DNA of 64,000 bases from Dyella terrae (GTDB taxonomy: Bacteria; Pseudomonadota; Gammaproteobacteria; Xanthomonadales; Rhodanobacteraceae): assembly GCF_004322705.1 (NCBI RefSeq), contig NZ_SIZZ01000002.1, positions 744,001-808,000 of the forward strand, written 5' to 3'. Below the pieces are notes generated by a model. That model saw only the letters and a program-made list of their open reading frames with translations, did not search any database and was not told the origin of the DNA. The position numbers were made by a program, and so were the translations under genes. The first letter of the stretch is position 1. The number at the start of each line of letters is the position of its first letter. Positions 1 to 64,000 of the stretch are shown here, in pieces.

Positions 1-545
1 TTGTAAGCCGTGGGGTTGGTGCACAGCACGAAGTACGCGTCGCCTTCCTTCCTGACCTGGCTCCACACCAGCTGCTCATGCGCTTTTGCAGGCGAACCTT
101 CCAGGCCCTTGGGTCGATAGAAGATCTTCAGTCGGGTGCGGATGGCGAACTGCAGATGGTTGTCACCCGTGGCGGCATCACCCGTGGCGCGCGGAGGGAT
201 CTCCAGCACGTTCAGCCAGTAAACCGACTCGCGATCCTTCGGCGCGCCTTCGCCCGTATAGATCAGGCGCAGCGTCTGGCCCTTGCCCGAGTCGATGCGC
301 GAGATAGGGGGCGTCAGTACGAAGGGTGCGGTCGATTGCTGGGACGACATCGAGGCATCGCCTTCGTCCACCCACGCCTGGATCAGTCGGGGGCTTCCAT
401 CGTTGTCGATCTTGACGCTGGTTTCGCGCTCCCCGCCGTCATAGATCACGCGGGTGCCGGTAATGCGGATGCCCGCTTCGGCCGCGAAACTGCACACGCA
501 AAGCGCCAGCAGCGGAGCGCGGCGCAGGAGGTTCAAGGAAATCAT
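1..545 (-). CDS. Fimbrial chaperone, PapD type (partial)
   Basis: Reading the minus strand from an ATG at 545 gives 181 codons with no stop before the window edge, so the C-terminus is missing. The product starts with a signal peptide (LLRRAPLLALCVCSFAAEAG) and then the N-terminal immunoglobulin domain of PapD-like periplasmic chaperones. YWLNVLEIPPRA and the strand RTRLKIFYRP are the family's typical blocks. Such chaperones hold fimbrial subunits in the periplasm until the outer-membrane usher takes them. It follows the subunit gene on the same strand with a 55-base gap; the usher gene is expected beyond position 1. Confidence 0.88.
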   Translation of the reverse strand, partial: MISLNLLRRAPLLALCVCSFAAEAGIRITGTRVIYDGGERETSVKIDNDGSPRLIQAWVDEGDASMSSQQSTAPFVLTPPISRIDSGKGQTLRLIYTGEGAPKDRESVYWLNVLEIPPRATGDAATGDNHLQFAIRTRLKIFYRPKGLEGSPAKAHEQLVWSQVRKEGDAYFVLCTNPTAY

Positions 546-569
546 GGGATCGAAAAGCCGGTGAAGGGC

Positions 570-589
570 GGGGCGCCAGAAGGCACCCC
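570..589 (-). terminator. Hairpin between fimbrial subunit and chaperone genes
   Basis: An 8-base stem with one mismatch (570-577 with 582-589) and a 4-base loop lies just after the subunit stop codon. No T run follows on the minus strand, so it is not a textbook terminator. It may partly stop transcription or protect the upstream message, which would give more subunit than chaperone, as is common in fimbrial operons. The role is inferred. Confidence 0.35.
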
Positions 590-600
590 GCAAGCAGGGA

Positions 601-1173
601 TCAGTTGTAGTCCATGGAATAGATGACGTTGGTATCGACGGTACCCGCCGTCACGTCATTGTTGGCGTCTGCCTGGTAGTACGCGGTGTAGTTGAGCGTG
701 GCCGCGCCGCCGTCGATCTCCGCCTCGGTTGAATTTTCATTCGTCGCGAGGTTGATGACCTGGCCCTTGTCGTTGCTCAGCGAGATTTCCACGTTCGTGG
801 CACGGCCCGCGCCCGTGCTGTTCTTGAGATTGCCGGTGACCGGGTTGATCAGCGGGCTTTCGAGCTGCTCGAACACCACTTTGGCGATCTTGCCATCGGT
901 GCAGGAGCCGCCGGTGCCGCCGATGTTGAGCGAGAACGCCGTGGGGCTGGTGCGGCTGCCACGCGGCAGGGCGGTGATGTTGGTGTCGCGAAGGTTGACG
1001 GTGATGTCGCCCTTGCTGCCATCGGTGTTGTCACCACCGGTGATGTCGCAGGTAACGCTCTTGATCATTCCCTTGAACGTAATGGTGCCGTCGCCGGCGT
1101 GTGCATTGGGCGAGAAGGCGACGGCCATGATCGGCGTTGCGACCAAGGCAGCGAGGAAGGTAGAAATCTTCAT
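601..1173 (-). CDS. Type 1-like fimbrial subunit (pilin)
   Basis: A 190-residue secreted pilin of the chaperone-usher class. Residues 1-26 are a signal peptide ending NAHA. The mature part opens with GTITFKGMIKSVTCDITGG, the usual first strand and first cysteine, and the second cysteine lies in GGSCTDGK; the pair should form the conserved disulfide. The end, TNVIYSMDYN, shows the alternating hydrophobic pattern of the strand that is complemented by the chaperone. It is first in the visible operon, followed by the chaperone gene. Ligand and exact fimbrial type cannot be told from sequence. No strong ribosome binding site is visible. Confidence 0.88.
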   Translation of the reverse strand: MKISTFLAALVATPIMAVAFSPNAHAGDGTITFKGMIKSVTCDITGGDNTDGSKGDITVNLRDTNITALPRGSRTSPTAFSLNIGGTGGSCTDGKIAKVVFEQLESPLINPVTGNLKNSTGAGRATNVEISLSNDKGQVINLATNENSTEAEIDGGAATLNYTAYYQADANNDVTAGTVDTNVIYSMDYN

Positions 1174-1267
1174 TGGGTATCCAGAAAAGGGGTTTGGAGA
1201 GTGACCTCCCTCGTTCCGAAGGTGCGCGCCAGCGCACCGTGCCGGGACCGACTCGGGACTTGGGCAA

Positions 1268-1313
1268 GGGTCTTAGGGGACAAGCGCCATTCCCGGTGGG
1301 TCTTCTTAGGGGG
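1268..1313. repeat. Direct repeat upstream of the fimbrial gene
   Basis: GGGTCTTAGGGG at 1268-1279 recurs as GGGTCTTCTTAGGGGG at 1298-1313; the starts are 30 bases apart, close to three helical turns. It lies in the 250-base gap between the divergent fimbrial and nadE genes, about 95-140 bases upstream of the fimbrial start. It may be a regulator site. The rest of the gap shows no gene. Confidence 0.4.
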
Positions 1314-1423
1314 TGGCGTGACTTTCAGAACAGTCCGAGGCGCAGGCGTCTCATTCGACGCTGCGAACGTTGGGTGCCGGGGACTCGGCTATCATTTGCC
1401 AACGCTCAACGAGGAATCCGTGC

Positions 1424-3055
1424 ATGTCTCAGCTTCGCCTGGCCCTGGCCCAGTTCGACTTTCCCGTGGGCGCGGTGGCGGCCAATGCGGCGAAAGTGGG
1501 CGACCTGATGGCGCAGGCCCGTGAGGGCGGGGCGGACCTGGTGGTTTTTCCCGAGCTGACGCTGAGCGGCTATCCGCCGGAAGACCTGTTGTTGCGCCCC
1601 AGTTTCCTGGCGGCCTGCGAATGCGAGTTGCGCGCCCTGGCGGCGCAGACCCATGGCCTGGCGGCCCTGGTCGGCCATCCCCATAGCGAAGGCGAGGTGT
1701 ACAACGCCGCCAGCCTCCTTCGCGATGGCAACATCGAGGTCACCGCGCACAAGCAGGCGCTGCCCAACTACGGCGTGTTCGATGACAAGCGCTATTTCCG
1801 TCCGGGTCATGACAGTGTCGTGGCGCAGATCGAAGGCGTCAGCGTCGGCTTCCTGATCTGCGAGGACATCTGGCAGCCGGAGCCGGCTGCGCGTGCTTCT
1901 CGCGCGGGTGCAGAGCTGATCGTGGTCATCAACGCGTCGCCATGGGATAACGCCAAGCAGGCCGAGCGCGAGGCCGTGTTGCGCGCGCGGGCTGCGGAAA
2001 CCGGTTGCGCGATCGCCTATCTCAATCTGATCGGCGGGCAGGATGAAGTCGTGTACGACGGCGGTTCGCTGTTGGTGAATGGCGACGGACGCATCGCCGC
2101 ACGCGCTCCCCAGTTCGTGGACGCCCTGCTTTGGGCCGAGTTCGACAGCGAGGCGCGTGCGTTCACGGCGGAAGGCTGGCCCGCACACACGGATGACGCG
2201 CCGGAAGCGATCCTCTATGCGGCGCTGACGCGGGGCATCCGCGACTACATCGACAAGAATGGCTTTCAGGGCGTGCTGCTGGGGCTATCCGGCGGCATCG
2301 ATTCCGCGCTGACGCTGGCGCTTGCCGTGGATGCACTGGGGCCGGAGCGTGTCACGGCCGTAATGATGCCCACGCGCTATACCTCGCAGCTGTCGCTGGA
2401 TGGTGCGCGGGCGCAGGCTGAGCAGTTGGGCGTGGACTATCACGTGATCTCGATCGAAAACACGTTCGAGAGCTTCCTGCACGCCCTGACGCCCGCCTTT
2501 GGCGGCAAGCCGGCCGACACGACCGAGGAAAACCTGCAGTCGCGCACGCGCGGCGTCATGTTGATGGCGCTGAGCAACAAGCACGGGCGCCTGCTCCTGG
2601 CTACCGGCAACAAGAGCGAAATGGCCGTCGGTTACGCCACGCTCTATGGCGACATGTGTGGCGCTTACGCGCCGCTCAAGGACGTCTACAAGACGGTGGT
2701 CTATCGCCTTTCCCGTTGGCGCAATGCGCACGGGGTGCGCCTGGGTGAGGCGGAGCCGATTCCGCCGGCGGTGATCGAGCGTCCGCCGTCGGCCGAGCTT
2801 CGCGACAACCAGACCGATCAGGATTCGCTGCCGCCGTACGACGAGCTCGATGCGATCCTCGAGCGCTTCATCGAGAACGAGCAGTCACAGGCCGAGATTG
2901 CCGCGCAGGGATTCCATGCCGACACCGTGCGGCGCGTGGTGCGGCTCGTGTTGAACAACGAGTTCAAGCGACGCCAGTCGGCTCCGGGGCCGCGCGTGAC
3001 CACGCGGGCCTTCGGGCGCGAGCGGCGTTATCCGATTACGTCGGGCTGGCGATGA
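1424..3055 (+). CDS. nadE: Glutamine-dependent NAD+ synthetase
   Basis: 543 residues, the length of two-domain NAD synthetases that take ammonia from glutamine to amidate deamido-NAD. The N-terminal nitrilase-type amidase carries the catalytic set Glu44 (FPELTLSGYPPEDL), Lys110 (KQALPNYGVFD) and Cys146 (GFLICEDIW). The synthetase half has the ATP P-loop SGGIDS at 289-294 and the later LLLATGNKSEMAVGY block. I chose the ATG at 1424 because GAGGA lies 8 bases upstream and the protein aligns from MSQLRLALAQFDF; an upstream in-frame start adds only unconserved residues. The gene stands alone, convergent with bamD. Confidence 0.97.
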   Translation: MSQLRLALAQFDFPVGAVAANAAKVGDLMAQAREGGADLVVFPELTLSGYPPEDLLLRPSFLAACECELRALAAQTHGLAALVGHPHSEGEVYNAASLLRDGNIEVTAHKQALPNYGVFDDKRYFRPGHDSVVAQIEGVSVGFLICEDIWQPEPAARASRAGAELIVVINASPWDNAKQAEREAVLRARAAETGCAIAYLNLIGGQDEVVYDGGSLLVNGDGRIAARAPQFVDALLWAEFDSEARAFTAEGWPAHTDDAPEAILYAALTRGIRDYIDKNGFQGVLLGLSGGIDSALTLALAVDALGPERVTAVMMPTRYTSQLSLDGARAQAEQLGVDYHVISIENTFESFLHALTPAFGGKPADTTEENLQSRTRGVMLMALSNKHGRLLLATGNKSEMAVGYATLYGDMCGAYAPLKDVYKTVVYRLSRWRNAHGVRLGEAEPIPPAVIERPPSAELRDNQTDQDSLPPYDELDAILERFIENEQSQAEIAAQGFHADTVRRVVRLVLNNEFKRRQSAPGPRVTTRAFGRERRYPITSGWR

Positions 3056-3080
3056 GGGTCTGATCCCTCGGCGACAGGCA

Positions 3081-3110
3081 AAAAAAAGCCGGGCGATGCC
3101 CGGCTTTTCT
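3081..3110. terminator. Bidirectional terminator between nadE and bamD
   Basis: AAAAGCCGGGC, a 3-base loop, then GCCCGGCTTTT: a perfect stem flanked by A and T runs on both sides. It lies between the two convergent stop codons and can end both transcripts. Confidence 0.92.
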
Positions 3111-3117
3111 GTCTGAC

Positions 3118-3957
3118 TTAGTGATGTCCCGAGAACGGGATCATCTTCCTCAGCGTCGACGGGGCATGCGGCCACTTGTCGTCGGTGAGGTAGGGGTGGC
3201 TCGGGTAGTTCAGGGCCAGCACCTGGCGGGTCTGCTCGGCCAGCTTGGGCTGGTCCAGGGCGATGTAGCTGCGGGTGAGGATAGCCAGGGCGTCGCCGGT
3301 CTGCGGTGCCTGCTGGTAGTGCTCGATCACGTACTGGGCGCGGTTGGCCGAAGCGATATAGGCCTTGTTGCGCAGGTAGAATTCCGCCACGTTGATTTCG
3401 AACTGAGCCAGCACGTTGCGCAGGTAGATCATGCGCTGGCGGGCGTCAGTGGCGTAGGCGCTGTCCGGGAAACGGCGGGTCAGCTCCGAGAAATCGTCGA
3501 ATGCCTGCAGGTTGAAGCCCTGGTCGCGACGGGTCTGGGCCTCGTTACGCTGAACGACGCGCTCGATAATGCCCGCCGTGCGGTCGAAATTGATCAGGCC
3601 GCGCAGGTAATAGGCATAATCCACATGTTTGTGGGTCGGATACGTCTTGATGAAGCGGTTGATGGTGGAATACGCATCATCCGGCTGGTTGTCCTTGTAC
3701 TGCGAATAGGCCAGCTCCAGCTGGGCCTGTTCGTTGTAATCACCGGACGGGAAGCGTGCGATCAGGCGCTGGTAAGCCTTGGTGGCCGCCGAATAATCGG
3801 CCTTGGTCAGCGAGGTGTGCGCGTTGTCGTACAGCTTGTCCACCGGCATGGTGTCGATGTTGTCCTTCTTATGGCCGAACATCGAGCACGCGCTCATCGA
3901 GACGGTGACGGCCAGCACGAGAAGTACCTTGAAAGCCTGCAGCTTGGTTACGCGCAT
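3118..3957 (-). CDS. bamD: Outer membrane assembly lipoprotein BamD
   Basis: 279 residues. A signal peptide ends in a lipobox (SMSAC) with the acylated Cys24; the mature part is built of TPR helices such as YDNAHTSLTKADYSAATKAYQRLIARFPSGDYNEQAQLELAYSQYK. BamD is the essential partner of BamA in inserting outer-membrane beta-barrels. I start it at 3957, where MRVTKLQAFKVLL begins the signal peptide, rather than at the longer frame from 4038, which would overlap rluD and bury the lipobox. It is divergent from rluD with a 70-base gap. Confidence 0.96.
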   Translation of the reverse strand: MRVTKLQAFKVLLVLAVTVSMSACSMFGHKKDNIDTMPVDKLYDNAHTSLTKADYSAATKAYQRLIARFPSGDYNEQAQLELAYSQYKDNQPDDAYSTINRFIKTYPTHKHVDYAYYLRGLINFDRTAGIIERVVQRNEAQTRRDQGFNLQAFDDFSELTRRFPDSAYATDARQRMIYLRNVLAQFEINVAEFYLRNKAYIASANRAQYVIEHYQQAPQTGDALAILTRSYIALDQPKLAEQTRQVLALNYPSHPYLTDDKWPHAPSTLRKMIPFSGHH

Positions 3958-4027
3958 GAGAAAGGGTTCAGATGTTTGATCGAAAAGGGATGATAGCCCA
4001 AACCACCGCACTCTCGGGGAGGCCGGC

Positions 4028-5005
4028 ATGACCGTCATCCGTCACGAGGCCGAAGTCCCCCTGTCAGCGGCGGGCTGGCGCTTCGACAGGGCTTTGGCCG
4101 ATATGTTCCCGGACTACTCCCGGTCCCGCCTGGTGAGCTGGCTGAAGGCCGGCGCCATCACGCTGGACGGGGCCCCGGCGACGCCCCGCCAGATGGTGAA
4201 GGGTGGGGAGCATGTGCGCCTGGAGGCCGAGCTGGAGGTCGAAGTGACCACGGCGCCGGAAGATATTGCGCTGGATATCGTCCATGAGGACGAGTACCTG
4301 CTGGTCCTGAACAAGCCCGCCGGGCTGGTGGTGCACCCTGGCGCCGGCAATCCGGCCGGGACCCTCCTCAATGCGCTGCTGCATTACGACGCCCGGCTGG
4401 CTGAGCTGCCCCGTGGCGGCATCGTGCACCGCCTGGACAAGGACACCTCGGGCCTGATGGTGGTCGCCCGCAGCCTGGCAGCCCATACGGCGCTGGTCGA
4501 CATGCTGTCGCGCCACGACGTCGAGCGACAGTACGAAGCGGTGATCCTGGGCACCATGGTGGCCGGCGGCACCGTCGATGCGGCCATCGGGCGCCACATG
4601 GGCGATCGCCTGCGCCAGGCCGTGCGCGACGAGGAGGACGGCAAGCACGCCGTCACCCACTACCGCATGCGCGAGCGCTTCCGGGCCCACAGCCTGATCC
4701 AGTGCAACCTGGAGACGGGGCGCACTCACCAGATTCGCGTCCACATGACCCATATCGGCCATCCCCTGGTCGGCGACCCGCTCTACGGCGGCGGCCTGCG
4801 ACTGCCCAAGGGCGCCTCGCCCGAACTGGTCGCTGCGCTGCGCGGCTTCCGGCGCCAGGCCCTGCACGCCGAGCGGCTGGCCTTCGAGCACCCGATCACG
4901 CGAGAGCCGATGTCCTTCTCGGCGGCGCGCCCGGACGACCTGCAGGTGTTGATCGACGCCATGCGCGACGACGCCCGGGGCGCCGAACCCGACGACTGGC
5001 TGTGA
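4028..5005 (+). CDS. rluD: 23S rRNA pseudouridine synthase RluD
   Basis: 325 residues with an N-terminal S4 RNA-binding domain ([19 protein letters not shown]) and the RluA-family catalytic domain. Asp137 in [15 protein letters not shown] is the catalytic aspartate that attacks uridine. The family member RluD makes the pseudouridines in helix 69 of 23S rRNA (1911, 1915, 1917 in E. coli). The position next to bamD on one side and pgeF on the other is the usual gammaproteobacterial order and supports RluD over other RluA paralogues. Its TGA overlaps the GTG start of the next gene. Confidence 0.95.
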
Positions 5006-5763
5006 GCGTGGGGGCGTCAACCCACTGGGTGCGGCCGGACTGGCCGGCACCCGCGTGGGTCCGGTCCGCGGTGAGTACTCGCCAGGGTCCGGGCGTGTCG
5101 CTGCCGCCCTACGATCGCTTCAACCTTGGCCTGCGCAATGGTGACGACCCGGTGGCTGCGCAGAGCAACCGCGCCGCGGCGATTCGCGATCTGGTCCTTC
5201 CCGGGGAACCCCGCTGGCTGCGCCAGGTCCATGGCGTGGACGTTGCGGTGGCGGGCCATGAGGTCTGGAGGGACGAGCCGCGTGCGGACGCATCCGTGAC
5301 GCGTGACACCGGCCAGACCCTGGCCATCCTCACCGCCGATTGCCTGCCGGTGCTCTTCTGTTCCACTGAGTCGCATGAAATCGGCGCCGCCCATGCCGGC
5401 TGGCGCGGTCTGCAGGCGGGCGTGCTCGAAGCCACCGTCGCGCAGATGCGCACGCCGACGTCCGGCATCCTGGCGTGGCTGGGTCCGTGCATCGGACAGG
5501 CGTCCTACGAAGTAGGCGAGGAAGTCCGCGACGCCTTCGCTGGCCTCGATGCGGGCGCATCGGCGCACTTTCAGCCGACGCGACCCGGCCATTGGCTGTG
5601 CGATCTGGCCGGCCTGGCGCGCCGCCGCCTCCATCAGGCGGGCGTCACCGCTATCTACGGCGGGGGCTTCGACACATTCAGTGACCCGCGTTTCTACTCG
5701 TACCGGCAAGAAGGCCCGCAAAGCGGGCGGTTTGCTTCGTTCATCTGGATCGCTGCGGACTGA
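5002..5763 (+). CDS. pgeF: PgeF/YfiH family peptidoglycan-editing or purine nucleoside enzyme
   Basis: 253 residues of the multicopper-polyphenol-oxidase-like family. Recognisable blocks are [43 protein letters not shown] and [16 protein letters not shown]; the conserved Cys and His residues bind zinc. E. coli PgeF removes wrongly built muropeptide precursors, and relatives cleave purine nucleosides; which activity dominates here is unknown. I start at the GTG at 5002, overlapping the rluD stop by four bases (GTGA), which implies translational coupling. It converges on otsA. Confidence 0.93.
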
Positions 5764-5799
5764 CGTGCAAGGCTGGCGGGGACGCTGATCCTCGCGGGG

Positions 5800-7188
5800 C
5801 TATTCCATCAGCGCACCGAGAAAGGACTGTCGCCACGCGGTGACATCCTGCTTCTCCAGCGTATCCATCATGGCGCGCCAGCGTCGCTTGCGTTCGATCA
5901 GCGGCATGCTCAGCGCCTGCTCCAGGGCTTCGGCCACTTCCTCAGGATCAGCAGGATTGACCAGCAAGGCCTGGGGAAGCTCCTGCGCGGCGCCGGCAAA
6001 GCGCGATAGCACCAGCACGCCAGGATCTTTCGGGTCCTGGCTGGCGACGTACTCCTTTGCCACCAGGTTCATGCCATCGCGCAGCGGCGTCACCAGGCCG
6101 ACGCGCGCCGTCCGGTAGTAACCGTCGAGCAGGCTGTGCGGGAAGGAATTATTGACGTAGCGGATCGGCACCCAATCGGGCGCGGCGTACATGCCATTGA
6201 TATGGCCGGCGCGGCGTTCGAGTTCGCGCCGGATCTGACGGTATTCGGGCACGGTCGAGCGTGACGGCGGCGCAATCTGCAAGAAGGTCACCTTGCGATG
6301 CAGTTCGGGGACGCGTTCGAGCAGCATCGCGTACGCGTCGAATCGCTCCGGTAGTCCCTTCGAATAGTCCAGGCGATCGACGCCGATGATCATGGCGCGA
6401 CCTTCGAGGCTGTGGTGGAGGCTGTCGATCTCCTCCAGGTTCATTGCCTCAGCAGCGTCGTGCGCGACTTTCTGGGTATCGATCCCGATGGCAAACGCAC
6501 CCGCCTTGAAGCGGCGACCATCTGACGTGCGCAGGCGATGGCCGCGCTGCATCGTCGCACCGAGATCGTTGACGAAATAGTCCTCCAGTGCGCGCAGGTC
6601 GCGTGCCGTATGGACGCCGACCAGGTCGTAACTGGCCAGCGTTTCCAGCAGCTCGCGGTGACGCGGCAGGGTGATCAGGAGGCCTGCCGCGGGCAGCGGC
6701 GTGTGCAGGAAGAAGCCGATGCGATTACGCACGCCGCGTTGGCGCAACATGGCGGCCAGCGGGATCAGGTGATAGTCGTTCACCCAGATCAGATCGTCAG
6801 GTGCGATCAGTTCGGCAACGCGATCGGCGAACAGGCTGTTGACCCGCAGATAGCCGTCGAGGTGCCGTCGGTTGTAGTCGACGAGGTCGGGGCGATAGTG
6901 CAGCAGTGGCCACAAGGTGCGGTTCGCGTAGCCGTCGTAAAAATCGTCGTGGTCGCGCCGTGACAGGTCGATCGTGGCGTATTCCACGTTCCCATCGCGC
7001 AGTGTGTGCACTTTTCCCGCGGTTTGCGCCGCGATCTTGCCGGACCAGCCGAACCATAAGCCGCCGCGTTCCTGCAGGGCGTCGCGCATGGCCGACGCCA
7101 GTCCGCCGGTGGCGGTTTGTTGCGGCAGCGCCACGCGGTTGGAAACAACGATCAAGCGACCCTTGTGAGCGGGTTCCATCTCACTCAC
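5800..7188 (-). CDS. otsA: Trehalose-6-phosphate synthase
   Basis: 462 residues, GT20 family, joining UDP-glucose and glucose-6-phosphate to trehalose-6-phosphate. The N-terminus has the family's RLIVVSNRVALP and GGLASAMRD sugar-nucleotide loop; WVNDYHLIPLAAMLR, GFFLHTPLP and IGVDRLDYSKGLPERFDAY are the diagnostic motifs, and TPLRDGMNLVAKEYVA is the nucleotide-binding end. It is the last gene of a three-gene operon; its start overlaps the GH15 stop by four bases (ATGA), so the two are probably translationally coupled. Confidence 0.96.
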   Translation of the reverse strand: MSEMEPAHKGRLIVVSNRVALPQQTATGGLASAMRDALQERGGLWFGWSGKIAAQTAGKVHTLRDGNVEYATIDLSRRDHDDFYDGYANRTLWPLLHYRPDLVDYNRRHLDGYLRVNSLFADRVAELIAPDDLIWVNDYHLIPLAAMLRQRGVRNRIGFFLHTPLPAAGLLITLPRHRELLETLASYDLVGVHTARDLRALEDYFVNDLGATMQRGHRLRTSDGRRFKAGAFAIGIDTQKVAHDAAEAMNLEEIDSLHHSLEGRAMIIGVDRLDYSKGLPERFDAYAMLLERVPELHRKVTFLQIAPPSRSTVPEYRQIRRELERRAGHINGMYAAPDWVPIRYVNNSFPHSLLDGYYRTARVGLVTPLRDGMNLVAKEYVASQDPKDPGVLVLSRFAGAAQELPQALLVNPADPEEVAEALEQALSMPLIERKRRWRAMMDTLEKQDVTAWRQSFLGALME

Positions 7189-8996
7189 ATCGCGTCCTCC
7201 CAGCGGCGCGACAAGCGCATGGCGGTCTGGATCAGCCCCACCAGCGAATAGGTCTGCGGAAAGTTGCCCCAGTGCTCGCCCGTGGCCGGCGCGATGTCCT
7301 CGGACAACAAGCCCAGTGGATTGCGCTGGCTGAGCATGTTCTCGAACATCAAGCGTGCCTGCTTGCGACGACCGATGGCGGCCAGCGCTTCGATGTACCA
7401 GAAGGTGCAGATATTGAAGCTGGTTTCCGGCGCACCGAAGTCGTCCGGTGCGATATAGCGGAACAGGTAGTTGCCACGGCCAAGTTCATGGCCAATCGCG
7501 TCGACCGTCGCGATGAATCGCGGATCCCTGGGCTTGATGAAACCGATGTCAGCCAGCAGCAGCAGGCTGGCGTCGAGGTGCTCGCCATCGTAAGCATCGA
7601 CGAAGTAGCCAAGTTTCTCGTTCCACGCGCGCTTGATGATGCGCCCATGCAGCTGCACGGCTTCGTTGTGCCAGTAGCGCGCGCGATCGCGAAGACCCAG
7701 TTGCGTGGCGATATGCGCCAGGCGATCACATGCCGCCCAGCACATGGCGGCGGAATAGGTGTGCACGGCCGCGCGGCCGCGAAACTCCCACAAGCCGGCA
7801 TCCGGTTGCTCGGCCGTGATCAGGGCCATGCGGCCCATGCGTTCCAGTCGCTGGAACGTGCGTTCATCGCCCGGGTGGGCAAGTCGCTGGTCAAAGAACA
7901 ACTGCGCGGAGGCCAGCACGACCGAGCCGTAGACATCGTTCTGACGCTGGCGCCAGGCATCGTTGCCGATGCGCACCGGGCCCATGCCGCGATAGCCCTT
8001 GAGGGATTCCGCGTGTCGTTCGAGCAGTTCACGCTCGAAGGTGATGCCGAACACCGGGCCGACTTCGTGATCGTCCTCGCCGGAGACAATGTTGAACACG
8101 TAGCGGATGTATTCCTCCATGCTGCGTGTCGCGCCCAGGCGGTTGAGTGCGCGCACGGTGAGCGCGGCATCGCGGATCCAGCAGTAGCGGTAATCCCAGT
8201 TGCGCTGCGAGCCGGGTGCCTCGGGAATGGATGTGGTGAGCGCGGCAACGATGGCGCCGGTGGCTTCGTACTGGCACAGCTTGAGCGTGATGGCGGCCCG
8301 AATCACCGCGTCCTGCCACTCATACGGCACCGAGAGATAGCGAACCCATTCGCGCCAGTACTCGAGCGTGTGTTCGAGCGTGCCGTGGATGAAATCGGCC
8401 GGGCTGGTGGTAAGCGTTTCGTCCGGGCCGAAGACAAAGTGCGCCTGGCGGTCGAGGTGAAACCAAAGACCTCGTTCGATCAGGGGAGACGCGACATCAC
8501 TGGTCAGTCGCTGGATAACGTCGGACAGCAGGTAGCGGATATGGTTGCTGCCAGCACTGGTTTCGGGGGCGCGCGCGCCGTAGTCGCACAGGGGGCGCAG
8601 TCGAACGCGGATGCGCGGGTTGCCGTTGAGGGGGCGCACGCGACGGGCGATCATCACCGGGTGGTAGAAGCGTCCGCGCGCGCGATGGCGCGGTGCGAAA
8701 TCGACAATCTCGATGCCGCTGTCCTGGGCATCGTAGATGCGCGTCACCAGCACGGCGGTGTTGGTGATGTATTCCTGCTCGGCGCGCACGGCGCCTTCCA
8801 GTTCGAAGCTCCAGTCACCGCCTTCACGTTGTGGTGAGAGCAAGGCGCAGAAGCTTGCGTCGCTGTCAAAGCGGGGCAGGCAGGACCACACGATGCGGCC
8901 CCAGCCGTCGATCAGGGCGGCAACACTGCCGTTGCCGATGACACCCAGCGCCAGGCTGGCCTGGGTATCAGGCGTTTCCTCCGGAAGGGTAGGCAT
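7185..8996 (-). CDS. Glycoside hydrolase family 15 protein (glucoamylase/trehalase-like)
   Basis: 603 residues, all of one GH15 protein: an N-terminal beta-sandwich (LGVIGNGSVAALIDGWGRIVWSCLP) and an (alpha/alpha)6 barrel with NWDYRYCWIRDAALTVRALN and the acid region ETSFNICTFWYIEALA. No signal peptide, so probably cytoplasmic. GH15 members release glucose from maltodextrins, and some cut trehalose. Placed between otsB and otsA, it could degrade trehalose or recycle glucan ends; sequence alone does not decide. It overlaps otsB by 29 bases and otsA by 4. Confidence 0.93.
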   Translation of the reverse strand: MPTLPEETPDTQASLALGVIGNGSVAALIDGWGRIVWSCLPRFDSDASFCALLSPQREGGDWSFELEGAVRAEQEYITNTAVLVTRIYDAQDSGIEIVDFAPRHRARGRFYHPVMIARRVRPLNGNPRIRVRLRPLCDYGARAPETSAGSNHIRYLLSDVIQRLTSDVASPLIERGLWFHLDRQAHFVFGPDETLTTSPADFIHGTLEHTLEYWREWVRYLSVPYEWQDAVIRAAITLKLCQYEATGAIVAALTTSIPEAPGSQRNWDYRYCWIRDAALTVRALNRLGATRSMEEYIRYVFNIVSGEDDHEVGPVFGITFERELLERHAESLKGYRGMGPVRIGNDAWRQRQNDVYGSVVLASAQLFFDQRLAHPGDERTFQRLERMGRMALITAEQPDAGLWEFRGRAAVHTYSAAMCWAACDRLAHIATQLGLRDRARYWHNEAVQLHGRIIKRAWNEKLGYFVDAYDGEHLDASLLLLADIGFIKPRDPRFIATVDAIGHELGRGNYLFRYIAPDDFGAPETSFNICTFWYIEALAAIGRRKQARLMFENMLSQRNPLGLLSEDIAPATGEHWGNFPQTYSLVGLIQTAMRLSRRWEDAM

Positions 8997-9798
8997 GAGG
9001 ATGGGCTCCTTGCTTGATCACGTTCAGTACGCGGGACAGCCAGGCATGCACAGCGTCAGTGCCTGGCAACGTGTATTGGGCGAGGCTCGGTTCGCGCGAC
9101 CCCACGCGAACGCTGAGGCCGTTTTCAAGGTTGGTGGCGGCAAAGCCGTATTCGTCCGTGAGGTCGTCGCCGAGGTAAACAGGTACGCGTCCGGCGAACG
9201 GCTCGCTCGCCATCAGCTCGGCCACGGCCTTGCCCTTGTCCATGCCCTCGGGCTTCAGCTCAACGACGAGATTGCCGGCCTGCATTTCATAACCATGCAA
9301 TTGTGGCAACGCGGTTTCCACCGCATGACGCACCGATTCGAAGTGCTCGGGCGCGGTGCGACTGTGAATCGCAACGGCGAGCTCCTTGTTTTCGATCAGC
9401 GTGCCGGGGTGCGCGCGCGAGATGGTTTCGGCCGTGTGCAGCGCGAGCGAGCGGCGACTGCCGCTGACGCGCGTCTCACGCATCTCGCCGTTGGCGTGGC
9501 GCAGCTGCAGGCCATGCAAACCGGCCATCGCCCACGGCGGCGCGCCAAACAGGCGATCCAGGTCGACCAGGCCCCGTCCGCTGACCAGCGCCAGCGCACC
9601 ATCGAGTGTGGCGTAAAGATCGGCGAGCAAGACACGCAGGCGATCAGAGACCACGACCTCTTCGGGACGGTCGGCAAACGGCAGCAACGTGCCGTCAACG
9701 TCGAGGAACAGGGCCCAACGATCGCCGGGCGCCGGCAGTGGCGGGGCGGGAAGCATGGGCGGAACGGACATCTCGGGGATAAAGGACAGCAAAGACAT
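8968..9798 (-). CDS. otsB: Trehalose-6-phosphate phosphatase
   Basis: 276 residues of the HAD superfamily. FLDVDGTLLP holds the nucleophile Asp33 and the acid Asp35, and VPVYLGDDLTDEYGFA is the metal-binding motif IV. It removes phosphate from trehalose-6-phosphate to give trehalose. I start at the ATG at 9798; a second ATG at 9771 is possible. A far longer open frame continues upstream but only as the antisense of clpB. It opens the operon and is divergent from clpB. Confidence 0.95.
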   Translation of the reverse strand: MSLLSFIPEMSVPPMLPAPPLPAPGDRWALFLDVDGTLLPFADRPEEVVVSDRLRVLLADLYATLDGALALVSGRGLVDLDRLFGAPPWAMAGLHGLQLRHANGEMRETRVSGSRRSLALHTAETISRAHPGTLIENKELAVAIHSRTAPEHFESVRHAVETALPQLHGYEMQAGNLVVELKPEGMDKGKAVAELMASEPFAGRVPVYLGDDLTDEYGFAATNLENGLSVRVGSREPSLAQYTLPGTDAVHAWLSRVLNVIKQGAHPHAYPSGGNA

Positions 9799-9903
9799 TC
9801 GACGAAGCCTAACAGCCCCAATGTGAAGGGGGCCTTTGACGCGATGCCTGCAATGGCCCGGGTGAGAATCATGTATGGACGACATCACGGCGCTCTTGAT
9901 GAG

Positions 9904-9930
9904 CTTGAATCGCAGCCTAACGTCCGCATC
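9904..9930 (+). promoter_or_regulatory. Sigma-32 (RpoH)-type heat-shock promoter for clpB
   Basis: CTTGAAT at 9904-9910, 13 bases, then CCGCATC at 9924-9930, against the known RpoH pattern CTTGAAA-N13-CCCCATT. It lies 58-84 bases before the clpB start and on its strand, where a heat-shock promoter is expected. Confidence 0.65.
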
Positions 9931-9987
9931 TCGCGGAGCAGTGGTGGCCTTGCCGCCAACATTCATTGAATCTGCGGGGAGAAACCA

Positions 9988-12570
9988 ATGCGGATGGACA
10001 AACTGACTTCTCGGTTCCAGCAGGCACTGGCCGACGCCCAGTCCCTGGCTGTGGGACGCGACAACAACATGCTCGAGCCGGCGCACGTCATGGCTGCGCT
10101 GCTCGATCAGCAGGGTGGTTCGACCGGCCCTTTGCTTACCCAGGCCCAGGTCAATGTGCCGGCCTTGCGCCAGCGCGTCGGCGAAATCCTTGAGCGGCTT
10201 CCGCGCGTATCCGGACAGGAAGGCAATATCCATCTGGGCAACGAGCTTTCGCGCCTGCTCAACCTCACCGACAAGCTGGCGCAGCAGCGAGGCGACCAGT
10301 TCATCGCCAGCGAGTTGTTCCTGCTTGCCGCGCTCGAAGACAAAGGCGAAGTCGGCACGGCGCTCAAGGCGGCCGGTGCCACCAAGGCCAACATCGAAGC
10401 GGCCATCGAAAAGCTGCGCGGTGGCGAAAAAGTCCAGAGCGAAAACGCCGAGGAGCAGCGCCAGGCGCTCGAAAAATACTGTGTCGATCTCACGTCGCGC
10501 GCCGAAAGCGGCAAGCTCGATCCGGTCATTGGTCGCGACGAAGAGATTCGCCGCACCATCCAGGTCCTGCAACGCCGCACCAAGAACAACCCGGTGCTGA
10601 TCGGCGAGCCTGGCGTGGGCAAGACCGCCATCGTCGAGGGACTCGCGCAGCGCATCGTCAAGGGCGAAGTGCCTGAAGGCCTGCGTGATCGTCGCGTGCT
10701 GGCCCTGGACATGGGCGCACTGATCGCGGGTGCCAAGTTCCGTGGCGAGTTCGAAGAGCGCCTCAAAGGCGTGCTGAACGACCTGGCCAAGCAGGAAGGT
10801 CGCGTCATTCTCTTCATCGACGAACTGCACACCATGGTCGGCGCAGGCAAGGCCGACGGCGCGATGGACGCAGGCAACATGCTCAAGCCGGCGCTTGCGC
10901 GTGGCGAACTGCATTGCATTGGCGCTACGACGCTCGACGAGTATCGCAAGTACATCGAGAAGGACGCCGCGCTGGAGCGCCGCTTCCAGAAGGTGTTTGT
11001 GGGCGAGCCGAGCGTCGAGGACACCATCGCCATCCTTCGCGGCCTGAAGGAGCGCTATGCGGTGCATCACGGCGTGGAAATCACTGACCCGGCGATCGTG
11101 GCCGCGGCCACGCTCTCCAACCGCTACATCACCGATCGCCAGCTGCCGGACAAGGCCATCGACTTGATGGACGAGGCGGCGAGCCGTCTGCGCATGGAAA
11201 TCGATTCCAAGCCGGAGGAACTCGATCGCCTGGAGCGTCGCCTGATCCAGCTGAAGATCCAGCGCGAGATGCTCAAGAAGGAAACGGACGAGGCGTCGAA
11301 AAAGCGCCTGGCCGATCTCGAAACGGATATCGAAAAGCTCGAGCGCGAATTCTCTGACCTCAATGAAATCTGGAAGTCGGAAAAGGCCGCGTTGCAGGGT
11401 GCCGCCAAGATCAAGGAGCAGATCGAAGCCGCGCGCGTCGATCTCGACGCCGCCCAGCGTCGCCAGGACTACGCGAAGATGAGCGAGATCCAGTACGGTC
11501 GCCTGCCGGAACTGGAAAAGCAGCTCGCTGCCGCGCAGGCCGCCGAGAAGCAGGAATTCAAGCTCGTGCAGGACCGCGTGACCGACGAGGAGATCGCCGA
11601 AGTCGTTTCGCGCTGGACGGGCATTCCCGTCAACAAGATGCTCGAAGGCGAGCGCGACAAACTGCTGCACATGGAAGACGCGCTGCACCACCGCGTGGTG
11701 GGCCAGGACGAAGCGGTGCGCGCGGTATCCGACGCCATTCGTCGTGCCCGCGCCGGCTTGTCCGATCCCAATCGACCCTACGGTTCCTTCCTGTTCCTTG
11801 GTCCCACCGGCGTGGGCAAGACGGAACTGTGCAAGGCGCTGGCCGAATTCCTGTTCGACACGCAGGACGCGATGGTGCGCATCGACATGAGTGAGTTCAT
11901 GGAGAAGCACTCCGTGAGCCGCCTGATCGGTGCGCCCCCGGGCTATGTCGGCTACGAAGAGGGCGGTTACCTGACCGAGGCCGTGCGTCGTCGTCCGTAC
12001 AGCGTGATCCTGCTCGATGAGGTCGAAAAGGCCCATCCGGATGTGTTCAACATCCTGCTGCAAGTGCTCGACGACGGTCGCCTGACGGACGGCCAGGGTC
12101 GCACGGTGGACTTCCGCAATACCGTCATCGTGATGACGTCCAACCTGGGTTCTCAGTTGATCCAGGAGATGGAATCGGACGATGCGGACGAGGCGTATAC
12201 GAAGATGAAGGCTGCGGTGCTCGGGGTGGTGCAGGCCCACTTCCGGCCGGAGTTCATCAATCGTCTCGACGAACTGGTGGTCTTCCGTCCGCTGGAGAAG
12301 AAACAGATCCGCGCGATTGCGAAGATCCAGCTGGCGTATCTGGAGAAGCGACTGGCCGAGCGCGATCTGCATCTGGAGATCAACGACAAGGCGCTCGATC
12401 TTCTGGGCAATGTCGGCTTCGATCCCGTGTATGGTGCGCGTCCGCTTAAGCGCGCGATCCAGCAACAACTGGAGAACCCTCTGGCGCGGGAAATCCTCGA
12501 AGGGCGCTTCGCCCCGGGGGCAACCATCGTTGTCGATGCGGCGCAGGGCAAGCTGACCTTCGGCGCGTAG
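9988..12570 (+). CDS. clpB: ATP-dependent disaggregase ClpB
   Basis: 860 residues, the usual ClpB length. In order: N-terminal Clp repeat domain, first AAA module with Walker A GEPGVGKT at 206-213 and Walker [12 protein letters not shown], the long coiled-coil middle domain at roughly 400-520 (rich in K, E and R) that distinguishes ClpB from ClpA, and the second AAA module with Walker A GPTGVGKT at 605-612. With DnaK it pulls proteins out of aggregates after heat stress. The ATG at 9988 has GGGGAGA six bases upstream. Single gene, with its own promoter and terminator. Confidence 0.98.
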
Positions 12571-12595
12571 CCGTACCTCAAAGGGTCACATGAGA

Positions 12596-12627
12596 AGCCA
12601 GGGCTATCCATGCCCTGGCTTTTTTTG
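12596..12627 (+). terminator. Terminator after clpB
   Basis: AGCCAGGGC, a 7-base loop, GCCCTGGCT, then seven further T. A perfect 9-base stem with a U run, 26 bases after the clpB stop. Confidence 0.93.
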
Positions 12628-12691
12628 TTTACGTGCGGCCGATCACTAAGACATTTCCTTATTTCACACCCTCTGCACTAAGATGCCCCCA

Positions 12692-12905
12692 CCTGAGGTG
12701 ACCGCTGGCCAGGCCAGTGGTTGAAACGGGAATCCGGTACGGCGCAAGCCAAGTCCGGAGCTGCCCCCGCAACGGTAGGCGAGTAAACGATCAGCGAATA
12801 CCACTGTGCTTAGGCATGGGAAGGTGCTGATTCGAGGCAACCAGCCTCGCTCGCGAGCCCGGAGACCGGCCTCGAGGTAAGACCAGACTTGCGGTGGGCA
12901 AGGTC
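12692..12905 (+). promoter_or_regulatory. Cobalamin (AdoCbl) riboswitch before btuB
   Basis: The region carries the conserved blocks of the cobalamin aptamer: TGAAACGGGAATCCGGT at about 12722, CCGGAGCTGCCCCCGCAACG at about 12756-12775, and the B12 box AGCCCGGAGACCGGCCT at about 12856-12872. No U-run terminator follows. Instead a short hairpin (CCGCG at 12976-12980 with CGCGG at 12989-12993) sits just before the btuB ribosome binding site AAGGAG at 12996, which points to control of translation initiation. It should shut off the whole operon when adenosylcobalamin is plentiful. The edges are approximate. Confidence 0.95.
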
Positions 12906-13006
12906 ATGGGCGGCGCGCGCTCCATGGCCGTGCCTCTCTGCGATCACTCCTTCCGCCTGTCCTTATCCATGCCATCCGCGCGGGCAGGCGCGGCCAAGGA
13001 GTTGTT

Positions 13007-14866
13007 GTGTCATTGCGAGTTTCTTTTCTGCGTCGGTCCGTGCTGGCCTGCGCACTTATTGCTGTGTTTCCTTCCGCCTATGCCGCTGATAGCGGCGACG
13101 CCAACGACCTGAAGGGCGTGGTCGTCACGGCGACCCGTACCGATCAGACCGAAGCGAGCACGCTGGCATCGGTGACGGTCATTGACCGCGCGCAGATCGA
13201 ACGTCTGCAGGCGCAGTCCGTGCAGGACCTGCTGCGCGGCACGCCGGGCATGTCGATCGCCAACAATGGCGGCCCGGGCAAGTCGACGTCGCTGTTCCTT
13301 CGCGGCACCGAATCGGACCATGTGCTGGTGCTCGTGGATGGCGTGAAGATTGGCTCGGTGACGAGCGGTGGCGCGTCGATCCAGGACATCCCGGTCGAGC
13401 AGATCGAGCGCATTGAAATCGTGCGCGGTCCGTTCTCCAGCTTGTATGGCTCCGAAGCCATCGGTGGCGTCATCCAGATCTTCACCCGTCGCCCGCAAGG
13501 CCCGTTCGAGCCGAGCCTGTACTTTGGCTTCGGCAGCAACCGCACCATCAACGGCGGTGCCGGTGTGGGCGGCAAGGTCGGCAACGGCTGGTACCAGGTG
13601 CAGCTGTCGCATGACGGCACCGATGGCATCAATGCCTGCCGCGGCAAGCCGTCGCCGGGCGGCGCGGGCTGCTTTGTCTACCAGCCGGATCGCGATGGTT
13701 TCCGCAACAACTCAGCGTCGATCAAGGGCGGCTACGAGTTCAGCAAGCAGTGGGAAGCCGACGCACAGTGGCTGCGTACGGATGGCTATAACCGCTATGA
13801 CGGATCAACGTCCAATGCCGCCAAAGTTGTGGAACAGGTCGTGGGCGCGAGCCTGCGCTACCGCCCGACGGACTGGGCCAAGTTCACGCTCAACGCAGGC
13901 CAGAGCGCTGATCTGAGCGACAACTACTACAACGCGAAGTACCAGAGCACGTTCAACACGCACCGCGACGTTGGCACGCTGCAGGCCGATCTTGGCCTTG
14001 GTGGTGGTCTGTGGACGTTCGGCTTCGACTGGCAGCGTGACCGCGTCGACGGCAACACGGCGTACGCCCGCGATCAGCGTCTCAATCGCGGTGTGTTCGG
14101 CCAGTGGCAGCAGACGTTCGGTACGCAATCGCTGCAGGCCAGTGTGCGACGCGACGACAACGAACAATTCGGCGGCAAGACCACCGGCAGTCTGCTGTGG
14201 GGCTGGGATTTCACTGACAGCCTGCGCCTGACCGCAAGCGCCGGTTCGGCGTACAAAGCGCCTACTTTCAACGAGCTGTACTACCCGGGTTACGGCAACG
14301 CCAACCTCAATCCCGAGACTTCGCGCAGCTACGAGCTGGGTCTGCGCGGCATGCATGGCTGGGGTCACTGGTCGTTGAATGCGTTCGAAACGCACGTCGA
14401 CAATCTGATCGCCTATGACTCGTCCATCGGACTGCCGGGCAACGTCGAGCACGCGCGCATTCAGGGCGCCGAGGCCGTCATCGGCACCGAGCTGGCTGGC
14501 TGGAACATCAACGGCACGGCGACGTGGCTGGATCCGCGCAACGAAAGTCGCGGGGCCAATCATGGCAACTACCTGGCTCGCCGTGCACCGCGCAGCGCGC
14601 GCGTGGACGTCGATCGCAGCTTCGGTGTTTTCGGCATCGGCGGCAGCGTCTACGCCGCCAGTCATCGTTACGACGACGTCGCCAACAAGAAGCAGCTGGG
14701 TGGTTACGGCCTCACCGACCTTCGTGTGAGCTGGGCCTTCGATCGCGACTGGCGCCTGCAGCTCAGCGGCAGCAACGTCTTCAACAAGCACTACGAGACC
14801 GCGGCTTACTACAACCAGCTCGGCCGCACGTACATGTTGAGCGTGCGTTACGCACCGACACACTGA
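13007..14866 (+). CDS. btuB: TonB-dependent vitamin B12 outer membrane receptor
   Basis: 619 residues: signal peptide 1-27 (ends PSAYAA), a TonB box region near DLKGVVVTATRTD, a plug domain (LLRGTPGMSIANNGGPGKSTSLFLRG, VLVDGVKIGS, IEIVRGPFSSLYGSEAIGGVIQIFT) and a 22-strand barrel ending in an aromatic-rich strand. The plug motifs match BtuB closely, and the riboswitch directly upstream fixes the substrate class as corrinoid. Translation starts at a GTG five bases after AAGGAG. It is the first gene of the cobalamin operon. Confidence 0.96.
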   Translation: MSLRVSFLRRSVLACALIAVFPSAYAADSGDANDLKGVVVTATRTDQTEASTLASVTVIDRAQIERLQAQSVQDLLRGTPGMSIANNGGPGKSTSLFLRGTESDHVLVLVDGVKIGSVTSGGASIQDIPVEQIERIEIVRGPFSSLYGSEAIGGVIQIFTRRPQGPFEPSLYFGFGSNRTINGGAGVGGKVGNGWYQVQLSHDGTDGINACRGKPSPGGAGCFVYQPDRDGFRNNSASIKGGYEFSKQWEADAQWLRTDGYNRYDGSTSNAAKVVEQVVGASLRYRPTDWAKFTLNAGQSADLSDNYYNAKYQSTFNTHRDVGTLQADLGLGGGLWTFGFDWQRDRVDGNTAYARDQRLNRGVFGQWQQTFGTQSLQASVRRDDNEQFGGKTTGSLLWGWDFTDSLRLTASAGSAYKAPTFNELYYPGYGNANLNPETSRSYELGLRGMHGWGHWSLNAFETHVDNLIAYDSSIGLPGNVEHARIQGAEAVIGTELAGWNINGTATWLDPRNESRGANHGNYLARRAPRSARVDVDRSFGVFGIGGSVYAASHRYDDVANKKQLGGYGLTDLRVSWAFDRDWRLQLSGSNVFNKHYETAAYYNQLGRTYMLSVRYAPTH

Positions 14867-14892
14867 TTCCATCGCCATAAAGGGGTACGCCG

Positions 14893-15471
14893 ATGAAACT
14901 CACCGAACATCGTTCCATCTTGTTGTGGGTCGTACTGACCGCCGTGATGATCGCCACGCGCTTCCATCACTTCGGCACCGCACTGAACCTGCCGGATGCG
15001 TCCATGGCAGTGTTTTTCCTCGGCGGCCTCGGCCTGCGCCGTCACCTGGGCTTTGCCTGGTTCATGGTGCTGGCGGTGGTGCTGGACTGGATCTCGGTAT
15101 CGCTTGCCGGCGTCAGCGATTTCTGCGTGACGCCGGCATACTCGTTCCTGCTGCTGGCCTATGCCGTGCTCTGGTATGCCGGTCGCGCCTATGCCGGGCT
15201 GCTCAAGCCGACAGTGGCGTCGGTTGCCGGTGCGTTGGGCGTGGGTCTGGTTGCCGCGAGCGTGTCCTTCGCCATATCCAACGGCTCGTTCTACTGGCTG
15301 GGCGGTCGCTATCCGGACCCGCATTTCACCGAGTACGTGTCGCGCCTGTGGAAGTGGGGTCCGCTGTTCGTCCGCACGACGATGACCTATCTCGCCGTGG
15401 CGCTGATCGGTTACGGCCTGGTGGCGCGCTGGTTTGCGAATCGCGAACAGACGGAAGGAGCGCGTCGATGA
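14893..15471 (+). CDS. BtuM-like inner-membrane cobalamin transporter, first copy
   Basis: 192 residues, mostly membrane; about six hydrophobic segments. It resembles BtuM, a stand-alone S-component-like cobalamin transporter described in Thiobacillus denitrificans, in length, topology and a conserved cysteine (Cys78 in DFCVTPAYSFLLLAY). In BtuM a cysteine at the matching place ligates the cobalt of the incoming corrinoid. The assignment is from memory of that family plus the operon position right after btuB; no alignment was run. No btuC, btuD or btuF gene is nearby, so this protein and the next are the only candidates in the window for the inner-membrane step. Confidence 0.75.
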   Translation: MKLTEHRSILLWVVLTAVMIATRFHHFGTALNLPDASMAVFFLGGLGLRRHLGFAWFMVLAVVLDWISVSLAGVSDFCVTPAYSFLLLAYAVLWYAGRAYAGLLKPTVASVAGALGVGLVAASVSFAISNGSFYWLGGRYPDPHFTEYVSRLWKWGPLFVRTTMTYLAVALIGYGLVARWFANREQTEGARR

Positions 15472-16076
15472 ATACTTCTGCCACCATGGACACGCTGCCC
15501 CTGCGCGGTTTTCGAGCCTCGATGATCGCCGCGTGCGTCCTGGCGCTGCTGATGATCCTCACGCGCGGCCAGCACTTCGCGTCGGTCAATGCGTTGCCCA
15601 GCGCCTCGTGGGCGGTGTTCTTCCTGGCCGGTGCACTGGTTCGCACGCGGTGGCTGTTCGTGTTCCTGTTTGCGCTGGCCTCAATGCTGGATCTCGGCAG
15701 CCTCGCCGCCGGCACGATTACCGACTGGTGCCTTAGCCCGGCGTACTGGGTGCTGGTGCCTGCGTATGGCACGCTGTGGTTCGCCGGGCGTCTCTATGGT
15801 CGCAAGCATGTCTTCCGTTGGAGCACCGTGCCGCGTCTCGCGATCACTCTGGTCGTGGCTGCTTTTGCGACCTATCTGATCTCCGGCGGCGGTTACTATG
15901 CGTTCTCCGGTCATTACGAGCCGACGTTCATGGGCTTCCTCCCGCGCATCGCGCATTACTACCCGCGCTCTCTGGGCACGATGTCTGGCTATGTGGCCGT
16001 GGGCTTTCTGGTGCTGTCGGTCGTGCGTGTCCTGGCCCCGCGTCTCTCGGCCGCCCCTTCGCGAGTCCACTCATGA
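15468..16076 (+). CDS. BtuM-like inner-membrane cobalamin transporter, second copy
   Basis: 202 residues, paralogous to the preceding protein. Shared blocks in the same order are RF/RGQHF, NALPSASWAVFFLAG (NLPDASMAVFFLGG in copy one), a run ending ASMLDLGSLAAG, and DWCLSPAYWVLVPAY with Cys88 matching Cys78 of copy one. About six membrane segments. Its ATG overlaps the stop of copy one (ATGA) and its own stop overlaps btuR. The pair is a tandem duplication that has diverged well beyond recent copying. Function as corrinoid or cobalt permease is inferred from family and context. Confidence 0.75.
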   Translation: MNTSATMDTLPLRGFRASMIAACVLALLMILTRGQHFASVNALPSASWAVFFLAGALVRTRWLFVFLFALASMLDLGSLAAGTITDWCLSPAYWVLVPAYGTLWFAGRLYGRKHVFRWSTVPRLAITLVVAAFATYLISGGGYYAFSGHYEPTFMGFLPRIAHYYPRSLGTMSGYVAVGFLVLSVVRVLAPRLSAAPSRVHS

Positions 16077-16702
16077 ACGAACGTCGCGACGCCCGTGAAG
16101 CGATGACGCCCGAAGAGCGTCATCGCGAGCGCATGCAGCGCAAGAAGGAGCTCATCGATCGCAAGATCGCGCGGGCCACCATCGAGCGCGGCGTGCTGGT
16201 GGTGAACACCGGCAACGGCAAGGGGAAGAGCTCCTCGGGCTTTGGCATGCTGGCGCGATCGCTGGGCCATGGATTTCGCTGTGGCGTCGTGCAGTTCATC
16301 AAAGGCAGCTTCTCGACGGGTGAAGAGGCCTTCTTCCGGCGCTTCGGTGAAGACCTCGACTACCACGTGATGGGCGAGGGCTTTACCTGGGAGACGCAGG
16401 ACAAGGCGCGCGACATCGCAGCTGCCGAGGCCGCCTGGAAAGTGGCGGCGGACATGCTCGCCGATGCTTCGTATGATTTTGTCTTGCTCGATGAACTGAA
16501 CATCGCGCTGGTCAAGCAGTACATCGACCTGGATGCGGTGCTTACGGCATTGGCGTCGCGTCCACCTGAGCAACATGTGGTGATCACAGGGCGCGGCGCG
16601 CCGGATCGTCTGGTCGAGGTGGCGGACACCGTGACGGAAATGCGCGTGGTCAAGCATGCGTTTCAGGCGGGCATCAAGGCGCAGCGAGGCATCGAACTGT
16701 GA
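16073..16702 (+). CDS. btuR: Cob(I)yrinic acid a,c-diamide adenosyltransferase
   Basis: 209 residues of the CobA/CobO/BtuR family. The P-loop is TGNGKGKSSSGFG at 46-58; VVQFIKGSFSTGEE and FVLLDELNIALVKQYIDL are the family's other signatures. It transfers the adenosyl group of ATP to reduced cobalt in corrinoids, the first step after import. A charged N-terminal stretch (to about residue 38) is typical and covers the active site. The start overlaps the preceding stop by four bases. Confidence 0.96.
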   Translation: MNERRDAREAMTPEERHRERMQRKKELIDRKIARATIERGVLVVNTGNGKGKSSSGFGMLARSLGHGFRCGVVQFIKGSFSTGEEAFFRRFGEDLDYHVMGEGFTWETQDKARDIAAAEAAWKVAADMLADASYDFVLLDELNIALVKQYIDLDAVLTALASRPPEQHVVITGRGAPDRLVEVADTVTEMRVVKHAFQAGIKAQRGIEL

Positions 16703-17994
16703 CCGCCATGCGCGCATGCCCGGCCTTGCTGGTATCGGCGCCTGCCTCGGGGCAGGGCAAGACGTCCTTTACGGCAGCGCTGGCGCGCGCTCATGTGCGG
16801 CAAGGCCGCAAGGTCCAGGTGTTCAAGACGGGGCCGGACTTCCTCGACTCGATGATCCTCGCGCGCGCCAGTGGCCGGCCCGTGTATCAGCTCGACGGCT
16901 GGATGGGTGGCGATGACGATATGCGTGCACGCCTGTATGCCGCGGCCGGCGAGGTCGATCTGATCCTCGTCGAAGGCGTCATGGGCCTCTTCGACGGATC
17001 GGCGTCGAGCGCGGCGCTGGCCATGCGCTTCGGCTTGCCCGTGCTGGCGGTGATCGATGGATCGGCGATGGCGCAGACGTTCGGTGCGATCGCTCACGGC
17101 CTCGCGCACTATCGCGATGGGCTCAAGGTGTATGGCGTCGCGGCCAACCGCGTTGGTAGCGCATATCACGCCAGCCTCCTCGAAGGCAGCCTGCCACCGG
17201 ATATCCAGTGGTTGGGTGCCTTGCCACGCGATGCGTCGATGGCACTGCCCGAGCGGCACCTTGGCCTGGTTTCGGCGAGTGAGCAGCAGGATCTTGATGC
17301 GCGCATCGATGCGCTAGCCGATGCACTTGAAGCACATGTGTCGGTGTCATTGCCGCCACCCGTGACCTTCCAGGCACAGGCGGTCGCGTCGATGCCGAAG
17401 CGCTTGCTCGGCGTGCGTATCGCCATCGCGCGCGATGATGCGTTCTGCTTCATCTATCCGGCCAACATCGATGTGCTCGAAGAAGCGGGTGCGACGCTGG
17501 TCTTCTTCTCGCCACTGGCTGGCGATGCCTTGCCCGATTGCGACGCGGTCTGGCTGCCGGGCGGCTATCCGGAACTGCATCTGGACGCGCTTTCTGGCCA
17601 CGTCACGTTGCATCGCGAGCTGCGTGAGCATGTCGATGCCGGCAAGCCACTTCTCGCCGAATGCGGCGGCATGTTGTACGCCATGGAGTCGCTTGCGGGC
17701 GTTGATGGCGAACCCCGGGTGATGGCCGGATTGTTGCCTGGAAGCGCCGCCATGCAATCGCGACTGGCCGGCCTGGGCATGCAAAGCGTGGCACTCCCGG
17801 AAGGCGAGTTGCGCGGCCACACCTTCCACTATGCGCGCGCCGAGATTGCGGCGACGCCGCTGGCGCAGGCACACAATCCCGACAAGGGGCCCAGCAAGGA
17901 AGCGGTCTATCGACGCCATCGATTCACGGCCAGCTTTGTGCACTTCTACTTCCCCTCCCATCCCGACGCCGCACTGCAACTGTTCGCACCGTGA
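16699..17994 (+). CDS. cobB: Cobyrinic acid a,c-diamide synthase
   Basis: 431 residues: an N-terminal dethiobiotin-synthetase-like ATP domain with the P-loop [12 protein letters not shown] at 13-24, and a C-terminal class I glutamine amidotransferase domain with the nucleophile Cys322 in [12 protein letters not shown]. It amidates the a and c side chains of cobyrinic (or hydrogenobyrinic) acid. Found here without ring-building genes, so it would act on salvaged, incompletely amidated corrinoids unless the ring genes are elsewhere. GTG start overlapping the btuR stop; an ATG nine bases on is the alternative. Confidence 0.94.
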
Positions 17995-18908
17995 CGATCG
18001 CACTCGCCATGCTTGCCGCCGTGCTGCTCGACCTTCTTCTCGGCGAGCCACGGCGCGCACACCCGTTGGTGGCATTTGGCCGTTGGGCGGCCTGGTGCGA
18101 ACGGTGCACGTATGGCGCATCGCGTTGGCGGGGCGTGTTGGCCTGGTCGCTGGCGGTCTTGCCTCTGGTGTCGATCACGTCGGGCCTGGCCTGGTTCGCC
18201 TGGCAGGTTTCGCCGTGGATGTATGGTCTGTATTCTGCCGTCGTTCTCTATCTGGCCATCGGTCTGCGCAGCCTGGGCGAGCACGCCTTGCCGGTGGCCA
18301 GCGCACTGGAGGCGGGCGACCTCGATGGCGCGCGAATCGCAGTGGGACGCATGGTCAGCCGCGACACGTTGGCGCTCGACGACGAGCGCGTGGCGGCTGC
18401 GGCGACCGAGTCCGTGCTGGAAAACGGCAACGATGCGGTCTTCGGTGCGCTGTTCTGGTTTGTTCTTCTCGGTGCGCCGGGCGTGGTGCTCTATCGCCTG
18501 TCCAACACGCTCGATGCGATGTGGGGTTACCGCACCGAGCGCTATGAGCGATTCGGCTGGGCCGCGGCGCGCATCGATGATCTGCTTAACCTGGTGCCGG
18601 CTCGCCTGACCGCTGCAACCTACGCGCTCATGGGCCACGCATCCACGGCGTGGCGCTGCTGGCGCCTTCAGGCACCGCAATGGGACAGCCCTAACGCAGG
18701 TCCCGTCATGTCCGCCGGTGCCGGTGCCCTGCGTGTGCGTCTGGGTGGGCCGGCGCCCTATCACGGTCAATGGGAAGAGCGCCCCGTGCTTGGCGAAGGT
18801 GTCGCGCCGGATGCGCACGCCATTCGGCGCTCGATGCGTCTCGTGCGCATGGGCGTGGCGCTCTGGGTATTCGTAGTGATCCTTGCAGGATGGGCCTGGC
18901 ATGCTTGA
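17991..18908 (+). CDS. cbiB: Adenosylcobinamide-phosphate synthase (CbiB/CobD)
   Basis: 305-residue integral membrane protein. [20 protein letters not shown] at the start and [14 protein letters not shown] near the end are the family's conserved motifs, and [36 protein letters not shown] is its core. It attaches (R)-1-amino-2-propanol or its phosphate to adenosylcobyric acid. GTG start overlapping the cobB stop by four bases (GTGA). The aminopropanol phosphate is supplied by the next gene. Confidence 0.94.
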
Positions 18909-19911
18909 ACACGGCGGACGTTTGCGGCGGGCAGCGCGCGAGTACGGCATCCCGTTGGAAGACTGGCTCGATCTGTCGACGGGCATCAGTCCGTTCGCCT
19001 GGCCCGTGCCTGACATTCCCGGCGAGGCCTGGCATCGCCTGCCCGAGGACGACGACGGCCTCATGGAAGTCGCGCGCGACTACTACGGTACGCAGGCGTT
19101 GCTGCCGGTATCCGGGACGCAGGCGGCCATCCAGTCGTTGCCACTGCTTCGCGATCATTCGCGCGTGGGTGTTCTTGCACCCGGCTATGCGGAGCACGCG
19201 CATGTCTGGCGACGCGTGGGGCACGACGTTCGCCCGCGGTCGGCGGCCGATCTGCTGTCGAGCGGCGATCGCTACGATGTCGTCATTCTGATCAACCCGA
19301 ACAATCCAGGTGGCGAGACATTCGGCCGCGAACAACTGCTGGACCTTCATGCCAGCTTGCGTCGGCGCAGTGGCTGGCTGATTGTCGATGAAGCCTTCAT
19401 GGACGCGACGCCGGGAGAAAGCCTGTGTGCGATGCCGCCGCGGGAAGGCCTGATTGTCCTTCGCTCGGTGGGCAAGTTCTTCGGGCTCGCGGGTGCGCGC
19501 GCAGGGTTTGTCAGTGCGACGACCGACCTTCTGCTTGCCTTGCGATCCCATCTCGGGCCGTGGGCCCTGACCGGGCCGACACGGCATGTGCTCAAGCTGG
19601 CGCTGGCGGATACCGCATGGCACGTCGAAGCTCAGGCCAAGTTGCGCGCGGCGAGTACGCATCTGGCGGCTTTGCTTGCCAACCGTGGCCTCGCACCTTC
19701 GGCCGGCACCCCGTTCTTCCAGTGGTGCCGACATGCCCATGCGCCGGCCATCCAGCGAGCTCTCGCGCGCAAGGGTGTGCTGGTCCGCTTGTTCGATGAG
19801 CCGTCCAGCCTCCGGTTTGGCCTGCCCGGTTCGCAGGAGGCGTTCGATCGCCTGGATCGCGCGCTGCGCGAGGCCGTGGTCGCGCCCAACGTGCTGGGAC
19901 CAAGGCGATGA
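18901..19911 (+). CDS. cobD: Threonine-phosphate decarboxylase (CobD/CobC type)
   Basis: 336 residues of the fold-type I PLP aminotransferase family. [13 protein letters not shown] at the N-terminus, [30 protein letters not shown] and Lys192 ([16 protein letters not shown]), the Schiff-base lysine, identify it. It decarboxylates L-threonine-O-phosphate to the aminopropanol phosphate used by CbiB. I start at the ATG at 18901, which overlaps cbiB by eight bases, because MLEHGGRL is the family's usual N-terminus. The name follows Salmonella usage; Pseudomonas literature calls it CobC. Confidence 0.94.
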
Positions 19912-21371
19912 CGGCGCGCGTGTTGATGGTGCAGGGTTGTACGTCCGATGCGGGCAAGAGCACGGTCGTTGCGGCGTTGTGCCGGTGGCTGCGTCGTCGC
20001 GGTGTTCGCGTGGCGCCCTTCAAGCCGCAAAACATGGCGCTCAATTCCGCCGTGACGGTCGATGGCGGCGAAATCGGTCGCGCCCAGGCCGCGCAGGCGC
20101 AGGCCGCGGGAGTCGAACCCCACACGGATTTCAATCCGGTCCTGCTCAAGCCGAACACCGATGTGGGCGCGCAGGTCATCGTGCACGGCCGCGCCGTCGG
20201 CAACATGGACGCGCGTGACTATCACGCCTACAAGCGCATTGCGATGGATGCGGTGTTGTCCTCGCATGCGCGCCTGAGTACGCAGTACGACGTCATCGTG
20301 GTGGAAGGGGCGGGTAGCCCGGCCGAGATCAATTTGCGCGACCGCGACATCGCGAACATGGGGTATGCGGAGGCGGTGGATTGCCCGGTCGTCCTGGTCG
20401 CCGATATCGATCGCGGCGGCGTCTTCGCACACCTCGTCGGCACGCTCGCCTTGCTGTCGCCCAGTGAACGGGCGCGCGTGCGGGGTTTCATCGTCAACCG
20501 CTTTCGCGGGGATATCGCGCTGCTGCAACCGGGCCTCGACTGGCTTGAGCAGGAAACGGGCAAGCCCGTGCTGGGTGTGTTGCCCTACCTGCATGGACTT
20601 CATGTCGAGGCTGAAGACGCTTTGCCGAGGGTTCGCCAAAACAAAGCGGGCGATGTGCTGCGTGTGGCGGTTCCCGCTTTCCCGCGCATCAGCAATCACA
20701 CGGACTTCGACGCCTTGCAGGCCCATCCCGGGGTTGAGTTGAGCTGGGCGGGGCCGGGGCAGGCCATGCCCGCGTGCGACCTCATCGTGCTGCCGGGTTC
20801 GAAGTCCACGCGTGCCGACCTCGCATGGCTGCGCCAGCAGGGACACGATCGGGCCATCGCCAGGCATCTGCGCTACGGTGGCAAGGTGCTCGGCATTTGC
20901 GGGGGATTCCAGATGCTTGGCAACTTCGTCGACGATCCGCACGGCCTCGAAGGCGCGCCAGGAAGCAGCGAAGGCCTGGGCTGGCTGGCCGTATCGACGA
21001 CGCTTGAAACTGAGAAGCAGCTACGCCGCGTTGCCGGGGTGCTGGCGGAAAGTGGCGCTGCCGTGACGGGTTATGAAATCCATTGTGGTGTCACCAAGGG
21101 CATCGATCCCGCGACCGCCTTCTGCATCCTGGAGGACGGAAGGCCCGACGGTGCGCGCTCGGCCGATGGACAGGTGATGGGCACCTATCTTCATGGTGTC
21201 TTCGATCGTCCCGAAGCACTGGCGGCGCTGCTCGAGTGGGCGGGCTGGCGCGGTACCGAACATGTCGATATCGATGGCCTGCGCGAACAAAGTTTCGACA
21301 GACTGGCCGATAGCATCGACGCCCATCTGGATACGGATCTCCTTACCCAATGGATGGGACTCAACGGATGA
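19908..21371 (+). CDS. cobQ: Adenosylcobyric acid synthase
   Basis: 487 residues. N-terminal ATP domain with [19 protein letters not shown] and [21 protein letters not shown]-terminal glutamine amidotransferase with Cys331 in [12 protein letters not shown]. It amidates the b, d, e and g side chains of adenosylcobyrinic acid diamide to give cobyric acid, the substrate of CbiB. ATGA overlap with the preceding gene. Confidence 0.97.
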
Positions 21372-21886
21372 AGACACTGATTCTGGGTGGTGCGCGCTCG
21401 GGCAAGAGCGCGCTGGCCGAACAGCTGGCCGTGAACTGCGGCGACGATGTGGTTTATGTGGCGACGGCTCAGCCGCTGGACGCCGCCATGGCCGAACGTA
21501 TCGCCCATCATCGCGCACAACGCCCACGCTACTGGCACACGATCGAAGAACCGATGGCGCTGGCCGAAGCTTTGCGGGAGCACGCGCGTCCCGGGCGATG
21601 CATCCTGGTGGATTGCCTCACGTTGTGGCTCAGCAATCTCATCGGCAGCGATGACATGGCGAGGTTCGAACGCGAGCGTGATGGCTTCCTGGCATGCCTG
21701 GCAGATATCCCGGGTGAACTGTTGCTGGTCAGCAATGAAGTGGGCCTTGGCATCGTGCCGCTGGGCGAACTGAGCCGGCGATTCGTCGACGAGGCGGGCC
21801 GGCTGCATCAACGATTGGGGCAGACCTGCGATCGCGTCGTCTTCGTCGCGGCGGGATTGCCCATGACACTCAAGGGAAGTCTTTGA
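21368..21886 (+). CDS. cobU: Adenosylcobinamide kinase / guanylyltransferase
   Basis: 172 residues. P-loop GGARSGKS at 7-14; His47-His48 in [11 protein letters not shown] include the residue guanylylated during catalysis; [12 protein letters not shown] and [18 protein letters not shown] are conserved blocks. It phosphorylates adenosylcobinamide and adds GMP to give AdoCbi-GDP. I start at the ATG at 21368 that overlaps the cobQ stop (ATGA). Confidence 0.96.
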
Positions 21887-22938
21887 TGGAAGTGAACTGG
21901 ATCGAGCGCCCATGCCGCGTCGTCGACCGTGCGTGCGAGGCAAGAGCCCTCGCGCGCCAGGCCATGCTGACCAAGCCTCCGGGCTCGCTGGGGGCGCTCG
22001 AAAGCGCGGCCGTCCATCTGGCATCGCTGCAGGGCAAGGATGCGCCCTCACTGAAGAACGTCTGGATTACCGTCTTTGCGGGCGACCACGGCGTGGCGGC
22101 CGAAGGGGTTTCTGCATTTCCGCAAGCGGTTACCGGAGAAATGGTGCGGAACTTCGCGCGCGGTGGCGCGGCCATCAGCGTCCTGGCGCGCGAACTCGGT
22201 GCCTCGCTGGAAGTGGTCAACCTGGGCACGGTCAACGACCCCGGGACATGCCCCGGGGTTCGCACGGTCTACCTGGCTCCGCAGACCGGCAATCTGGCCC
22301 GCGAGGCTGCGATGACTGACGCGCAGTTGGCTGCGGCGCTCCAGGCCGGAGCTGACAGTGTCGAGGCGGCGCACACGGCGGACGTCCAGCTCTTCATTGC
22401 GGGCGACATGGGCATCGCCAATACAACGTCGGCCACGGCGCTTGCCTGTGCGCTGCTTGGCGAGTCGCCCCAGGACATGGTGGGTCGTGGAACCGGCGTC
22501 GATGATGCCGGGCTGGCGCGCAAAGTCGCGGTTGTTGCATCGGCCTTGTCCCTCCATGCAGATGCGAGCGATGCGAGGGAAGTGTTGCGTCGACTTGGCG
22601 GCTTCGAGATCGCGGCCATGGTGGGTGCTTATATCGCTGCCGCTCAGCGCGGCATCCCGGTGCTGATCGATGGATTCATCAGCTCGGTGGCCGCGCTGGC
22701 CGCCGTTCGGCTGAATCCGGATTCGCGCTGCTGGATGCTTTTCTCGCATCGTTCGCATGAGCGTGGTCATGCCCTGGTCCTGGCCGCGCTGGCTGCCAAG
22801 CCGCTGCTCGATTTGCAGATGCGCCTGGGTGAGGCCAGCGGCGCCGCCTCGGCCGTGCCGCTGCTTCGCCTGGCCTGCGCCTTGCACAACGGCATGGCGA
22901 CCTTTGCCGAAGCCGGCGTGTCGGATGGACCGGCATGA
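21886..22938 (+). CDS. cobT: Nicotinate-nucleotide:dimethylbenzimidazole phosphoribosyltransferase
   Basis: 350 residues. [48 protein letters not shown] and the catalytic Glu316 in RLGEASGAA are diagnostic. It makes alpha-ribazole phosphate from the lower-ligand base, so it decides which base is attached. No base-building gene (bluB or bza) is in the operon. I use the ATG at 21886, which shares a base with the cobU stop; a TTG three bases earlier is also in frame. Confidence 0.96.
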
Positions 22939-23474
22939 GCATCGAGTTGCTTCGTCACGGCGATACCGGGCAACGTAGCTACCGCGGACAACTGGACGAC
23001 CCGCTGAGCGAGCTGGGCTGGATGCAGTTGCGCGAGGCGACGTACGGTCGTCAGTGGGACATCATCATCACCTCTTCGATGCAGCGCTGCGCGGCGTTTG
23101 CCAGCGAGCTCGCGAGTGCCCTGCAGGTGCCGATCCAGGTCGACACGCGTCTGGTGGAGTATCACTTTGGTGACTGGCAGGGTGTGCCCATCGAAACGCT
23201 GGCGGAGGAGCAGGGTGATGCCCTGGGACGGTTCTGGAGCGATCCCGTGCGTTATCCGCCACCCGGTGGCGAAACCTTTGAGATGTTCGCAGCCCGCTTG
23301 TCGGCGGCGCTGGATGATGTCGTCGCGCAATACGCAGACGCTCGCGTGCTGGTGGTGACGCATGGCGGCGCCATTCGCTGGCTTCGTTGTCGAGCAGAGC
23401 GTCGCGACTTTGGTGACATGGCCGCCATCGATGTGCCGCATGCCTCGCTGCATGCGCTGGCGTGGACGGGCTGA
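22935..23474 (+). CDS. cobC: Alpha-ribazole phosphatase (CobC-type histidine phosphatase)
   Basis: 179 residues of the histidine phosphatase superfamily: LLRHGDTG with the phospho-accepting His8, and [14 protein letters not shown] with the second catalytic histidine. The context, between cobT and cobS, assigns it to removal of phosphate from alpha-ribazole phosphate or adenosylcobalamin phosphate. ATGA overlap upstream; its stop shares a base with cobS. Confidence 0.92.
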
Positions 23475-24196
23475 TGAACGCCTTCCTCGTTGCGCTGGGT
23501 TTCCTGACACGCATTCCGGTGCCACATCACGTGTTCGACGATGAGCGCGCACGCCGTCGCTCGCTGGCGTGGTATCCGGCGGTGGGGTTGGTGATCGGCG
23601 CGTTGCTGTTGGTTTCGCACTACGTCATGCGAGGGTGGCCGCCGTTGGTCGCCGCGTCGGTGCTGCTTCTGCTCTGGATCGTGGCGACGGGCGCACTGCA
23701 TCTGGACGGTCTGGCGGACAGTGCCGACGCGTGGATCGGCGGCCTGGGCGATCGTGAGCGCACCCTGGCGATCATGAAAGATCCTCGTTGCGGTCCGGCT
23801 GGTGTCGTTGCGTTGGTCTCCGTGCTTTTGCTGAAGTTCGCATGCCTTGCGAGCTTGTCTTCGGCATGGCCCGCGCTATGGGTTGCGCCTGTATTGGCCC
23901 GCTCAGTGTTGGTCGGCGCCTTTCTCGGCACGCCTTATGTTCGTGCGGGCGGGCTCGGTTCCCGGCTCGGTGATGGTGCGGGGCAAGCCTCGCGCATCGC
24001 ACTGGCTATGGTGGCCTTTGCCATCCTGTGGCTCGGCTGGCACGCCTGGTTGGCCACGGCGATCGTCCTGGCGCTCTTTGCCTGGTGGCGCCACGCGTGC
24101 GTCGCGCGCCTTGGCGGGATGACGGGCGATACCTGTGGCGCGCTGACAGAACTGACTGAAGTGGCCGTGCTGCTGGTGTTCGCCGCCGCCGGCTGA
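23474..24196 (+). CDS. cobS: Adenosylcobinamide-GDP ribazoletransferase (cobalamin synthase)
   Basis: 240-residue membrane protein. LVALGFLTRIPVP at the start, LHLDGLADSADAWIGG and the acidic motif region IMKDPRCGPAGVVALV are the family's signatures. It joins alpha-ribazole and AdoCbi-GDP, the last step of nucleotide-loop assembly, at the inner membrane. It is the last gene of the operon; ATG overlaps the cobC stop (TGATG). Confidence 0.96.
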   Translation: MNAFLVALGFLTRIPVPHHVFDDERARRRSLAWYPAVGLVIGALLLVSHYVMRGWPPLVAASVLLLLWIVATGALHLDGLADSADAWIGGLGDRERTLAIMKDPRCGPAGVVALVSVLLLKFACLASLSSAWPALWVAPVLARSVLVGAFLGTPYVRAGGLGSRLGDGAGQASRIALAMVAFAILWLGWHAWLATAIVLALFAWWRHACVARLGGMTGDTCGALTELTEVAVLLVFAAAG

Positions 24197-24230
24197 AGCC
24201 GTACCGACGCCCTCGCGCCGGCACGGCTTC
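24195..24230. terminator. Hairpin between cobS and the TonB receptor gene
   Basis: GAAGCCGT at 24195 pairs with ACGGCTTC ending at 24230, with further pairing inside. It fills the 38-base gap between two convergent stop codons. No T run on either side, so intrinsic termination is uncertain. Confidence 0.4.
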
Positions 24231-24234
24231 GGGA

Positions 24235-26670
24235 TTACCAGTGGTAAGCGACTTTGCCGTAGACGTAGGCGCCGTTGAAGCCAAACGGTGAGAACACCGA
24301 GTAGGGCATCGTGCCGTTGTTGTCGTTGGCGTGGATGACCTTGTCCGGATACGTGTTGAAGACGTTGTCCGCACCCAGGCTGAAGGTCCAGCCGCCGAGG
24401 TTGTAGTTCACCGCAAGGTCCAGCAACCATTTGCTGCTGAAACTCTGATCGAGCAACGGATTGGTGGAGTTGTACGAGGTGAAGCTCCCGTAGCGCGTGA
24501 GCGTGCCGCTGACACTCCATCGATCGATGCTGTACAGGCCGTTGAGAATCAATTTGCTGCGCGGTGTGGTGTCGGCGAGCAAACCGTACTGATCGCGACG
24601 ATCGATGCGCTTGAGGTTGAGTCCCAGCTGATCGAGCACGGCGGGGTTCGGTTTGACGTCGGTGACCTTGTTCTTGTTGTAGTTGTAGCTGAGCGAGGTC
24701 TGCAGCGCGCCGGCGTTGCCGAAGTCGAAGTTGTAGCTCGCCACGAAATCCACGCCGCGTGTGCGCGTATCCACCGCATTGGTGAAGTAGGCGATGCCGC
24801 TGTAGTTGATGTTGGTGACGCCATTGGCTGCGAGGTACGCCTGCACCGCCGGTGAGCTGGTGGCGAGGTTGCTCGACAGGGTGATGCGGTCGCTGATCTT
24901 AATCTGGTACAGATCGATGCTCAGGTTGAGCGCGTCGATCGGATTCCACACCGCGCCGAAGGTGAAGTTGCGCGACTTCTCTGGCTTCAGCGCCTGGCCA
25001 CCGAGCAGCACGGCCACCTGACTGGTCGCCGGCACGATGCCGGTGTTGTAGATCCCCGGTGGCAGGCCCAGCGAGTTACCCGCGCCGTAGTACAGCGAAG
25101 AGATGTACGAATAGTTCTGCTGCGCCAGCGACGGTGCGCGGAAGCCCGTGGAAGCACTGCCACGAAGGGCGAAGCGATCGGTGAAGTCGTAGCGCAGCGC
25201 GAGCGAGCCGGACGTCGTCGTGCCGAAGTCGGTGTAATCCTCGTGGCGCACCGCCAGCGACGTGCCGAGTTTGTCGGTGAGATTGGTTTCGAGGCTGATG
25301 TATTCGGCCACGTCATGGCGCGAATGGAATCCCGCATTGGCCGGCTGGAATCCGCCGAAGCCTTGCGCACCGCCGGACACCCCGGACGTTCCGGTATACC
25401 AGGAGGTAACGTCACCGGCCTGGATCTCGTAGGTCTGCCTCAGATATTCGGCACCGAAGGCGAGCGTCACCGGATTGGGCAGCCAGCTGGTGGAAAACTC
25501 CTTCGCGATATCCACATCGAACGCTTGCTGCGACGAGGAAAGAATGCCGTCGTGGAAGCTCGTCGGACTCCAGCCGAAGTCGTGCAGGAACGCGCGGTTC
25601 ACGCTCTGCTCGGTGCCGTAAGAGACGCGGTTGCCGCCGTAATTGCCGCTGACATCCCAGCGCCAGCCGCTCTCGGTCTTGCCGCGAATACCGATGACGA
25701 GGGCCTGGTCGGTCGAGGCGGCGTTCTCAAGCGGCAGGTAGCCATTGGGATAGATCGATGGCACCGAGTTGCTGTTGGCGAGGTTGCGGAAGAACGCCGG
25801 TGAGGTTGTATCGCGCTTGCCGTAGTGGCCAAAGGTGTACAGCTCGATCGATGAGGTCAGGTTGAACTGGCCGTTGAGGAACAGATTCTTGTCGTCGACC
25901 TCGGGATCGCCGAAGCGTTGCGTCGTGCCTTCCCAGGCTCGGGTGCGATTGGGCGCGGCGCGGTTGGTGTAGTCCTGGTGGCCGTCCTGCACGGTGAAGC
26001 GCAACCAGCCCTGGTCCTTGTTCAACGGTATGGCGAAGTTGGCGGAAGCCTGCCACTGCTGGCCGTCGCCAGCCGAGTATTGGCCGCCATTGACCTCGGC
26101 GGTTCCACCCGTTGCGCCACCTTTGAGAACGATGTTGATGACGCCCGCGATGGCATCGGAACCGTATTGCGCGGAGGCGCCGTCACGCAGCACTTCGATG
26201 TGATCGATGGCCGCCATCGGAATGGTGTTGAGATCGACGGCCTGCGAGCCGCGGCCCAGGACACCGTTGGTGAGGATGATGGCGCCGGGGTGCCAGCGCT
26301 TGCCGTTCACCAGCACCAGCACCTGGTCCGGTGACAAGCCACGCAGCTGCGCGGGACGTTGCGAGTCGGCCGTGTCGGCTGCCGAAGGTCTGGGGAAGGT
26401 AAGCGACGGAATGATGCGTGCCAGTGCGGTTGTCAGTTCGGTTGTGCCGGTTTGCTGAAGCACTGAGGCGGGCACGACGTCGATGGGCGTCAGCGAACTG
26501 CTTTCGGTGCGCGTGTCCGAACGCGTGCCGGTGACGATGATGGGGCCCAGGTCCTTGGCTTTGTCCTTCGCGGGCGGGGTGGCGTCCTGCGCAGAAGCGT
26601 ACGGGGTGGAAAGGGCGAGCAAAATGGCAACAGCGAGTCCTGCGCTTGCAAAGCGTACTGACGTAGACAT
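24235..26670 (-). CDS. TonB-dependent outer membrane receptor, substrate unknown
   Basis: 811 residues: signal peptide 1-28 (ends PYASAQ), a TonB-box-like stretch around LGPIIVTGTRSDTRTE, a plug with VLVNGKRWHPGAIILTNG, IDHIEVLRDGASAQYGSDAIAGVINIVLKGG, and a large barrel ending in AYHW. The plug is of the broad class that includes many Xanthomonadales receptors for sugars, peptides and siderophores; I cannot name the ligand. It converges on the cobalamin operon and has no riboswitch. A tandem Met-box-like site lies 71-86 bases upstream, which suggests control by methionine or SAM supply. Confidence 0.92.
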   Translation of the reverse strand: MSTSVRFASAGLAVAILLALSTPYASAQDATPPAKDKAKDLGPIIVTGTRSDTRTESSSLTPIDVVPASVLQQTGTTELTTALARIIPSLTFPRPSAADTADSQRPAQLRGLSPDQVLVLVNGKRWHPGAIILTNGVLGRGSQAVDLNTIPMAAIDHIEVLRDGASAQYGSDAIAGVINIVLKGGATGGTAEVNGGQYSAGDGQQWQASANFAIPLNKDQGWLRFTVQDGHQDYTNRAAPNRTRAWEGTTQRFGDPEVDDKNLFLNGQFNLTSSIELYTFGHYGKRDTTSPAFFRNLANSNSVPSIYPNGYLPLENAASTDQALVIGIRGKTESGWRWDVSGNYGGNRVSYGTEQSVNRAFLHDFGWSPTSFHDGILSSSQQAFDVDIAKEFSTSWLPNPVTLAFGAEYLRQTYEIQAGDVTSWYTGTSGVSGGAQGFGGFQPANAGFHSRHDVAEYISLETNLTDKLGTSLAVRHEDYTDFGTTTSGSLALRYDFTDRFALRGSASTGFRAPSLAQQNYSYISSLYYGAGNSLGLPPGIYNTGIVPATSQVAVLLGGQALKPEKSRNFTFGAVWNPIDALNLSIDLYQIKISDRITLSSNLATSSPAVQAYLAANGVTNINYSGIAYFTNAVDTRTRGVDFVASYNFDFGNAGALQTSLSYNYNKNKVTDVKPNPAVLDQLGLNLKRIDRRDQYGLLADTTPRSKLILNGLYSIDRWSVSGTLTRYGSFTSYNSTNPLLDQSFSSKWLLDLAVNYNLGGWTFSLGADNVFNTYPDKVIHANDNNGTMPYSVFSPFGFNGAYVYGKVAYHW

Positions 26671-26740
26671 TGGTTCTCCCCAAAAGTGTTGCTGTGTTGC
26701 AGCAAACTCAGGCTAGTCCTGATGTCATGATTTCGTCAAT

Positions 26741-26756
26741 AGACGTCTAGACGTCC
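26741..26756 (-). promoter_or_regulatory. Tandem Met-box-like operator (MetJ type)
   Basis: AGACGTCT followed directly by AGACGTCC; 15 of 16 bases match two consecutive copies of the MetJ octamer AGACGTCT, and MetJ dimers bind such tandem pairs. On the minus strand the site is followed after two bases by TTGACG and, 18 bases on, TAGCCT, a possible sigma-70 promoter for the receptor gene. Whether this organism has MetJ is not visible here. Confidence 0.6.
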
Positions 26757-26915
26757 AAATCATGCTTTTCGTGTATGAGCTTATGGCGTTGACAAATGTG
26801 AAGAAGGTTTTTCTCCGGGTGGCCGAATCCGGCGCGGGCCGTTGAAATCGCGCGTTCTGCCTCGATAATGTGCGCCGCCGGGCCTTTATGCCCGGATCGT
26901 TTTCCGGAGTGTTCG

Positions 26916-27197
26916 ATGCCCATCTATGAATTCGAGTGCGGCGGCTGCGGCCACCGTTTCGACCGTTTGCAGAAAATGTCCGATCCCGATCCCACGGGAT
27001 GCCCGCAGTGCGCCGCCGACCAGGTGCAGCGCAAGGTGAGCGCGCCGTCGTTCCGTCTGGCCGGCAGTGGCTGGTACGAGACCGATTTCAAGAAGGACGG
27101 CGACAAGAAGCGCAACCTGGCGGGTGATTCCGCCGCGCCTGCACCCGCCCCAGCGCCGGCCCCGGCACCGGCTCCCGCGCCTGCCAGCAGCGACTGA
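26916..27197 (+). CDS. FmdB-family zinc ribbon protein
   Basis: 93 residues. MPIYEFECGGCGHRFDRLQ and CPQC give two zinc-binding pairs (Cys8, Cys11, Cys29, Cys32) typical of the FmdB regulatory-type family. SAPSFRLAGSGWYETDFK is also conserved in it. The last 21 residues are a run of alternating Ala-Pro. The ATG at 26916 has GGAG six bases upstream; upstream in-frame codons are outside the family. Members are often found near aspS but their role is not established. Confidence 0.9.
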   Translation: MPIYEFECGGCGHRFDRLQKMSDPDPTGCPQCAADQVQRKVSAPSFRLAGSGWYETDFKKDGDKKRNLAGDSAAPAPAPAPAPAPAPAPASSD

Positions 27198-27333
27198 ACG
27201 GATGCCCACCCGGACGCAAGTTCCTGAGCGCTACAAGCGAGCTGTTCAATCGCCGTTGTCCCGGATTGAGTAGCGTAGAGGCCACCTGAACGGGTGGTCT
27301 TTCGCCACCCTGGGGCATAGGAAGGCTTGAAAC

Positions 27334-27888
27334 ATGAGCGGAATGAGCAAGGTGGTGTGGGCAGTGGCCGGTCTGGCGCTGGCAGGTGCAGGCATGGCGG
27401 TACCGCAAAGCGCCCACGCCCAATACCAAGGCTCGATCACCTGCTCCAGCACAGACGGTCGCTTCGCCCGGTGCCGTACCCCGTGGTCGGATTCCCAGCT
27501 GGATCGCCAGCTTTCCGATACGCGCTGCGTGCGCGGCCAGAGCTGGGGCTCGGACCGCGGCAGCGTGTGGGTGGACCGCGGTTGTCGCGCCACCTTCGTT
27601 GAGGCCCGTGGTTGGGGCGGTGGCGGCGGTCGCCCCGGTTACGGCGGCGGTGGCGGCGGCTGGCAGCCCGGTCTGGACTGGGATCGCCAGATCCAGCTGA
27701 CCTGCCAGAGCAACAGCGCGCGTTATCAGATGTGCCAGGTTGACGTGGGCCGCAATGGCCGCGTGCGCATGGTCCGTCAGATGTCCGACACGCGCTGCGA
27801 AGAGGGTTACAGCTGGGGCTGGAACCGCGCCGGCGTGTGGGTCGATCGCGGCTGCCGTGCCACGTTTGTGGTGGATCGCCGCTGGTAA
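27334..27888 (+). CDS. Secreted DUF3011 protein with two Cys-rich repeats
   Basis: 184 residues. Signal peptide 1-30 (ends SAHAQ), then two copies of a module of about 60 residues joined by a Gly-rich linker (residues about 93-113). Each module carries SDTRC, an SWG turn and VWVDRGCRATF, with four cysteines that probably form two disulfides. DUF3011 has no settled function; it is probably periplasmic or surface exposed. A start nine bases downstream is possible. Confidence 0.85.
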   Translation: MSGMSKVVWAVAGLALAGAGMAVPQSAHAQYQGSITCSSTDGRFARCRTPWSDSQLDRQLSDTRCVRGQSWGSDRGSVWVDRGCRATFVEARGWGGGGGRPGYGGGGGGWQPGLDWDRQIQLTCQSNSARYQMCQVDVGRNGRVRMVRQMSDTRCEEGYSWGWNRAGVWVDRGCRATFVVDRRW

Positions 27889-27902
27889 ATCCAGTCACAG
27901 GT

Positions 27903-27956
27903 GCCCTCGATCCCTGAGGGCGCCGGGCCTGGCCGGGTGGACGATTTCGCCCGGCC
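27903..27956 (+). terminator. Two GC-rich hairpins after the DUF3011 gene
   Basis: GCCCTC-N7-GAGGGC (27903-27921) is followed by GGCCGGG-N12-CCCGGCC (27931-27956). They lie between the DUF3011 stop and aspS. No T run, so they may act as weak terminators or message ends; a -10-like TAAGAT for aspS lies at 27994-27999. Confidence 0.35.
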
Positions 27957-28052
27957 TCATGCGGGCCAATTCCGGCCCGGGGCCCCATCCTGTTAAGATT
28001 CCGGGTCTTTTCCACGTCTCACGCCGCCCTGGCGGCCCGGAGTTCCAAGCGC

Positions 28053-29810
28053 ATGCGCACGCATTTCTGCGGCCTCATCGACGAGTCGCTGGTCGGCCAG
28101 ACCGTCACCCTGTGCGGCTGGGTCAACACCCTTCGCCTGCAGAGCCACGTGGCTTTTGTGGATCTTCGCGATCACGAAGGCCTCGCCCAGGTGGTGGTGG
28201 AGCGTGACAACGCCGATGCGTTCGCTGTCGCCGGCGAAATCGGCTACGAGTACTGCCTGCGCGTGACGGGCACCATCCGCAAGCGCCTGTCGGCCAACGA
28301 CAAGCTCAAGACCGGCACGGTTGAGCTGCTGGCCGACAAGGTCGAGATCCTCAATGCCGCGAAGGACCTGCCGTTCGCGCTGCACGAGAATCCCAACGAG
28401 GACATGCGGATGACCTACCGCTACCTCGACCTGCGTCGTCCGGAGATGCAGCGCATGATGCGCACGCGCACGAAGCTCGTGACGACGCTGCGCCGTTACC
28501 TCGATGCGCGCGGTTTCCAGGATATCGAAACCCCGATTCTGACCAAGGCCACGCCCGAAGGCGCGCGTGATTACCTGGTGCCCAGCCGCGTGCATGCAGG
28601 CCAGTTCTACGCGCTGCCGCAGTCGCCGCAGCTGTTCAAGCAGATCCTGATGATGGCCGGTTTCGACCGCTACTATCAGATCGCGCGCTGCTTCCGTGAC
28701 GAAGACCTTCGCGCCGACCGCCAGCCGGAATTCACCCAGCTCGATCTTGAATTCGCTTTTGTCGAAGAAAAGGACGTGCAGGACTTCGTGGAGGAGCTGA
28801 TCCGCCACGTGTTCAAGGAAGTGCAGGGCGTGGACCTGGCGTCCGAATTCCCGCGCATGACCTGGGACGAAGCCATGCGTCGCTTCGGTTCGGACAAGCC
28901 GGACCTGCGCATCGCGCTCGAACTGGTCGACGTCGCCGAGGCGCTCAAGCACGTCGAGTTCAAGGTGTTTGCCGAGCCCGCTAACGATCCGGCCGGTCGC
29001 GTTGCCGCGCTGCGCCTTCCGGGCGGCGCCACGCTGACGCGCAAGGAAATCGACCAGCTCACCGAGTACGTCGCCAAGTACGGCGCGAAGGGCCTGGCCT
29101 GGCTGCGCGTGGATGACCTGGCCAAGGGTCGCGAAGGCATCAACTCGCCGGTGGCCAAGTTCCTTGATGACGCCGCGCTCGACGCGCTGCTCAAGGCGAC
29201 CGGTGCGCAGACTGGCGACACGGTGTTTGTTGGCGCGGGTAAGTGGAAGGTCGTCACCGACTTCATGGGCGCGCTGCGTCTGAAGGTCGGCAAGGACCGC
29301 GGCTTCGTCGAAAACAGCTGGAAGCCGCTGTGGGTGACCGACTTCCCGATGTTCGAATACGACGACGAGGAAAAGCGCTTCGTCGCCTTGCATCACCCCT
29401 TCACCGCGCCCAAGGTCGACGATATCGGCGACCTGCGCGCCAACGCCGCGACCGCCGTGAGCCGCGGCTACGACATGGTGCTCAACGGCAACGAAATCGG
29501 CGGTGGTTCGATTCGTATCCACCGTCCGGAGATGCAGAGCGCGGTGTTCGAGTTGCTCGGCATCAGCGCGGAAGAGGCGGACATGAAGTTCGGCTTCCTG
29601 CTCAAGGCGCTCAAGTTCGGCGCGCCGCCGCACGGTGGCCTGGCCTTCGGTATCGATCGCATCGCGGCGCTGATGGCAGGCACCGAGTCCATCCGCGACG
29701 TGATCGCTTTCCCCAAGACCACCAGTGCTCAGGATCTGATGACCGACGCGCCGTCGCCGGTGGCGTTGGCGCAGCTGAAGGAGCTGCACGTCCGCACGGT
29801 TGAGGAGTGA
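28053..29810 (+). CDS. aspS: Aspartyl-tRNA synthetase
   Basis: 585 residues, bacterial-type class IIb synthetase. N-terminal OB-fold anticodon-binding domain ([26 protein letters not shown]), motif 2 [19 protein letters not shown], the bacterial GAD insertion around residues 290-410, and motif 3 [17 protein letters not shown]. It charges tRNA-Asp; whether it also charges tRNA-Asn depends on GatCAB elsewhere. Followed by a palindromic repeat element. Confidence 0.98.
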
Positions 29811-29940
29811 GGCCGCCGGCTGCGCCGGCTGTGAATCCGCTCGCTGGCGCGCGCTGTGAACGGTAAACGGTAAAGAGTAAGAGCCGGTGCCCTCAAGGTT
29901 CCGGCTCTTTCCGTTCACTGTTTACCGTTCCTCCGTTCAC
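29811..29940 (+). repeat. Composite palindromic intergenic element, copy A
   Basis: Two short GC hairpins each ending CTGTGAA (CCGGC-TGC-GCCGG, then a GCTCGC-type stem) lead into a long imperfect inverted repeat. Its left arm is GTGAACGGTAAACGGTAAAG..AAGAGCCGG and its right arm CCGGCTCTT..CACTGTTTACCGTTC (29856-29940). The inner 9-base stem AAGAGCCGG/CCGGCTCTT followed by T could serve as the aspS terminator. Copies B and C lie at 57656 and 58717. The remaining 83 bases before the next gene show nothing clear. Confidence 0.85.
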
Positions 29941-30023
29941 CCGCCGCGCATCCACCCCGTCACACTCCATTAGTCCCCACCCAGCTATCCTCCACGCCCG
30001 ATTTATCTCTGCCCGCGGCCTCA

Positions 30024-30680
30024 ATGCCCTCTCACATCATCCTGCTGCACGGCCTGTGGATGCGCGGTTTCGCGCTGCTGATGCTGCATCGTCGGTTGAT
30101 CGAGGCGGGGTATCGGGTGCATCGCTTTGACTACATGAGCGTGGCGGCGACGCAGGAGCGCATCCTGGGGCGTTTGCAGGAGCGCATGCGCGAACTTGAA
30201 GGCGATGGTGCGCCGGTGCATCTGGTGGGGCATAGCCTGGGTGGCCTGTTGGCACTGCGGGCGTGCGAAACGCCGGAACCGCTGCCTGCGGGTCGCATCG
30301 TCTGCCTGGGTTCCCCGCTGCTGGGCAGTGCGGCGGCGCGTGCTTTCTCGGGCAAGGGCGGTCGCGGTGGTGAAGCCTTGCTGGGACACAATCGTTCGTT
30401 GCTGGAGCATGGCTTTGAGCGCTGGGCCGGGCCGCGCGAGGTAGGGGTCATCGCCGGCCGCATGGCGATGGGTCTGGGCATGATGCTCGGGCCGCTGGAA
30501 GGCGAGAACGACGGCACCGTTGCGGTGGCCGAAACCCGCTTGCCTGGGGTGACCGACCACTGCGTCGTCGAGGCGAACCATACGGGTCTGCTTTTCTCCA
30601 CGGCTACCGCCGATCGGATCGGGCAATTCCTGCGCGACGGCAGTTTTGGCCCGGCCAGCGACACCGCGCCATTGGCCTGA
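30024..30680 (+). CDS. Alpha/beta hydrolase, small lipase-like
   Basis: 218 residues of the alpha/beta hydrolase fold. IILLHGLWMRG is the oxyanion-hole strand, VHLVGHSLGGLLALRA holds the nucleophile Ser71 in a GHSLGG elbow, ENDGTVAVAET supplies a probable acid, and the histidine is likely in VEANHTGLLFS. No signal peptide, so cytoplasmic. Similar proteins are called triacylglycerol lipase-like or PGAP1-like, but the substrate is unknown. Confidence 0.85.
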   Translation: MPSHIILLHGLWMRGFALLMLHRRLIEAGYRVHRFDYMSVAATQERILGRLQERMRELEGDGAPVHLVGHSLGGLLALRACETPEPLPAGRIVCLGSPLLGSAAARAFSGKGGRGGEALLGHNRSLLEHGFERWAGPREVGVIAGRMAMGLGMMLGPLEGENDGTVAVAETRLPGVTDHCVVEANHTGLLFSTATADRIGQFLRDGSFGPASDTAPLA

Positions 30681-30723
30681 AACCGTTGTCCGCGCTCATT
30701 CCGGGTACTTCGTAGGGCCCGCC

Positions 30724-30754
30724 TTGCCAGCGAGCAGGGCGTCCGGGATAAAAT
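30724..30754 (+). promoter_or_regulatory. Possible promoter of the yebC-ruv run
   Basis: TTGCCA at 30724-30729 and TAAAAT at 30749-30754 with a 19-base spacer, 38 bases before the yebC start. The spacer is longer than ideal. Confidence 0.35.
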
Positions 30755-30791
30755 TCGTCCCCTTGTCGTTCGCTCAGGTTCAGGTATTCCT

Positions 30792-31520
30792 ATGGGTAGA
30801 GGCCCGTCCATCGAAGGTCGCAAGAACGCCGAAGACGCCAAGCGCGCCAAGGTGTTCACCAAGCTGATCCGCGAAATCACCGTCGCAACCCGCGCGGGTG
30901 CCGCCGACCCGGCCGCCAATCCGCGCTTGCGCGCGGCGGTGGACAAGGCCCTGTCCGCCAACATGACCAAGGACACCATCGAGCGCGCCATCAAGCGCGG
31001 CTCGGGTGCCGACGGCGCCGGCGATGAAATCCGCTACGAAGGCTACGGCCCGGGCGGCGTCGCGCTGATCATCGACTGCTTCACCGACAACCAGACGCGC
31101 ACCGTCGCCGACGTGCGTGCCGTCCTCAACAAGAACGGCGGCAACCTGGGTACCAGCAACTCGGTGGCGTTCCAGTTCACCCGCTGTGGTGAGCTTGTAT
31201 TCGCCACGGGCGGCGATGCGGCCAAGGAAGAGAAAGTGCTCGAAGCCGCGCTCGAGGCTGGTGCCGACGACGTCGTCAATGAAAACGGCGAAAGCACGGT
31301 CGTCTGCGCGCCGGAGAACTTCGAGTCCGTGCAGCAGGGGCTGCTCGATGCCGGCCTCACCGCCGAGCATGCCGGCGTGACCATGCGTCCCAACAACCGC
31401 GTGGCGGTTTCGGCCGAAAACGTGGAAGCCCTGCAGACGCTGCTGGACAAGCTCGACGCGCTGGACGACGTCAGCGAGGTCTCGCACAACGCCCTGTTGC
31501 CCGCTGACGCCGCCCACTGA
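30792..31520 (+). CDS. yebC: YebC/TACO1-family protein
   Basis: 242 residues. The N-terminus [29 protein letters not shown] and the following [28 protein letters not shown] are the family's signature; three domains as usual. Long described as a transcriptional regulator; recent work on relatives points to help in translating proline-rich stretches. Directly upstream of ruvC, the usual bacterial arrangement; the short gap contains a CGGGCC-ATTTT-GGCCCG hairpin. Confidence 0.96.
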
Positions 31521-31558
31521 TCCCATCGGGCCATTTTGGCCCGGGGACATCACACGCC

Positions 31559-32077
31559 ATGACGCGCATCTTAGGCATCGACCCGGGCAGTCAACGCACC
31601 GGCGTGGGCATCATTGACGTTGGCGAGGGCGGCAAGCTCTCGCACGTCTTCCACGGTGCGCTGATGGTGGGGAAGGAGGAAACCTTCCCGCTTCGCCTGA
31701 AACGCATCTTTGACGAGCTCTGTGACATCATCGCCACCCATCGGCCGGATGAGTGCGGGGTGGAGCGCGTGTTCATGGCGCGCAACGCCGATTCGGCCTT
31801 GAAGCTGGGGCAGGCGAGAGGCGCCGCGATCTGCGCGGTAGTAAGCCAGGGGATCTCGGTGCACGAATACGCAGCGACAGAAGTCAAACAAGCAGTGGTC
31901 GGGACGGGTCGTGGCGATAAAACCCAGGTACAGCACATGATCGGCATCCTGCTGGGTCTCAAGGGCCCGCTGCAGGCCGACGCCGCCGATGCGCTCGCCA
32001 TTGCCGTCGCGCATGCACACACCCGTGCCAGTCTGGCCCGTGTCGGGATTCCGCGTACCGCCTGGAGGCGTCGATGA
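31559..32077 (+). CDS. ruvC: Holliday junction endonuclease RuvC
   Basis: 172 residues. RNase H-like fold with acidic active site: Asp8 in [12 protein letters not shown], Glu69 in CGVERVF, and the aspartates of [15 protein letters not shown]. It cuts Holliday junctions carried by RuvAB. Overlaps ruvA by four bases. Confidence 0.98.
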
Positions 32078-32670
32078 TCGGTCGCCTGCGGGGCATCCTG
32101 GTTTCCAAGCAGCCGCCGTGGCTGCTGATCGACGTGGGCGGCGTGGGCTACGAGCTTGAGGCACCCATGTCCACGATTTACGACCTCCCGCCCACGGGCA
32201 AGGAAGTCACGCTGCTCACGCACTACGCGGTGAAGGAAGACAGCGTCGCGCTGTACGGCTTCATGCATGAGGCCGAGCGCGCGCTGTTCCGCAATCTGCA
32301 GAAAGTCAGTGGCATCGGCGCGAAGATCTCGCTGGCCGTGCTGTCGGGGGTATCGACCGCCGATTTCGCTCGCCTGGTCCAGGCCGGTGACGTGGTCGCG
32401 CTGACCAAGATTCCCGGCATCGGCAAGAAAACCGCCGAGCGCATGGTGGTCGAATTGCGCGATCGCGTGGATGGGATGGGGATTTCCCTGCCAGGCATGA
32501 CCGGCAAAGCGGCCGCGCCGGTCGATCCGGCCGGCGAGGCAACGGTGGCTTTGCAGCAGTTGGGTTATAAGCCTGCCGAAGTAACACGTCTGGTACAGAA
32601 GGTGGCGGCCGAAGGCGACACCGCCGAGTCGATCATCCGCAAGGCGCTGCGCGCCGCGCTGGGGAGCTGA
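32074..32670 (+). CDS. ruvA: Holliday junction branch-migration protein RuvA
   Basis: 198 residues: [29 protein letters not shown]-fold start, paired helix-hairpin-helix motifs ([21 protein letters not shown] and [21 protein letters not shown]) and a C-terminal RuvB-contacting domain. It binds the four-way junction as a tetramer and recruits RuvB. ATGA overlap with ruvC; kup follows after only three bases. Confidence 0.98.
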
Positions 32671-32673
32671 TAC

Positions 32674-34581
32674 GTGAGCAAGGATTCCATGCACGGCAGC
32701 GTCGACAACGAAACCAGGCGACGCCTCGCGGCGTTGGCGCTGGGCGCCATCGGCGTCGTCTACGGCGACATCGGCACCAGCCCCCTCTACACCTTGCAGG
32801 CCACGCTCAACCACGACGGCAATGGCGTGCCGACGTCCGAGAGCGTCTTCGGCGTGCTGTCGCTGATCTTCTGGGCGCAGATCATCGTGGTCTCGCTCAA
32901 GTACGTCGTGTTCATCATGCGTGCGGACAACAAAGGCGAGGGCGGCATCATGGCGCTGCTCGCACTTGCATTGCGCAGTGCACGCGGCGATGCGCGCATG
33001 CGCTGGATCCTGGCCATTCTAGGCATCTTCGGCGCGGCGCTGTTCTATGGCGACGGCGTGATCACGCCGGCGATTTCGGTGCTGTCGGCGGTCGAAGGCG
33101 TGAAGGTGGCCGCGCCGAACCTGCCGCATTGGGTCGTGCCCAGCACGGCGGTGGTGATCCTGTTCCTGTTGTTCTCGCTGCAGCGTCACGGTACCGAGCG
33201 CGTCGGTCGCCTGTTCGGCCCGGTGATGGTGATCTGGTTCATCGTGATCGCGGCACTGGGCGTGCGCCAGATCGCGCACAATCCCCATGTGCTGTTTGCG
33301 CTGAACCCCTGGTACGCGGTGAAGTTTTTCGACAGCCACGGCATGCAGGCCTTCATCGCCCTCGGCGGTGTCGTGCTGGCGCTGACGGGTGCCGAAGCGC
33401 TGTACGCGGACATGGGTCATTTCGGCAAGAAACCCATTCGCCTGGCATGGTTCAGCTTCGTGCTGCCGGCGCTGGTGCTCAACTATTTCGGCCAGGGTGC
33501 GTTGTTGCTCGACCACCCGGAAGCCATCGATAATCCATTCTTCAAGCTGGTGCCCTCGGCGCTGATCTACCCGATGGTCGGCCTGGCCACCCTGGCCACC
33601 GTGATTGCATCGCAGGCCGTGATCTCCGGCGCGTTCTCGATGACCCGCGAAGCGATGTCGCTGGGTTACTCCATGCGCATGCCGGTGGTGCACACCTCGC
33701 GTGAGATGTCCGGCCAGATCTTCGTGCCGTGGGTCAATGCCTTCCTGCTGACCATGGTGCTGATCGCCGTCCTCGGGTTCCGCAGCTCGGAAAACCTGAG
33801 CGCGGCCTACGGCATCGCGGTGACCGGCACCATGACCACGACGACGATCCTCGCCCTGGTGGTTGCACGCTACCAGTGGCACTGGAGCCGCCTGACCGTG
33901 TTGTTCGCCGGCATGCTGCTGCTCACGATCGACCTGTCGTTCCTGGGCGCCAACCTGATCAAGATCGAGTACGGCGGCTGGTTCCCGTTGGTGCTGGGCG
34001 TCGGTGTCTTCATCGTGATGACGACCTGGCGTCGCGGACGCGAGCTGGTGGTGCGTGAGATCAAACAGTCCGGCCTGGCGCTGGAGCCTTTCATCGAGAA
34101 CGTCGGCGATCATCCGCCGCTGCGCGTACCGGGTACGGCCGTCTTCCTGACTGCGAACCAGCACGCCGTGCCGCACGCGCTGCTGCACAACCTCAAGCAC
34201 AACAAGGTGCTGCACGAGCGCAACGTGCTGCTCACCGTCGAAATGCTGGAGACGCCGGTGGCCGATGCCGATGAGCGCATCCAGATCACGTCGATGGGCG
34301 GTGAGTTCTACGGCATGGAGTTGCGCTACGGATTTGCCGAAGATCCGAACATCCCGAAGGCCTTGTCGCAGTGTTCGCGCAGTGGTTTGCCGTTCGACAT
34401 GATGGACACCACGTTCTTCCTGTCGCGCGAAACCATCATTGCGGATGCGCGGCGTCCGGGCATGGCTTTGTGGCGTGACAAGCTGTTCGCCTTCATGGCG
34501 CGCAACGCATTGCCGGCGACAGCGTTCTTCCAGATTCCGGGCAATCGCCTGATCGAGCTGGGCGCCCAGGTAGAGATCTAG
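32674..34581 (+). CDS. kup: Low-affinity potassium transporter Kup
   Basis: 635 residues with about 12 membrane segments and a C-terminal cytoplasmic domain, the standard Kup/HAK/KUP layout. [21 protein letters not shown] and [17 protein letters not shown] are signature blocks. It takes up potassium with protons at the inner membrane. GTG start three bases after ruvA, so it is probably co-transcribed with ruvCA; it splits ruvA from ruvB. Confidence 0.97.
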
Positions 34582-34637
34582 CGGGGAAGGGGAGGCGCGC
34601 TGGTCGTCTCCCTTCTGGCTTGCCGCCCCCTCACGCC

Positions 34638-34643
34638 TATAAT
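34638..34643 (+). promoter_or_regulatory. Consensus -10 box at the ruvB start (leaderless mRNA candidate)
   Basis: A perfect TATAAT ends six bases before the ruvB ATG, so transcription would begin on or next to the A of the start codon. There is no ribosome binding site in the six-base gap. No convincing -35 is seen (TTCTGG at 34613 would need a 19-base spacer). Confidence 0.5.
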
Positions 34644-34649
34644 GCGGGC

Positions 34650-35693
34650 ATGACCGACCACCCGCGCATTGTGACTTCCGCCGCCCAGCTCGACGACGAA
34701 GCCCTCGAGGCCTCCATTCGTCCCAAGCGGCTCGCCGAATACCTCGGCCAGCAGGCGGTGCGCGAGCAGCTGTCGATCTACATCGAAGCGGCAAAGAAGC
34801 GTGGGTCGGCGCTCGATCACGTGCTGATTTTCGGGCCGCCGGGCCTGGGCAAGACCACGTTGTCGCACGTCATTGCCAACGAACTTGGCGTCCATGTGCG
34901 CTCGACCTCGGGCCCGGTGCTGGAGCGGGCAGGGGACCTGGCCGCCTTGCTGACCAACCTCGAGCCGCACGATGTGCTGTTCGTCGACGAAATCCATCGA
35001 CTGTCGCCCGTGGTCGAAGAAGTGCTTTATCCGGCGATGGAAGATTTCCAGATCGACATCATGATTGGCGAGGGCCCCGCCGCGCGCTCGATCAAGCTCG
35101 ATCTGCCGCCGTTCACGCTGATTGGCGCCACCACGCGTGCCGGCTTGCTCACGGCCCCGCTGCGCGACCGCTTTGGCATCGTGCAGCGCCTGGAGTTCTA
35201 TACGCCGGACGAGCTCACGGCCATCGTGCGTCGTTCGGCGCGCATCCTGGGTATCGACTGCGACGTCGAGGGCGCTTCGGAAATCGCCCGTCGCTCGCGC
35301 GGCACCCCGCGTATCGCCAACCGCCTGTTGCGTCGCGTGCGCGACTACGCCGAAGTGCGGGCCAATGGCAGCATCACCCGCGAGGCGGCCCGGGCAGCCA
35401 TGGAGATGCTCAAGGTCGACGCGGAAGGCTTCGATGAGCTGGACCGCCGCATGCTCAGCACGATTATCGACAGCTTCGACGGTGGTCCGGTGGGTGTGGA
35501 GTCGCTGGCAGCGGCCCTGAGCGAGGACCGCGGCACGCTCGAGGACGTGGTCGAGCCCTATCTCATCCAGCAGGGGTTCCTGATCCGCACGGCCCGTGGC
35601 CGCATGGCCGCTCCGAAGGCCTGGCGGCATCTTGGGCTGACGCCGCCGCCGCGGCAGTCGGTGCCGGGTGATCTGTTTACCCCGGGCGAGTAA
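34650..35693 (+). CDS. ruvB: Holliday junction branch-migration helicase RuvB
   Basis: 347 residues, AAA+ ATPase. Walker [11 protein letters not shown], Walker [13 protein letters not shown], sensor 1 [11 protein letters not shown], and a C-terminal winged helix ([20 protein letters not shown]). It drives branch migration as hexamers on RuvA. I use the ATG at 34650 ([12 protein letters not shown]); the frame is open to 34620 with a TTG but lacks support. Separated from ruvA by kup and apparently with its own promoter. Confidence 0.97.
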
Positions 35694-35879
35694 GCGGGCC
35701 AGCATCGTCGCGCTGGGCGGGTTGTCTGGGAAATCAGTCGCTTGGCTCTGCGCGGGGACAGGGCGAATGCGCCAGCCCCGGCCACTTCGATCCCATCGCG
35801 CGACACTTTTGACCCGAACCGGCCAAAAAGGGGAGCTTTTGCTTCCCCGCAGTGAGAAAATCACGAACTGAGCTGGCGC

Positions 35880-35900
35880 GCCGCACACGGTGCGGCTTTT
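35880..35900 (+). terminator. Terminator after ruvB
   Basis: GCCGCAC-ACG-GTGCGGC followed by TTTT: a perfect 7-base stem with a 3-base loop, 187 bases after ruvB and 39 before ybgC. The rest of the 245-base gap also holds a GGGGAGC..GCTTCCCC hairpin at about 35830-35850 and no gene. Confidence 0.75.
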
Positions 35901-35938
35901 CACCCATCCCTCACCTCCCACTCCTTAACTGCTTACCC

Positions 35939-36358
35939 ATGACCCCCGAAGCCCCCTTCGCATGGCCAGTCCGCGTCTATTGGGAAGACACCGATGCCGG
36001 TGGCGTGGTCTATCACGCCAGCTACCTGCGTTTCATGGAGCGGGCCCGGTCGGAGTGGCTACGCGCGCAGGGCATCGACCAGATGGCGTTCAAGCAGGCG
36101 ACGGGTCTGGCCTTCCTGGTCCGTGCGATGGAGATCGACTTTCTGCGCGCGGCCCTGCTGGATGATGAACTGTCGGTGACGGTTGAAGTCAAAGAACGGC
36201 GTGCAGCCAGTATCCTTTTCACTCAGACGATTCGCCGGGCCTCGGATGGTTCGCAGCTGATCACCGCACAAGTGCGCGTGGCCTGCGTGGACATCCAGCG
36301 TATGCGCCCGGTGCAGATCCCGGCCGAGATGATTCCCGGCCTTGCCCCAAACAAATAA
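35939..36358 (+). CDS. ybgC: Tol-Pal-associated acyl-CoA thioesterase YbgC
   Basis: 139 residues, hot-dog fold. VYWEDTDAGGVVYHASYLRF holds the catalytic Asp19 of the 4-hydroxybenzoyl-CoA thioesterase type. It opens the Tol-Pal cluster, its usual place; a role in phospholipid metabolism is proposed for relatives. The ATG at 35939 is preferred to an upstream in-frame start because the family begins just before the VRVYWEDTD block. Confidence 0.95.
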   Translation: MTPEAPFAWPVRVYWEDTDAGGVVYHASYLRFMERARSEWLRAQGIDQMAFKQATGLAFLVRAMEIDFLRAALLDDELSVTVEVKERRAASILFTQTIRRASDGSQLITAQVRVACVDIQRMRPVQIPAEMIPGLAPNK

Positions 36359-36382
36359 AGCCTGGCGGAGAACCCTCGAGCA

Positions 36383-37069
36383 ATGAACGGTGGACTGAAC
36401 ATTTTCAAGCTGGTCGCGGAAGCGAGCATCCTCGTGCAGCTCGTCATGCTCGTGCTGCTGGTGTTCTCCTTCCTGTCCTGGGTCATCATCATCCGCAAGC
36501 ACCAGCAGCTGCGCGTGGCGATGGACGAGGCGGAAAGCTTCGAGGAGCGCTTCTGGTCGGGTGCCGACCTGGCGCAGCTGTTCCGCGAAGTGAGTTCGCG
36601 TGGCGCCGCCAATGGCGGCATGGAGACGGTGTTCGAGTCGGGCTTTCGCGAGTTCGCCCGCCAGCGCCAGCGCAAGACGCACGACATGCGCATCGTGATC
36701 GAGGGTTCGGAGCGCGCCATGCGCGTGGCTGGCACCCGCGAAATCGGTCGCCTGGAGCGCAACCTTGAGTTCCTCGCCAACGTCGGTTCGATCAGCCCGT
36801 ACGTCGGCCTGTTCGGCACCGTCATCGGCATCATGGGCGCCTTCCAGGGCCTGGGTGAAATGAAGGACGTCACCATCGCGGTGGTCGCGCCACACATTTC
36901 CGAGGCGCTGATCGCCACGGCCATGGGCCTGTTCGCCGCGATCCCGGCTGTCTGGGCGTACAACCGCTTCGCCAACAAGGTCGATCGCGTGGCTTCGCGC
37001 TACGAGGTGTTCCAGGAGGAGTTCTCCTCCGTCCTGCAGCGCCAGATCCAGACCGACGACGCGGCCTGA
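36383..37069 (+). CDS. tolQ: Tol-Pal motor protein TolQ
   Basis: 228 residues with three membrane segments: one near residues 15-40 (VQLVMLVLLVFSFLSWVII) and two after 135 (VGLFGTVIGIMGAFQGL; ISEALIATAMGLFAAIPAVWAYN). Homologous to ExbB and MotA; with TolR it forms the proton-driven motor of the inner membrane that energises TolA. Confidence 0.97.
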   Translation: MNGGLNIFKLVAEASILVQLVMLVLLVFSFLSWVIIIRKHQQLRVAMDEAESFEERFWSGADLAQLFREVSSRGAANGGMETVFESGFREFARQRQRKTHDMRIVIEGSERAMRVAGTREIGRLERNLEFLANVGSISPYVGLFGTVIGIMGAFQGLGEMKDVTIAVVAPHISEALIATAMGLFAAIPAVWAYNRFANKVDRVASRYEVFQEEFSSVLQRQIQTDDAA

Positions 37070-37087
37070 GGCGGGAGGGCTTTCGTC

Positions 37088-37534
37088 ATGCGTAGCACCT
37101 CGCGCCACAAGCGCTTCAAGCTCAAGTCCGAGATCAACGTCGTGCCGTACATCGACGTGATGCTTGTGCTGCTCATCATCTTCATGGTGACCGCCCCAAT
37201 GATGAATCTGGGCGTGGATATCCAGCTGCCCCAGACCCAGGCCAAGTCGCTGCAGGACAAGAAGGATCCGGTGGTGGTCTCGGTCGACGAGAACGGCCAG
37301 ATCTACCTCTCCTCGGAAGGTTCCAAGCGCGAGGCGGTGTCGCCGGAAGATTTCAAGGCCAAGATCACGGCCTTCCAGAAGGCCAATCCCGACCTGCAGG
37401 TGCTGGTGGCGGGCGACCAGCGCGCCAATTACGGCAAGGTGTACCTGATCCTGCCGATCCTCCAGGAGGCAGGTGTCTCCAAGATCGGCCTGATGAGTCA
37501 GCCTGAGTCGAGCGGGAAGAATGGACGACCGTAA
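37088..37534 (+). CDS. tolR: Tol-Pal motor protein TolR
   Basis: 148 residues. One membrane helix begins at INVVPYIDVMLVLLIIFMV, where Asp23 is the proton-carrying residue shared with ExbD. A periplasmic domain follows. Its end overlaps the tolA start by 14 bases. Confidence 0.97.
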   Translation: MRSTSRHKRFKLKSEINVVPYIDVMLVLLIIFMVTAPMMNLGVDIQLPQTQAKSLQDKKDPVVVSVDENGQIYLSSEGSKREAVSPEDFKAKITAFQKANPDLQVLVAGDQRANYGKVYLILPILQEAGVSKIGLMSQPESSGKNGRP

Positions 37535-38456
37535 CGGCACGTCAAGGGCGGTCGTACTTTCCGCCGTTCTCCATCTGGGCATCGTGGTCTTTCTGGGCCT
37601 CGCGATCGTGCCGTGCTCGTTCTACGAAAGCCTGTTCGAGACCCTGCACCTGCCGGCCTCGTGGAATCCGATCGCCTGCGCCAAGCCGCTGTCGCTGCCG
37701 GGCCCGATCATCGAGGCCACGCTGATCGGGCCGACCGGCGCGCCGCCGCCGAAGCCGACCAAGGCCAAACCGGTGCCCGACACCGTGCCGCCGCCGCCGA
37801 CCATTCCGCCGCCGCAACCCCAGGAGGCGCCGGTGGTCAAGACCCTGCCGCCGCCCCCGGAGCACCCGGATACCAAGGATCAGGAAAAAGTCGTCGCCGA
37901 CGCACTGCAAAAAGCGCAGGACGCCAAGCACGAGCAGGAAGAACGCCAGCGCCAGCGCCAGGCCGAGCTGGACGCCCAGCAGGCCAAGCAGAAAGAACAG
38001 CAGAAGAAGGAGCTGGACGATCTGTTTGCCAAGCTGGACAAGGCCGAGCAGCAGTCCAAGAACACCAACAGCAAGGCCAAACAGGCCGAGCAGCAGCTGA
38101 AGGACCTCAAGGACGCCAAGCCCAACGGCGAGGAAAACCTGCCTTACGCCGAGCAGCGCCAGTCCGGAACCAACGGCGAGGACAGCCTGCTGGCCCAGTA
38201 CCAGGCCGCGATTCAGAACGCGGTCACGCAGAATTGGCTACGCCCGGATAACATGCCGAACATTCCGTGCGTGGTGCATATCGTGCAGCTGCCGGGTGGC
38301 GACGTCATGAGCGCCAAGGTCGATTCCAGCTGCCCGTATGATGAAGCCGGCAAAAAGTCCGTGGAAAATGCCGTGCTTCGTGCGAAGCCCCTGCCGTACA
38401 AGGGCTTCGAAAAAGTGTTCCAACGCAATGTCGATTTCACCTTCAGGCCGCAGTGA
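37521..38456 (+). CDS. tolA: Tol-Pal trans-envelope protein TolA
   Basis: 311 residues: one N-terminal membrane helix (VVLSAVLHLGIVVFLGLAIV), a Pro-rich stretch about residues 70-120, a long charged helix rich in K, Q, E and A (about 120-205), and a C-terminal domain (LLAQYQAAIQNAVTQNWLRP) that meets TolB and Pal. It carries energy from TolQR to the outer membrane during division. Confidence 0.95.
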   Translation: MDDRNGTSRAVVLSAVLHLGIVVFLGLAIVPCSFYESLFETLHLPASWNPIACAKPLSLPGPIIEATLIGPTGAPPPKPTKAKPVPDTVPPPPTIPPPQPQEAPVVKTLPPPPEHPDTKDQEKVVADALQKAQDAKHEQEERQRQRQAELDAQQAKQKEQQKKELDDLFAKLDKAEQQSKNTNSKAKQAEQQLKDLKDAKPNGEENLPYAEQRQSGTNGEDSLLAQYQAAIQNAVTQNWLRPDNMPNIPCVVHIVQLPGGDVMSAKVDSSCPYDEAGKKSVENAVLRAKPLPYKGFEKVFQRNVDFTFRPQ

Positions 38457-38466
38457 CCCAAAGCCC

Positions 38467-39783
38467 ATGCGCAAATTGAGCTCAGCTTTCGCCATCGTCC
38501 TGCTCGCCGTGTCCGCGCTCATCGCCGGTCCGGCCGCAGCCCAATCGCTCAACGTTGACATCGTCGGTGGTCTCAAGACGGCCACGCCGATTGCGGTGGT
38601 GCCATTCGACCAGGGTGGCGGCGCGCCGCTGCCGACCGATGTGGCCGACGTCATCCGCAACGACTTCAACCGCTCCGGCAAATTCCGTTCGCTGGCCAAG
38701 AGCGAGATTGTCGAAACGCCCTCCAAGGGCTCGGACATCAAGTTCCCCACCTGGCGCCTGCTCAAGCAGGACTTCCTGACGATCGGCCGCATCAGCGATG
38801 CCGGCGGCGGCATGCTGCGCGTCGAATACGAACTGTGGGACGTCAATCGTCAGCAGAGCCTGCTGGCCCAGGCGTTCACCGCGCCGGCCGGTGACCTGCG
38901 TGGCGTGGCCCATCAGATCGCCGACCAGATCTACGAAAAGATCACCGGTGTTCGTGGTGCCTTCTGGACCCGCATCGCCTACATCACGGCTGTGGGCCTG
39001 GGTAACAACACCACGTATTCGCTGATCGTGGCCGATTCGGACGGCTATAACCCGCAGGTCGTGGCCCGCTCGCGCGAGTCGCTGCTGTCGCCGTCGTGGT
39101 CGCCGGATGGCAAGAAGATCGCCTACGTCTCCTTCGAGAGCGGCAATTCGGCCATTTACGTGCAGGACATCACCACCGGTTCGCGTCAGCTGGTGTCGGC
39201 CAAGCCCAAGGGCATCAACGGTGCCCCGGCCTGGTCGCCGGACGGCAGCAAGCTGGCGATCGCCCTCTCGTACGTAGGCAACCCGGAAATCTTCGTGCTC
39301 GACCTGGCCAGCCGCCAGGAGACCCGCCTGACCACGAACCTGTCGATCGACACCGAGCCGGTATGGTCTCCGGACGGCCAGAGCATCTATTTCACCTCGG
39401 ATCGCTCGGGTCGCCCCCAGATCTACGAAATGTCTGCCTCCGGTGGCGCGGCCAATCGCATCAGCTTCCAGGGCCAGAACAATGCCAACGCCTCGGTGAG
39501 CTTTGATGGCAAGCAGATCGCCATGGTGCAGGGCAACGGGAACGTGTATCGTATTGTGATAATGGACCGTAGTCTGGGTGGGCAGGTGCGCCCAATCTCG
39601 CCGGGCCCGATCGACGAGTCCCCGAGCTTCGCACCCAACGCCAGCATGCTGTTGTACGCCGCAACCGAAGGACGTCGCGGCGTTTTGTATGCCGTTTCGG
39701 CCGATGGTTTGGTTCGCCAGCGCCTTCTGCTTTCCGATGGCGATGTGCGCGAACCGGCCTGGGGACCTTACCGGCAGCGATGA
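38467..39783 (+). CDS. tolB: Tol-Pal periplasmic beta-propeller TolB
   Basis: 438 residues. Signal peptide ending GPAAAQ (about residue 23), an N-terminal alpha/beta domain, then propeller repeats recognised by LSPSWSPDGKKIAYVS, GAPAWSPDGSKLAIAL and EPVWSPDGQSIYFTSDR. It binds Pal and releases it when pulled by TolA. Start placed at 38467 because earlier in-frame codons lie inside tolA and would precede the signal peptide. Confidence 0.97.
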   Translation: MRKLSSAFAIVLLAVSALIAGPAAAQSLNVDIVGGLKTATPIAVVPFDQGGGAPLPTDVADVIRNDFNRSGKFRSLAKSEIVETPSKGSDIKFPTWRLLKQDFLTIGRISDAGGGMLRVEYELWDVNRQQSLLAQAFTAPAGDLRGVAHQIADQIYEKITGVRGAFWTRIAYITAVGLGNNTTYSLIVADSDGYNPQVVARSRESLLSPSWSPDGKKIAYVSFESGNSAIYVQDITTGSRQLVSAKPKGINGAPAWSPDGSKLAIALSYVGNPEIFVLDLASRQETRLTTNLSIDTEPVWSPDGQSIYFTSDRSGRPQIYEMSASGGAANRISFQGQNNANASVSFDGKQIAMVQGNGNVYRIVIMDRSLGGQVRPISPGPIDESPSFAPNASMLLYAATEGRRGVLYAVSADGLVRQRLLLSDGDVREPAWGPYRQR

Positions 39784-40027
39784 GTTTTGCGGCCGCGCCC
39801 GGCAAGGCGTGGCCGAAAGTTTAGGGTCGGCAGAGGGGCTTCTGGCCTGACTTCCGGTCCGGACGGCGGCAGGGGTTTTGCCCTGGTCGCTGAGGCTGAC
39901 CTGACGAGACAGCGTCGGGAAAGCGCCAAGATGTCAAAACAACAGCCGGACCACCGGCGATCACTGTCCTGTAACCGCAATCGTTATTGACTGTCGGAAC
40001 TCAAACCCGTTTGAAGGAACGTCCACC

Positions 40028-40534
40028 ATGAATAAGACCGTTCGCGTCGCTCTGGTCGCCCTGCTCTGTGTTGGCGCGGCCGCTTGCTCGAAGAAGCAGG
40101 AAGTCAAGCCCCAGCCGCAGCCGGAACAGCCGGTCGCGACCGAAGCCCCGGCCACCTCGGGCAAGTACACCCCGGAAGATCTCGACCGTGACGCTTGCCT
40201 GCGTCAGCGCGTCGTGTACTTCGACTTCGACAAGACCGAGATCAAGCCGGAATTCCAGCAGATCATGGCTTGCCACGCCAAGTACCTGCAGGATCGTCCG
40301 ACCGCCCAGATCCGTCTGGAAGGCAACACCGACGAGCGCGGCACGCGTGAGTACAACCTGGGCCTCGGCGAGCGTCGCGGCAATGCCGTGTCCAGCGCGC
40401 TGACCTCGGCCGGTGGTTCGGCCAGCCAGCTGAACGTCATCAGCTACGGCAAGGAAAAGCCGGTGTGCCGTGAGCACAATGAAGACTGCTGGGGCAAGAA
40501 CCGTCGCGTCGAGATCGTCTACACGGCGAAGTAA
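40028..40534 (+). CDS. pal: Peptidoglycan-associated lipoprotein Pal
   Basis: 168 residues. Lipoprotein signal with acylated Cys20 (GAAAC), a Pro/Gln-rich spacer, and an OmpA-type peptidoglycan-binding domain (VVYFDFDKTEIKPEFQ; LEGNTDERGTREYNLGLGERRGNAV). It ties the outer membrane to the cell wall. It follows tolB after 244 bases in which I see no gene; pal may have an extra promoter there. Confidence 0.97.
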   Translation: MNKTVRVALVALLCVGAAACSKKQEVKPQPQPEQPVATEAPATSGKYTPEDLDRDACLRQRVVYFDFDKTEIKPEFQQIMACHAKYLQDRPTAQIRLEGNTDERGTREYNLGLGERRGNAVSSALTSAGGSASQLNVISYGKEKPVCREHNEDCWGKNRRVEIVYTAK

Positions 40535-40536
40535 GC

Positions 40537-41451
40537 ATGACGAAGCGACTGGCTAATTGTTTGGCAGCCAGGCTTGGCATGGCGGGCGCGATTGCGTCCG
40601 CCATGCTCATTCCTTTTCCTGCCCTCGCACAGGATTCCCGCCTGAGTCTGGCCGATCGCGTTTCGCGACTCGAGCAACAGTCCCAGAACCAGGAGCAGGG
40701 CGTGGGCATGGTCAACCAGGTGCAGGCACTGCAATCGCAGGTGCAGCAGCTGCAGGGCCAGATTGAAGAACTGCAGCACCAGTTGCAGGAATTCCAGGAT
40801 CGAAGCAAGGCGCAATACGTGGATCTCGATTCGCGCATGGGTCGCCTTGAAAGCAACGGTGGGGCAGGGGCCGCAGGCGGAAACGCCGCGCCGGCTGCCA
40901 ACGCCGCGGCAGGCAATACCAACAATGCGCCGTCCAGCGCGCAGCCAGCGGCCAATGGCGCTGCTGCGGCCGCAGCGACCGGCGCTGCAGCCGGCAACGC
41001 TGCTGCTTCCGGCAACGCCAAGGGTGGCAAGTCGGCTCCGGCCACATCGCCGGCTGAGCAGGCCGCGGCCCAGGCCGCCTACGACACGGCCTTCAAGGCC
41101 ATGCGTGGCGGTGATTTCGTCCAGGCCTCGCGCGGTTTCCGCGACTTCATCGTGAAGTACCCGGACAACTCGCTGACCCCCAATGCCTTCTACTGGCTGG
41201 GTGAGTCCTACTACGCGACGTCCAACTATCCGGTGGCCCTGGAAGCCTTCCAGCGTCTCCTCAGCCAGTACCCGCAGAGCGACAAGGCACCTGACGCCCT
41301 GCTCAAGGTGGGCTACAGCCAGCTGGAAATGAAACAGGGCGATGCTGGCAAGGCGACGCTCAAGTCGGTTACCGCCAAATATCCGGGTACCAAGGCGGCA
41401 AGCCTGGCCCAGGAACGCCTGCGTCGCCTGCAGTCGCAGTCCGCAGGCTGA
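40537..41451 (+). CDS. cpoB: Cell division coordinator CpoB (YbgF)
   Basis: 304 residues. Signal peptide (ends PFPALAQ), a trimeric coiled coil (about 38-105, Q/L heptads such as LQSQVQQLQGQIEELQHQL), an Ala/Asn/Gly-rich linker of about 65 residues, and C-terminal TPR repeats (AYDTAFKAMRGGDFVQASRGF). CpoB links Tol-Pal to septal wall synthesis. Two bases after pal. The linker is longer than in E. coli CpoB as I remember it. Confidence 0.95.
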   Translation: MTKRLANCLAARLGMAGAIASAMLIPFPALAQDSRLSLADRVSRLEQQSQNQEQGVGMVNQVQALQSQVQQLQGQIEELQHQLQEFQDRSKAQYVDLDSRMGRLESNGGAGAAGGNAAPAANAAAGNTNNAPSSAQPAANGAAAAAATGAAAGNAAASGNAKGGKSAPATSPAEQAAAQAAYDTAFKAMRGGDFVQASRGFRDFIVKYPDNSLTPNAFYWLGESYYATSNYPVALEAFQRLLSQYPQSDKAPDALLKVGYSQLEMKQGDAGKATLKSVTAKYPGTKAASLAQERLRRLQSQSAG

Positions 41452-41461
41452 GGTTCGATCG

Positions 41462-42154
41462 GTGAGTGACAGCAGTACCAGCGTGGCCGACACCACGCCA
41501 GACGCGGGCGTTGCCGAACGTCTGCGCATTACCGAGATCTTCCATTCGATCCAGGGCGAAGCCGATGCCATCGGCTGGCGCACCGTGTTCGTGCGCTTGA
41601 CCGGATGCCCGCTGCGCTGCGTCTGGTGCGACACCGAGTACTCGTTTTACGGCGGCAACTGGCGCGACATTGACGATATCGTCGCCGAGGTGGCCAGCCA
41701 TGGCGCGAAGCACGTCTGTGTGACCGGCGGTGAACCGCTGGCCCAGAAGCGTTGCCAGATCCTGCTCCGCAAACTTTGCGACGCTGGCTTCGACGTGTCT
41801 TTGGAGACGTCTGGCGCACTCGACGTGTCCGAGGTCGATGCGCGTGTTCGCAAGGTGATGGACCTGAAAGCCCCGGACTCCGGCGAAGCCAGGCGCAACT
41901 TGTGGTCGAATCTCGATCACCTGCTGCCGCACGACCAGGTCAAGGTCGTCATCGCCAGCCGCGCTGACTACGAGTGGGCCCGCGACAAGGTCGCCGAAGT
42001 CGGCCTCGATCGCCGCTGCATGGTGCTGTTTTCGCCGGTGCACGGCGCAGTCCAGCCGCGCGAGCTTGCGGAGTGGATCATCGAAGACAAGCTTCCGGTG
42101 CGATTTCAGTTGCAGCTGCACAAGCTGCTGTGGAACGACGAGCCCGGACACTGA
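41462..42154 (+). CDS. queE: 7-carboxy-7-deazaguanine synthase QueE
   Basis: 230 residues, radical SAM enzyme. The cluster motif is Cys49-X3-Cys53-X2-Cys56 (GCPLRCVWCDTEYSF); IFHSIQGEADAIG precedes it and VTGGEPLAQKRC is the SAM-binding GGE region. It makes CDG from CPH4 in the queuosine pathway. I start at the GTG at 41462, ten bases after cpoB; the ORF is open further up but only inside cpoB. Confidence 0.95.
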   Translation: MSDSSTSVADTTPDAGVAERLRITEIFHSIQGEADAIGWRTVFVRLTGCPLRCVWCDTEYSFYGGNWRDIDDIVAEVASHGAKHVCVTGGEPLAQKRCQILLRKLCDAGFDVSLETSGALDVSEVDARVRKVMDLKAPDSGEARRNLWSNLDHLLPHDQVKVVIASRADYEWARDKVAEVGLDRRCMVLFSPVHGAVQPRELAEWIIEDKLPVRFQLQLHKLLWNDEPGH

Positions 42155-42296
42155 TTTTTCAGGTTGGGATCGACGCGGCCGCTTGGGCTGGTGTCGCCCC
42201 GACGCAACGGATGTCCGTTACATGGCGCCTCGGCCTGCTAGCCGTCTGCGCTCCTCGGCCGGATCACCGGCCTGAACCCCGACTGGAATCCATCCC

Positions 42297-42983
42297 ATGT
42301 CCGATGCAACACCCAAGAAAGCCGTCATCCTCGTTTCCGGCGGCATGGACTCGGCCGTCACGATCGCCATCGCTCGTGAGCAGGGCTACCAGGTACACGC
42401 CCTGAGCGTGGCCTACGGCCAGCGCCACAGCTCCGAACTCGAAGCCTCCGAGCGCGTTTCGCGAATGCTCGGCGCCGTCGAGCACAAAACGGTGAACGTG
42501 GACCTTCGCTCGATCGGCGGTTCGGCACTCACCGCCGACATCGACGTTCCGGAAGAGGGTGGTGAAGGCATCCCGGTGACCTACGTGCCGGCGCGCAACA
42601 CCATCATGCTTTCAATTGCGCTGGGTTGGGCCGAAGTGCTCGGCTCCACCGACATCTGGTGCGGCGTCAACGCAGTCGATTATTCCGGCTATCCCGACTG
42701 CCGCCCCGCCTTCGTCGAGGCGTTCGAAGCCCTGGCCAACGTGGCGACGAAAGCCGGCGTGGAAGGCGCCGGGATCCGCATCCACGCGCCATTGATGCAG
42801 ATGAGCAAGGCCGACATCGCCCGTGAAGGCCTGCGCCTGGGCGTGGACTTCTCGCAGACGGTCAGCTGCTACCAGGCTGATGCGCAGGGGCGCGCCTGTG
42901 GTCACTGCGACGCCTGCCGCCTTCGCGCCGAAGGCTTCCAGCGCGCCGGCATCCCCGATCCCACGCATTACGTGCCCGCCTGA
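42297..42983 (+). CDS. queC: 7-cyano-7-deazaguanine synthase QueC
   Basis: 228 residues. PP-loop SGGMDS at 14-19 and a zinc site of Cys191, Cys201, Cys204 and Cys207. It turns CDG into preQ0 with ATP and ammonia, the step after QueE. The 142-base gap after queE shows no gene. Confidence 0.97.
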
Positions 42984-43003
42984 ACCGTTGTGGCGTGCTT
43001 TGC

Positions 43004-43032
43004 TTGTGCCGAGCGCTCCCAGCACCTAAAAT
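43004..43032 (+). promoter_or_regulatory. Promoter of tRNA-Lys
   Basis: TTGTGC (43004-43009), a 17-base spacer, TAAAAT (43027-43032), then a GC-rich discriminator TGCGGGCTCG. The tRNA begins 20 bases after the -10. A GC-rich discriminator is usual for stable-RNA promoters under stringent control. Confidence 0.75.
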
Positions 43033-43051
43033 TGCGGGCTCGATTGAATAC

Positions 43052-43127
43052 GGGCCGTTAGCTCAGTCGGTAGAGCAGTAGACTTTTAATCTATTGGTCG
43101 ATGGTTCGAATCCATCACGGCCCACCA
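43052..43127 (+). tRNA. tRNA-Lys (anticodon TTT)
   Basis: 76 bases with CCA encoded. Acceptor GGGCCGT pairs with ACGGCCC; the D loop has AGCTCAGTCGGTAGAGC; the anticodon stem GTAGA/TCTAT encloses CTTTTAA with anticodon TTT at 43085-43087; the T arm carries GGTTCGAATCC. Confidence 0.98.
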
Positions 43128-43132
43128 ATCTG

Positions 43133-43166
43133 AAAGGACGCTCAGCCATGAGCGTCCTTTTTTTTT
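43133..43166 (+). terminator. Terminator after tRNA-Lys
   Basis: AAAGGACGCTCA, loop GCCA, TGAGCGTCCTTT, then six more T: a perfect 12-base stem starting 6 bases after the tRNA. Confidence 0.95.
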
Positions 43167-43236
43167 GCGGATTTTCGCGGCCGGCGACGGATGATTTCAC
43201 GCCGGATTGAGCCAGCACCGGCGTATGTTCGGCGGC

Positions 43237-43458
43237 ATGCCTTCCACCCGCGACCAGCTCCAGGCGCACCTCGACGCCTTGCATGCACAGGTGCCGCAGT
43301 TGTTGAACGGCTCCGACGACCGCGACGAGTTCTGGCCGGCGTTCGCCAGCCTTGCCGATCCGATCCTGGAAGCGGCTGGCCCAGACGACTACGACTGGGT
43401 CAGCTCACAGATCACCGGCATCCTGCAGTTGAACGACGTTTCGCCGCCCGAGGCCTGA
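43237..43458 (+). CDS. Small acidic protein of unknown function
   Basis: 73 residues from ATG 43237 (an ATG at 43225 is also in frame). Acidic and soluble, with no signal, membrane segment or cysteine: RDQLQAHLDALHAQVPQL then DDRDEFWPAFASLADPILEAAG. I do not recognise a family. Codon use is like the neighbours. It ends one base before the stop of the GFA gene on the other strand. Confidence 0.6.
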   Translation: MPSTRDQLQAHLDALHAQVPQLLNGSDDRDEFWPAFASLADPILEAAGPDDYDWVSSQITGILQLNDVSPPEA

Positions 43459-43884
43459 TCATTCCGGCATCGTTTCGCCCGAGCCGCCGATCTCCTTCGG
43501 GAAATCCTTGAGCTTGGGCAGGCCGTCGCGGATGCGCAGCACGCTCTCCTGATAGTTCGCGTGGAACACCGGCTTGAACGGCATGTTCGGCAGCATGGCC
43601 GCGAAGACGTCGGTCATGTTGAAGGGCGGATGCTCGGCGAACAGATGGCCACCGCATTGCGTGCACCACTTGCGGAAGCTCATCGGCGTTTTGTTGAACG
43701 TGCCGACGTACTGCTCGCCCTTGGTGACTTTCACCGATTCGGGCGCCCACAGGCTGAAGGCATTTACCGGGCCGCCCGACCAGTGTCGGCACGACGAACA
43801 GTGGCAATAACCCATCACGGCAGGCTCGCCCGTGACCGTGAATTCGACGGCGCCGCAGAAGCAGCGTGCGATGTATTCGCTCAT
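43459..43884 (-). CDS. GFA-family zinc protein
   Basis: 141 residues of the GFA/CENP-V fold. Zinc ligands are the cysteines of ARCFCGAVEF (Cys8, Cys10), YCHCSSC (Cys27, Cys29, Cys32) and WCTQCGGHLF (Cys74, Cys77). The family is named after a glutathione-dependent formaldehyde-activating enzyme, but most members have no proven activity. Single gene. Confidence 0.88.
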   Translation of the reverse strand: MSEYIARCFCGAVEFTVTGEPAVMGYCHCSSCRHWSGGPVNAFSLWAPESVKVTKGEQYVGTFNKTPMSFRKWCTQCGGHLFAEHPPFNMTDVFAAMLPNMPFKPVFHANYQESVLRIRDGLPKLKDFPKEIGGSGETMPE

Positions 43885-44051
43885 ACCCGAACCTCGCTTG
43901 TAGTGACCCGCATGCGGCGTGGCTGCACCTCTTCGGACAACCCAGGCCGGGGAAGAAGTGAGAACGTCGATTTCCCTGACTTTAGCGCCGCGTCACGACA
44001 AGCGCCAACGCTGGCATGGCGCGGGGAGCGGGCCCGCGTCACTCGAACCGG

Positions 44052-45482
44052 TTAGCCCGCATGCCGCCAGATCGTCGGGCCCGGCACGCCGCGCGGTGTG
44101 CGCCGCCGCTCGGCCACCGGAGATTGCGGCAGGTCGAACCAGAACACGCTGCCGTAACCCGGCTCCGAGCGCAGGCCGATGCGCGTGCCCAGGAGCCGTG
44201 CCACGCGATCGCCAATCGCCAGGCCCAGCCCGTAGCCGTCGCGGCGCTGCGACTCGGTCGCCGGCAACTGCACGAACTCCTCGAAGATGTTCTGCTGCTG
44301 GTCCGGCGCGATGCCAGGGCCGTTATCGCGTACTTCGATGCGAATGGCATTGCCGCGGCGACGCGCGGCAATCAGCACGCGCCCTTCCGGGGCGTTGGCA
44401 ATCGCATTGCTGGCCAGATGAAGCAGCAGCGTCGCGGCGAGATCGGCATCGCCATGCAGGCGGTGGTGGCTACCACGCCACACCAGGACTACGCCGCGAC
44501 GTGCGGCTTCTTCGCTAAGCATCGTGCGGTCGTGCAGGAACAGTTCGGCCGCACTGAATTCGACCGGTTTGACGCCTACCACGCCCGCATCCAGACGGGA
44601 GATTTCCAGCAGCGCATCGAGCAGGCGTGTCATCGACCCGATGCTGTGGCGCATCTGCGAAATCGTCTGCTCCTGCTCCGTGTCGAAGCCCGGGTGAAGG
44701 CTCGCCGTGAACAATTGCAGCGCCTGCAATGGCTGGCGGAAATGATGATTCACCAAGGCGATGAAGCGCGATTTGGCGCGATTGGCACCCTGGGTCTGGC
44801 GCGTGAGTTCGGCCGTATCCTGCATGTCCAGTTCTCCATTCGAGGCCGGGGCGCTACGCGGTTTCCAGCGATCGGCAAGCTTGGCCAGCGTGTGACGGAT
44901 CTGCGCGAATTCCTCGGTTTCCACCGGCACGGTGGTGCTGGGCGGACGCTCGTGCATGCGGTCGTCGAGCACGGTGCGCACGCGTTCCAGCGGCAGCACG
45001 AGGTGACGACGCAGCGAACCGTTCGCCAGCCAGGTCAGCAGCACGACGCCGATGCCGCAGAGTGCGCCGAGCAGGCAGGTCACGGTCTGCGCCTTGCGCA
45101 GCGGCATGAGGTCCACGTCCACGTGCAGGGCGAGCATGGTGCCGTCGGCGGAAGGCAGTTCGCGCCGGAAGGTGCCAACCGCGGTGCCCGTCGGCGTCAC
45201 GCCGCTTGCCCAGTGCCTGCCGTCTGCCTGATGGAGTTCGATGTACAGCAGGTCGTCGCGGATGGCATCGTCGAGGATGGGCTGCGGTGAGGCAATGACG
45301 CCGCCAGCCAGCGCGCTGGCCAGGTGCTCGATGCGAAGTTCCATCTGGGTGTCGTGCCGCTCCGCCTGGTTGTGCGCCACCTGGAACGTGAGCGCGGCGA
45401 CCAGGGCGAGTGCGGCCAGTGCGCACGGCAGCACGGCGTCGAGAAAGAGTCGTCGCTGCAGCGAAGGCAGTCGGCGTCGCAT
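44052..45482 (-). CDS. Orphan membrane sensor histidine kinase
   Basis: 476 residues. Membrane helix 15-36, a short periplasmic domain of about 95 residues, second helix about 132-153, a HAMP-like linker, HisKA with His246 in LVNHHFRQPLQALQLF, and an ATPase domain with N box LHLASNAIANA, G1 EVRDNGPGIAPD and G2 DGYGLGLAIGDRVA. The RQPL type of HisKA is shared with the hybrid kinase at 49684. No response regulator is adjacent, so the partner is unknown. I start at 45482, with GAGGTGAG just upstream. Confidence 0.9.
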   Translation of the reverse strand: MRRRLPSLQRRLFLDAVLPCALAALALVAALTFQVAHNQAERHDTQMELRIEHLASALAGGVIASPQPILDDAIRDDLLYIELHQADGRHWASGVTPTGTAVGTFRRELPSADGTMLALHVDVDLMPLRKAQTVTCLLGALCGIGVVLLTWLANGSLRRHLVLPLERVRTVLDDRMHERPPSTTVPVETEEFAQIRHTLAKLADRWKPRSAPASNGELDMQDTAELTRQTQGANRAKSRFIALVNHHFRQPLQALQLFTASLHPGFDTEQEQTISQMRHSIGSMTRLLDALLEISRLDAGVVGVKPVEFSAAELFLHDRTMLSEEAARRGVVLVWRGSHHRLHGDADLAATLLLHLASNAIANAPEGRVLIAARRRGNAIRIEVRDNGPGIAPDQQQNIFEEFVQLPATESQRRDGYGLGLAIGDRVARLLGTRIGLRSEPGYGSVFWFDLPQSPVAERRRTPRGVPGPTIWRHAG

Positions 45483-45819
45483 GGGCTCACCTCGCTCCCG
45501 CACGCGGTAGGCCGTCCACCCAGGCCCGGAGGCTTTGAGTGACGTGCTGGCGCTCGACGGTGGCACTGCTTCTCGGCATGACGTGGTCATGAATGGTCGT
45601 TTTCCGTGGTGCGCATTTGGCGCGGCCCGCATCGTCCATGGCACGCTTCAGGGTCACTGTAGGGGAGCCGTCCGGATCGTTCGATACGCTCTTAGCACTA
45701 GCCAATCCGGTAGTGCGATCGGGCTATCGTGCGGACCCACGTGACGTTGTCATCAAGACCGGCTACCGTCCCGCACCATGTCCCGCTGTGCACGGGACAG
45801 CATCCCCCGGAGACCGCCC
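45483..45819. other. 337-base gap between divergent genes, no feature seen
   Basis: The stretch separates the divergent orphan kinase and the DUF3617 gene and must hold both promoters. Short open frames in it lack a ribosome binding site and recognisable sequence. I see no strong promoter match, repeat or RNA structure. Confidence 0.5.
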
Positions 45820-46341
45820 ATGCTCACCCGTTATCGACATCTGTTCCTGCTGCCGCTGCTGGCCGTCACCACCGTGGCCCTGGCTGTCGATGTCCCTGCC
45901 AACCTGCCCAAGCGCAAGGCAGGCCTGTGGGAGATGCAGATGGGCTCGGCGGGCGGCAAGCCCCAGATGGTGAAGGTCTGCCTCGACGAGGCGTCTGATC
46001 GCGCCATGTATGAAATGGGCGCCAAGATCGGCGGCTCGGTGTGCAGCAAGTTCAGCCTGTCGGTGAACGGCAACGTCGTCGTGGCCGATGGCGTGTGCAG
46101 CCTGCCCGGCCCGCAGGGCAACATCGTCATGACCTCGCACAGTGAAACCCGCTTCACGGGCGATACGGCCTATCAGACGCAGGGCACCGTGAAGCTCGAC
46201 CCGCCCGTTAACGGCAACGGCGAGATGTCCGTTTCCAACGGCGGCCACTGGGTGGGGCAGTGCACGGCCGGGATGAAGCCGGGCGACATGCTGCTCCCCG
46301 ACGGTCGCACGATGAACTTCAAGGACATGGGGCAACAATAA
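45820..46341 (+). CDS. Secreted DUF3617 protein
   Basis: 173 residues. Signal peptide (LFLLPLLAVTTVALAV), then the DUF3617 pattern: KRKAGLWEMQMGSAG, KVCLDEASD, SVCSKFSL, a central YQTQGTVKL strand and CTAGMKPGDMLLPDGRTMNF. Members are predicted periplasmic proteins of unknown function, with conserved cysteines. ATG 45820 chosen because the signal peptide begins there. Confidence 0.86.
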   Translation: MLTRYRHLFLLPLLAVTTVALAVDVPANLPKRKAGLWEMQMGSAGGKPQMVKVCLDEASDRAMYEMGAKIGGSVCSKFSLSVNGNVVVADGVCSLPGPQGNIVMTSHSETRFTGDTAYQTQGTVKLDPPVNGNGEMSVSNGGHWVGQCTAGMKPGDMLLPDGRTMNFKDMGQQ

Positions 46342-46352
46342 GCACCGCACCG

Positions 46353-46376
46353 GCACGCACCGGGGACGGTGCGTGC
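46353..46376. terminator. Hairpin between convergent DUF3617 and methyltransferase genes
   Basis: GCACGCACC, loop GGGGAC, GGTGCGTGC: a perfect 9-base stem in the 58-base gap between two stop codons. No T run; a bidirectional end of transcription is likely but not proven. Confidence 0.5.
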
Positions 46377-46399
46377 GAGTGGCGGCATCCGGCCGGGAT

Positions 46400-47455
46400 C
46401 TAGGGCCGTGCCTCGTAGATCAGGTTGAACGGCGTTTCCATGGCGCGACGGAACCGGCTGAAGCCGCCCTCGGTCACCACTTTGCGCATCCGCGCTTCGC
46501 CCGCCTGGGCGCCGAGGCACAAGCCCACTTCCTGCGCGCGAGAGGCGGGAGTGCAGATCATGGTCGATGCCGAATAGAACACCCGGCCCACCGGGTTGAT
46601 ATTGTCCTGCAACGTATCGTTGGCAAACGGCTCGACGATCATCCAGGCGCCGTCCGGTTTGAGCGTGCTCAGCACGTGGCGGGACGCGCCCACCGGGTCA
46701 CCCATGTCGTGCAGGCAGTCGAACACGGCGACGAAGTCGTAATCCTTGCCCGGATAACTCTTTGCCGGCGCGACCTCGAACTTCACGCGGTCGGCCAGTC
46801 CCGCAGCCTGGGCGGTGCGATTGGCCCAGTCGACCGAGGGCTCGTGGTAGTCGTAGCCGACGAAGCTGGAGGCAGGATAGGCCTGCGCCATCAGCAAGGT
46901 CGATGCCCCATGCCCGCAGCCCACGTCCGCGACCCGGGCGCCGGCCTTCAGTCGTGCCTCCATGCCGTCGAGCGCCGGAATCCATTCGGCGACCAGGTGG
47001 GCCGCATAGCCGGGCCGGAAAAACTTCTCCGTGCCGTGGAACAGCCAGGCATCGTGCTGGTGCCAGCCGTAGCCTTCGCCGGTGCGGAAGGCCCGGATCA
47101 GGTTGGGAATCGACTTCAGTGCACCGACCGACACCAGGAACGCGCCGGGCAGGTAGGCGGGGCTTGATTCGTCGGCAAGCGTGAAGGCCTGGATGTCGTT
47201 GAGGCTGAATGTCCCGGTGGCCGGGTCGTACTCGCAATAGCCGCTGGCGGCTTGCGCGCTCAGCCATTCGCGCAGGTAGCGCTCATCAGTGTGCGTTCGT
47301 TCGGCCAGTTGCACCGAGGTGGCCGGCCCTTCGGCCATGGCCTTGTACAGGCCCAGCTCCTCGCCGATCACGATCGTGCCAGCATGGAGGCTCGCGCCGA
47401 AATCCTGCACGAACTTGCCGACGAACTCGTTCAGTTTTTCCATATCCAAAGCCAT
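46400..47455 (-). CDS. SAM-dependent methyltransferase with N-terminal winged helix
   Basis: 351 residues. An N-terminal helix-turn-helix-like dimerisation domain (LAERTHTDERYLREWLSAQAASGY) precedes a class I methyltransferase core with motif I VADVGCGHGASTLLMA and FDCLHDMGDP. The layout is that of O-methyltransferase-like proteins similar to Mycobacterium Rv2258c; substrate unknown. I start at 47455, where AGGAG lies upstream, rather than at 47485. The next 236 bases (47456-47691) hold no gene that I can support. Confidence 0.87.
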   Translation of the reverse strand: MALDMEKLNEFVGKFVQDFGASLHAGTIVIGEELGLYKAMAEGPATSVQLAERTHTDERYLREWLSAQAASGYCEYDPATGTFSLNDIQAFTLADESSPAYLPGAFLVSVGALKSIPNLIRAFRTGEGYGWHQHDAWLFHGTEKFFRPGYAAHLVAEWIPALDGMEARLKAGARVADVGCGHGASTLLMAQAYPASSFVGYDYHEPSVDWANRTAQAAGLADRVKFEVAPAKSYPGKDYDFVAVFDCLHDMGDPVGASRHVLSTLKPDGAWMIVEPFANDTLQDNINPVGRVFYSASTMICTPASRAQEVGLCLGAQAGEARMRKVVTEGGFSRFRRAMETPFNLIYEARP

Positions 47456-47691
47456 GGTGGTCTCCTGCGGAAGATGGGTGGCCATTCCGTGCAGGTATCC
47501 AGGGCAGGCTGGAATCGTGGCTGGCGCCGATGCGGCGCTCGGTGTTTTTTGGCGCGGTTTGCCCCGCGCATGTCAGGGGCCGGCGATACGCCGTCGCGAC
47601 CGCCCGAACGCACATCATTCTCCGAATCGGCGTGCGCCGCCATACGTCGGAAGGCAAGTGATTGGTACGATCGTCGCGGCTGACGCCGGGC

Positions 47692-48783
47692 TTACGGCTT
47701 GGCGGCGATCAGCTTGCGAACCAGGCTTTCGTGCTCGGTATCGAGCTTCTGCAGCCGGGTATTCAACGCCGCATCGTTCACCCACTGGGCACTCAGGGCG
47801 CGGCGGCGATCGAGCGTATAGGCCATGTCGGCAAACGGCACCAGCGTTTCATTGCCTGCCGGCGCGAACCCACTGATGTCGTGGATCAGCTTGAGCTTTG
47901 CCAGTTCGGCGACGGCGTTCTTGCCTTTGCCGTAGCTGGTGACGAACTGCGTGATGCGGTCGCGCAAATCCGGGGGCAAGTCGGTTCGGATGATGATCAC
48001 CGCGTGCGGAATCAGGCTGGACGTCCATAGTGTCCGCAAGCGCGCGTTCTGCTCGGGGAAGTGCGTCGCAAAACGTTCCATGTCGGCGGTGTTGTTGGTG
48101 GCGACGTCGACTTCACCGTTGGCCACCGCCAGTGCGTTGTTCTGGTGGTTGTCCACCATGACGCTGGCGAAGAACGTGTCCGAATCGAGCTTGCGATTGG
48201 CGAACAACTGCGTCTCGGGCACGACGTAACCGGACACTGACAGTGCTTCGCCACGCGCGTAGCGCAGTTTGCCCGGGCGCTTGAACAGATCGTCCACGCT
48301 GCGCAGAGGCGATGATTTTTCCACCAGCAGCACGGAGTAGTAACCCTTTGAGCCATCGCCTCGCGTGAGCTGGGCAATGACCTGCATCTGGTCGCGCGTC
48401 ACGGCGTCCAGCGCCAGCTTCCCGGAGACAAAGGCCATGTCGATGCGCTCTTCAGCCAGCGCCTGGGCCAGTCCTTCATACGTACTGACGGATACGCTGC
48501 GCACCGGCCGGTGCAGCGCGCGCTCCATGTCATCCAGGAAGGGGCGCCACGCATCGAGGGATTCGGAGGGGCCGCCGATCGGCAGGATGCCGAAGGTCAG
48601 CGGACGCGCGGCGGGCGGGGAGGGAGACGGCGTGGCGGCAGATGCCGCCGTGCTGAAAAGCCAAAGCAGCGACAGGCCGATGGCTGCACGCCACGAAGCG
48701 GAGCGCGCCAGGCCTTGCCACGACCGTGAGATCCATCCCCTGCGCAACGCCTTGTCTCCCCTCGGGCAAATCGGCTCGGACAT
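47692..48783 (-). CDS. PhnD-like periplasmic solute-binding protein
   Basis: 363 residues. A long N-terminus ends in a signal peptide (IGLSLLWLFSTAASAAT, about residues 35-51). The mature part is a PhnD-type fold: LTFGILPIGGPSESLDAWRPFLDDM, DMAFVSGKLALDAV, GYYSVLLVEKSSPLRSVDDL and DVATNNTADMERF. In transporters such proteins bind phosphonate or phosphite. No ABC permease or ATPase gene is nearby; instead a response regulator and hybrid kinase lie just upstream on the same strand, so it may present a ligand to the kinase. Confidence 0.87.
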   Translation of the reverse strand: MSEPICPRGDKALRRGWISRSWQGLARSASWRAAIGLSLLWLFSTAASAATPSPSPPAARPLTFGILPIGGPSESLDAWRPFLDDMERALHRPVRSVSVSTYEGLAQALAEERIDMAFVSGKLALDAVTRDQMQVIAQLTRGDGSKGYYSVLLVEKSSPLRSVDDLFKRPGKLRYARGEALSVSGYVVPETQLFANRKLDSDTFFASVMVDNHQNNALAVANGEVDVATNNTADMERFATHFPEQNARLRTLWTSSLIPHAVIIIRTDLPPDLRDRITQFVTSYGKGKNAVAELAKLKLIHDISGFAPAGNETLVPFADMAYTLDRRRALSAQWVNDAALNTRLQKLDTEHESLVRKLIAAKP

Positions 48784-48886
48784 AACGGAATTCGGAGCGC
48801 TCCTTGCTCCAGACGGCGAAGGGAGAATACGCCGCGCACTGCGACGAAGGGAATTGGCCCGGAAAATCAGGTGGACGACAGCCCCG

Positions 48887-49561
48887 TCAGATTCCGCTGA
48901 TGCGGCGCGAGGCCACCACCGCTTCCACGCGATTGCGTACGTTCAACGCTCGGAAAATCGCGGCCAGGTGGATTTTCACCGTCCCTTCACTGATGCCCAG
49001 GTCCCTGGCGATCAGTTTGTTGGGCTTGCCTTGCGACAGCAGGCGCAGGACGTCGATCTGGCGCTCGGTGAGCAATTTGCGCAGGCGCTCTTCGAGCGAG
49101 CGCGAGGCATCCGCCAGCGAACCGCCGTTGGGTGACGGCGGCAACGGGGATGCATGGCTTTCCTGCAGCATCATCGGGGGCACGTAGGTGCCGCCGGACA
49201 ACACCAGCCGGACGGCCGAAAGCATGACTTCGGGCGAATAGGCCTTAGGGATGAAGCCGTGCGCGCCCATGGCGAGCAGGTCCTTCATCAACGCCGGGTC
49301 TTCCGAACCGGACAGCACGATGACCCGCAGCTGCGGCAGCGTCTCGATGACCTCTGCCAGGTGCGAGGTACCGTGTCCGCCGGGCATGGCCAGGTCGATC
49401 AGGGCAAGATCGAAGCTATGCGCCTCATCACCGTGAACCACGCGGCGCAACTCGTCCACGTCCATGGCCTCGGAGAACTCGGTATCCGGCCCGAGTTCCG
49501 CCAGTTTCAGTTTGACTCCTTCGACGATCAGTCGATGGTCATCCGCGATCAATATCCGCAT
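48887..49561 (-). CDS. LuxR/NarL-type response regulator
   Basis: 224 residues. Receiver domain with acidic pocket Asp7-Asp8 (ILIADDHRL), phospho-acceptor Asp56 (LALIDLAMPGG), switch serine in VIVLSGSED and lysine in GFIPKAY; then a linker and a LuxR helix-turn-helix (LTERQIDVLRLLSQGKPNKLIARDLGISEGTVKIHLAAIFRAL in the C-terminal 65 residues). Start at 49561, with GGGGAG upstream. It lies between the PhnD-like gene and the hybrid kinase on one strand. A triple heptamer array lies 101-121 bases upstream. Confidence 0.93.
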   Translation of the reverse strand: MRILIADDHRLIVEGVKLKLAELGPDTEFSEAMDVDELRRVVHGDEAHSFDLALIDLAMPGGHGTSHLAEVIETLPQLRVIVLSGSEDPALMKDLLAMGAHGFIPKAYSPEVMLSAVRLVLSGGTYVPPMMLQESHASPLPPSPNGGSLADASRSLEERLRKLLTERQIDVLRLLSQGKPNKLIARDLGISEGTVKIHLAAIFRALNVRNRVEAVVASRRISGI

Positions 49562-49661
49562 CTCGCTCCCCAGGGGCGCACGCAGTCCCTGCTGCACGCA
49601 CGCGCCAAGCAACATAGTCTCAGGCCGTGCCAACGGCAACTGTCGGACGCGATTCCATACG

Positions 49662-49682
49662 GTCTAGGCTCTAGGTCATAGG
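49662..49682 (-). repeat. Array of three tandem heptamers before the response regulator
   Basis: On the plus strand GTCTAGG, CTCTAGG, TCATAGG follow each other without spacers, then G. The array lies directly after the hybrid kinase stop codon and upstream of the response regulator. A matching array lies at 51663-51683. It is a likely regulator binding site. Confidence 0.6.
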
Positions 49683-49683
49683 G

Positions 49684-51615
49684 TCACGCCAGGGTCCGTG
49701 AAGACGTCCAGACGGCCACCATCGCTTCCCGCAGTTGCTCGGGTGACACCGGCTTGTACAGCACCGGGATCTTCGCCGCCATGATTTCACGGAGCCTGTC
49801 GCTGCGCGTTTCGCCCGTGATCAGCAGGCGCGGGAAGGGTTCGCGCCGCTCGCTGCCGTAGTGCTCGTCCAGCGCGGCCAGCACGTCCAGTCCGCTTTCG
49901 TTGTCGCGCAGGCGCAGGTCGGAAATGACGATGTCCGGCGGCGTAGCCCAGGTGCCGGCGGCCTCCAGGGCCTGGACCCGGTCCTCCGCGGTGACCACCT
50001 CGCAACCCCAGCTGCGCAGCAAATAACGAATGCCCGAGAGGATGGCCGGCTCGTCGTCGATCACCAGTACCCGCATGCCGGTCACGTCCAGCGCCGCTTC
50101 GTCGGTGGCGACATGCGAGGTGTGCTGTGGCGGCACTTCAGGAAGATGGAAGCTGAAAACACTGCCGCGACCGGGCACGGATTTGAGCTGCACGCGGGTG
50201 TCGAGAAGTTCGGCGAGGCGCTGTACCGTGGCGAGCCCCAGGCCCAGGCCGCGACGCGGGCCGGTGTCATGCTCACCGTGGCCGTTGCTTTCCACGCGAT
50301 AGAACTCGTCGAATACGCGCGCCTGGTGTTCCGGTTCAATCCCGCTACCGGTGTCCCACACATCGACGCGCAAGGTGCCATCCGCGCGATGGCGCGCCAC
50401 CACCAGCACGCCGCCTTGCTGCGTGTAACGCAGCGCGTTGCTCACCAGGTTGTTGAGGATGCGCGCGAGCATCGTGCGATCGCTGCGCACCCACAAGTGC
50501 GTCGCGCGCATCACCAAACGCAGGCCATGCTGCTCGGCAATCATGCGGAAGTTGCGGCTGACTTCCTCGAACACATGGTCGAGCGGGAATTCACGGATGT
50601 CGATCTGCATGGCGCCGGTTTCCAGGCGCGAAAGATCGAGCAGTTCGGAGAACAGATGGTCGAGCGCTTCGACGCATTCCTGGATATGCGCGATGCGATC
50701 GAGGCGGATGGGATCGCGCTCGTCGACAGCAAGTGATGACGAGAACAGCGTCAATGCATACAGCGGCTGGCGCAGGTCATGCGATGCGGCTGCGAGGAAA
50801 CGCGCTTTCGCGACGCTTGCCGCCTCCAGTGCAGCATTCTTGCGCGCCAGTTCCACCGTGGCATGTTCGATTTCCTGTTCCATGCCTCGCTGCACGTCAT
50901 AGAGCGCGGCGGCGGCGCTGTTGAAGCCGCGCTGCAGGTCACCGATTTCCGTCTGGTCGGTCACTTCGACTTCGACCTTGCGATCGCCGCGACCGAGTTG
51001 CTGCACGGCGCCGGCCAGTCGCCGAAGTGGCGCGCTGATGAAGCGTGCCGCCTGCCAGCCCACCACGCCGGCAATGAACAGGCTGAGCGCCAGTGCGATG
51101 AGGGCATTGCGCAAGCTGGCGCGTTGCGCGGCAATCGCCTCGCTCATGCTGACGTCGATCAGCACCGAGCCCAGCGCCGGCAGCTCGGGTTGGTCCGCGT
51201 CACGCACATCGTGCACGACGGTCAATACGTCCTTCGGCTTGGCTTTGCTGGCGCCGATGGTGTCGGCCAGGATCTCGCCGTCCGCGGCGCGAATCTGCAC
51301 GTGGGCGACGTGGGGCAGGGCGGCAATGGATTCGGCGATCCGGTTGAGGTCGCGACGCTGCATGTTGCGGATCGGATCGGTGGAAATCGATGCCGCTTGC
51401 GTGGCGATTGCGTCGGCGGTGCTTTGCGCCATGCTGCGCAGGCTCATCAGCTGGTGGCGCGTCAGCATGATCACCAGCAGCAGCGCCGTGAGCATGGTGG
51501 GCACGAGGGCGATGAAGGCGAGTCGCTGCATCAGCGACGTCCGACGCCACAAGCGAACCGCCCAGGAGCCAACCCCCGTACTCATGCCGCCATGTCCCCG
51601 TTTGCGGCGCTCCAT
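49684..51615 (-). CDS. Hybrid sensor histidine kinase
   Basis: 643 residues. Membrane helix about 32-53, periplasmic domain about 54-168, second helix about 170-193, HAMP, a coiled coil about 240-268, HisKA with His279 (ASHDLRQPLYALTLF), an ATPase domain (NNLVSNALRYTQQGG; RGLGLGLATVQRLAELL), and a C-terminal receiver from about 514 (VLVIDDEPAILSG; phospho-acceptor Asp in IVISDLRL). The receiver should pass or drain phosphate, and the neighbouring LuxR-type regulator is the obvious partner. An ATG at 51585 is an alternative start. Confidence 0.92.
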   Translation of the reverse strand: MERRKRGHGGMSTGVGSWAVRLWRRTSLMQRLAFIALVPTMLTALLLVIMLTRHQLMSLRSMAQSTADAIATQAASISTDPIRNMQRRDLNRIAESIAALPHVAHVQIRAADGEILADTIGASKAKPKDVLTVVHDVRDADQPELPALGSVLIDVSMSEAIAAQRASLRNALIALALSLFIAGVVGWQAARFISAPLRRLAGAVQQLGRGDRKVEVEVTDQTEIGDLQRGFNSAAAALYDVQRGMEQEIEHATVELARKNAALEAASVAKARFLAAASHDLRQPLYALTLFSSSLAVDERDPIRLDRIAHIQECVEALDHLFSELLDLSRLETGAMQIDIREFPLDHVFEEVSRNFRMIAEQHGLRLVMRATHLWVRSDRTMLARILNNLVSNALRYTQQGGVLVVARHRADGTLRVDVWDTGSGIEPEHQARVFDEFYRVESNGHGEHDTGPRRGLGLGLATVQRLAELLDTRVQLKSVPGRGSVFSFHLPEVPPQHTSHVATDEAALDVTGMRVLVIDDEPAILSGIRYLLRSWGCEVVTAEDRVQALEAAGTWATPPDIVISDLRLRDNESGLDVLAALDEHYGSERREPFPRLLITGETRSDRLREIMAAKIPVLYKPVSPEQLREAMVAVWTSSRTLA

Positions 51616-51662
51616 GCACCTGCCGCGCAGACTAGCGCGAAACGGGGAGGGGAACAGCTAGT

Positions 51663-51683
51663 GCTTAGGCCTTAGAACCTAGG
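51663..51683 (-). repeat. Array of three tandem heptamers before the hybrid kinase
   Basis: On the plus strand GCTTAGG, CCTTAGA, ACCTAGG in direct succession, then G. It overlaps the stop codon of the TVP38-like gene and ends 48 bases before the kinase start. Same layout and consensus (N-Y-H-TAGG) as the array at 49662-49682. Confidence 0.6.
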
Positions 51684-52383
51684 GTGAGCGGCGGGAGCGC
51701 CGGAACCGGTCCACCACCAGCGGCATCAGGGCGAGCACCGCGATGATCAGCAGGGGCACCAGGATGTCCTTCTGCAACAGCAAGGAACTTTCGAAGCGAC
51801 CGCCGGTTCGTGCGAGCGCCTGGCCGAGACCCGCGCCGATCGAGGTTTCGAAGATCATCGTGACCGTGCCACCCAGCCAGCTGGCCCCGAGGAACAGCCA
51901 TAACGGACACCGCAGCCATGCGAGGCAGACCGTGACCAGGCCGAAGGGAGCCACGGGGACAAAGCGCAGGAACAGCGTGTAGCTGATGGGGTGTCGCTCG
52001 AAGCCGTGGTGCAGGCGATCGACGAAGGCCGGCGGATGCTTGCTGCCGGAGCCAAATGCGTAGCGGCTGGCCAGGAACAGGATCAGCGAGCCCAGGGTCA
52101 GGCCGACCGATGACAGGGCCGTGCCCTCGACGATGCCGAAGATGAAACCACCGGCCATGATGATGACCACCGTGCCGGGGATGCCGGTGGAGGTCGCGAG
52201 GGTCAGCACGCCGATGTAGGCGAGCCGGCTCATCCATGGGTTATCGGAAACCTGCGAGCGCAGCTCGCCCTGGTTGGCGACCAGCCTCTCTGGATGGAGT
52301 TGATCCAGCGCGCCGGACGCGTACAGCACCACTCCCGCAAGCATCAGCAGGAACAGGGGCAGCGCGGCGCGCAGGCGACTCAA
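51679..52383 (-). CDS. TVP38/TMEM64-family (DedA-like) membrane protein
   Basis: 234 residues, SNARE-associated/VTT domain. Membrane segments at the N-terminus (RAALPLFLLMLAGVVLYASG) and in the core: GVLTLATSTGIPGTVVIIMAGGFIFG, LGSLILFLASRYAFG and FLRFVPVAPFGLVTVCLAWL, with the family's F-R-F-x-P motif. Relatives move or scramble lipids. I start at a TTG at 52383 that overlaps the deaminase stop (TTGA); no ATG precedes the first membrane helix in a plausible place, and upstream codons are out-of-frame deaminase sequence. Confidence 0.82.
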   Translation of the reverse strand: MSRLRAALPLFLLMLAGVVLYASGALDQLHPERLVANQGELRSQVSDNPWMSRLAYIGVLTLATSTGIPGTVVIIMAGGFIFGIVEGTALSSVGLTLGSLILFLASRYAFGSGSKHPPAFVDRLHHGFERHPISYTLFLRFVPVAPFGLVTVCLAWLRCPLWLFLGASWLGGTVTMIFETSIGAGLGQALARTGGRFESSLLLQKDILVPLLIIAVLALMPLVVDRFRRSRRSP

Positions 52384-52940
52384 TAGCTTTGTCCGCTGGC
52401 GCCGTAGGTGGCCAGCACGGTGCGAGCCTGTTCGCGCAGGATGTCGCGACGCACGGCAATGCCGCGGCGTTCCAGTTCGCCCACCCAGTCCGCCGGCAAC
52501 GGGCCTTCGTCGAACTCGGTCAGCTCCTCGACGTCTTCCGAGCGCGCACCGATCAGAAGTTCGTCCACGCCCGCCCATACGGTCGCGCCATAGCACTGGC
52601 AGCACGGCTGCGCGCTGGTGGCCAGGATGTAGCGACCGCCGTCGGCATTGAGGCGAAAGCTGGCCATGCGCTGCTGCGCGGCCATGTACGCCATCATCTC
52701 TGCGTGCGCGACCGAGCAGGTCTGCGGCACCACACGATTGACGCCCACCGACACCACGCGACCATCGCCCGTAAACACGGCTGCGCCGAACGGGCCGCCG
52801 TGGTTGTGCTCGATGTTGTGGCTGGAGAGCGCGATGGCGAGGCCTACGCGCTCTTCATCGGTGACATAGCGCTTGCTGGTGTCGACGATGTCGCCGAGCC
52901 ACGGCGGCAGGGTGAGATGGATCTGCAACGGCAACGTCAT
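52380..52940 (-). CDS. Nucleoside/guanine deaminase-like zinc enzyme
   Basis: 186 residues of the cytidine-deaminase superfamily, tRNA-adenosine/guanine deaminase branch. His79 and Glu81 (VAHAEMMAYMAAQ) and Cys113 with Cys116 (SAQPCCQCYGA) are the zinc and proton-shuttle residues. GGPFGAAVFTGDGRVVSVGVN is the typical preceding strand pair. The base substrate is unclear. ATG 52940 lies two bases after the glnS stop, so it is read with glnS. Confidence 0.88.
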   Translation of the reverse strand: MTLPLQIHLTLPPWLGDIVDTSKRYVTDEERVGLAIALSSHNIEHNHGGPFGAAVFTGDGRVVSVGVNRVVPQTCSVAHAEMMAYMAAQQRMASFRLNADGGRYILATSAQPCCQCYGATVWAGVDELLIGARSEDVEELTEFDEGPLPADWVGELERRGIAVRRDILREQARTVLATYGASGQSY

Positions 52941-52942
52941 GA

Positions 52943-54706
<1,764 letters not shown>

Positions 54707-54843
54707 CGGTATGGGCTCTGGGCTAGGCGGAAACGGGGGATTTTAGCGCGTCACGGCGGTACTGCGCGTGGCGTGCACAGGTTCAATGTGGGGTTCGATG
54801 CAAGGGTTCAACGGCGTGAACCCCTGGCCGATGGCGAGTGCGA

Positions 54844-55926
54844 CTACTCGCCGCGTCCGCCGGCCGCTGCGGGGCCGCTGCGGCCCGGGGCCACGCTGAC
54901 GCGATTGCGACCCTGGGACTTGGCCCGGTAGAGCGCCAGATCCGCCTGGCGCATCCATGCGGCGATGTCCTGGATGTCCTCGGCCACGGCGGCGACGCCC
55001 AGGCTCAGGGTCCAGGTCAGCTTTTCCCCGCCGACTTCCGAGTGGGCATTGGCGGCCAGCAGGCGCAGGCGTTCAGCGACGGCGGCGGCACGCTCGATAT
55101 CGGTTTCCGGCAGCACGACGCCGAACTCATCGCCGCCGAGCCGGCCCGTGGTGTCCACGTCGCGCAGGCCCCGCTGGAGGATGCGGGCGAGGTCGCTCAG
55201 GAGCTGGTCGCCGGCCGCGTGGCCGTAGCGGTCATTGATCTGTTTGAAGCCGTCGATGTCCAGCAGGATCAGCGCGGCAGGGCGGCGATTGCGCTGGAAA
55301 CGCAGCCATTCGCTGCGCGCCGACTCCAGCCAGTGCGTGCGGTTGGCCAGGCCGGTGAGGGGATCGGTGCGGGTCAGCTGGTCGAGCTGGCGATTCTGCT
55401 GGCGCACGCGACGCGCCAGGTCATGGTTCACCACGCTGAGCCACGCCGGGTAAATCACGAGCATGGGCAGGCACGCGGCCACGTTCAGCATGCTGCTGGC
55501 GGGCTGGAAGCGGAAACCGGTCATCCACCAGACCGCGAGGCAACAGGCCACCTGCACGGCCAGCGTCTTCAGGCACAGCCGCCAGCCGCCGGCGCTGATG
55601 CGGTCCATCGCCATCATCGACACCAGCAGGGCACTGGGCAGCAGGTTGAAGCCCATGAGGGCAATCCATGCGCCACCCATGGCCGCATCGGCAGTAAGGC
55701 TGGCGTACTCGACATGGATGGGATGCAGCGAGCGGCGGGCCAGTCCATAGGCAAGGTGCGGCCAGGCGAAGCCGCTGAACATCAACAGCGCCCACAGCCA
55801 CCACGATGCCCCTTGCTGGTACAGCACGCTGGCGACGGGCAGGGAGCCGAGGCCCAGACCCAGCATGCGCAGGCGATACACGCGCCCGACGAAACGCAGG
55901 TGGCTGTCCCTTGCTGCTGTTGCCAT
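54844..55926 (-). CDS. Membrane diguanylate cyclase (GGDEF)
   Basis: 360 residues. An N-terminal membrane domain of about five or six helices, MASE2-like (RFVGRVYRLRMLGLGLGSL), is joined to a GGDEF domain: DPLTGLANRTHWLE at the start, LILLDIDGFKQINDRYGH, and GGDEF at 264-268. RxxD (Arg255, Asp258) five residues before it is an intact inhibitory site, so c-di-GMP should limit its own synthesis. Start at 55926, with GGGGAGGG directly upstream; an ATG at 55989 is the alternative. Confidence 0.93.
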   Translation of the reverse strand: MATAARDSHLRFVGRVYRLRMLGLGLGSLPVASVLYQQGASWWLWALLMFSGFAWPHLAYGLARRSLHPIHVEYASLTADAAMGGAWIALMGFNLLPSALLVSMMAMDRISAGGWRLCLKTLAVQVACCLAVWWMTGFRFQPASSMLNVAACLPMLVIYPAWLSVVNHDLARRVRQQNRQLDQLTRTDPLTGLANRTHWLESARSEWLRFQRNRRPAALILLDIDGFKQINDRYGHAAGDQLLSDLARILQRGLRDVDTTGRLGGDEFGVVLPETDIERAAAVAERLRLLAANAHSEVGGEKLTWTLSLGVAAVAEDIQDIAAWMRQADLALYRAKSQGRNRVSVAPGRSGPAAAGGRGE

Positions 55927-56077
55927 CGTCCCTCCCCCGGATCCCCCATCTGGGTTTGAGACCTTAGAGCTTCCGGCTTCGGTTTGCATAGTCCGTCGGA
56001 GGTGGGGTAGACGAGGACGTTATCGGCTTCACGCGTGAAAGCTTGCGGGCTGATCCAGCGAGGGCTAGCTTCCACCC

Positions 56078-56353
56078 ATGCGCATCGCCTATCGAGCCGA
56101 GTCCCTGATCGACGCCCACCTGGTCAAGGACGCGCTGGAGCGCGCGGAGATCCCGGCCTTCGTATCCGGGGAATACCTGACCGGCGGCGTCGGCACGCTG
56201 CCAGCGCTCGACTACGTTGCCGTGATGGTGCCCGATGCCAGTCAGGACGCCGCCGAGGCGGTGGTGCGCGAGGTCGAGGCGCAATTGCTCGAGGCGCGCC
56301 AGGCCATCGAGGACCGCGATCTGGACGAGGCCACCGGTTTCATCTACGGCTGA
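56078..56353 (+). CDS. DUF2007 small protein
   Basis: 91 residues. MRIAYRAESLIDAHLVKDALERAEIPAFVSGE is the DUF2007 pattern, a ferredoxin-like fold related to PII-type signalling proteins by prediction. Acidic C-terminus. It is 59 bases before apt and may share its transcript. Function unknown. Confidence 0.88.
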   Translation: MRIAYRAESLIDAHLVKDALERAEIPAFVSGEYLTGGVGTLPALDYVAVMVPDASQDAAEAVVREVEAQLLEARQAIEDRDLDEATGFIYG

Positions 56354-56412
56354 CCTTTTCGACGTCATACTCGCCCGCTTTTCCCGTTCACCTTTCACCC
56401 TGTGAATCCGAT

Positions 56413-56931
56413 ATGCCTGACTTCGAGGCGCTGATCCGCGCTGTCCCCGATTTTCCCAAGCCCGGCGTCATCTTTCGTAACATGTCGCCCCTGTTGGCCG
56501 ACGCGGGCAGTTTCGCCCGCTGCATCGACGCGCTGGCCGAGCCCTGGCAGGGCAGTGGCGTCCAGGCCGTCTGCGGCATCGAGTCCCGCGGTTTCATCTT
56601 CGGCTCCGCGCTGGCGCAGAAGCTTCATGCCGGCTTCGTGCCCCTGCGCAAGCCCGGCAAGCTGCCGCCGCCGGTGGTGTCGGTTGACTACGCGCTCGAA
56701 TACGGCGTCGACCGCCTCGAGGCACGTAACGATGCGCTGCATTCCAACGAAAGGGTATTGATCGTCGATGACGTGCTGGCCACCGGGGGCACCCTGGACG
56801 CGGCCTGCCGGCTCGTCGATGCCATCGGGGCGACGCTGGTCGGTGCCAGTGTGGTCATTGAACTTGATGCCCTGCAGGGACGCCGACGCCTGCCGCCGGC
56901 CATGCGCCTGCATGCCCTCATGCACTACTGA
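56413..56931 (+). CDS. apt: Adenine phosphoribosyltransferase
   Basis: 172 residues. [17 protein letters not shown] at the N-terminus, [17 protein letters not shown], and the PRPP loop [17 protein letters not shown] are diagnostic. It salvages adenine to AMP. ATG 56413 chosen by alignment to the family start ([18 protein letters not shown]). Confidence 0.96.
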
Positions 56932-56944
56932 CCGGTGCGGCCTT

Positions 56945-56978
56945 CGTTGAGAAGCGTCGTATCGGCGCCATCTCAACG
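56945..56978. repeat. Inverted repeat upstream of msrA
   Basis: CGTTGAGA at 56945-56952 and TCTCAACG at 56971-56978 pair perfectly with an 18-base spacer. The pair lies between apt and msrA, 28 bases before the msrA start. It may be a regulator site. Confidence 0.45.
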
Positions 56979-57005
56979 ATAGTTCTTGGAAGCGAGGTAT
57001 GGGCC

Positions 57006-57659
57006 ATGCTTGGAATCGGAGGCTGGAAACAACGTATGCCGCAACGCGAAAACGCACTGCCCGGTCGCGAACAGGCCATCGAGCCGCCCCCCGCGCACTT
57101 CGTCAACGGTCGTCCGCTGCGTCAGGAGGCTTTCCCTGGCAGCGAAGTGCTGACGATAGGCATGGGCTGCTTCTGGGGTGCCGAGCGCAAGTTCTGGAAT
57201 CTGCCGGGCGTGCTCAGCACGTCGGTCGGGTACGCCGGTGGTTTCACGCCCAATCCGACGTATCGCGAAGTGTGTTCGGGCGAAACCGGTCACACGGAAG
57301 TCGTGCAGATCATCTACGACCCTTCCGTGATCACGCTGCCCGAATTGCTCAAGGTGTTCTGGGAGAACCACGATCCGACCCAGGGCATGCGTCAGGGCAA
57401 CGATGTCGGCACGCAATACCGCTCCGCCGTCTATGTCCCGCATATCGAGCAGTTGCCTGTCGTCGAGGCATCGGCGCGCGCGTTCCAGCAGGCGCTGGAA
57501 GGGTCGGGCTATGGCCCGATCACGACGGAGATTGCGCTGGCTGGTCCGTATTACTTTGCCGAGGAATATCACCAGCAGTATCTGGCGAAGAATCCGGATG
57601 GTTATTGCGGGTTGGGTGGGACGGGGGTGTCTTGCCCTATTGGGGTGGTGAATGGTTAA
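57006..57659 (+). CDS. msrA: Peptide methionine sulfoxide reductase MsrA
   Basis: 217 residues. Catalytic Cys55 in [40 protein letters not shown] and [23 protein letters not shown] are the family core; Cys201 and Cys210 in the glycine-rich tail are the resolving and recycling cysteines, as in E. coli MsrA. It repairs the S-epimer of oxidised methionine. The gene is convergent with oxyR, and its stop codon lies in repeat copy B. Confidence 0.96.
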
Positions 57660-57737
57660 CGGGGAACAGTAAACCGTAAGAGCAAAGCGGCCCCGCTCTT
57701 ACTGTTTACCGTTTACAGCTCGCGCCAGCGAGCGACT
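57656..57737 (-). repeat. Composite palindromic intergenic element, copy B
   Basis: Inverted relative to copies A and C. On the minus strand: hairpin CTCGC-TGGC-GCGAG, then CTGTAAACGGTAAACAGT, AAGAGC, a 16-base loop, GCTCTTACGG, TTTACTGTTCCCCGTTAACC. It fills the gap between msrA and oxyR, includes the msrA stop, and may end both transcripts. Confidence 0.85.
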
Positions 57738-57745
57738 CCCCCCGT

Positions 57746-58660
57746 TCAAGCCACCTGTGGCTTGAGCAAATCCGCCGGTAAGCTGCGGATGACGTCGGCG
57801 AAGCGCTTCAGGAACGCGCTCATCGACGAGCTCTTGCGCCATACCAGCGCAATGCGCCGACTCGGTGGATGGCCGGCGAATTCGATGAGATGAACGTTGT
57901 CGGTGCGAGGTACCGGTGGCTTGATCGCCAGCGTGGGCAGCAAGGTCATGCCCACGTTGGCGGCCACCATCTGGCGCAGGGTTTCCAGGCTGGTAGCGCG
58001 GAAACCCGCTTTCTCGCCGGCGCCAGCCATGTGGCAAACCTCCAGCGCCTGGTCACGCATGCAGTGCCCGTCTTCCAGCAACAGCAGGTTCTGGTCTTCG
58101 AGATCGGCCAGTTTCAGGCCCCGCTGCTTTTGCGCGAGCGGATGGGCATCGGGCACGGCCAGCACGAACGGTTCCTCGAACAGGAATTCCTCATGCAGGC
58201 TGTCCTCGTGCAGGGGCAGGGCGAGGATGCCGACATCCAGCGAACCTTCGCGCAGCATGCGGATGATCTGCTCGGTTTTCTCTTCGACCAGCAGCAGTTC
58301 AAGCCGGGGAAACTGGGAGCGCACGAGTGGCACGAGGTGCGGCAGAAGATACGGCCCCAGGGTCGGAAAGATGCCGAGGCGCAAGGTGCCCGATTCCGGA
58401 TCACGCGTACGCTGCGCGATGGCCTTGATCTCGTCGATCTCCGACAGCACCCCCTTGGCCCGGCGCGCGATCTCGCGACCCGTTTCGGTGAGCAGCACCT
58501 TGCGTGGCGTCCGCTCGACCAGGGCGACACCCAGTTCGTCCTCGAGCTTTTTGATCTGCGTGGACAGCGTCGGCTGGCTCACGAAGCTCGCCTCGGCGGC
58601 CCGACCGAAGTGGCGGTGCTCTGCCAGAGCGACGAGGTACTGGAGGTCGCGCAGGTTCAT
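57746..58660 (-). CDS. oxyR: Peroxide-sensing LysR regulator OxyR
   Basis: 304 residues. LysR helix-turn-helix at the N-terminus (FGRAAEASFVSQPTLSTQIKKLEDELG) and the redox pair Cys200 and Cys209 in LEDGHCMRDQALEVC, matching Cys199/Cys208 of E. coli OxyR. Peroxide joins the two and switches on antioxidant genes. An ATAG-N7-CTAT element lies immediately upstream of its start codon, suggesting autoregulation. Confidence 0.97.
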   Translation of the reverse strand: MNLRDLQYLVALAEHRHFGRAAEASFVSQPTLSTQIKKLEDELGVALVERTPRKVLLTETGREIARRAKGVLSEIDEIKAIAQRTRDPESGTLRLGIFPTLGPYLLPHLVPLVRSQFPRLELLLVEEKTEQIIRMLREGSLDVGILALPLHEDSLHEEFLFEEPFVLAVPDAHPLAQKQRGLKLADLEDQNLLLLEDGHCMRDQALEVCHMAGAGEKAGFRATSLETLRQMVAANVGMTLLPTLAIKPPVPRTDNVHLIEFAGHPPSRRIALVWRKSSSMSAFLKRFADVIRSLPADLLKPQVA

Positions 58661-58661
58661 A

Positions 58662-58676
58662 ATAGGCTTCGGCTAT
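58662..58676 (-). promoter_or_regulatory. OxyR-type half-element at the oxyR start
   Basis: ATAGGCTTCGGCTAT fits ATAG-N7-CTAT, the half-element of the known OxyR operator (two such elements seven bases apart). It ends one base before the oxyR start codon (minus strand). The second element is not in the expected place, though a CTAT lies at 58691-58694. Confidence 0.5.
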
Positions 58677-58716
58677 GAATTTCCCTGATTCTATCCGTTC
58701 CGACAATGTATGGCGT

Positions 58717-58900
58717 GAAGCCGGCGGCTGGCGCCGCCTGTGAAGCCGCCCGCTGCGCGGGCTGTAAACGGTAAACAGGGAAGAGCAGGTCCCGGCAAGC
58801 CTGAGTCCCGCTCTTACTGTTCACCGTTTACAGCGCCGCAGGCGCGGCCCCACAGCCCGCGCAGCGTGCGGCCCCACAGGGCGCGCAGCGCCCGGCCTCC
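58717..58900 (+). repeat. Composite palindromic intergenic element, copy C
   Basis: Hairpin modules GGCGGC..GCCGCC-TGTGAA and CCCGC-TGC-GCGGG-CTGTAAACGG lead into the core inverted repeat TGTAAACGGTAAACAG..AAGAGC (58763 on) and GCTCTTACTGTTCACCGTTTACA (to 58832, here written with its flanks at 58811-58832). It is followed by two 24-base tandem units (58844-58867 and 58868-58891) that each contain GCGGCCCCACAG. It lies in the 329-base gap between oxyR and the aminopeptidase gene; the rest of the gap shows nothing clear. Confidence 0.85.
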
Positions 58901-58989
58901 CCGCCAAAGCAAGCGTGCCTTCTGGCACGTGCCCAAAGTCACCCCCAGCCCTAGCGTTGGTCCTCTTTGTGACACTGGGGAAACACCAC

Positions 58990-61674
58990 ATGCGTCGTCT
59001 TGTTCGTCCGCTTCTGCTGACCGCGTTGGCCGCTTCGTGCGGTATCGCGATGGCCGCCACTCCTGACTCCGACCAGCCGCAAGGCAAGCTGCCGCGCTGG
59101 GCCATGCCCGAGTCGTATCAGCTGGCTTTCAAGGTGGACCCGAAGCAGCAGGACTTCTCCGGCACCACCACCATCAAGATCAAGCTCACCCAGGCCACCG
59201 ACCATATCTGGATGCATGGTCGCGAGCTGAAGGTCAGCAAGGTCACGGTGATCAACGCCAAGGGCAAGAAGTCGGTCGGCAAGTACGACGACGTCGCGCC
59301 GAAGGAAGGCGTGGTCAAGATCGAGCTGGGCGCCACGCTGCAGCCGCAGGACATCACGCTGGTCATCGACTACTCCGCGCCGCTGAACCAGCAGCTGCAG
59401 GGTCTGTACAAGGTGAGCCACGAGGGCAAGCCGTACGCGATGACGCAGATGGAACCCATCAGCGCGCGCTTCGCTTTCCCGGGCTTCGACGAACCGTCGT
59501 TCAAGACGCCGTTCCAGATCAAGCTGACCATCCCCACTGACGAAGTGGGCGTGGCCAACACCAAGCAGGTGAAGGAAGAAAAGGCTGGCACGGGCTGGAA
59601 GACGCTGACCTTCTCCGAAACCCCGCCGCTGCCGACCTACCTCGTTGCGTTCGGCGTGGGTCCGTGGGACGTGGTGAAGGGCCCGACGATCCCCGCTTCG
59701 GAATTCCGCAAGGATCCGACCGAGCTGCGCGGCATCGCCGCCAACGGCGAAGGTCATCGCATGGAGCACGTGCTCGGCGAAACGCCCAGCATCATCAAGG
59801 CGCTCGAGGACTACTACGGCTTCGGCTATCCGTTCGACAAGCTCGACCTGCTCGCTGCCCCGGACTTCTCCGCCGGCGCGATGGAAAACCCGGGCCTGGT
59901 CACGTTCCGTGACTGGCTGCTGCTGCTCGACAAGGATTCCGCCGCCAAATACGTGCGTGGCTCCTTCAACGTGACGGCGCACGAGCTGGCTCACCAGTGG
60001 ACCGGCGACACCGTGACCATGGGCTGGTGGGATGACCTGTGGCTCAACGAAGCCTTCGCCACCTGGATGCAGCAGAAGGTGACGCAGAAGGTGCACCCGG
60101 AATATCGCGCCGATCTCGATCGCGTGCGCGGTGCGCAGGGCGCGATGAGCGGTGACAGCATGGTCACCACGCGCAAGATCCGCCAGCCGATCACCGGCAA
60201 CGGCGACATCGAAACCGCGTTCGACGGCATCACCTACCAGAAGGGTGCGGCCGTGCTCGGCATGTTCGAAGGCTTCGTGACGGAGCCGGTGTTCCAGAAG
60301 GGCATGCGTGGTTACATCCAGGAGCACAAGTTCGCCAACGCCACCGCCGAAGACCTGGTCGACTCGATCGCCAAGGCCGCCGACAAGGGCGACGACTTCA
60401 AGCAGGCGTTCATGAGCTTCCTCAACCAGCCGGGCGTGCCGTACGTGCAGACCAAGCTGGCGCAGGAAAACGGCAAGACCGTGCTGCAGCTGAGCCAGAG
60501 CCGCTACCTGCCGGCCGGCAGCACCGGTGATGCGAACAAGGTGTGGGGCGTGCCGGTGTGCGTGCGTTACGGCACCGCTGACGGCAGCAAGGTCGCCTGC
60601 GAACTGCTGAGCAAGGCCACCGGCTCCATCGTGCTGCCGGGCGCCACTGCCAAGTCGTGGGTGATGCCGAACGCCAATGGCACCGGCTACTACCGCTTCA
60701 GCATGGACAAGGCGGACCTCGCCAACCTCGGTAAGCAGATCAGCAAGCTGGACGATGCCGAGCAGCTGGCCTACGCCGATGCCATCAATGCGGCCTTCCG
60801 CCGTGGTGACGTCGACGCCGGTTCGGCACTCGCCGCGCTCAAGCCGCTGACCGGCTCGAAGGTGAGCGAAGTCTCGACCGCGCCGATGGGCACGTTCAAC
60901 TGGATCAACTACCAGCTGGCCACCACCGACGCACAGCGCGCCAAGCTCAAGGCATGGGCGACCTCGTCCTACCTGCCGGCCATGCAGCGCCTGGGCTACA
61001 CCAAGAAGGACGGCGAGGCCGACAGCGATTCGCTGCAGCGCGCCACGCTGGCTTCGTTCCTCGGCCTGGACATGAAGGTGCCGGAAGTGCGCGCCGCGCT
61101 GCTCAAGCAGGGTGACGCCGTGCTCAAGCCGGGTGCCGATGGTCGCCTGAACTACGCCGCCGCCGACTCCAACCTGCTGGGTGCCGCCCTGGGCGTGTCC
61201 GTGCAGGAACATGGCAAGCCGGTCGTCGACCAGCTGATCGCCGAACTGCCGAAGACCAGCGACCCGGCCCAGCGCAACGCCATCCTGGCGGGCCTGTCCG
61301 AAGCCTCCGATCCGGCCCTGGCCAACCAGGTCCGCGACTTCTCGCTCGACAAGAACGTGAAGGTCGGTGAGATGGGTGCGCTGCTCTCGGGCAACCGCGA
61401 CACCAAGGCCGGTCGTGACGACGTGTGGAAGTGGTCGGTGGCGAACTACGACAAGATCGTGGCCCGCACCGGCAGCTTCTCCGGCGGTCGCCTGCCGTCG
61501 CTGATGGGCGGTGGCGGTTGCTCCACCGAAGAAGCGCAGCGTCTGGAAGACTTCTTCAAGACCCGCGCCAAGGAAGTCTCCGGTGCCGAACGCGGCCTGG
61601 CCCAGAACAGCGAAGCGATGAAGCTCTGCGCCGCGCTGAAGGCCAAGCAGGATCCGGCTGCCATCCTGAAGTAA
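58990..61674 (+). CDS. Secreted M1-family metallo-aminopeptidase
   Basis: 894 residues. Signal peptide ending CGIAMAA (about residue 20), beta-sandwich domain, then a gluzincin catalytic domain: exopeptidase motif GAMEN at 296-300, zinc site His331-Glu332-x2-His335 (HELAHQW) and Glu354 (NEAFATW). A helical ERAP1-like C-terminal domain follows (GLSEASDPALANQVRDF). It should trim N-terminal residues from peptides in the periplasm or outside. ATG 58990 chosen for the signal peptide. Single gene with its own terminator. Confidence 0.95.
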   Translation: MRRLVRPLLLTALAASCGIAMAATPDSDQPQGKLPRWAMPESYQLAFKVDPKQQDFSGTTTIKIKLTQATDHIWMHGRELKVSKVTVINAKGKKSVGKYDDVAPKEGVVKIELGATLQPQDITLVIDYSAPLNQQLQGLYKVSHEGKPYAMTQMEPISARFAFPGFDEPSFKTPFQIKLTIPTDEVGVANTKQVKEEKAGTGWKTLTFSETPPLPTYLVAFGVGPWDVVKGPTIPASEFRKDPTELRGIAANGEGHRMEHVLGETPSIIKALEDYYGFGYPFDKLDLLAAPDFSAGAMENPGLVTFRDWLLLLDKDSAAKYVRGSFNVTAHELAHQWTGDTVTMGWWDDLWLNEAFATWMQQKVTQKVHPEYRADLDRVRGAQGAMSGDSMVTTRKIRQPITGNGDIETAFDGITYQKGAAVLGMFEGFVTEPVFQKGMRGYIQEHKFANATAEDLVDSIAKAADKGDDFKQAFMSFLNQPGVPYVQTKLAQENGKTVLQLSQSRYLPAGSTGDANKVWGVPVCVRYGTADGSKVACELLSKATGSIVLPGATAKSWVMPNANGTGYYRFSMDKADLANLGKQISKLDDAEQLAYADAINAAFRRGDVDAGSALAALKPLTGSKVSEVSTAPMGTFNWINYQLATTDAQRAKLKAWATSSYLPAMQRLGYTKKDGEADSDSLQRATLASFLGLDMKVPEVRAALLKQGDAVLKPGADGRLNYAAADSNLLGAALGVSVQEHGKPVVDQLIAELPKTSDPAQRNAILAGLSEASDPALANQVRDFSLDKNVKVGEMGALLSGNRDTKAGRDDVWKWSVANYDKIVARTGSFSGGRLPSLMGGGGCSTEEAQRLEDFFKTRAKEVSGAERGLAQNSEAMKLCAALKAKQDPAAILK

Positions 61675-61694
61675 GCCATCCCTTTGATGGTCCG

Positions 61695-61726
61695 AAGCCG
61701 GGCGGAGCGATCCGCCCGGCTTTTTT
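61695..61726 (+). terminator. Terminator after the aminopeptidase gene
   Basis: AAGCCGGGCGGA, loop GCGA, TCCGCCCGGCTT, then four more T. Perfect 12-base stem, 21 bases after the stop. Confidence 0.95.
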
Positions 61727-61816
61727 GTGCGCGGATGTTACCCATCGCAGGAAAACGCGACGCGTCTCGCCAAGCCCGATACACTCGGGCCAAACCGAAT
61801 GGAACGGGGAGCGGGC

Positions 61817-64000
61817 ATGCGTCGTTGGGGATGGCTGTGTCTGGGTTGGCTGGTGGCGGTGACGGCAAGTGCGCAGGACATCCCACCGGCATTGAAGGAT
61901 TGGCAGGGGTGGGTGTTGCGCGATGCGCCGACGCAGGCGTGTCCGTTGCTGGCCAGTGGCGGCAATAAGCGATCTTGTACATGGGCAGGACCTGTCCATT
62001 TGGACGTCCAGAAGGATGGCGCGCATTTCGCATTCGATGTGCGGGTGGATGCGCCTTCGTGGGTCAAGCTTCCCGGGGACGCGCGCGCGTGGCCGCAAGG
62101 CGTAACCGTCGATGGCAAGCCTGTCGCCGTACTTGAGCGCGGCAACGAGCCGGCGATCTGGCTTGAGGCCGGCAGCTACGGGCTGCGTGGCGACCTGCCG
62201 TGGACGACACGACCCACTGGCTTGCATGTTTCCGCGGACCTCGTGCTCGTGGACATGCGCATTGATGGCGCAGCGGTTACGCGTCTGGAGCGTCATGGAG
62301 CCGTACTTACGCTCGGTGAGGCGGCTGCCACGCAGCGGCAGGCCGACGCCCTGAGCGTCCGCGTCTATCGCGGCGTATGGGACGGCCTCCCGGCGAACCT
62401 CGAGACGCGCATCATCGTCAATGTGACAGGCAGCGCGCGCGAGCAGTGGCTCGGGCCCGTCCTGCCCAAGGGATTCGTCGCCACTAACATGGAAAGCAAT
62501 TTGCCCGCGAGGCTCGAAAGCGACGGGCGCATGCGCGTTCAGCTTCGTCCCGGCGAATGGACCATACGGCTCGATGCGCGGAGTCTTGAACCACTTGGCA
62601 AGATCGCGCTCTCGCTACCACCCGCGCCCTGGCCGCGTCAGGAAATATGGAGCTACGCGGCAGAATCCGATCGCAATTCGCACGCCGAAGGCGAGGGTGT
62701 CGATCCGACGCAGTCAGGCGTGCCGAGCATCTTTAGCGATCTTCCGGCCTTCATGCTGGATCAGGACCACGGTCTGACCATCGACGCAGGCAGTCGCGCC
62801 GGGGAAGGTGGTCGAAGCGATGACGTGCATCTTCACCACGACATCTGGTTGAGCTTTGACGGAGGGCATTACTCCGTCAGCGATCAACTGTGGGGCGCGC
62901 TGTACCGAAGCCTGCGCCTGGATGTTGCTGCACCCTGGCAACTGCAGAGCGCTTCCGTGGGCGATACGCCCTTATTGATTACCCAGGGCGCTGATGGGCG
63001 TTCGGGTGTGGAAGTGCGTCAGTCCATCATCAATCTGAATTCGGGTCTCCAGATTCCGCGTGGCGGCTCACTTCCGGCGACCGGCTGGCAGTTGCCCTTG
63101 AGCAACGTCACCGCCCAGCTGCATCTGCCACCGGGATATCGGCTGATCGGTGCGCCCGGTACGGATGTATCGCCGGATTCCTGGGTGGCGCACTGGAGCC
63201 TGCTGGACTTGTTCGTGGTTGCGCTGATGACATTGCTCGCCGGTCGACTGCTCGGCTGGCGCTGGGCGGTGATTGCCGCCGTGTTCCTCGTGCTATCCCA
63301 GCACGAGTCAAATGCGCCGCGCTGGACCCTGGCCCTGGTGCTGGCGCTGTCAGTCCTGGCGCGGGCGTTGGGCGATGGGAAACTGCAGTCGATTTCCCGC
63401 GCGGTTGCCGGCGCCGTGCTGGTCCTGACGTTTCTCTGGACATTGCCGTTTGCAGCGTTGCAGTTGAAGTACGCGCTGCATCCGCAACTCGAAGTAGGTG
63501 GTGAATTGAGCACGCAGGCCGAGGCTGGATTGCCGCCGCCCCCGGGTCTGATGCCTGCTGTCGAAGAGGCGAGCACCAACGACATCCCGGCACCGCCGGC
63601 GCCACCGCCACCCGCTGCCCCCGCAACGATGGCACGTGACGGTTTCCTCACCGGCGGCTATGCAAGGACTAGCGGCGCCGCAGCGCCGGAGTCGCCCGAT
63701 GAAGAAAAGGCACAAAGCCTCGCAGGGTTGGCTGTGGTGGCACCGCATGCGCCCAGCGGCAACAAGCTGGCCAACGAGATCGGAAAGCGCAGCATCGTGC
63801 AGGCCGGAAACGGCAAGCCCGCATGGTTCAATGGTCCGAACTACCGCATGGCGTGGACCGGGCCCGTAACGAACGAGGAGTCCTTCAGGCTGGTGATTGC
63901 GCCTTCCTGGATGGTTCGCCTGCTTCGGGTACTGATGTTGGTGACTTTGGGTCTGTTGTTGGCCAATCTGACGCGTCTGCTCTGGAAGGCCATGCGCCCG
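61817..64000 (+). CDS. Large exported membrane protein, unrecognised (partial)
   Basis: From the ATG at 61817 the frame stays open for 728 codons to the window edge. It begins with a signal peptide (WGWLCLGWLVAVTASAQD). A soluble, probably periplasmic beta-rich region of about 440 residues follows, then four hydrophobic segments (about 460-555), a Pro/Ala-rich loop (about 575-610), a short soluble part, and another membrane helix near 705-725 (MLVTLGLLLANLTRLLW). No catalytic motif is recognised. Codon use is like the neighbours. GGGGAG lies seven bases upstream of the start. Confidence 0.8.
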   Translation, partial: MRRWGWLCLGWLVAVTASAQDIPPALKDWQGWVLRDAPTQACPLLASGGNKRSCTWAGPVHLDVQKDGAHFAFDVRVDAPSWVKLPGDARAWPQGVTVDGKPVAVLERGNEPAIWLEAGSYGLRGDLPWTTRPTGLHVSADLVLVDMRIDGAAVTRLERHGAVLTLGEAAATQRQADALSVRVYRGVWDGLPANLETRIIVNVTGSAREQWLGPVLPKGFVATNMESNLPARLESDGRMRVQLRPGEWTIRLDARSLEPLGKIALSLPPAPWPRQEIWSYAAESDRNSHAEGEGVDPTQSGVPSIFSDLPAFMLDQDHGLTIDAGSRAGEGGRSDDVHLHHDIWLSFDGGHYSVSDQLWGALYRSLRLDVAAPWQLQSASVGDTPLLITQGADGRSGVEVRQSIINLNSGLQIPRGGSLPATGWQLPLSNVTAQLHLPPGYRLIGAPGTDVSPDSWVAHWSLLDLFVVALMTLLAGRLLGWRWAVIAAVFLVLSQHESNAPRWTLALVLALSVLARALGDGKLQSISRAVAGAVLVLTFLWTLPFAALQLKYALHPQLEVGGELSTQAEAGLPPPPGLMPAVEEASTNDIPAPPAPPPPAAPATMARDGFLTGGYARTSGAAAPESPDEEKAQSLAGLAVVAPHAPSGNKLANEIGKRSIVQAGNGKPAWFNGPNYRMAWTGPVTNEESFRLVIAPSWMVRLLRVLMLVTLGLLLANLTRLLWKAMRP

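Follow-up and report, generated by a model that had tools for sequence, protein, structure and literature searches.

Two adjacent genes in the 64,000-nucleotide stretch of Dyella terrae DNA analysed here (the window), ORF1 and ORF2, encode diverged members of the BtuM family. We consider it probable from sequence comparisons that both proteins are self-sufficient, solitary S-component-like carriers that serve riboswitch-controlled corrinoid salvage and differ in ligand preference or affinity. The carrier reading is supported by membership of the BtuM family, linkage to an operon with a cobalamin riboswitch, the lack of any detected BtuCDF or ECF system in the genome, and the separate phylogenetic groups of the two proteins. 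Self-sufficiency is proposed because the two types occur independently and because of the published BtuM, and a difference in preference is probable because of the divergence of the two proteins, their partner genes, and 17 contrasting conserved columns.

The initial annotation placed two paralogues of 192 and 202 residues between btuB and btuR in a riboswitch-controlled operon, and the coordinates and the matches to RF00174, TIGR01779, and TIGR00708 agreed with this description (Table 1). The gap between btuB and ORF1 is 26 bases, and ATGA overlaps join ORF1 to ORF2 and ORF2 to cobO. From their translations, we take the frames at 17991..24196 to be cbiB, cobC, cobQ, cobU, cobT, a phosphatase gene, and cobS, of which cobQ alone is supported by a model. 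A cobalamin riboswitch was found in nine of nine operon loci of one set (eight tandem loci and one Stutzerimonas locus) and in four of five of another set, the fifth (L038) being a short contig without btuB. Upstream of the riboswitch, positions 9988-12570 of the window contain a ClpB-like chaperone gene, recognised by translation alone.

Table 1. Features of the corrinoid salvage operon in the window and of the additional BtuM locus in the same genome
Feature	Position	Strand	Evidence and remarks
Cobalamin riboswitch aptamer	12679..12888	+	Rfam RF00174, 109.7 bits, E 1.4e-26; upstream of btuB
btuB, TonB-dependent vitamin B12 outer-membrane receptor	13007..14866 (predicted start)	+	TIGR01779, 727 bits (cut-off 600)
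ORF1, BtuM family, 192 aa, Cys78 in loop 3	14893..15471	+	
ORF2, BtuM family, 202 aa, Cys88	15468..16076	+	PDB 8c7p, E 3.2e-35; tree; ATGA overlap with ORF1
cobO/btuR, ATP:corrinoid adenosyltransferase	16073..16702	+	NF004637 and TIGR00708 above cut-off; PF02572
Cobyrinic acid a,c-diamide synthase (cbiA/cobB)	16699..17994	+	NF002204 above cut-off
Cobyric acid synthase (cobQ)	19908..21371	+	NF001989 at G000:C2:763920-765356, E 1.9e-204
Remaining late cobalamin pathway	17991..24196	+	Open frames; homologues similarly ordered in most operon loci
BtuM3-PduO pair	L033:7666-8891 = own genome C2:700665-701890		No recognised riboswitch; arrangement recurs in the order

Alignment and profile searches placed both proteins in the BtuM family, as had been proposed. 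Over 187 aligned columns, ORF1 and ORF2 shared 35% identity (E 2e-24). In phmmer comparisons with PDB 8c7p, which we infer from its title, length, and Cys80 to be the Thiobacillus denitrificans protein, ORF1 gave E 1.2e-25 and ORF2 E 3.2e-35, and the profile gave E 1.6e-56; Pfam and NCBIfam contained no usable model matching either protein. The motifs described earlier, DFCVTPAY with Cys78 in ORF1 and DWCLSPAY with Cys88 in ORF2, were both correct, and the two cysteines align with Cys80 of 8c7p, the putative cobalt site. This cysteine was invariant in 34 of 34 ORF1-type rows and 50 of 50 ORF2-type rows. The structure model of ORF1 predicted a six-helix, S-component-like fold in which Cys78 lies in loop 3, as does Cys80 in BtuM, and its identity to 8c7p and 8ovv was 30-32%. 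In the 25 closest pairs, dN/dS ranged from 0.16 to 0.40 for ORF1 and from 0.13 to 0.41 for ORF2, lower than the medians of 0.45 and 0.42, respectively, over 454 pairs with dS < 1.2. These values indicate that both are real genes under purifying selection.

A search of the genome for btuCDF, which the operon had been noted to lack, found none. The single FecCD match sits in a haem-type operon with a TonB receptor, a HemS/ChuX protein, a PF01497 binding protein, and an ABC ATPase; these neighbours, including HemS/ChuX, indicate that the system is most likely a haem importer. Its PF01497 protein scored 74.5 against the cut-off of 234 of the BtuF model NF002894. PF02361 (EcfT/CbiQ) had no matches in the genome, and as a control it had matches in 10 of 14 genomes. 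An orphan BtuF-like PF01497 protein is encoded at L143:7008-7694 (C1:1917007-1917693), behind frames that we take to be proC and yggT, and the genome has no second FecCD; this protein might serve a BtuM. The B12 users detected were a MetH frame, matched above cut-off from model position 342, and an IcmF-type mutase whose frame ends at the locus edge (746.8 bits, cut-off 1500). PF00590, the sole ring-gene family searched, matched four methylases, namely CysG, a 16S rRNA methyltransferase, and two proteins without an NCBIfam name at E 1e-15, and these identities suggest that the corrin ring is apparently not made. The two nameless proteins (L141 and L142) are encoded 27 kb apart on contig 3.

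The view that ORF1 and ORF2 are the only inner-membrane candidates did not hold, since the genome encodes a third BtuM outside the window. This protein, BtuM3, has 214 residues and an HYCVS motif and was matched at G000:C2:701252-701863, about 57 kb from ORF1. Its gene immediately precedes one for a PduO-type adenosyltransferase (TIGR00636, 210.6 bits, cut-off 108). PduO lay immediately downstream of BtuM3 in all 20 distinct Lysobacterales BtuM3 loci read, and no cobalamin riboswitch was recognised at 14 distinct BtuM3 loci (0/14). The BtuM3-PduO link extends the published co-location of btuM with btuR. At L193:5993-7070, in a genome outside the order, a highly diverged BtuM with a long tree branch is followed by PduO.

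The distribution of the three types was surveyed in 299 genomes of the order, evenly drawn from a larger group, with one profile per type and at most 10 or 11 candidates scored per genome. The thresholds were at least 198 bits for the ORF2 type and E at most 1e-45 for the ORF1 and BtuM3 types; the next match below the ORF2 threshold, at 137 bits, was an ORF1. ORF2-type, ORF1-type, and BtuM3-type proteins were found in 15, 43, and 116 genomes, respectively, and any BtuM in 135. The pair is thus not the one-off it had seemed: it recurred in 15 of 299 genomes and was always adjacent, ORF2 never being seen there without ORF1. ORF1 occurred without ORF2 in 28 of its 43 genomes and was the sole BtuM type found in 14. 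BtuM3 was present in 13 of the 15 ORF2 genomes (absent from G345 and G362) and stood alone in 89 genomes; three others (G161, G177, and G339) had an unclassified BtuM homologue.

The cobQ gene was found in 49 of the 299 genomes: all 43 with ORF1, four of the 89 with BtuM3 only, G161, and G006, in which no BtuM was found. In two of the BtuM3-only cobQ genomes (G051 and G092; loci L202 and L205), the salvage operon starts directly with cobO and has no BtuM inside. The co-occurrence of ORF1 and cobQ stems largely from shared operon membership. The operons at L202 and L205 adjoin a different TonB receptor, and both genomes keep BtuM3.

Among 147 genomes of the family, 110 had a BtuM match and four had an ORF2-type protein (56% or more). 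Named genomes were scanned with the ORF2 profile, and the best 80 of 186 loci were read, a sample in which ORF1-only loci cannot appear. Within it, 36 loci (35 named as Lysobacterales and one as a gammaproteobacterium) had the order ORF1-ORF2-cobO, and btuB was seen in 35 of them; the contig of the other, L107, begins inside ORF1. The best 80 also included 42 Pseudomonadaceae loci and one similar MAG with an ORF2-type gene and no ORF1 in the retrieved locus DNA. In a Panacagrimonas locus, a BtuM3-like gene occupies the place where ORF1 would stand. The Azotobacter vinelandii CA locus L128 has an ORF2-type BtuM frame directly behind btuB (7983-8546); a passage of PMC4465626 describes strain DJ as having no btuM and an enlarged BtuB.

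In the class, 40 of 369 genomes had a BtuM match at E 1e-10, with at most eight candidates scored per genome, and no adjacent BtuM pair other than the one described here was found among them. Two copies lay in one locus in G384, G646, and G707, 4.7-9.3 kb apart from start to start. In these two-copy salvage operons (L187, L188, and L189; two other families), one BtuM gene is beside cobO and the other beside cobS. G410, G524, and G635 had two copies at separate places. In G536, which is close to Pseudomonadaceae, an ORF2-type protein was the sole BtuM match.

The types were separated in a quick, unrooted maximum-likelihood tree that was made with no bootstrap and contained 94 rows, four of them long. 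The ORF1 rows formed one group (support 93), which was seen in Lysobacterales alone among the rows examined, and the BtuM3 rows formed another (99), the Panacagrimonas row excepted. Lysobacterales ORF2 rows nested in a group that included Pseudomonadaceae rows (97). 8c7p fell on the ORF2 side with moderate support (80-82), and ORF1 and BtuM3 were in other groups. The separate groups indicate that the pair consists of two diverged lineages in one operon. A recent tandem duplication was rejected, as ORF1 of the window lay within a set of 25 ORF1 rows and ORF2 within a set of 21 ORF2 rows. Horizontal gain of ORF2 from Pseudomonadaceae was also considered. The median identity to the window protein dropped from 58.6 in the 36 tandem loci to 54.4 in the 42 Pseudomonadaceae loci for ORF2, compared with 60.2 to 47.9 for BtuB, 73.6 to 68.6 for CobQ, and 67.4 to 61.8 for CobU. 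The drop for ORF2 is smaller than that for BtuB but near those for CobQ and CobU, in a sample picked by ORF2 similarity, and such a gain is unsupported.

ORF1 and ORF2 differ at 17 contrasting conserved columns, 11 of which are on the periplasmic side, taken as the outer loops plus six residues on either side of them on the model, with the orientation given in passages of PMC6072759. Against the remaining residues as a whole, the contrast columns were enriched on this side (p 0.005); against columns in which both types keep one identical residue, the enrichment was not significant (11/17 vs 14/31, p 0.24). They weakly suggest a difference in specificity; as proof of it they were rejected, since the enrichment is not significant against equally conserved columns. 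The conserved residues specific to ORF1 include Met38 and Gly137, where ORF2, BtuM3, and 8c7p have Trp and Ser.

Passages of PMC6072759 on the Thiobacillus denitrificans BtuM report that its cysteine ligates the cobalt of the base-off form from the alpha side, that the protein decyanates its ligand, and that no ECF module is needed for the B12-dependent growth it supports. They also describe the co-location of btuM with btuR and propose that BtuR, by adenosylating the product, may keep it in the cell. In the mechanism that we propose, corrinoid scarcity would cause the riboswitch to switch on the late pathway together with btuB and the genes of both carriers. BtuB would hand the corrinoid to ORF1 or ORF2, the carrier would move it inward, down its gradient, by toppling, and CobO would trap it inside. 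The two carriers might divide, for example, complete cobalamin from incomplete corrinoids that are finished by CbiA, CobQ, and the nucleotide-loop enzymes, or they might divide the work by affinity. BtuM3, whose gene neighbours that of PduO and has no recognised riboswitch, would provide a separately regulated uptake route.

The initial annotation had also suggested a heteromeric transporter or, alternatively, two corrinoid specificities. Two specificities would fit the separate groups, the differing conserved residues, and the different gene partners of the two proteins, whereas the independent occurrence of the two types speaks against a heteromer. That ORF1 and ORF2 form a heteromer, or that ORF2 is a helper subunit, with both proteins needed, is in our estimate improbable: the genes are coupled by an ATGA overlap, ORF1 was adjacent in all 15 ORF2 genomes of the order, and all 36 named tandem loci showed the order ORF1-ORF2-cobO, but ORF1 lacked ORF2 in 28 of 43 genomes and was the sole BtuM type found in 14, ORF2-type genes had no ORF1 in the locus DNA of 42 Pseudomonadaceae loci and were the sole match in G536, and passages of PMC6072759 describe the characterised BtuM as functional in E. 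coli when its native host's partners are absent. Two interchangeable carriers that raise uptake capacity for the same ligand are possible, but rather unlikely. Such a dosage effect would fit the shared family, ligand cysteine, operon, and riboswitch, the similar dN/dS of the two genes, and the 28 of 43 ORF1 genomes that manage without ORF2; recent dosage copies would look alike, however, whereas these proteins show 35% identity, separate tree groups, and 17 contrasting conserved columns.

We regard it as very improbable that one of the pair, most likely ORF1, has ceased to be a transporter and now passes corrinoid on to CobO or its partner carrier, as a receptor, decyanase, or chaperone. ORF1 has conserved residues of its own, such as Met38 (elsewhere Trp) and Gly137 (elsewhere Ser), and decyanation might in principle be separable from transport, but in the 14 genomes where it was the sole BtuM type found, all of them with cobQ, ORF1 would be the importer unless another was missed.

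Within the favoured reading of two self-sufficient carriers, a more specific division into three routes in Lysobacterales can be put forward tentatively, although as a joint reading it is doubtful. BtuM3 would import complete cobalamin without a riboswitch, ORF1 would be dedicated to importing incomplete corrinoids for salvage, such as cobinamide and cobyric or cobyrinic acid, and ORF2 would be an added, Pseudomonas-type, high-affinity cobalamin carrier; two-carrier operons would have arisen repeatedly, also in Panacagrimonas and the three class genomes. If this were true, keeping two BtuMs together would be a general way of coping with mixed corrinoids.

In the literature found, of which parts were available, one BtuM is characterised. 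No tandem BtuM pair appeared in the passages of the open-access papers PMC6072759, PMC11109136, PMC10378866, PMC8123684, and PMC4465626, a scope outside which lies the homologue list in Supplementary Data 1 of PMC6072759; neither the name BtuM2 nor a paper pairing a cobalamin riboswitch with Xanthomonadales was found in the open-access literature. Three diverged BtuMs in one cell make it possible to study what determines the choice of ligand, and the ORF1/ORF2 contrast columns name candidate residues for it. ORF2 and BtuM3, each encoded directly upstream of an adenosyltransferase, offer a way to ask whether this enzyme traps the product.

Compared with known systems, the proteins differ from the ECF S-components RibU, ThiT, FolT, and BioY, with 4-13% identity in the rows compared, and the genome has no EcfT/CbiQ match. 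To our knowledge, the cobalt-ligand cysteine is absent from these four families. They share with the BtuCDF ABC transporter the same presumed physiological step after BtuB, but are not homologous to it, and the sole FecCD-type permease of the genome is in a haem-type operon. They are most like the BtuM of Thiobacillus denitrificans as described in passages of Rempel et al. 2018 (PMC6072759; PDB 8c7p and 8ovv), with about 200 residues, six helices (predicted here for ORF1), the loop-3 cysteine column (Cys80), a gene beside btuR, and a genome without an ECF module; unlike in that system, two diverged copies are present here in one operon, with a third beside PduO.
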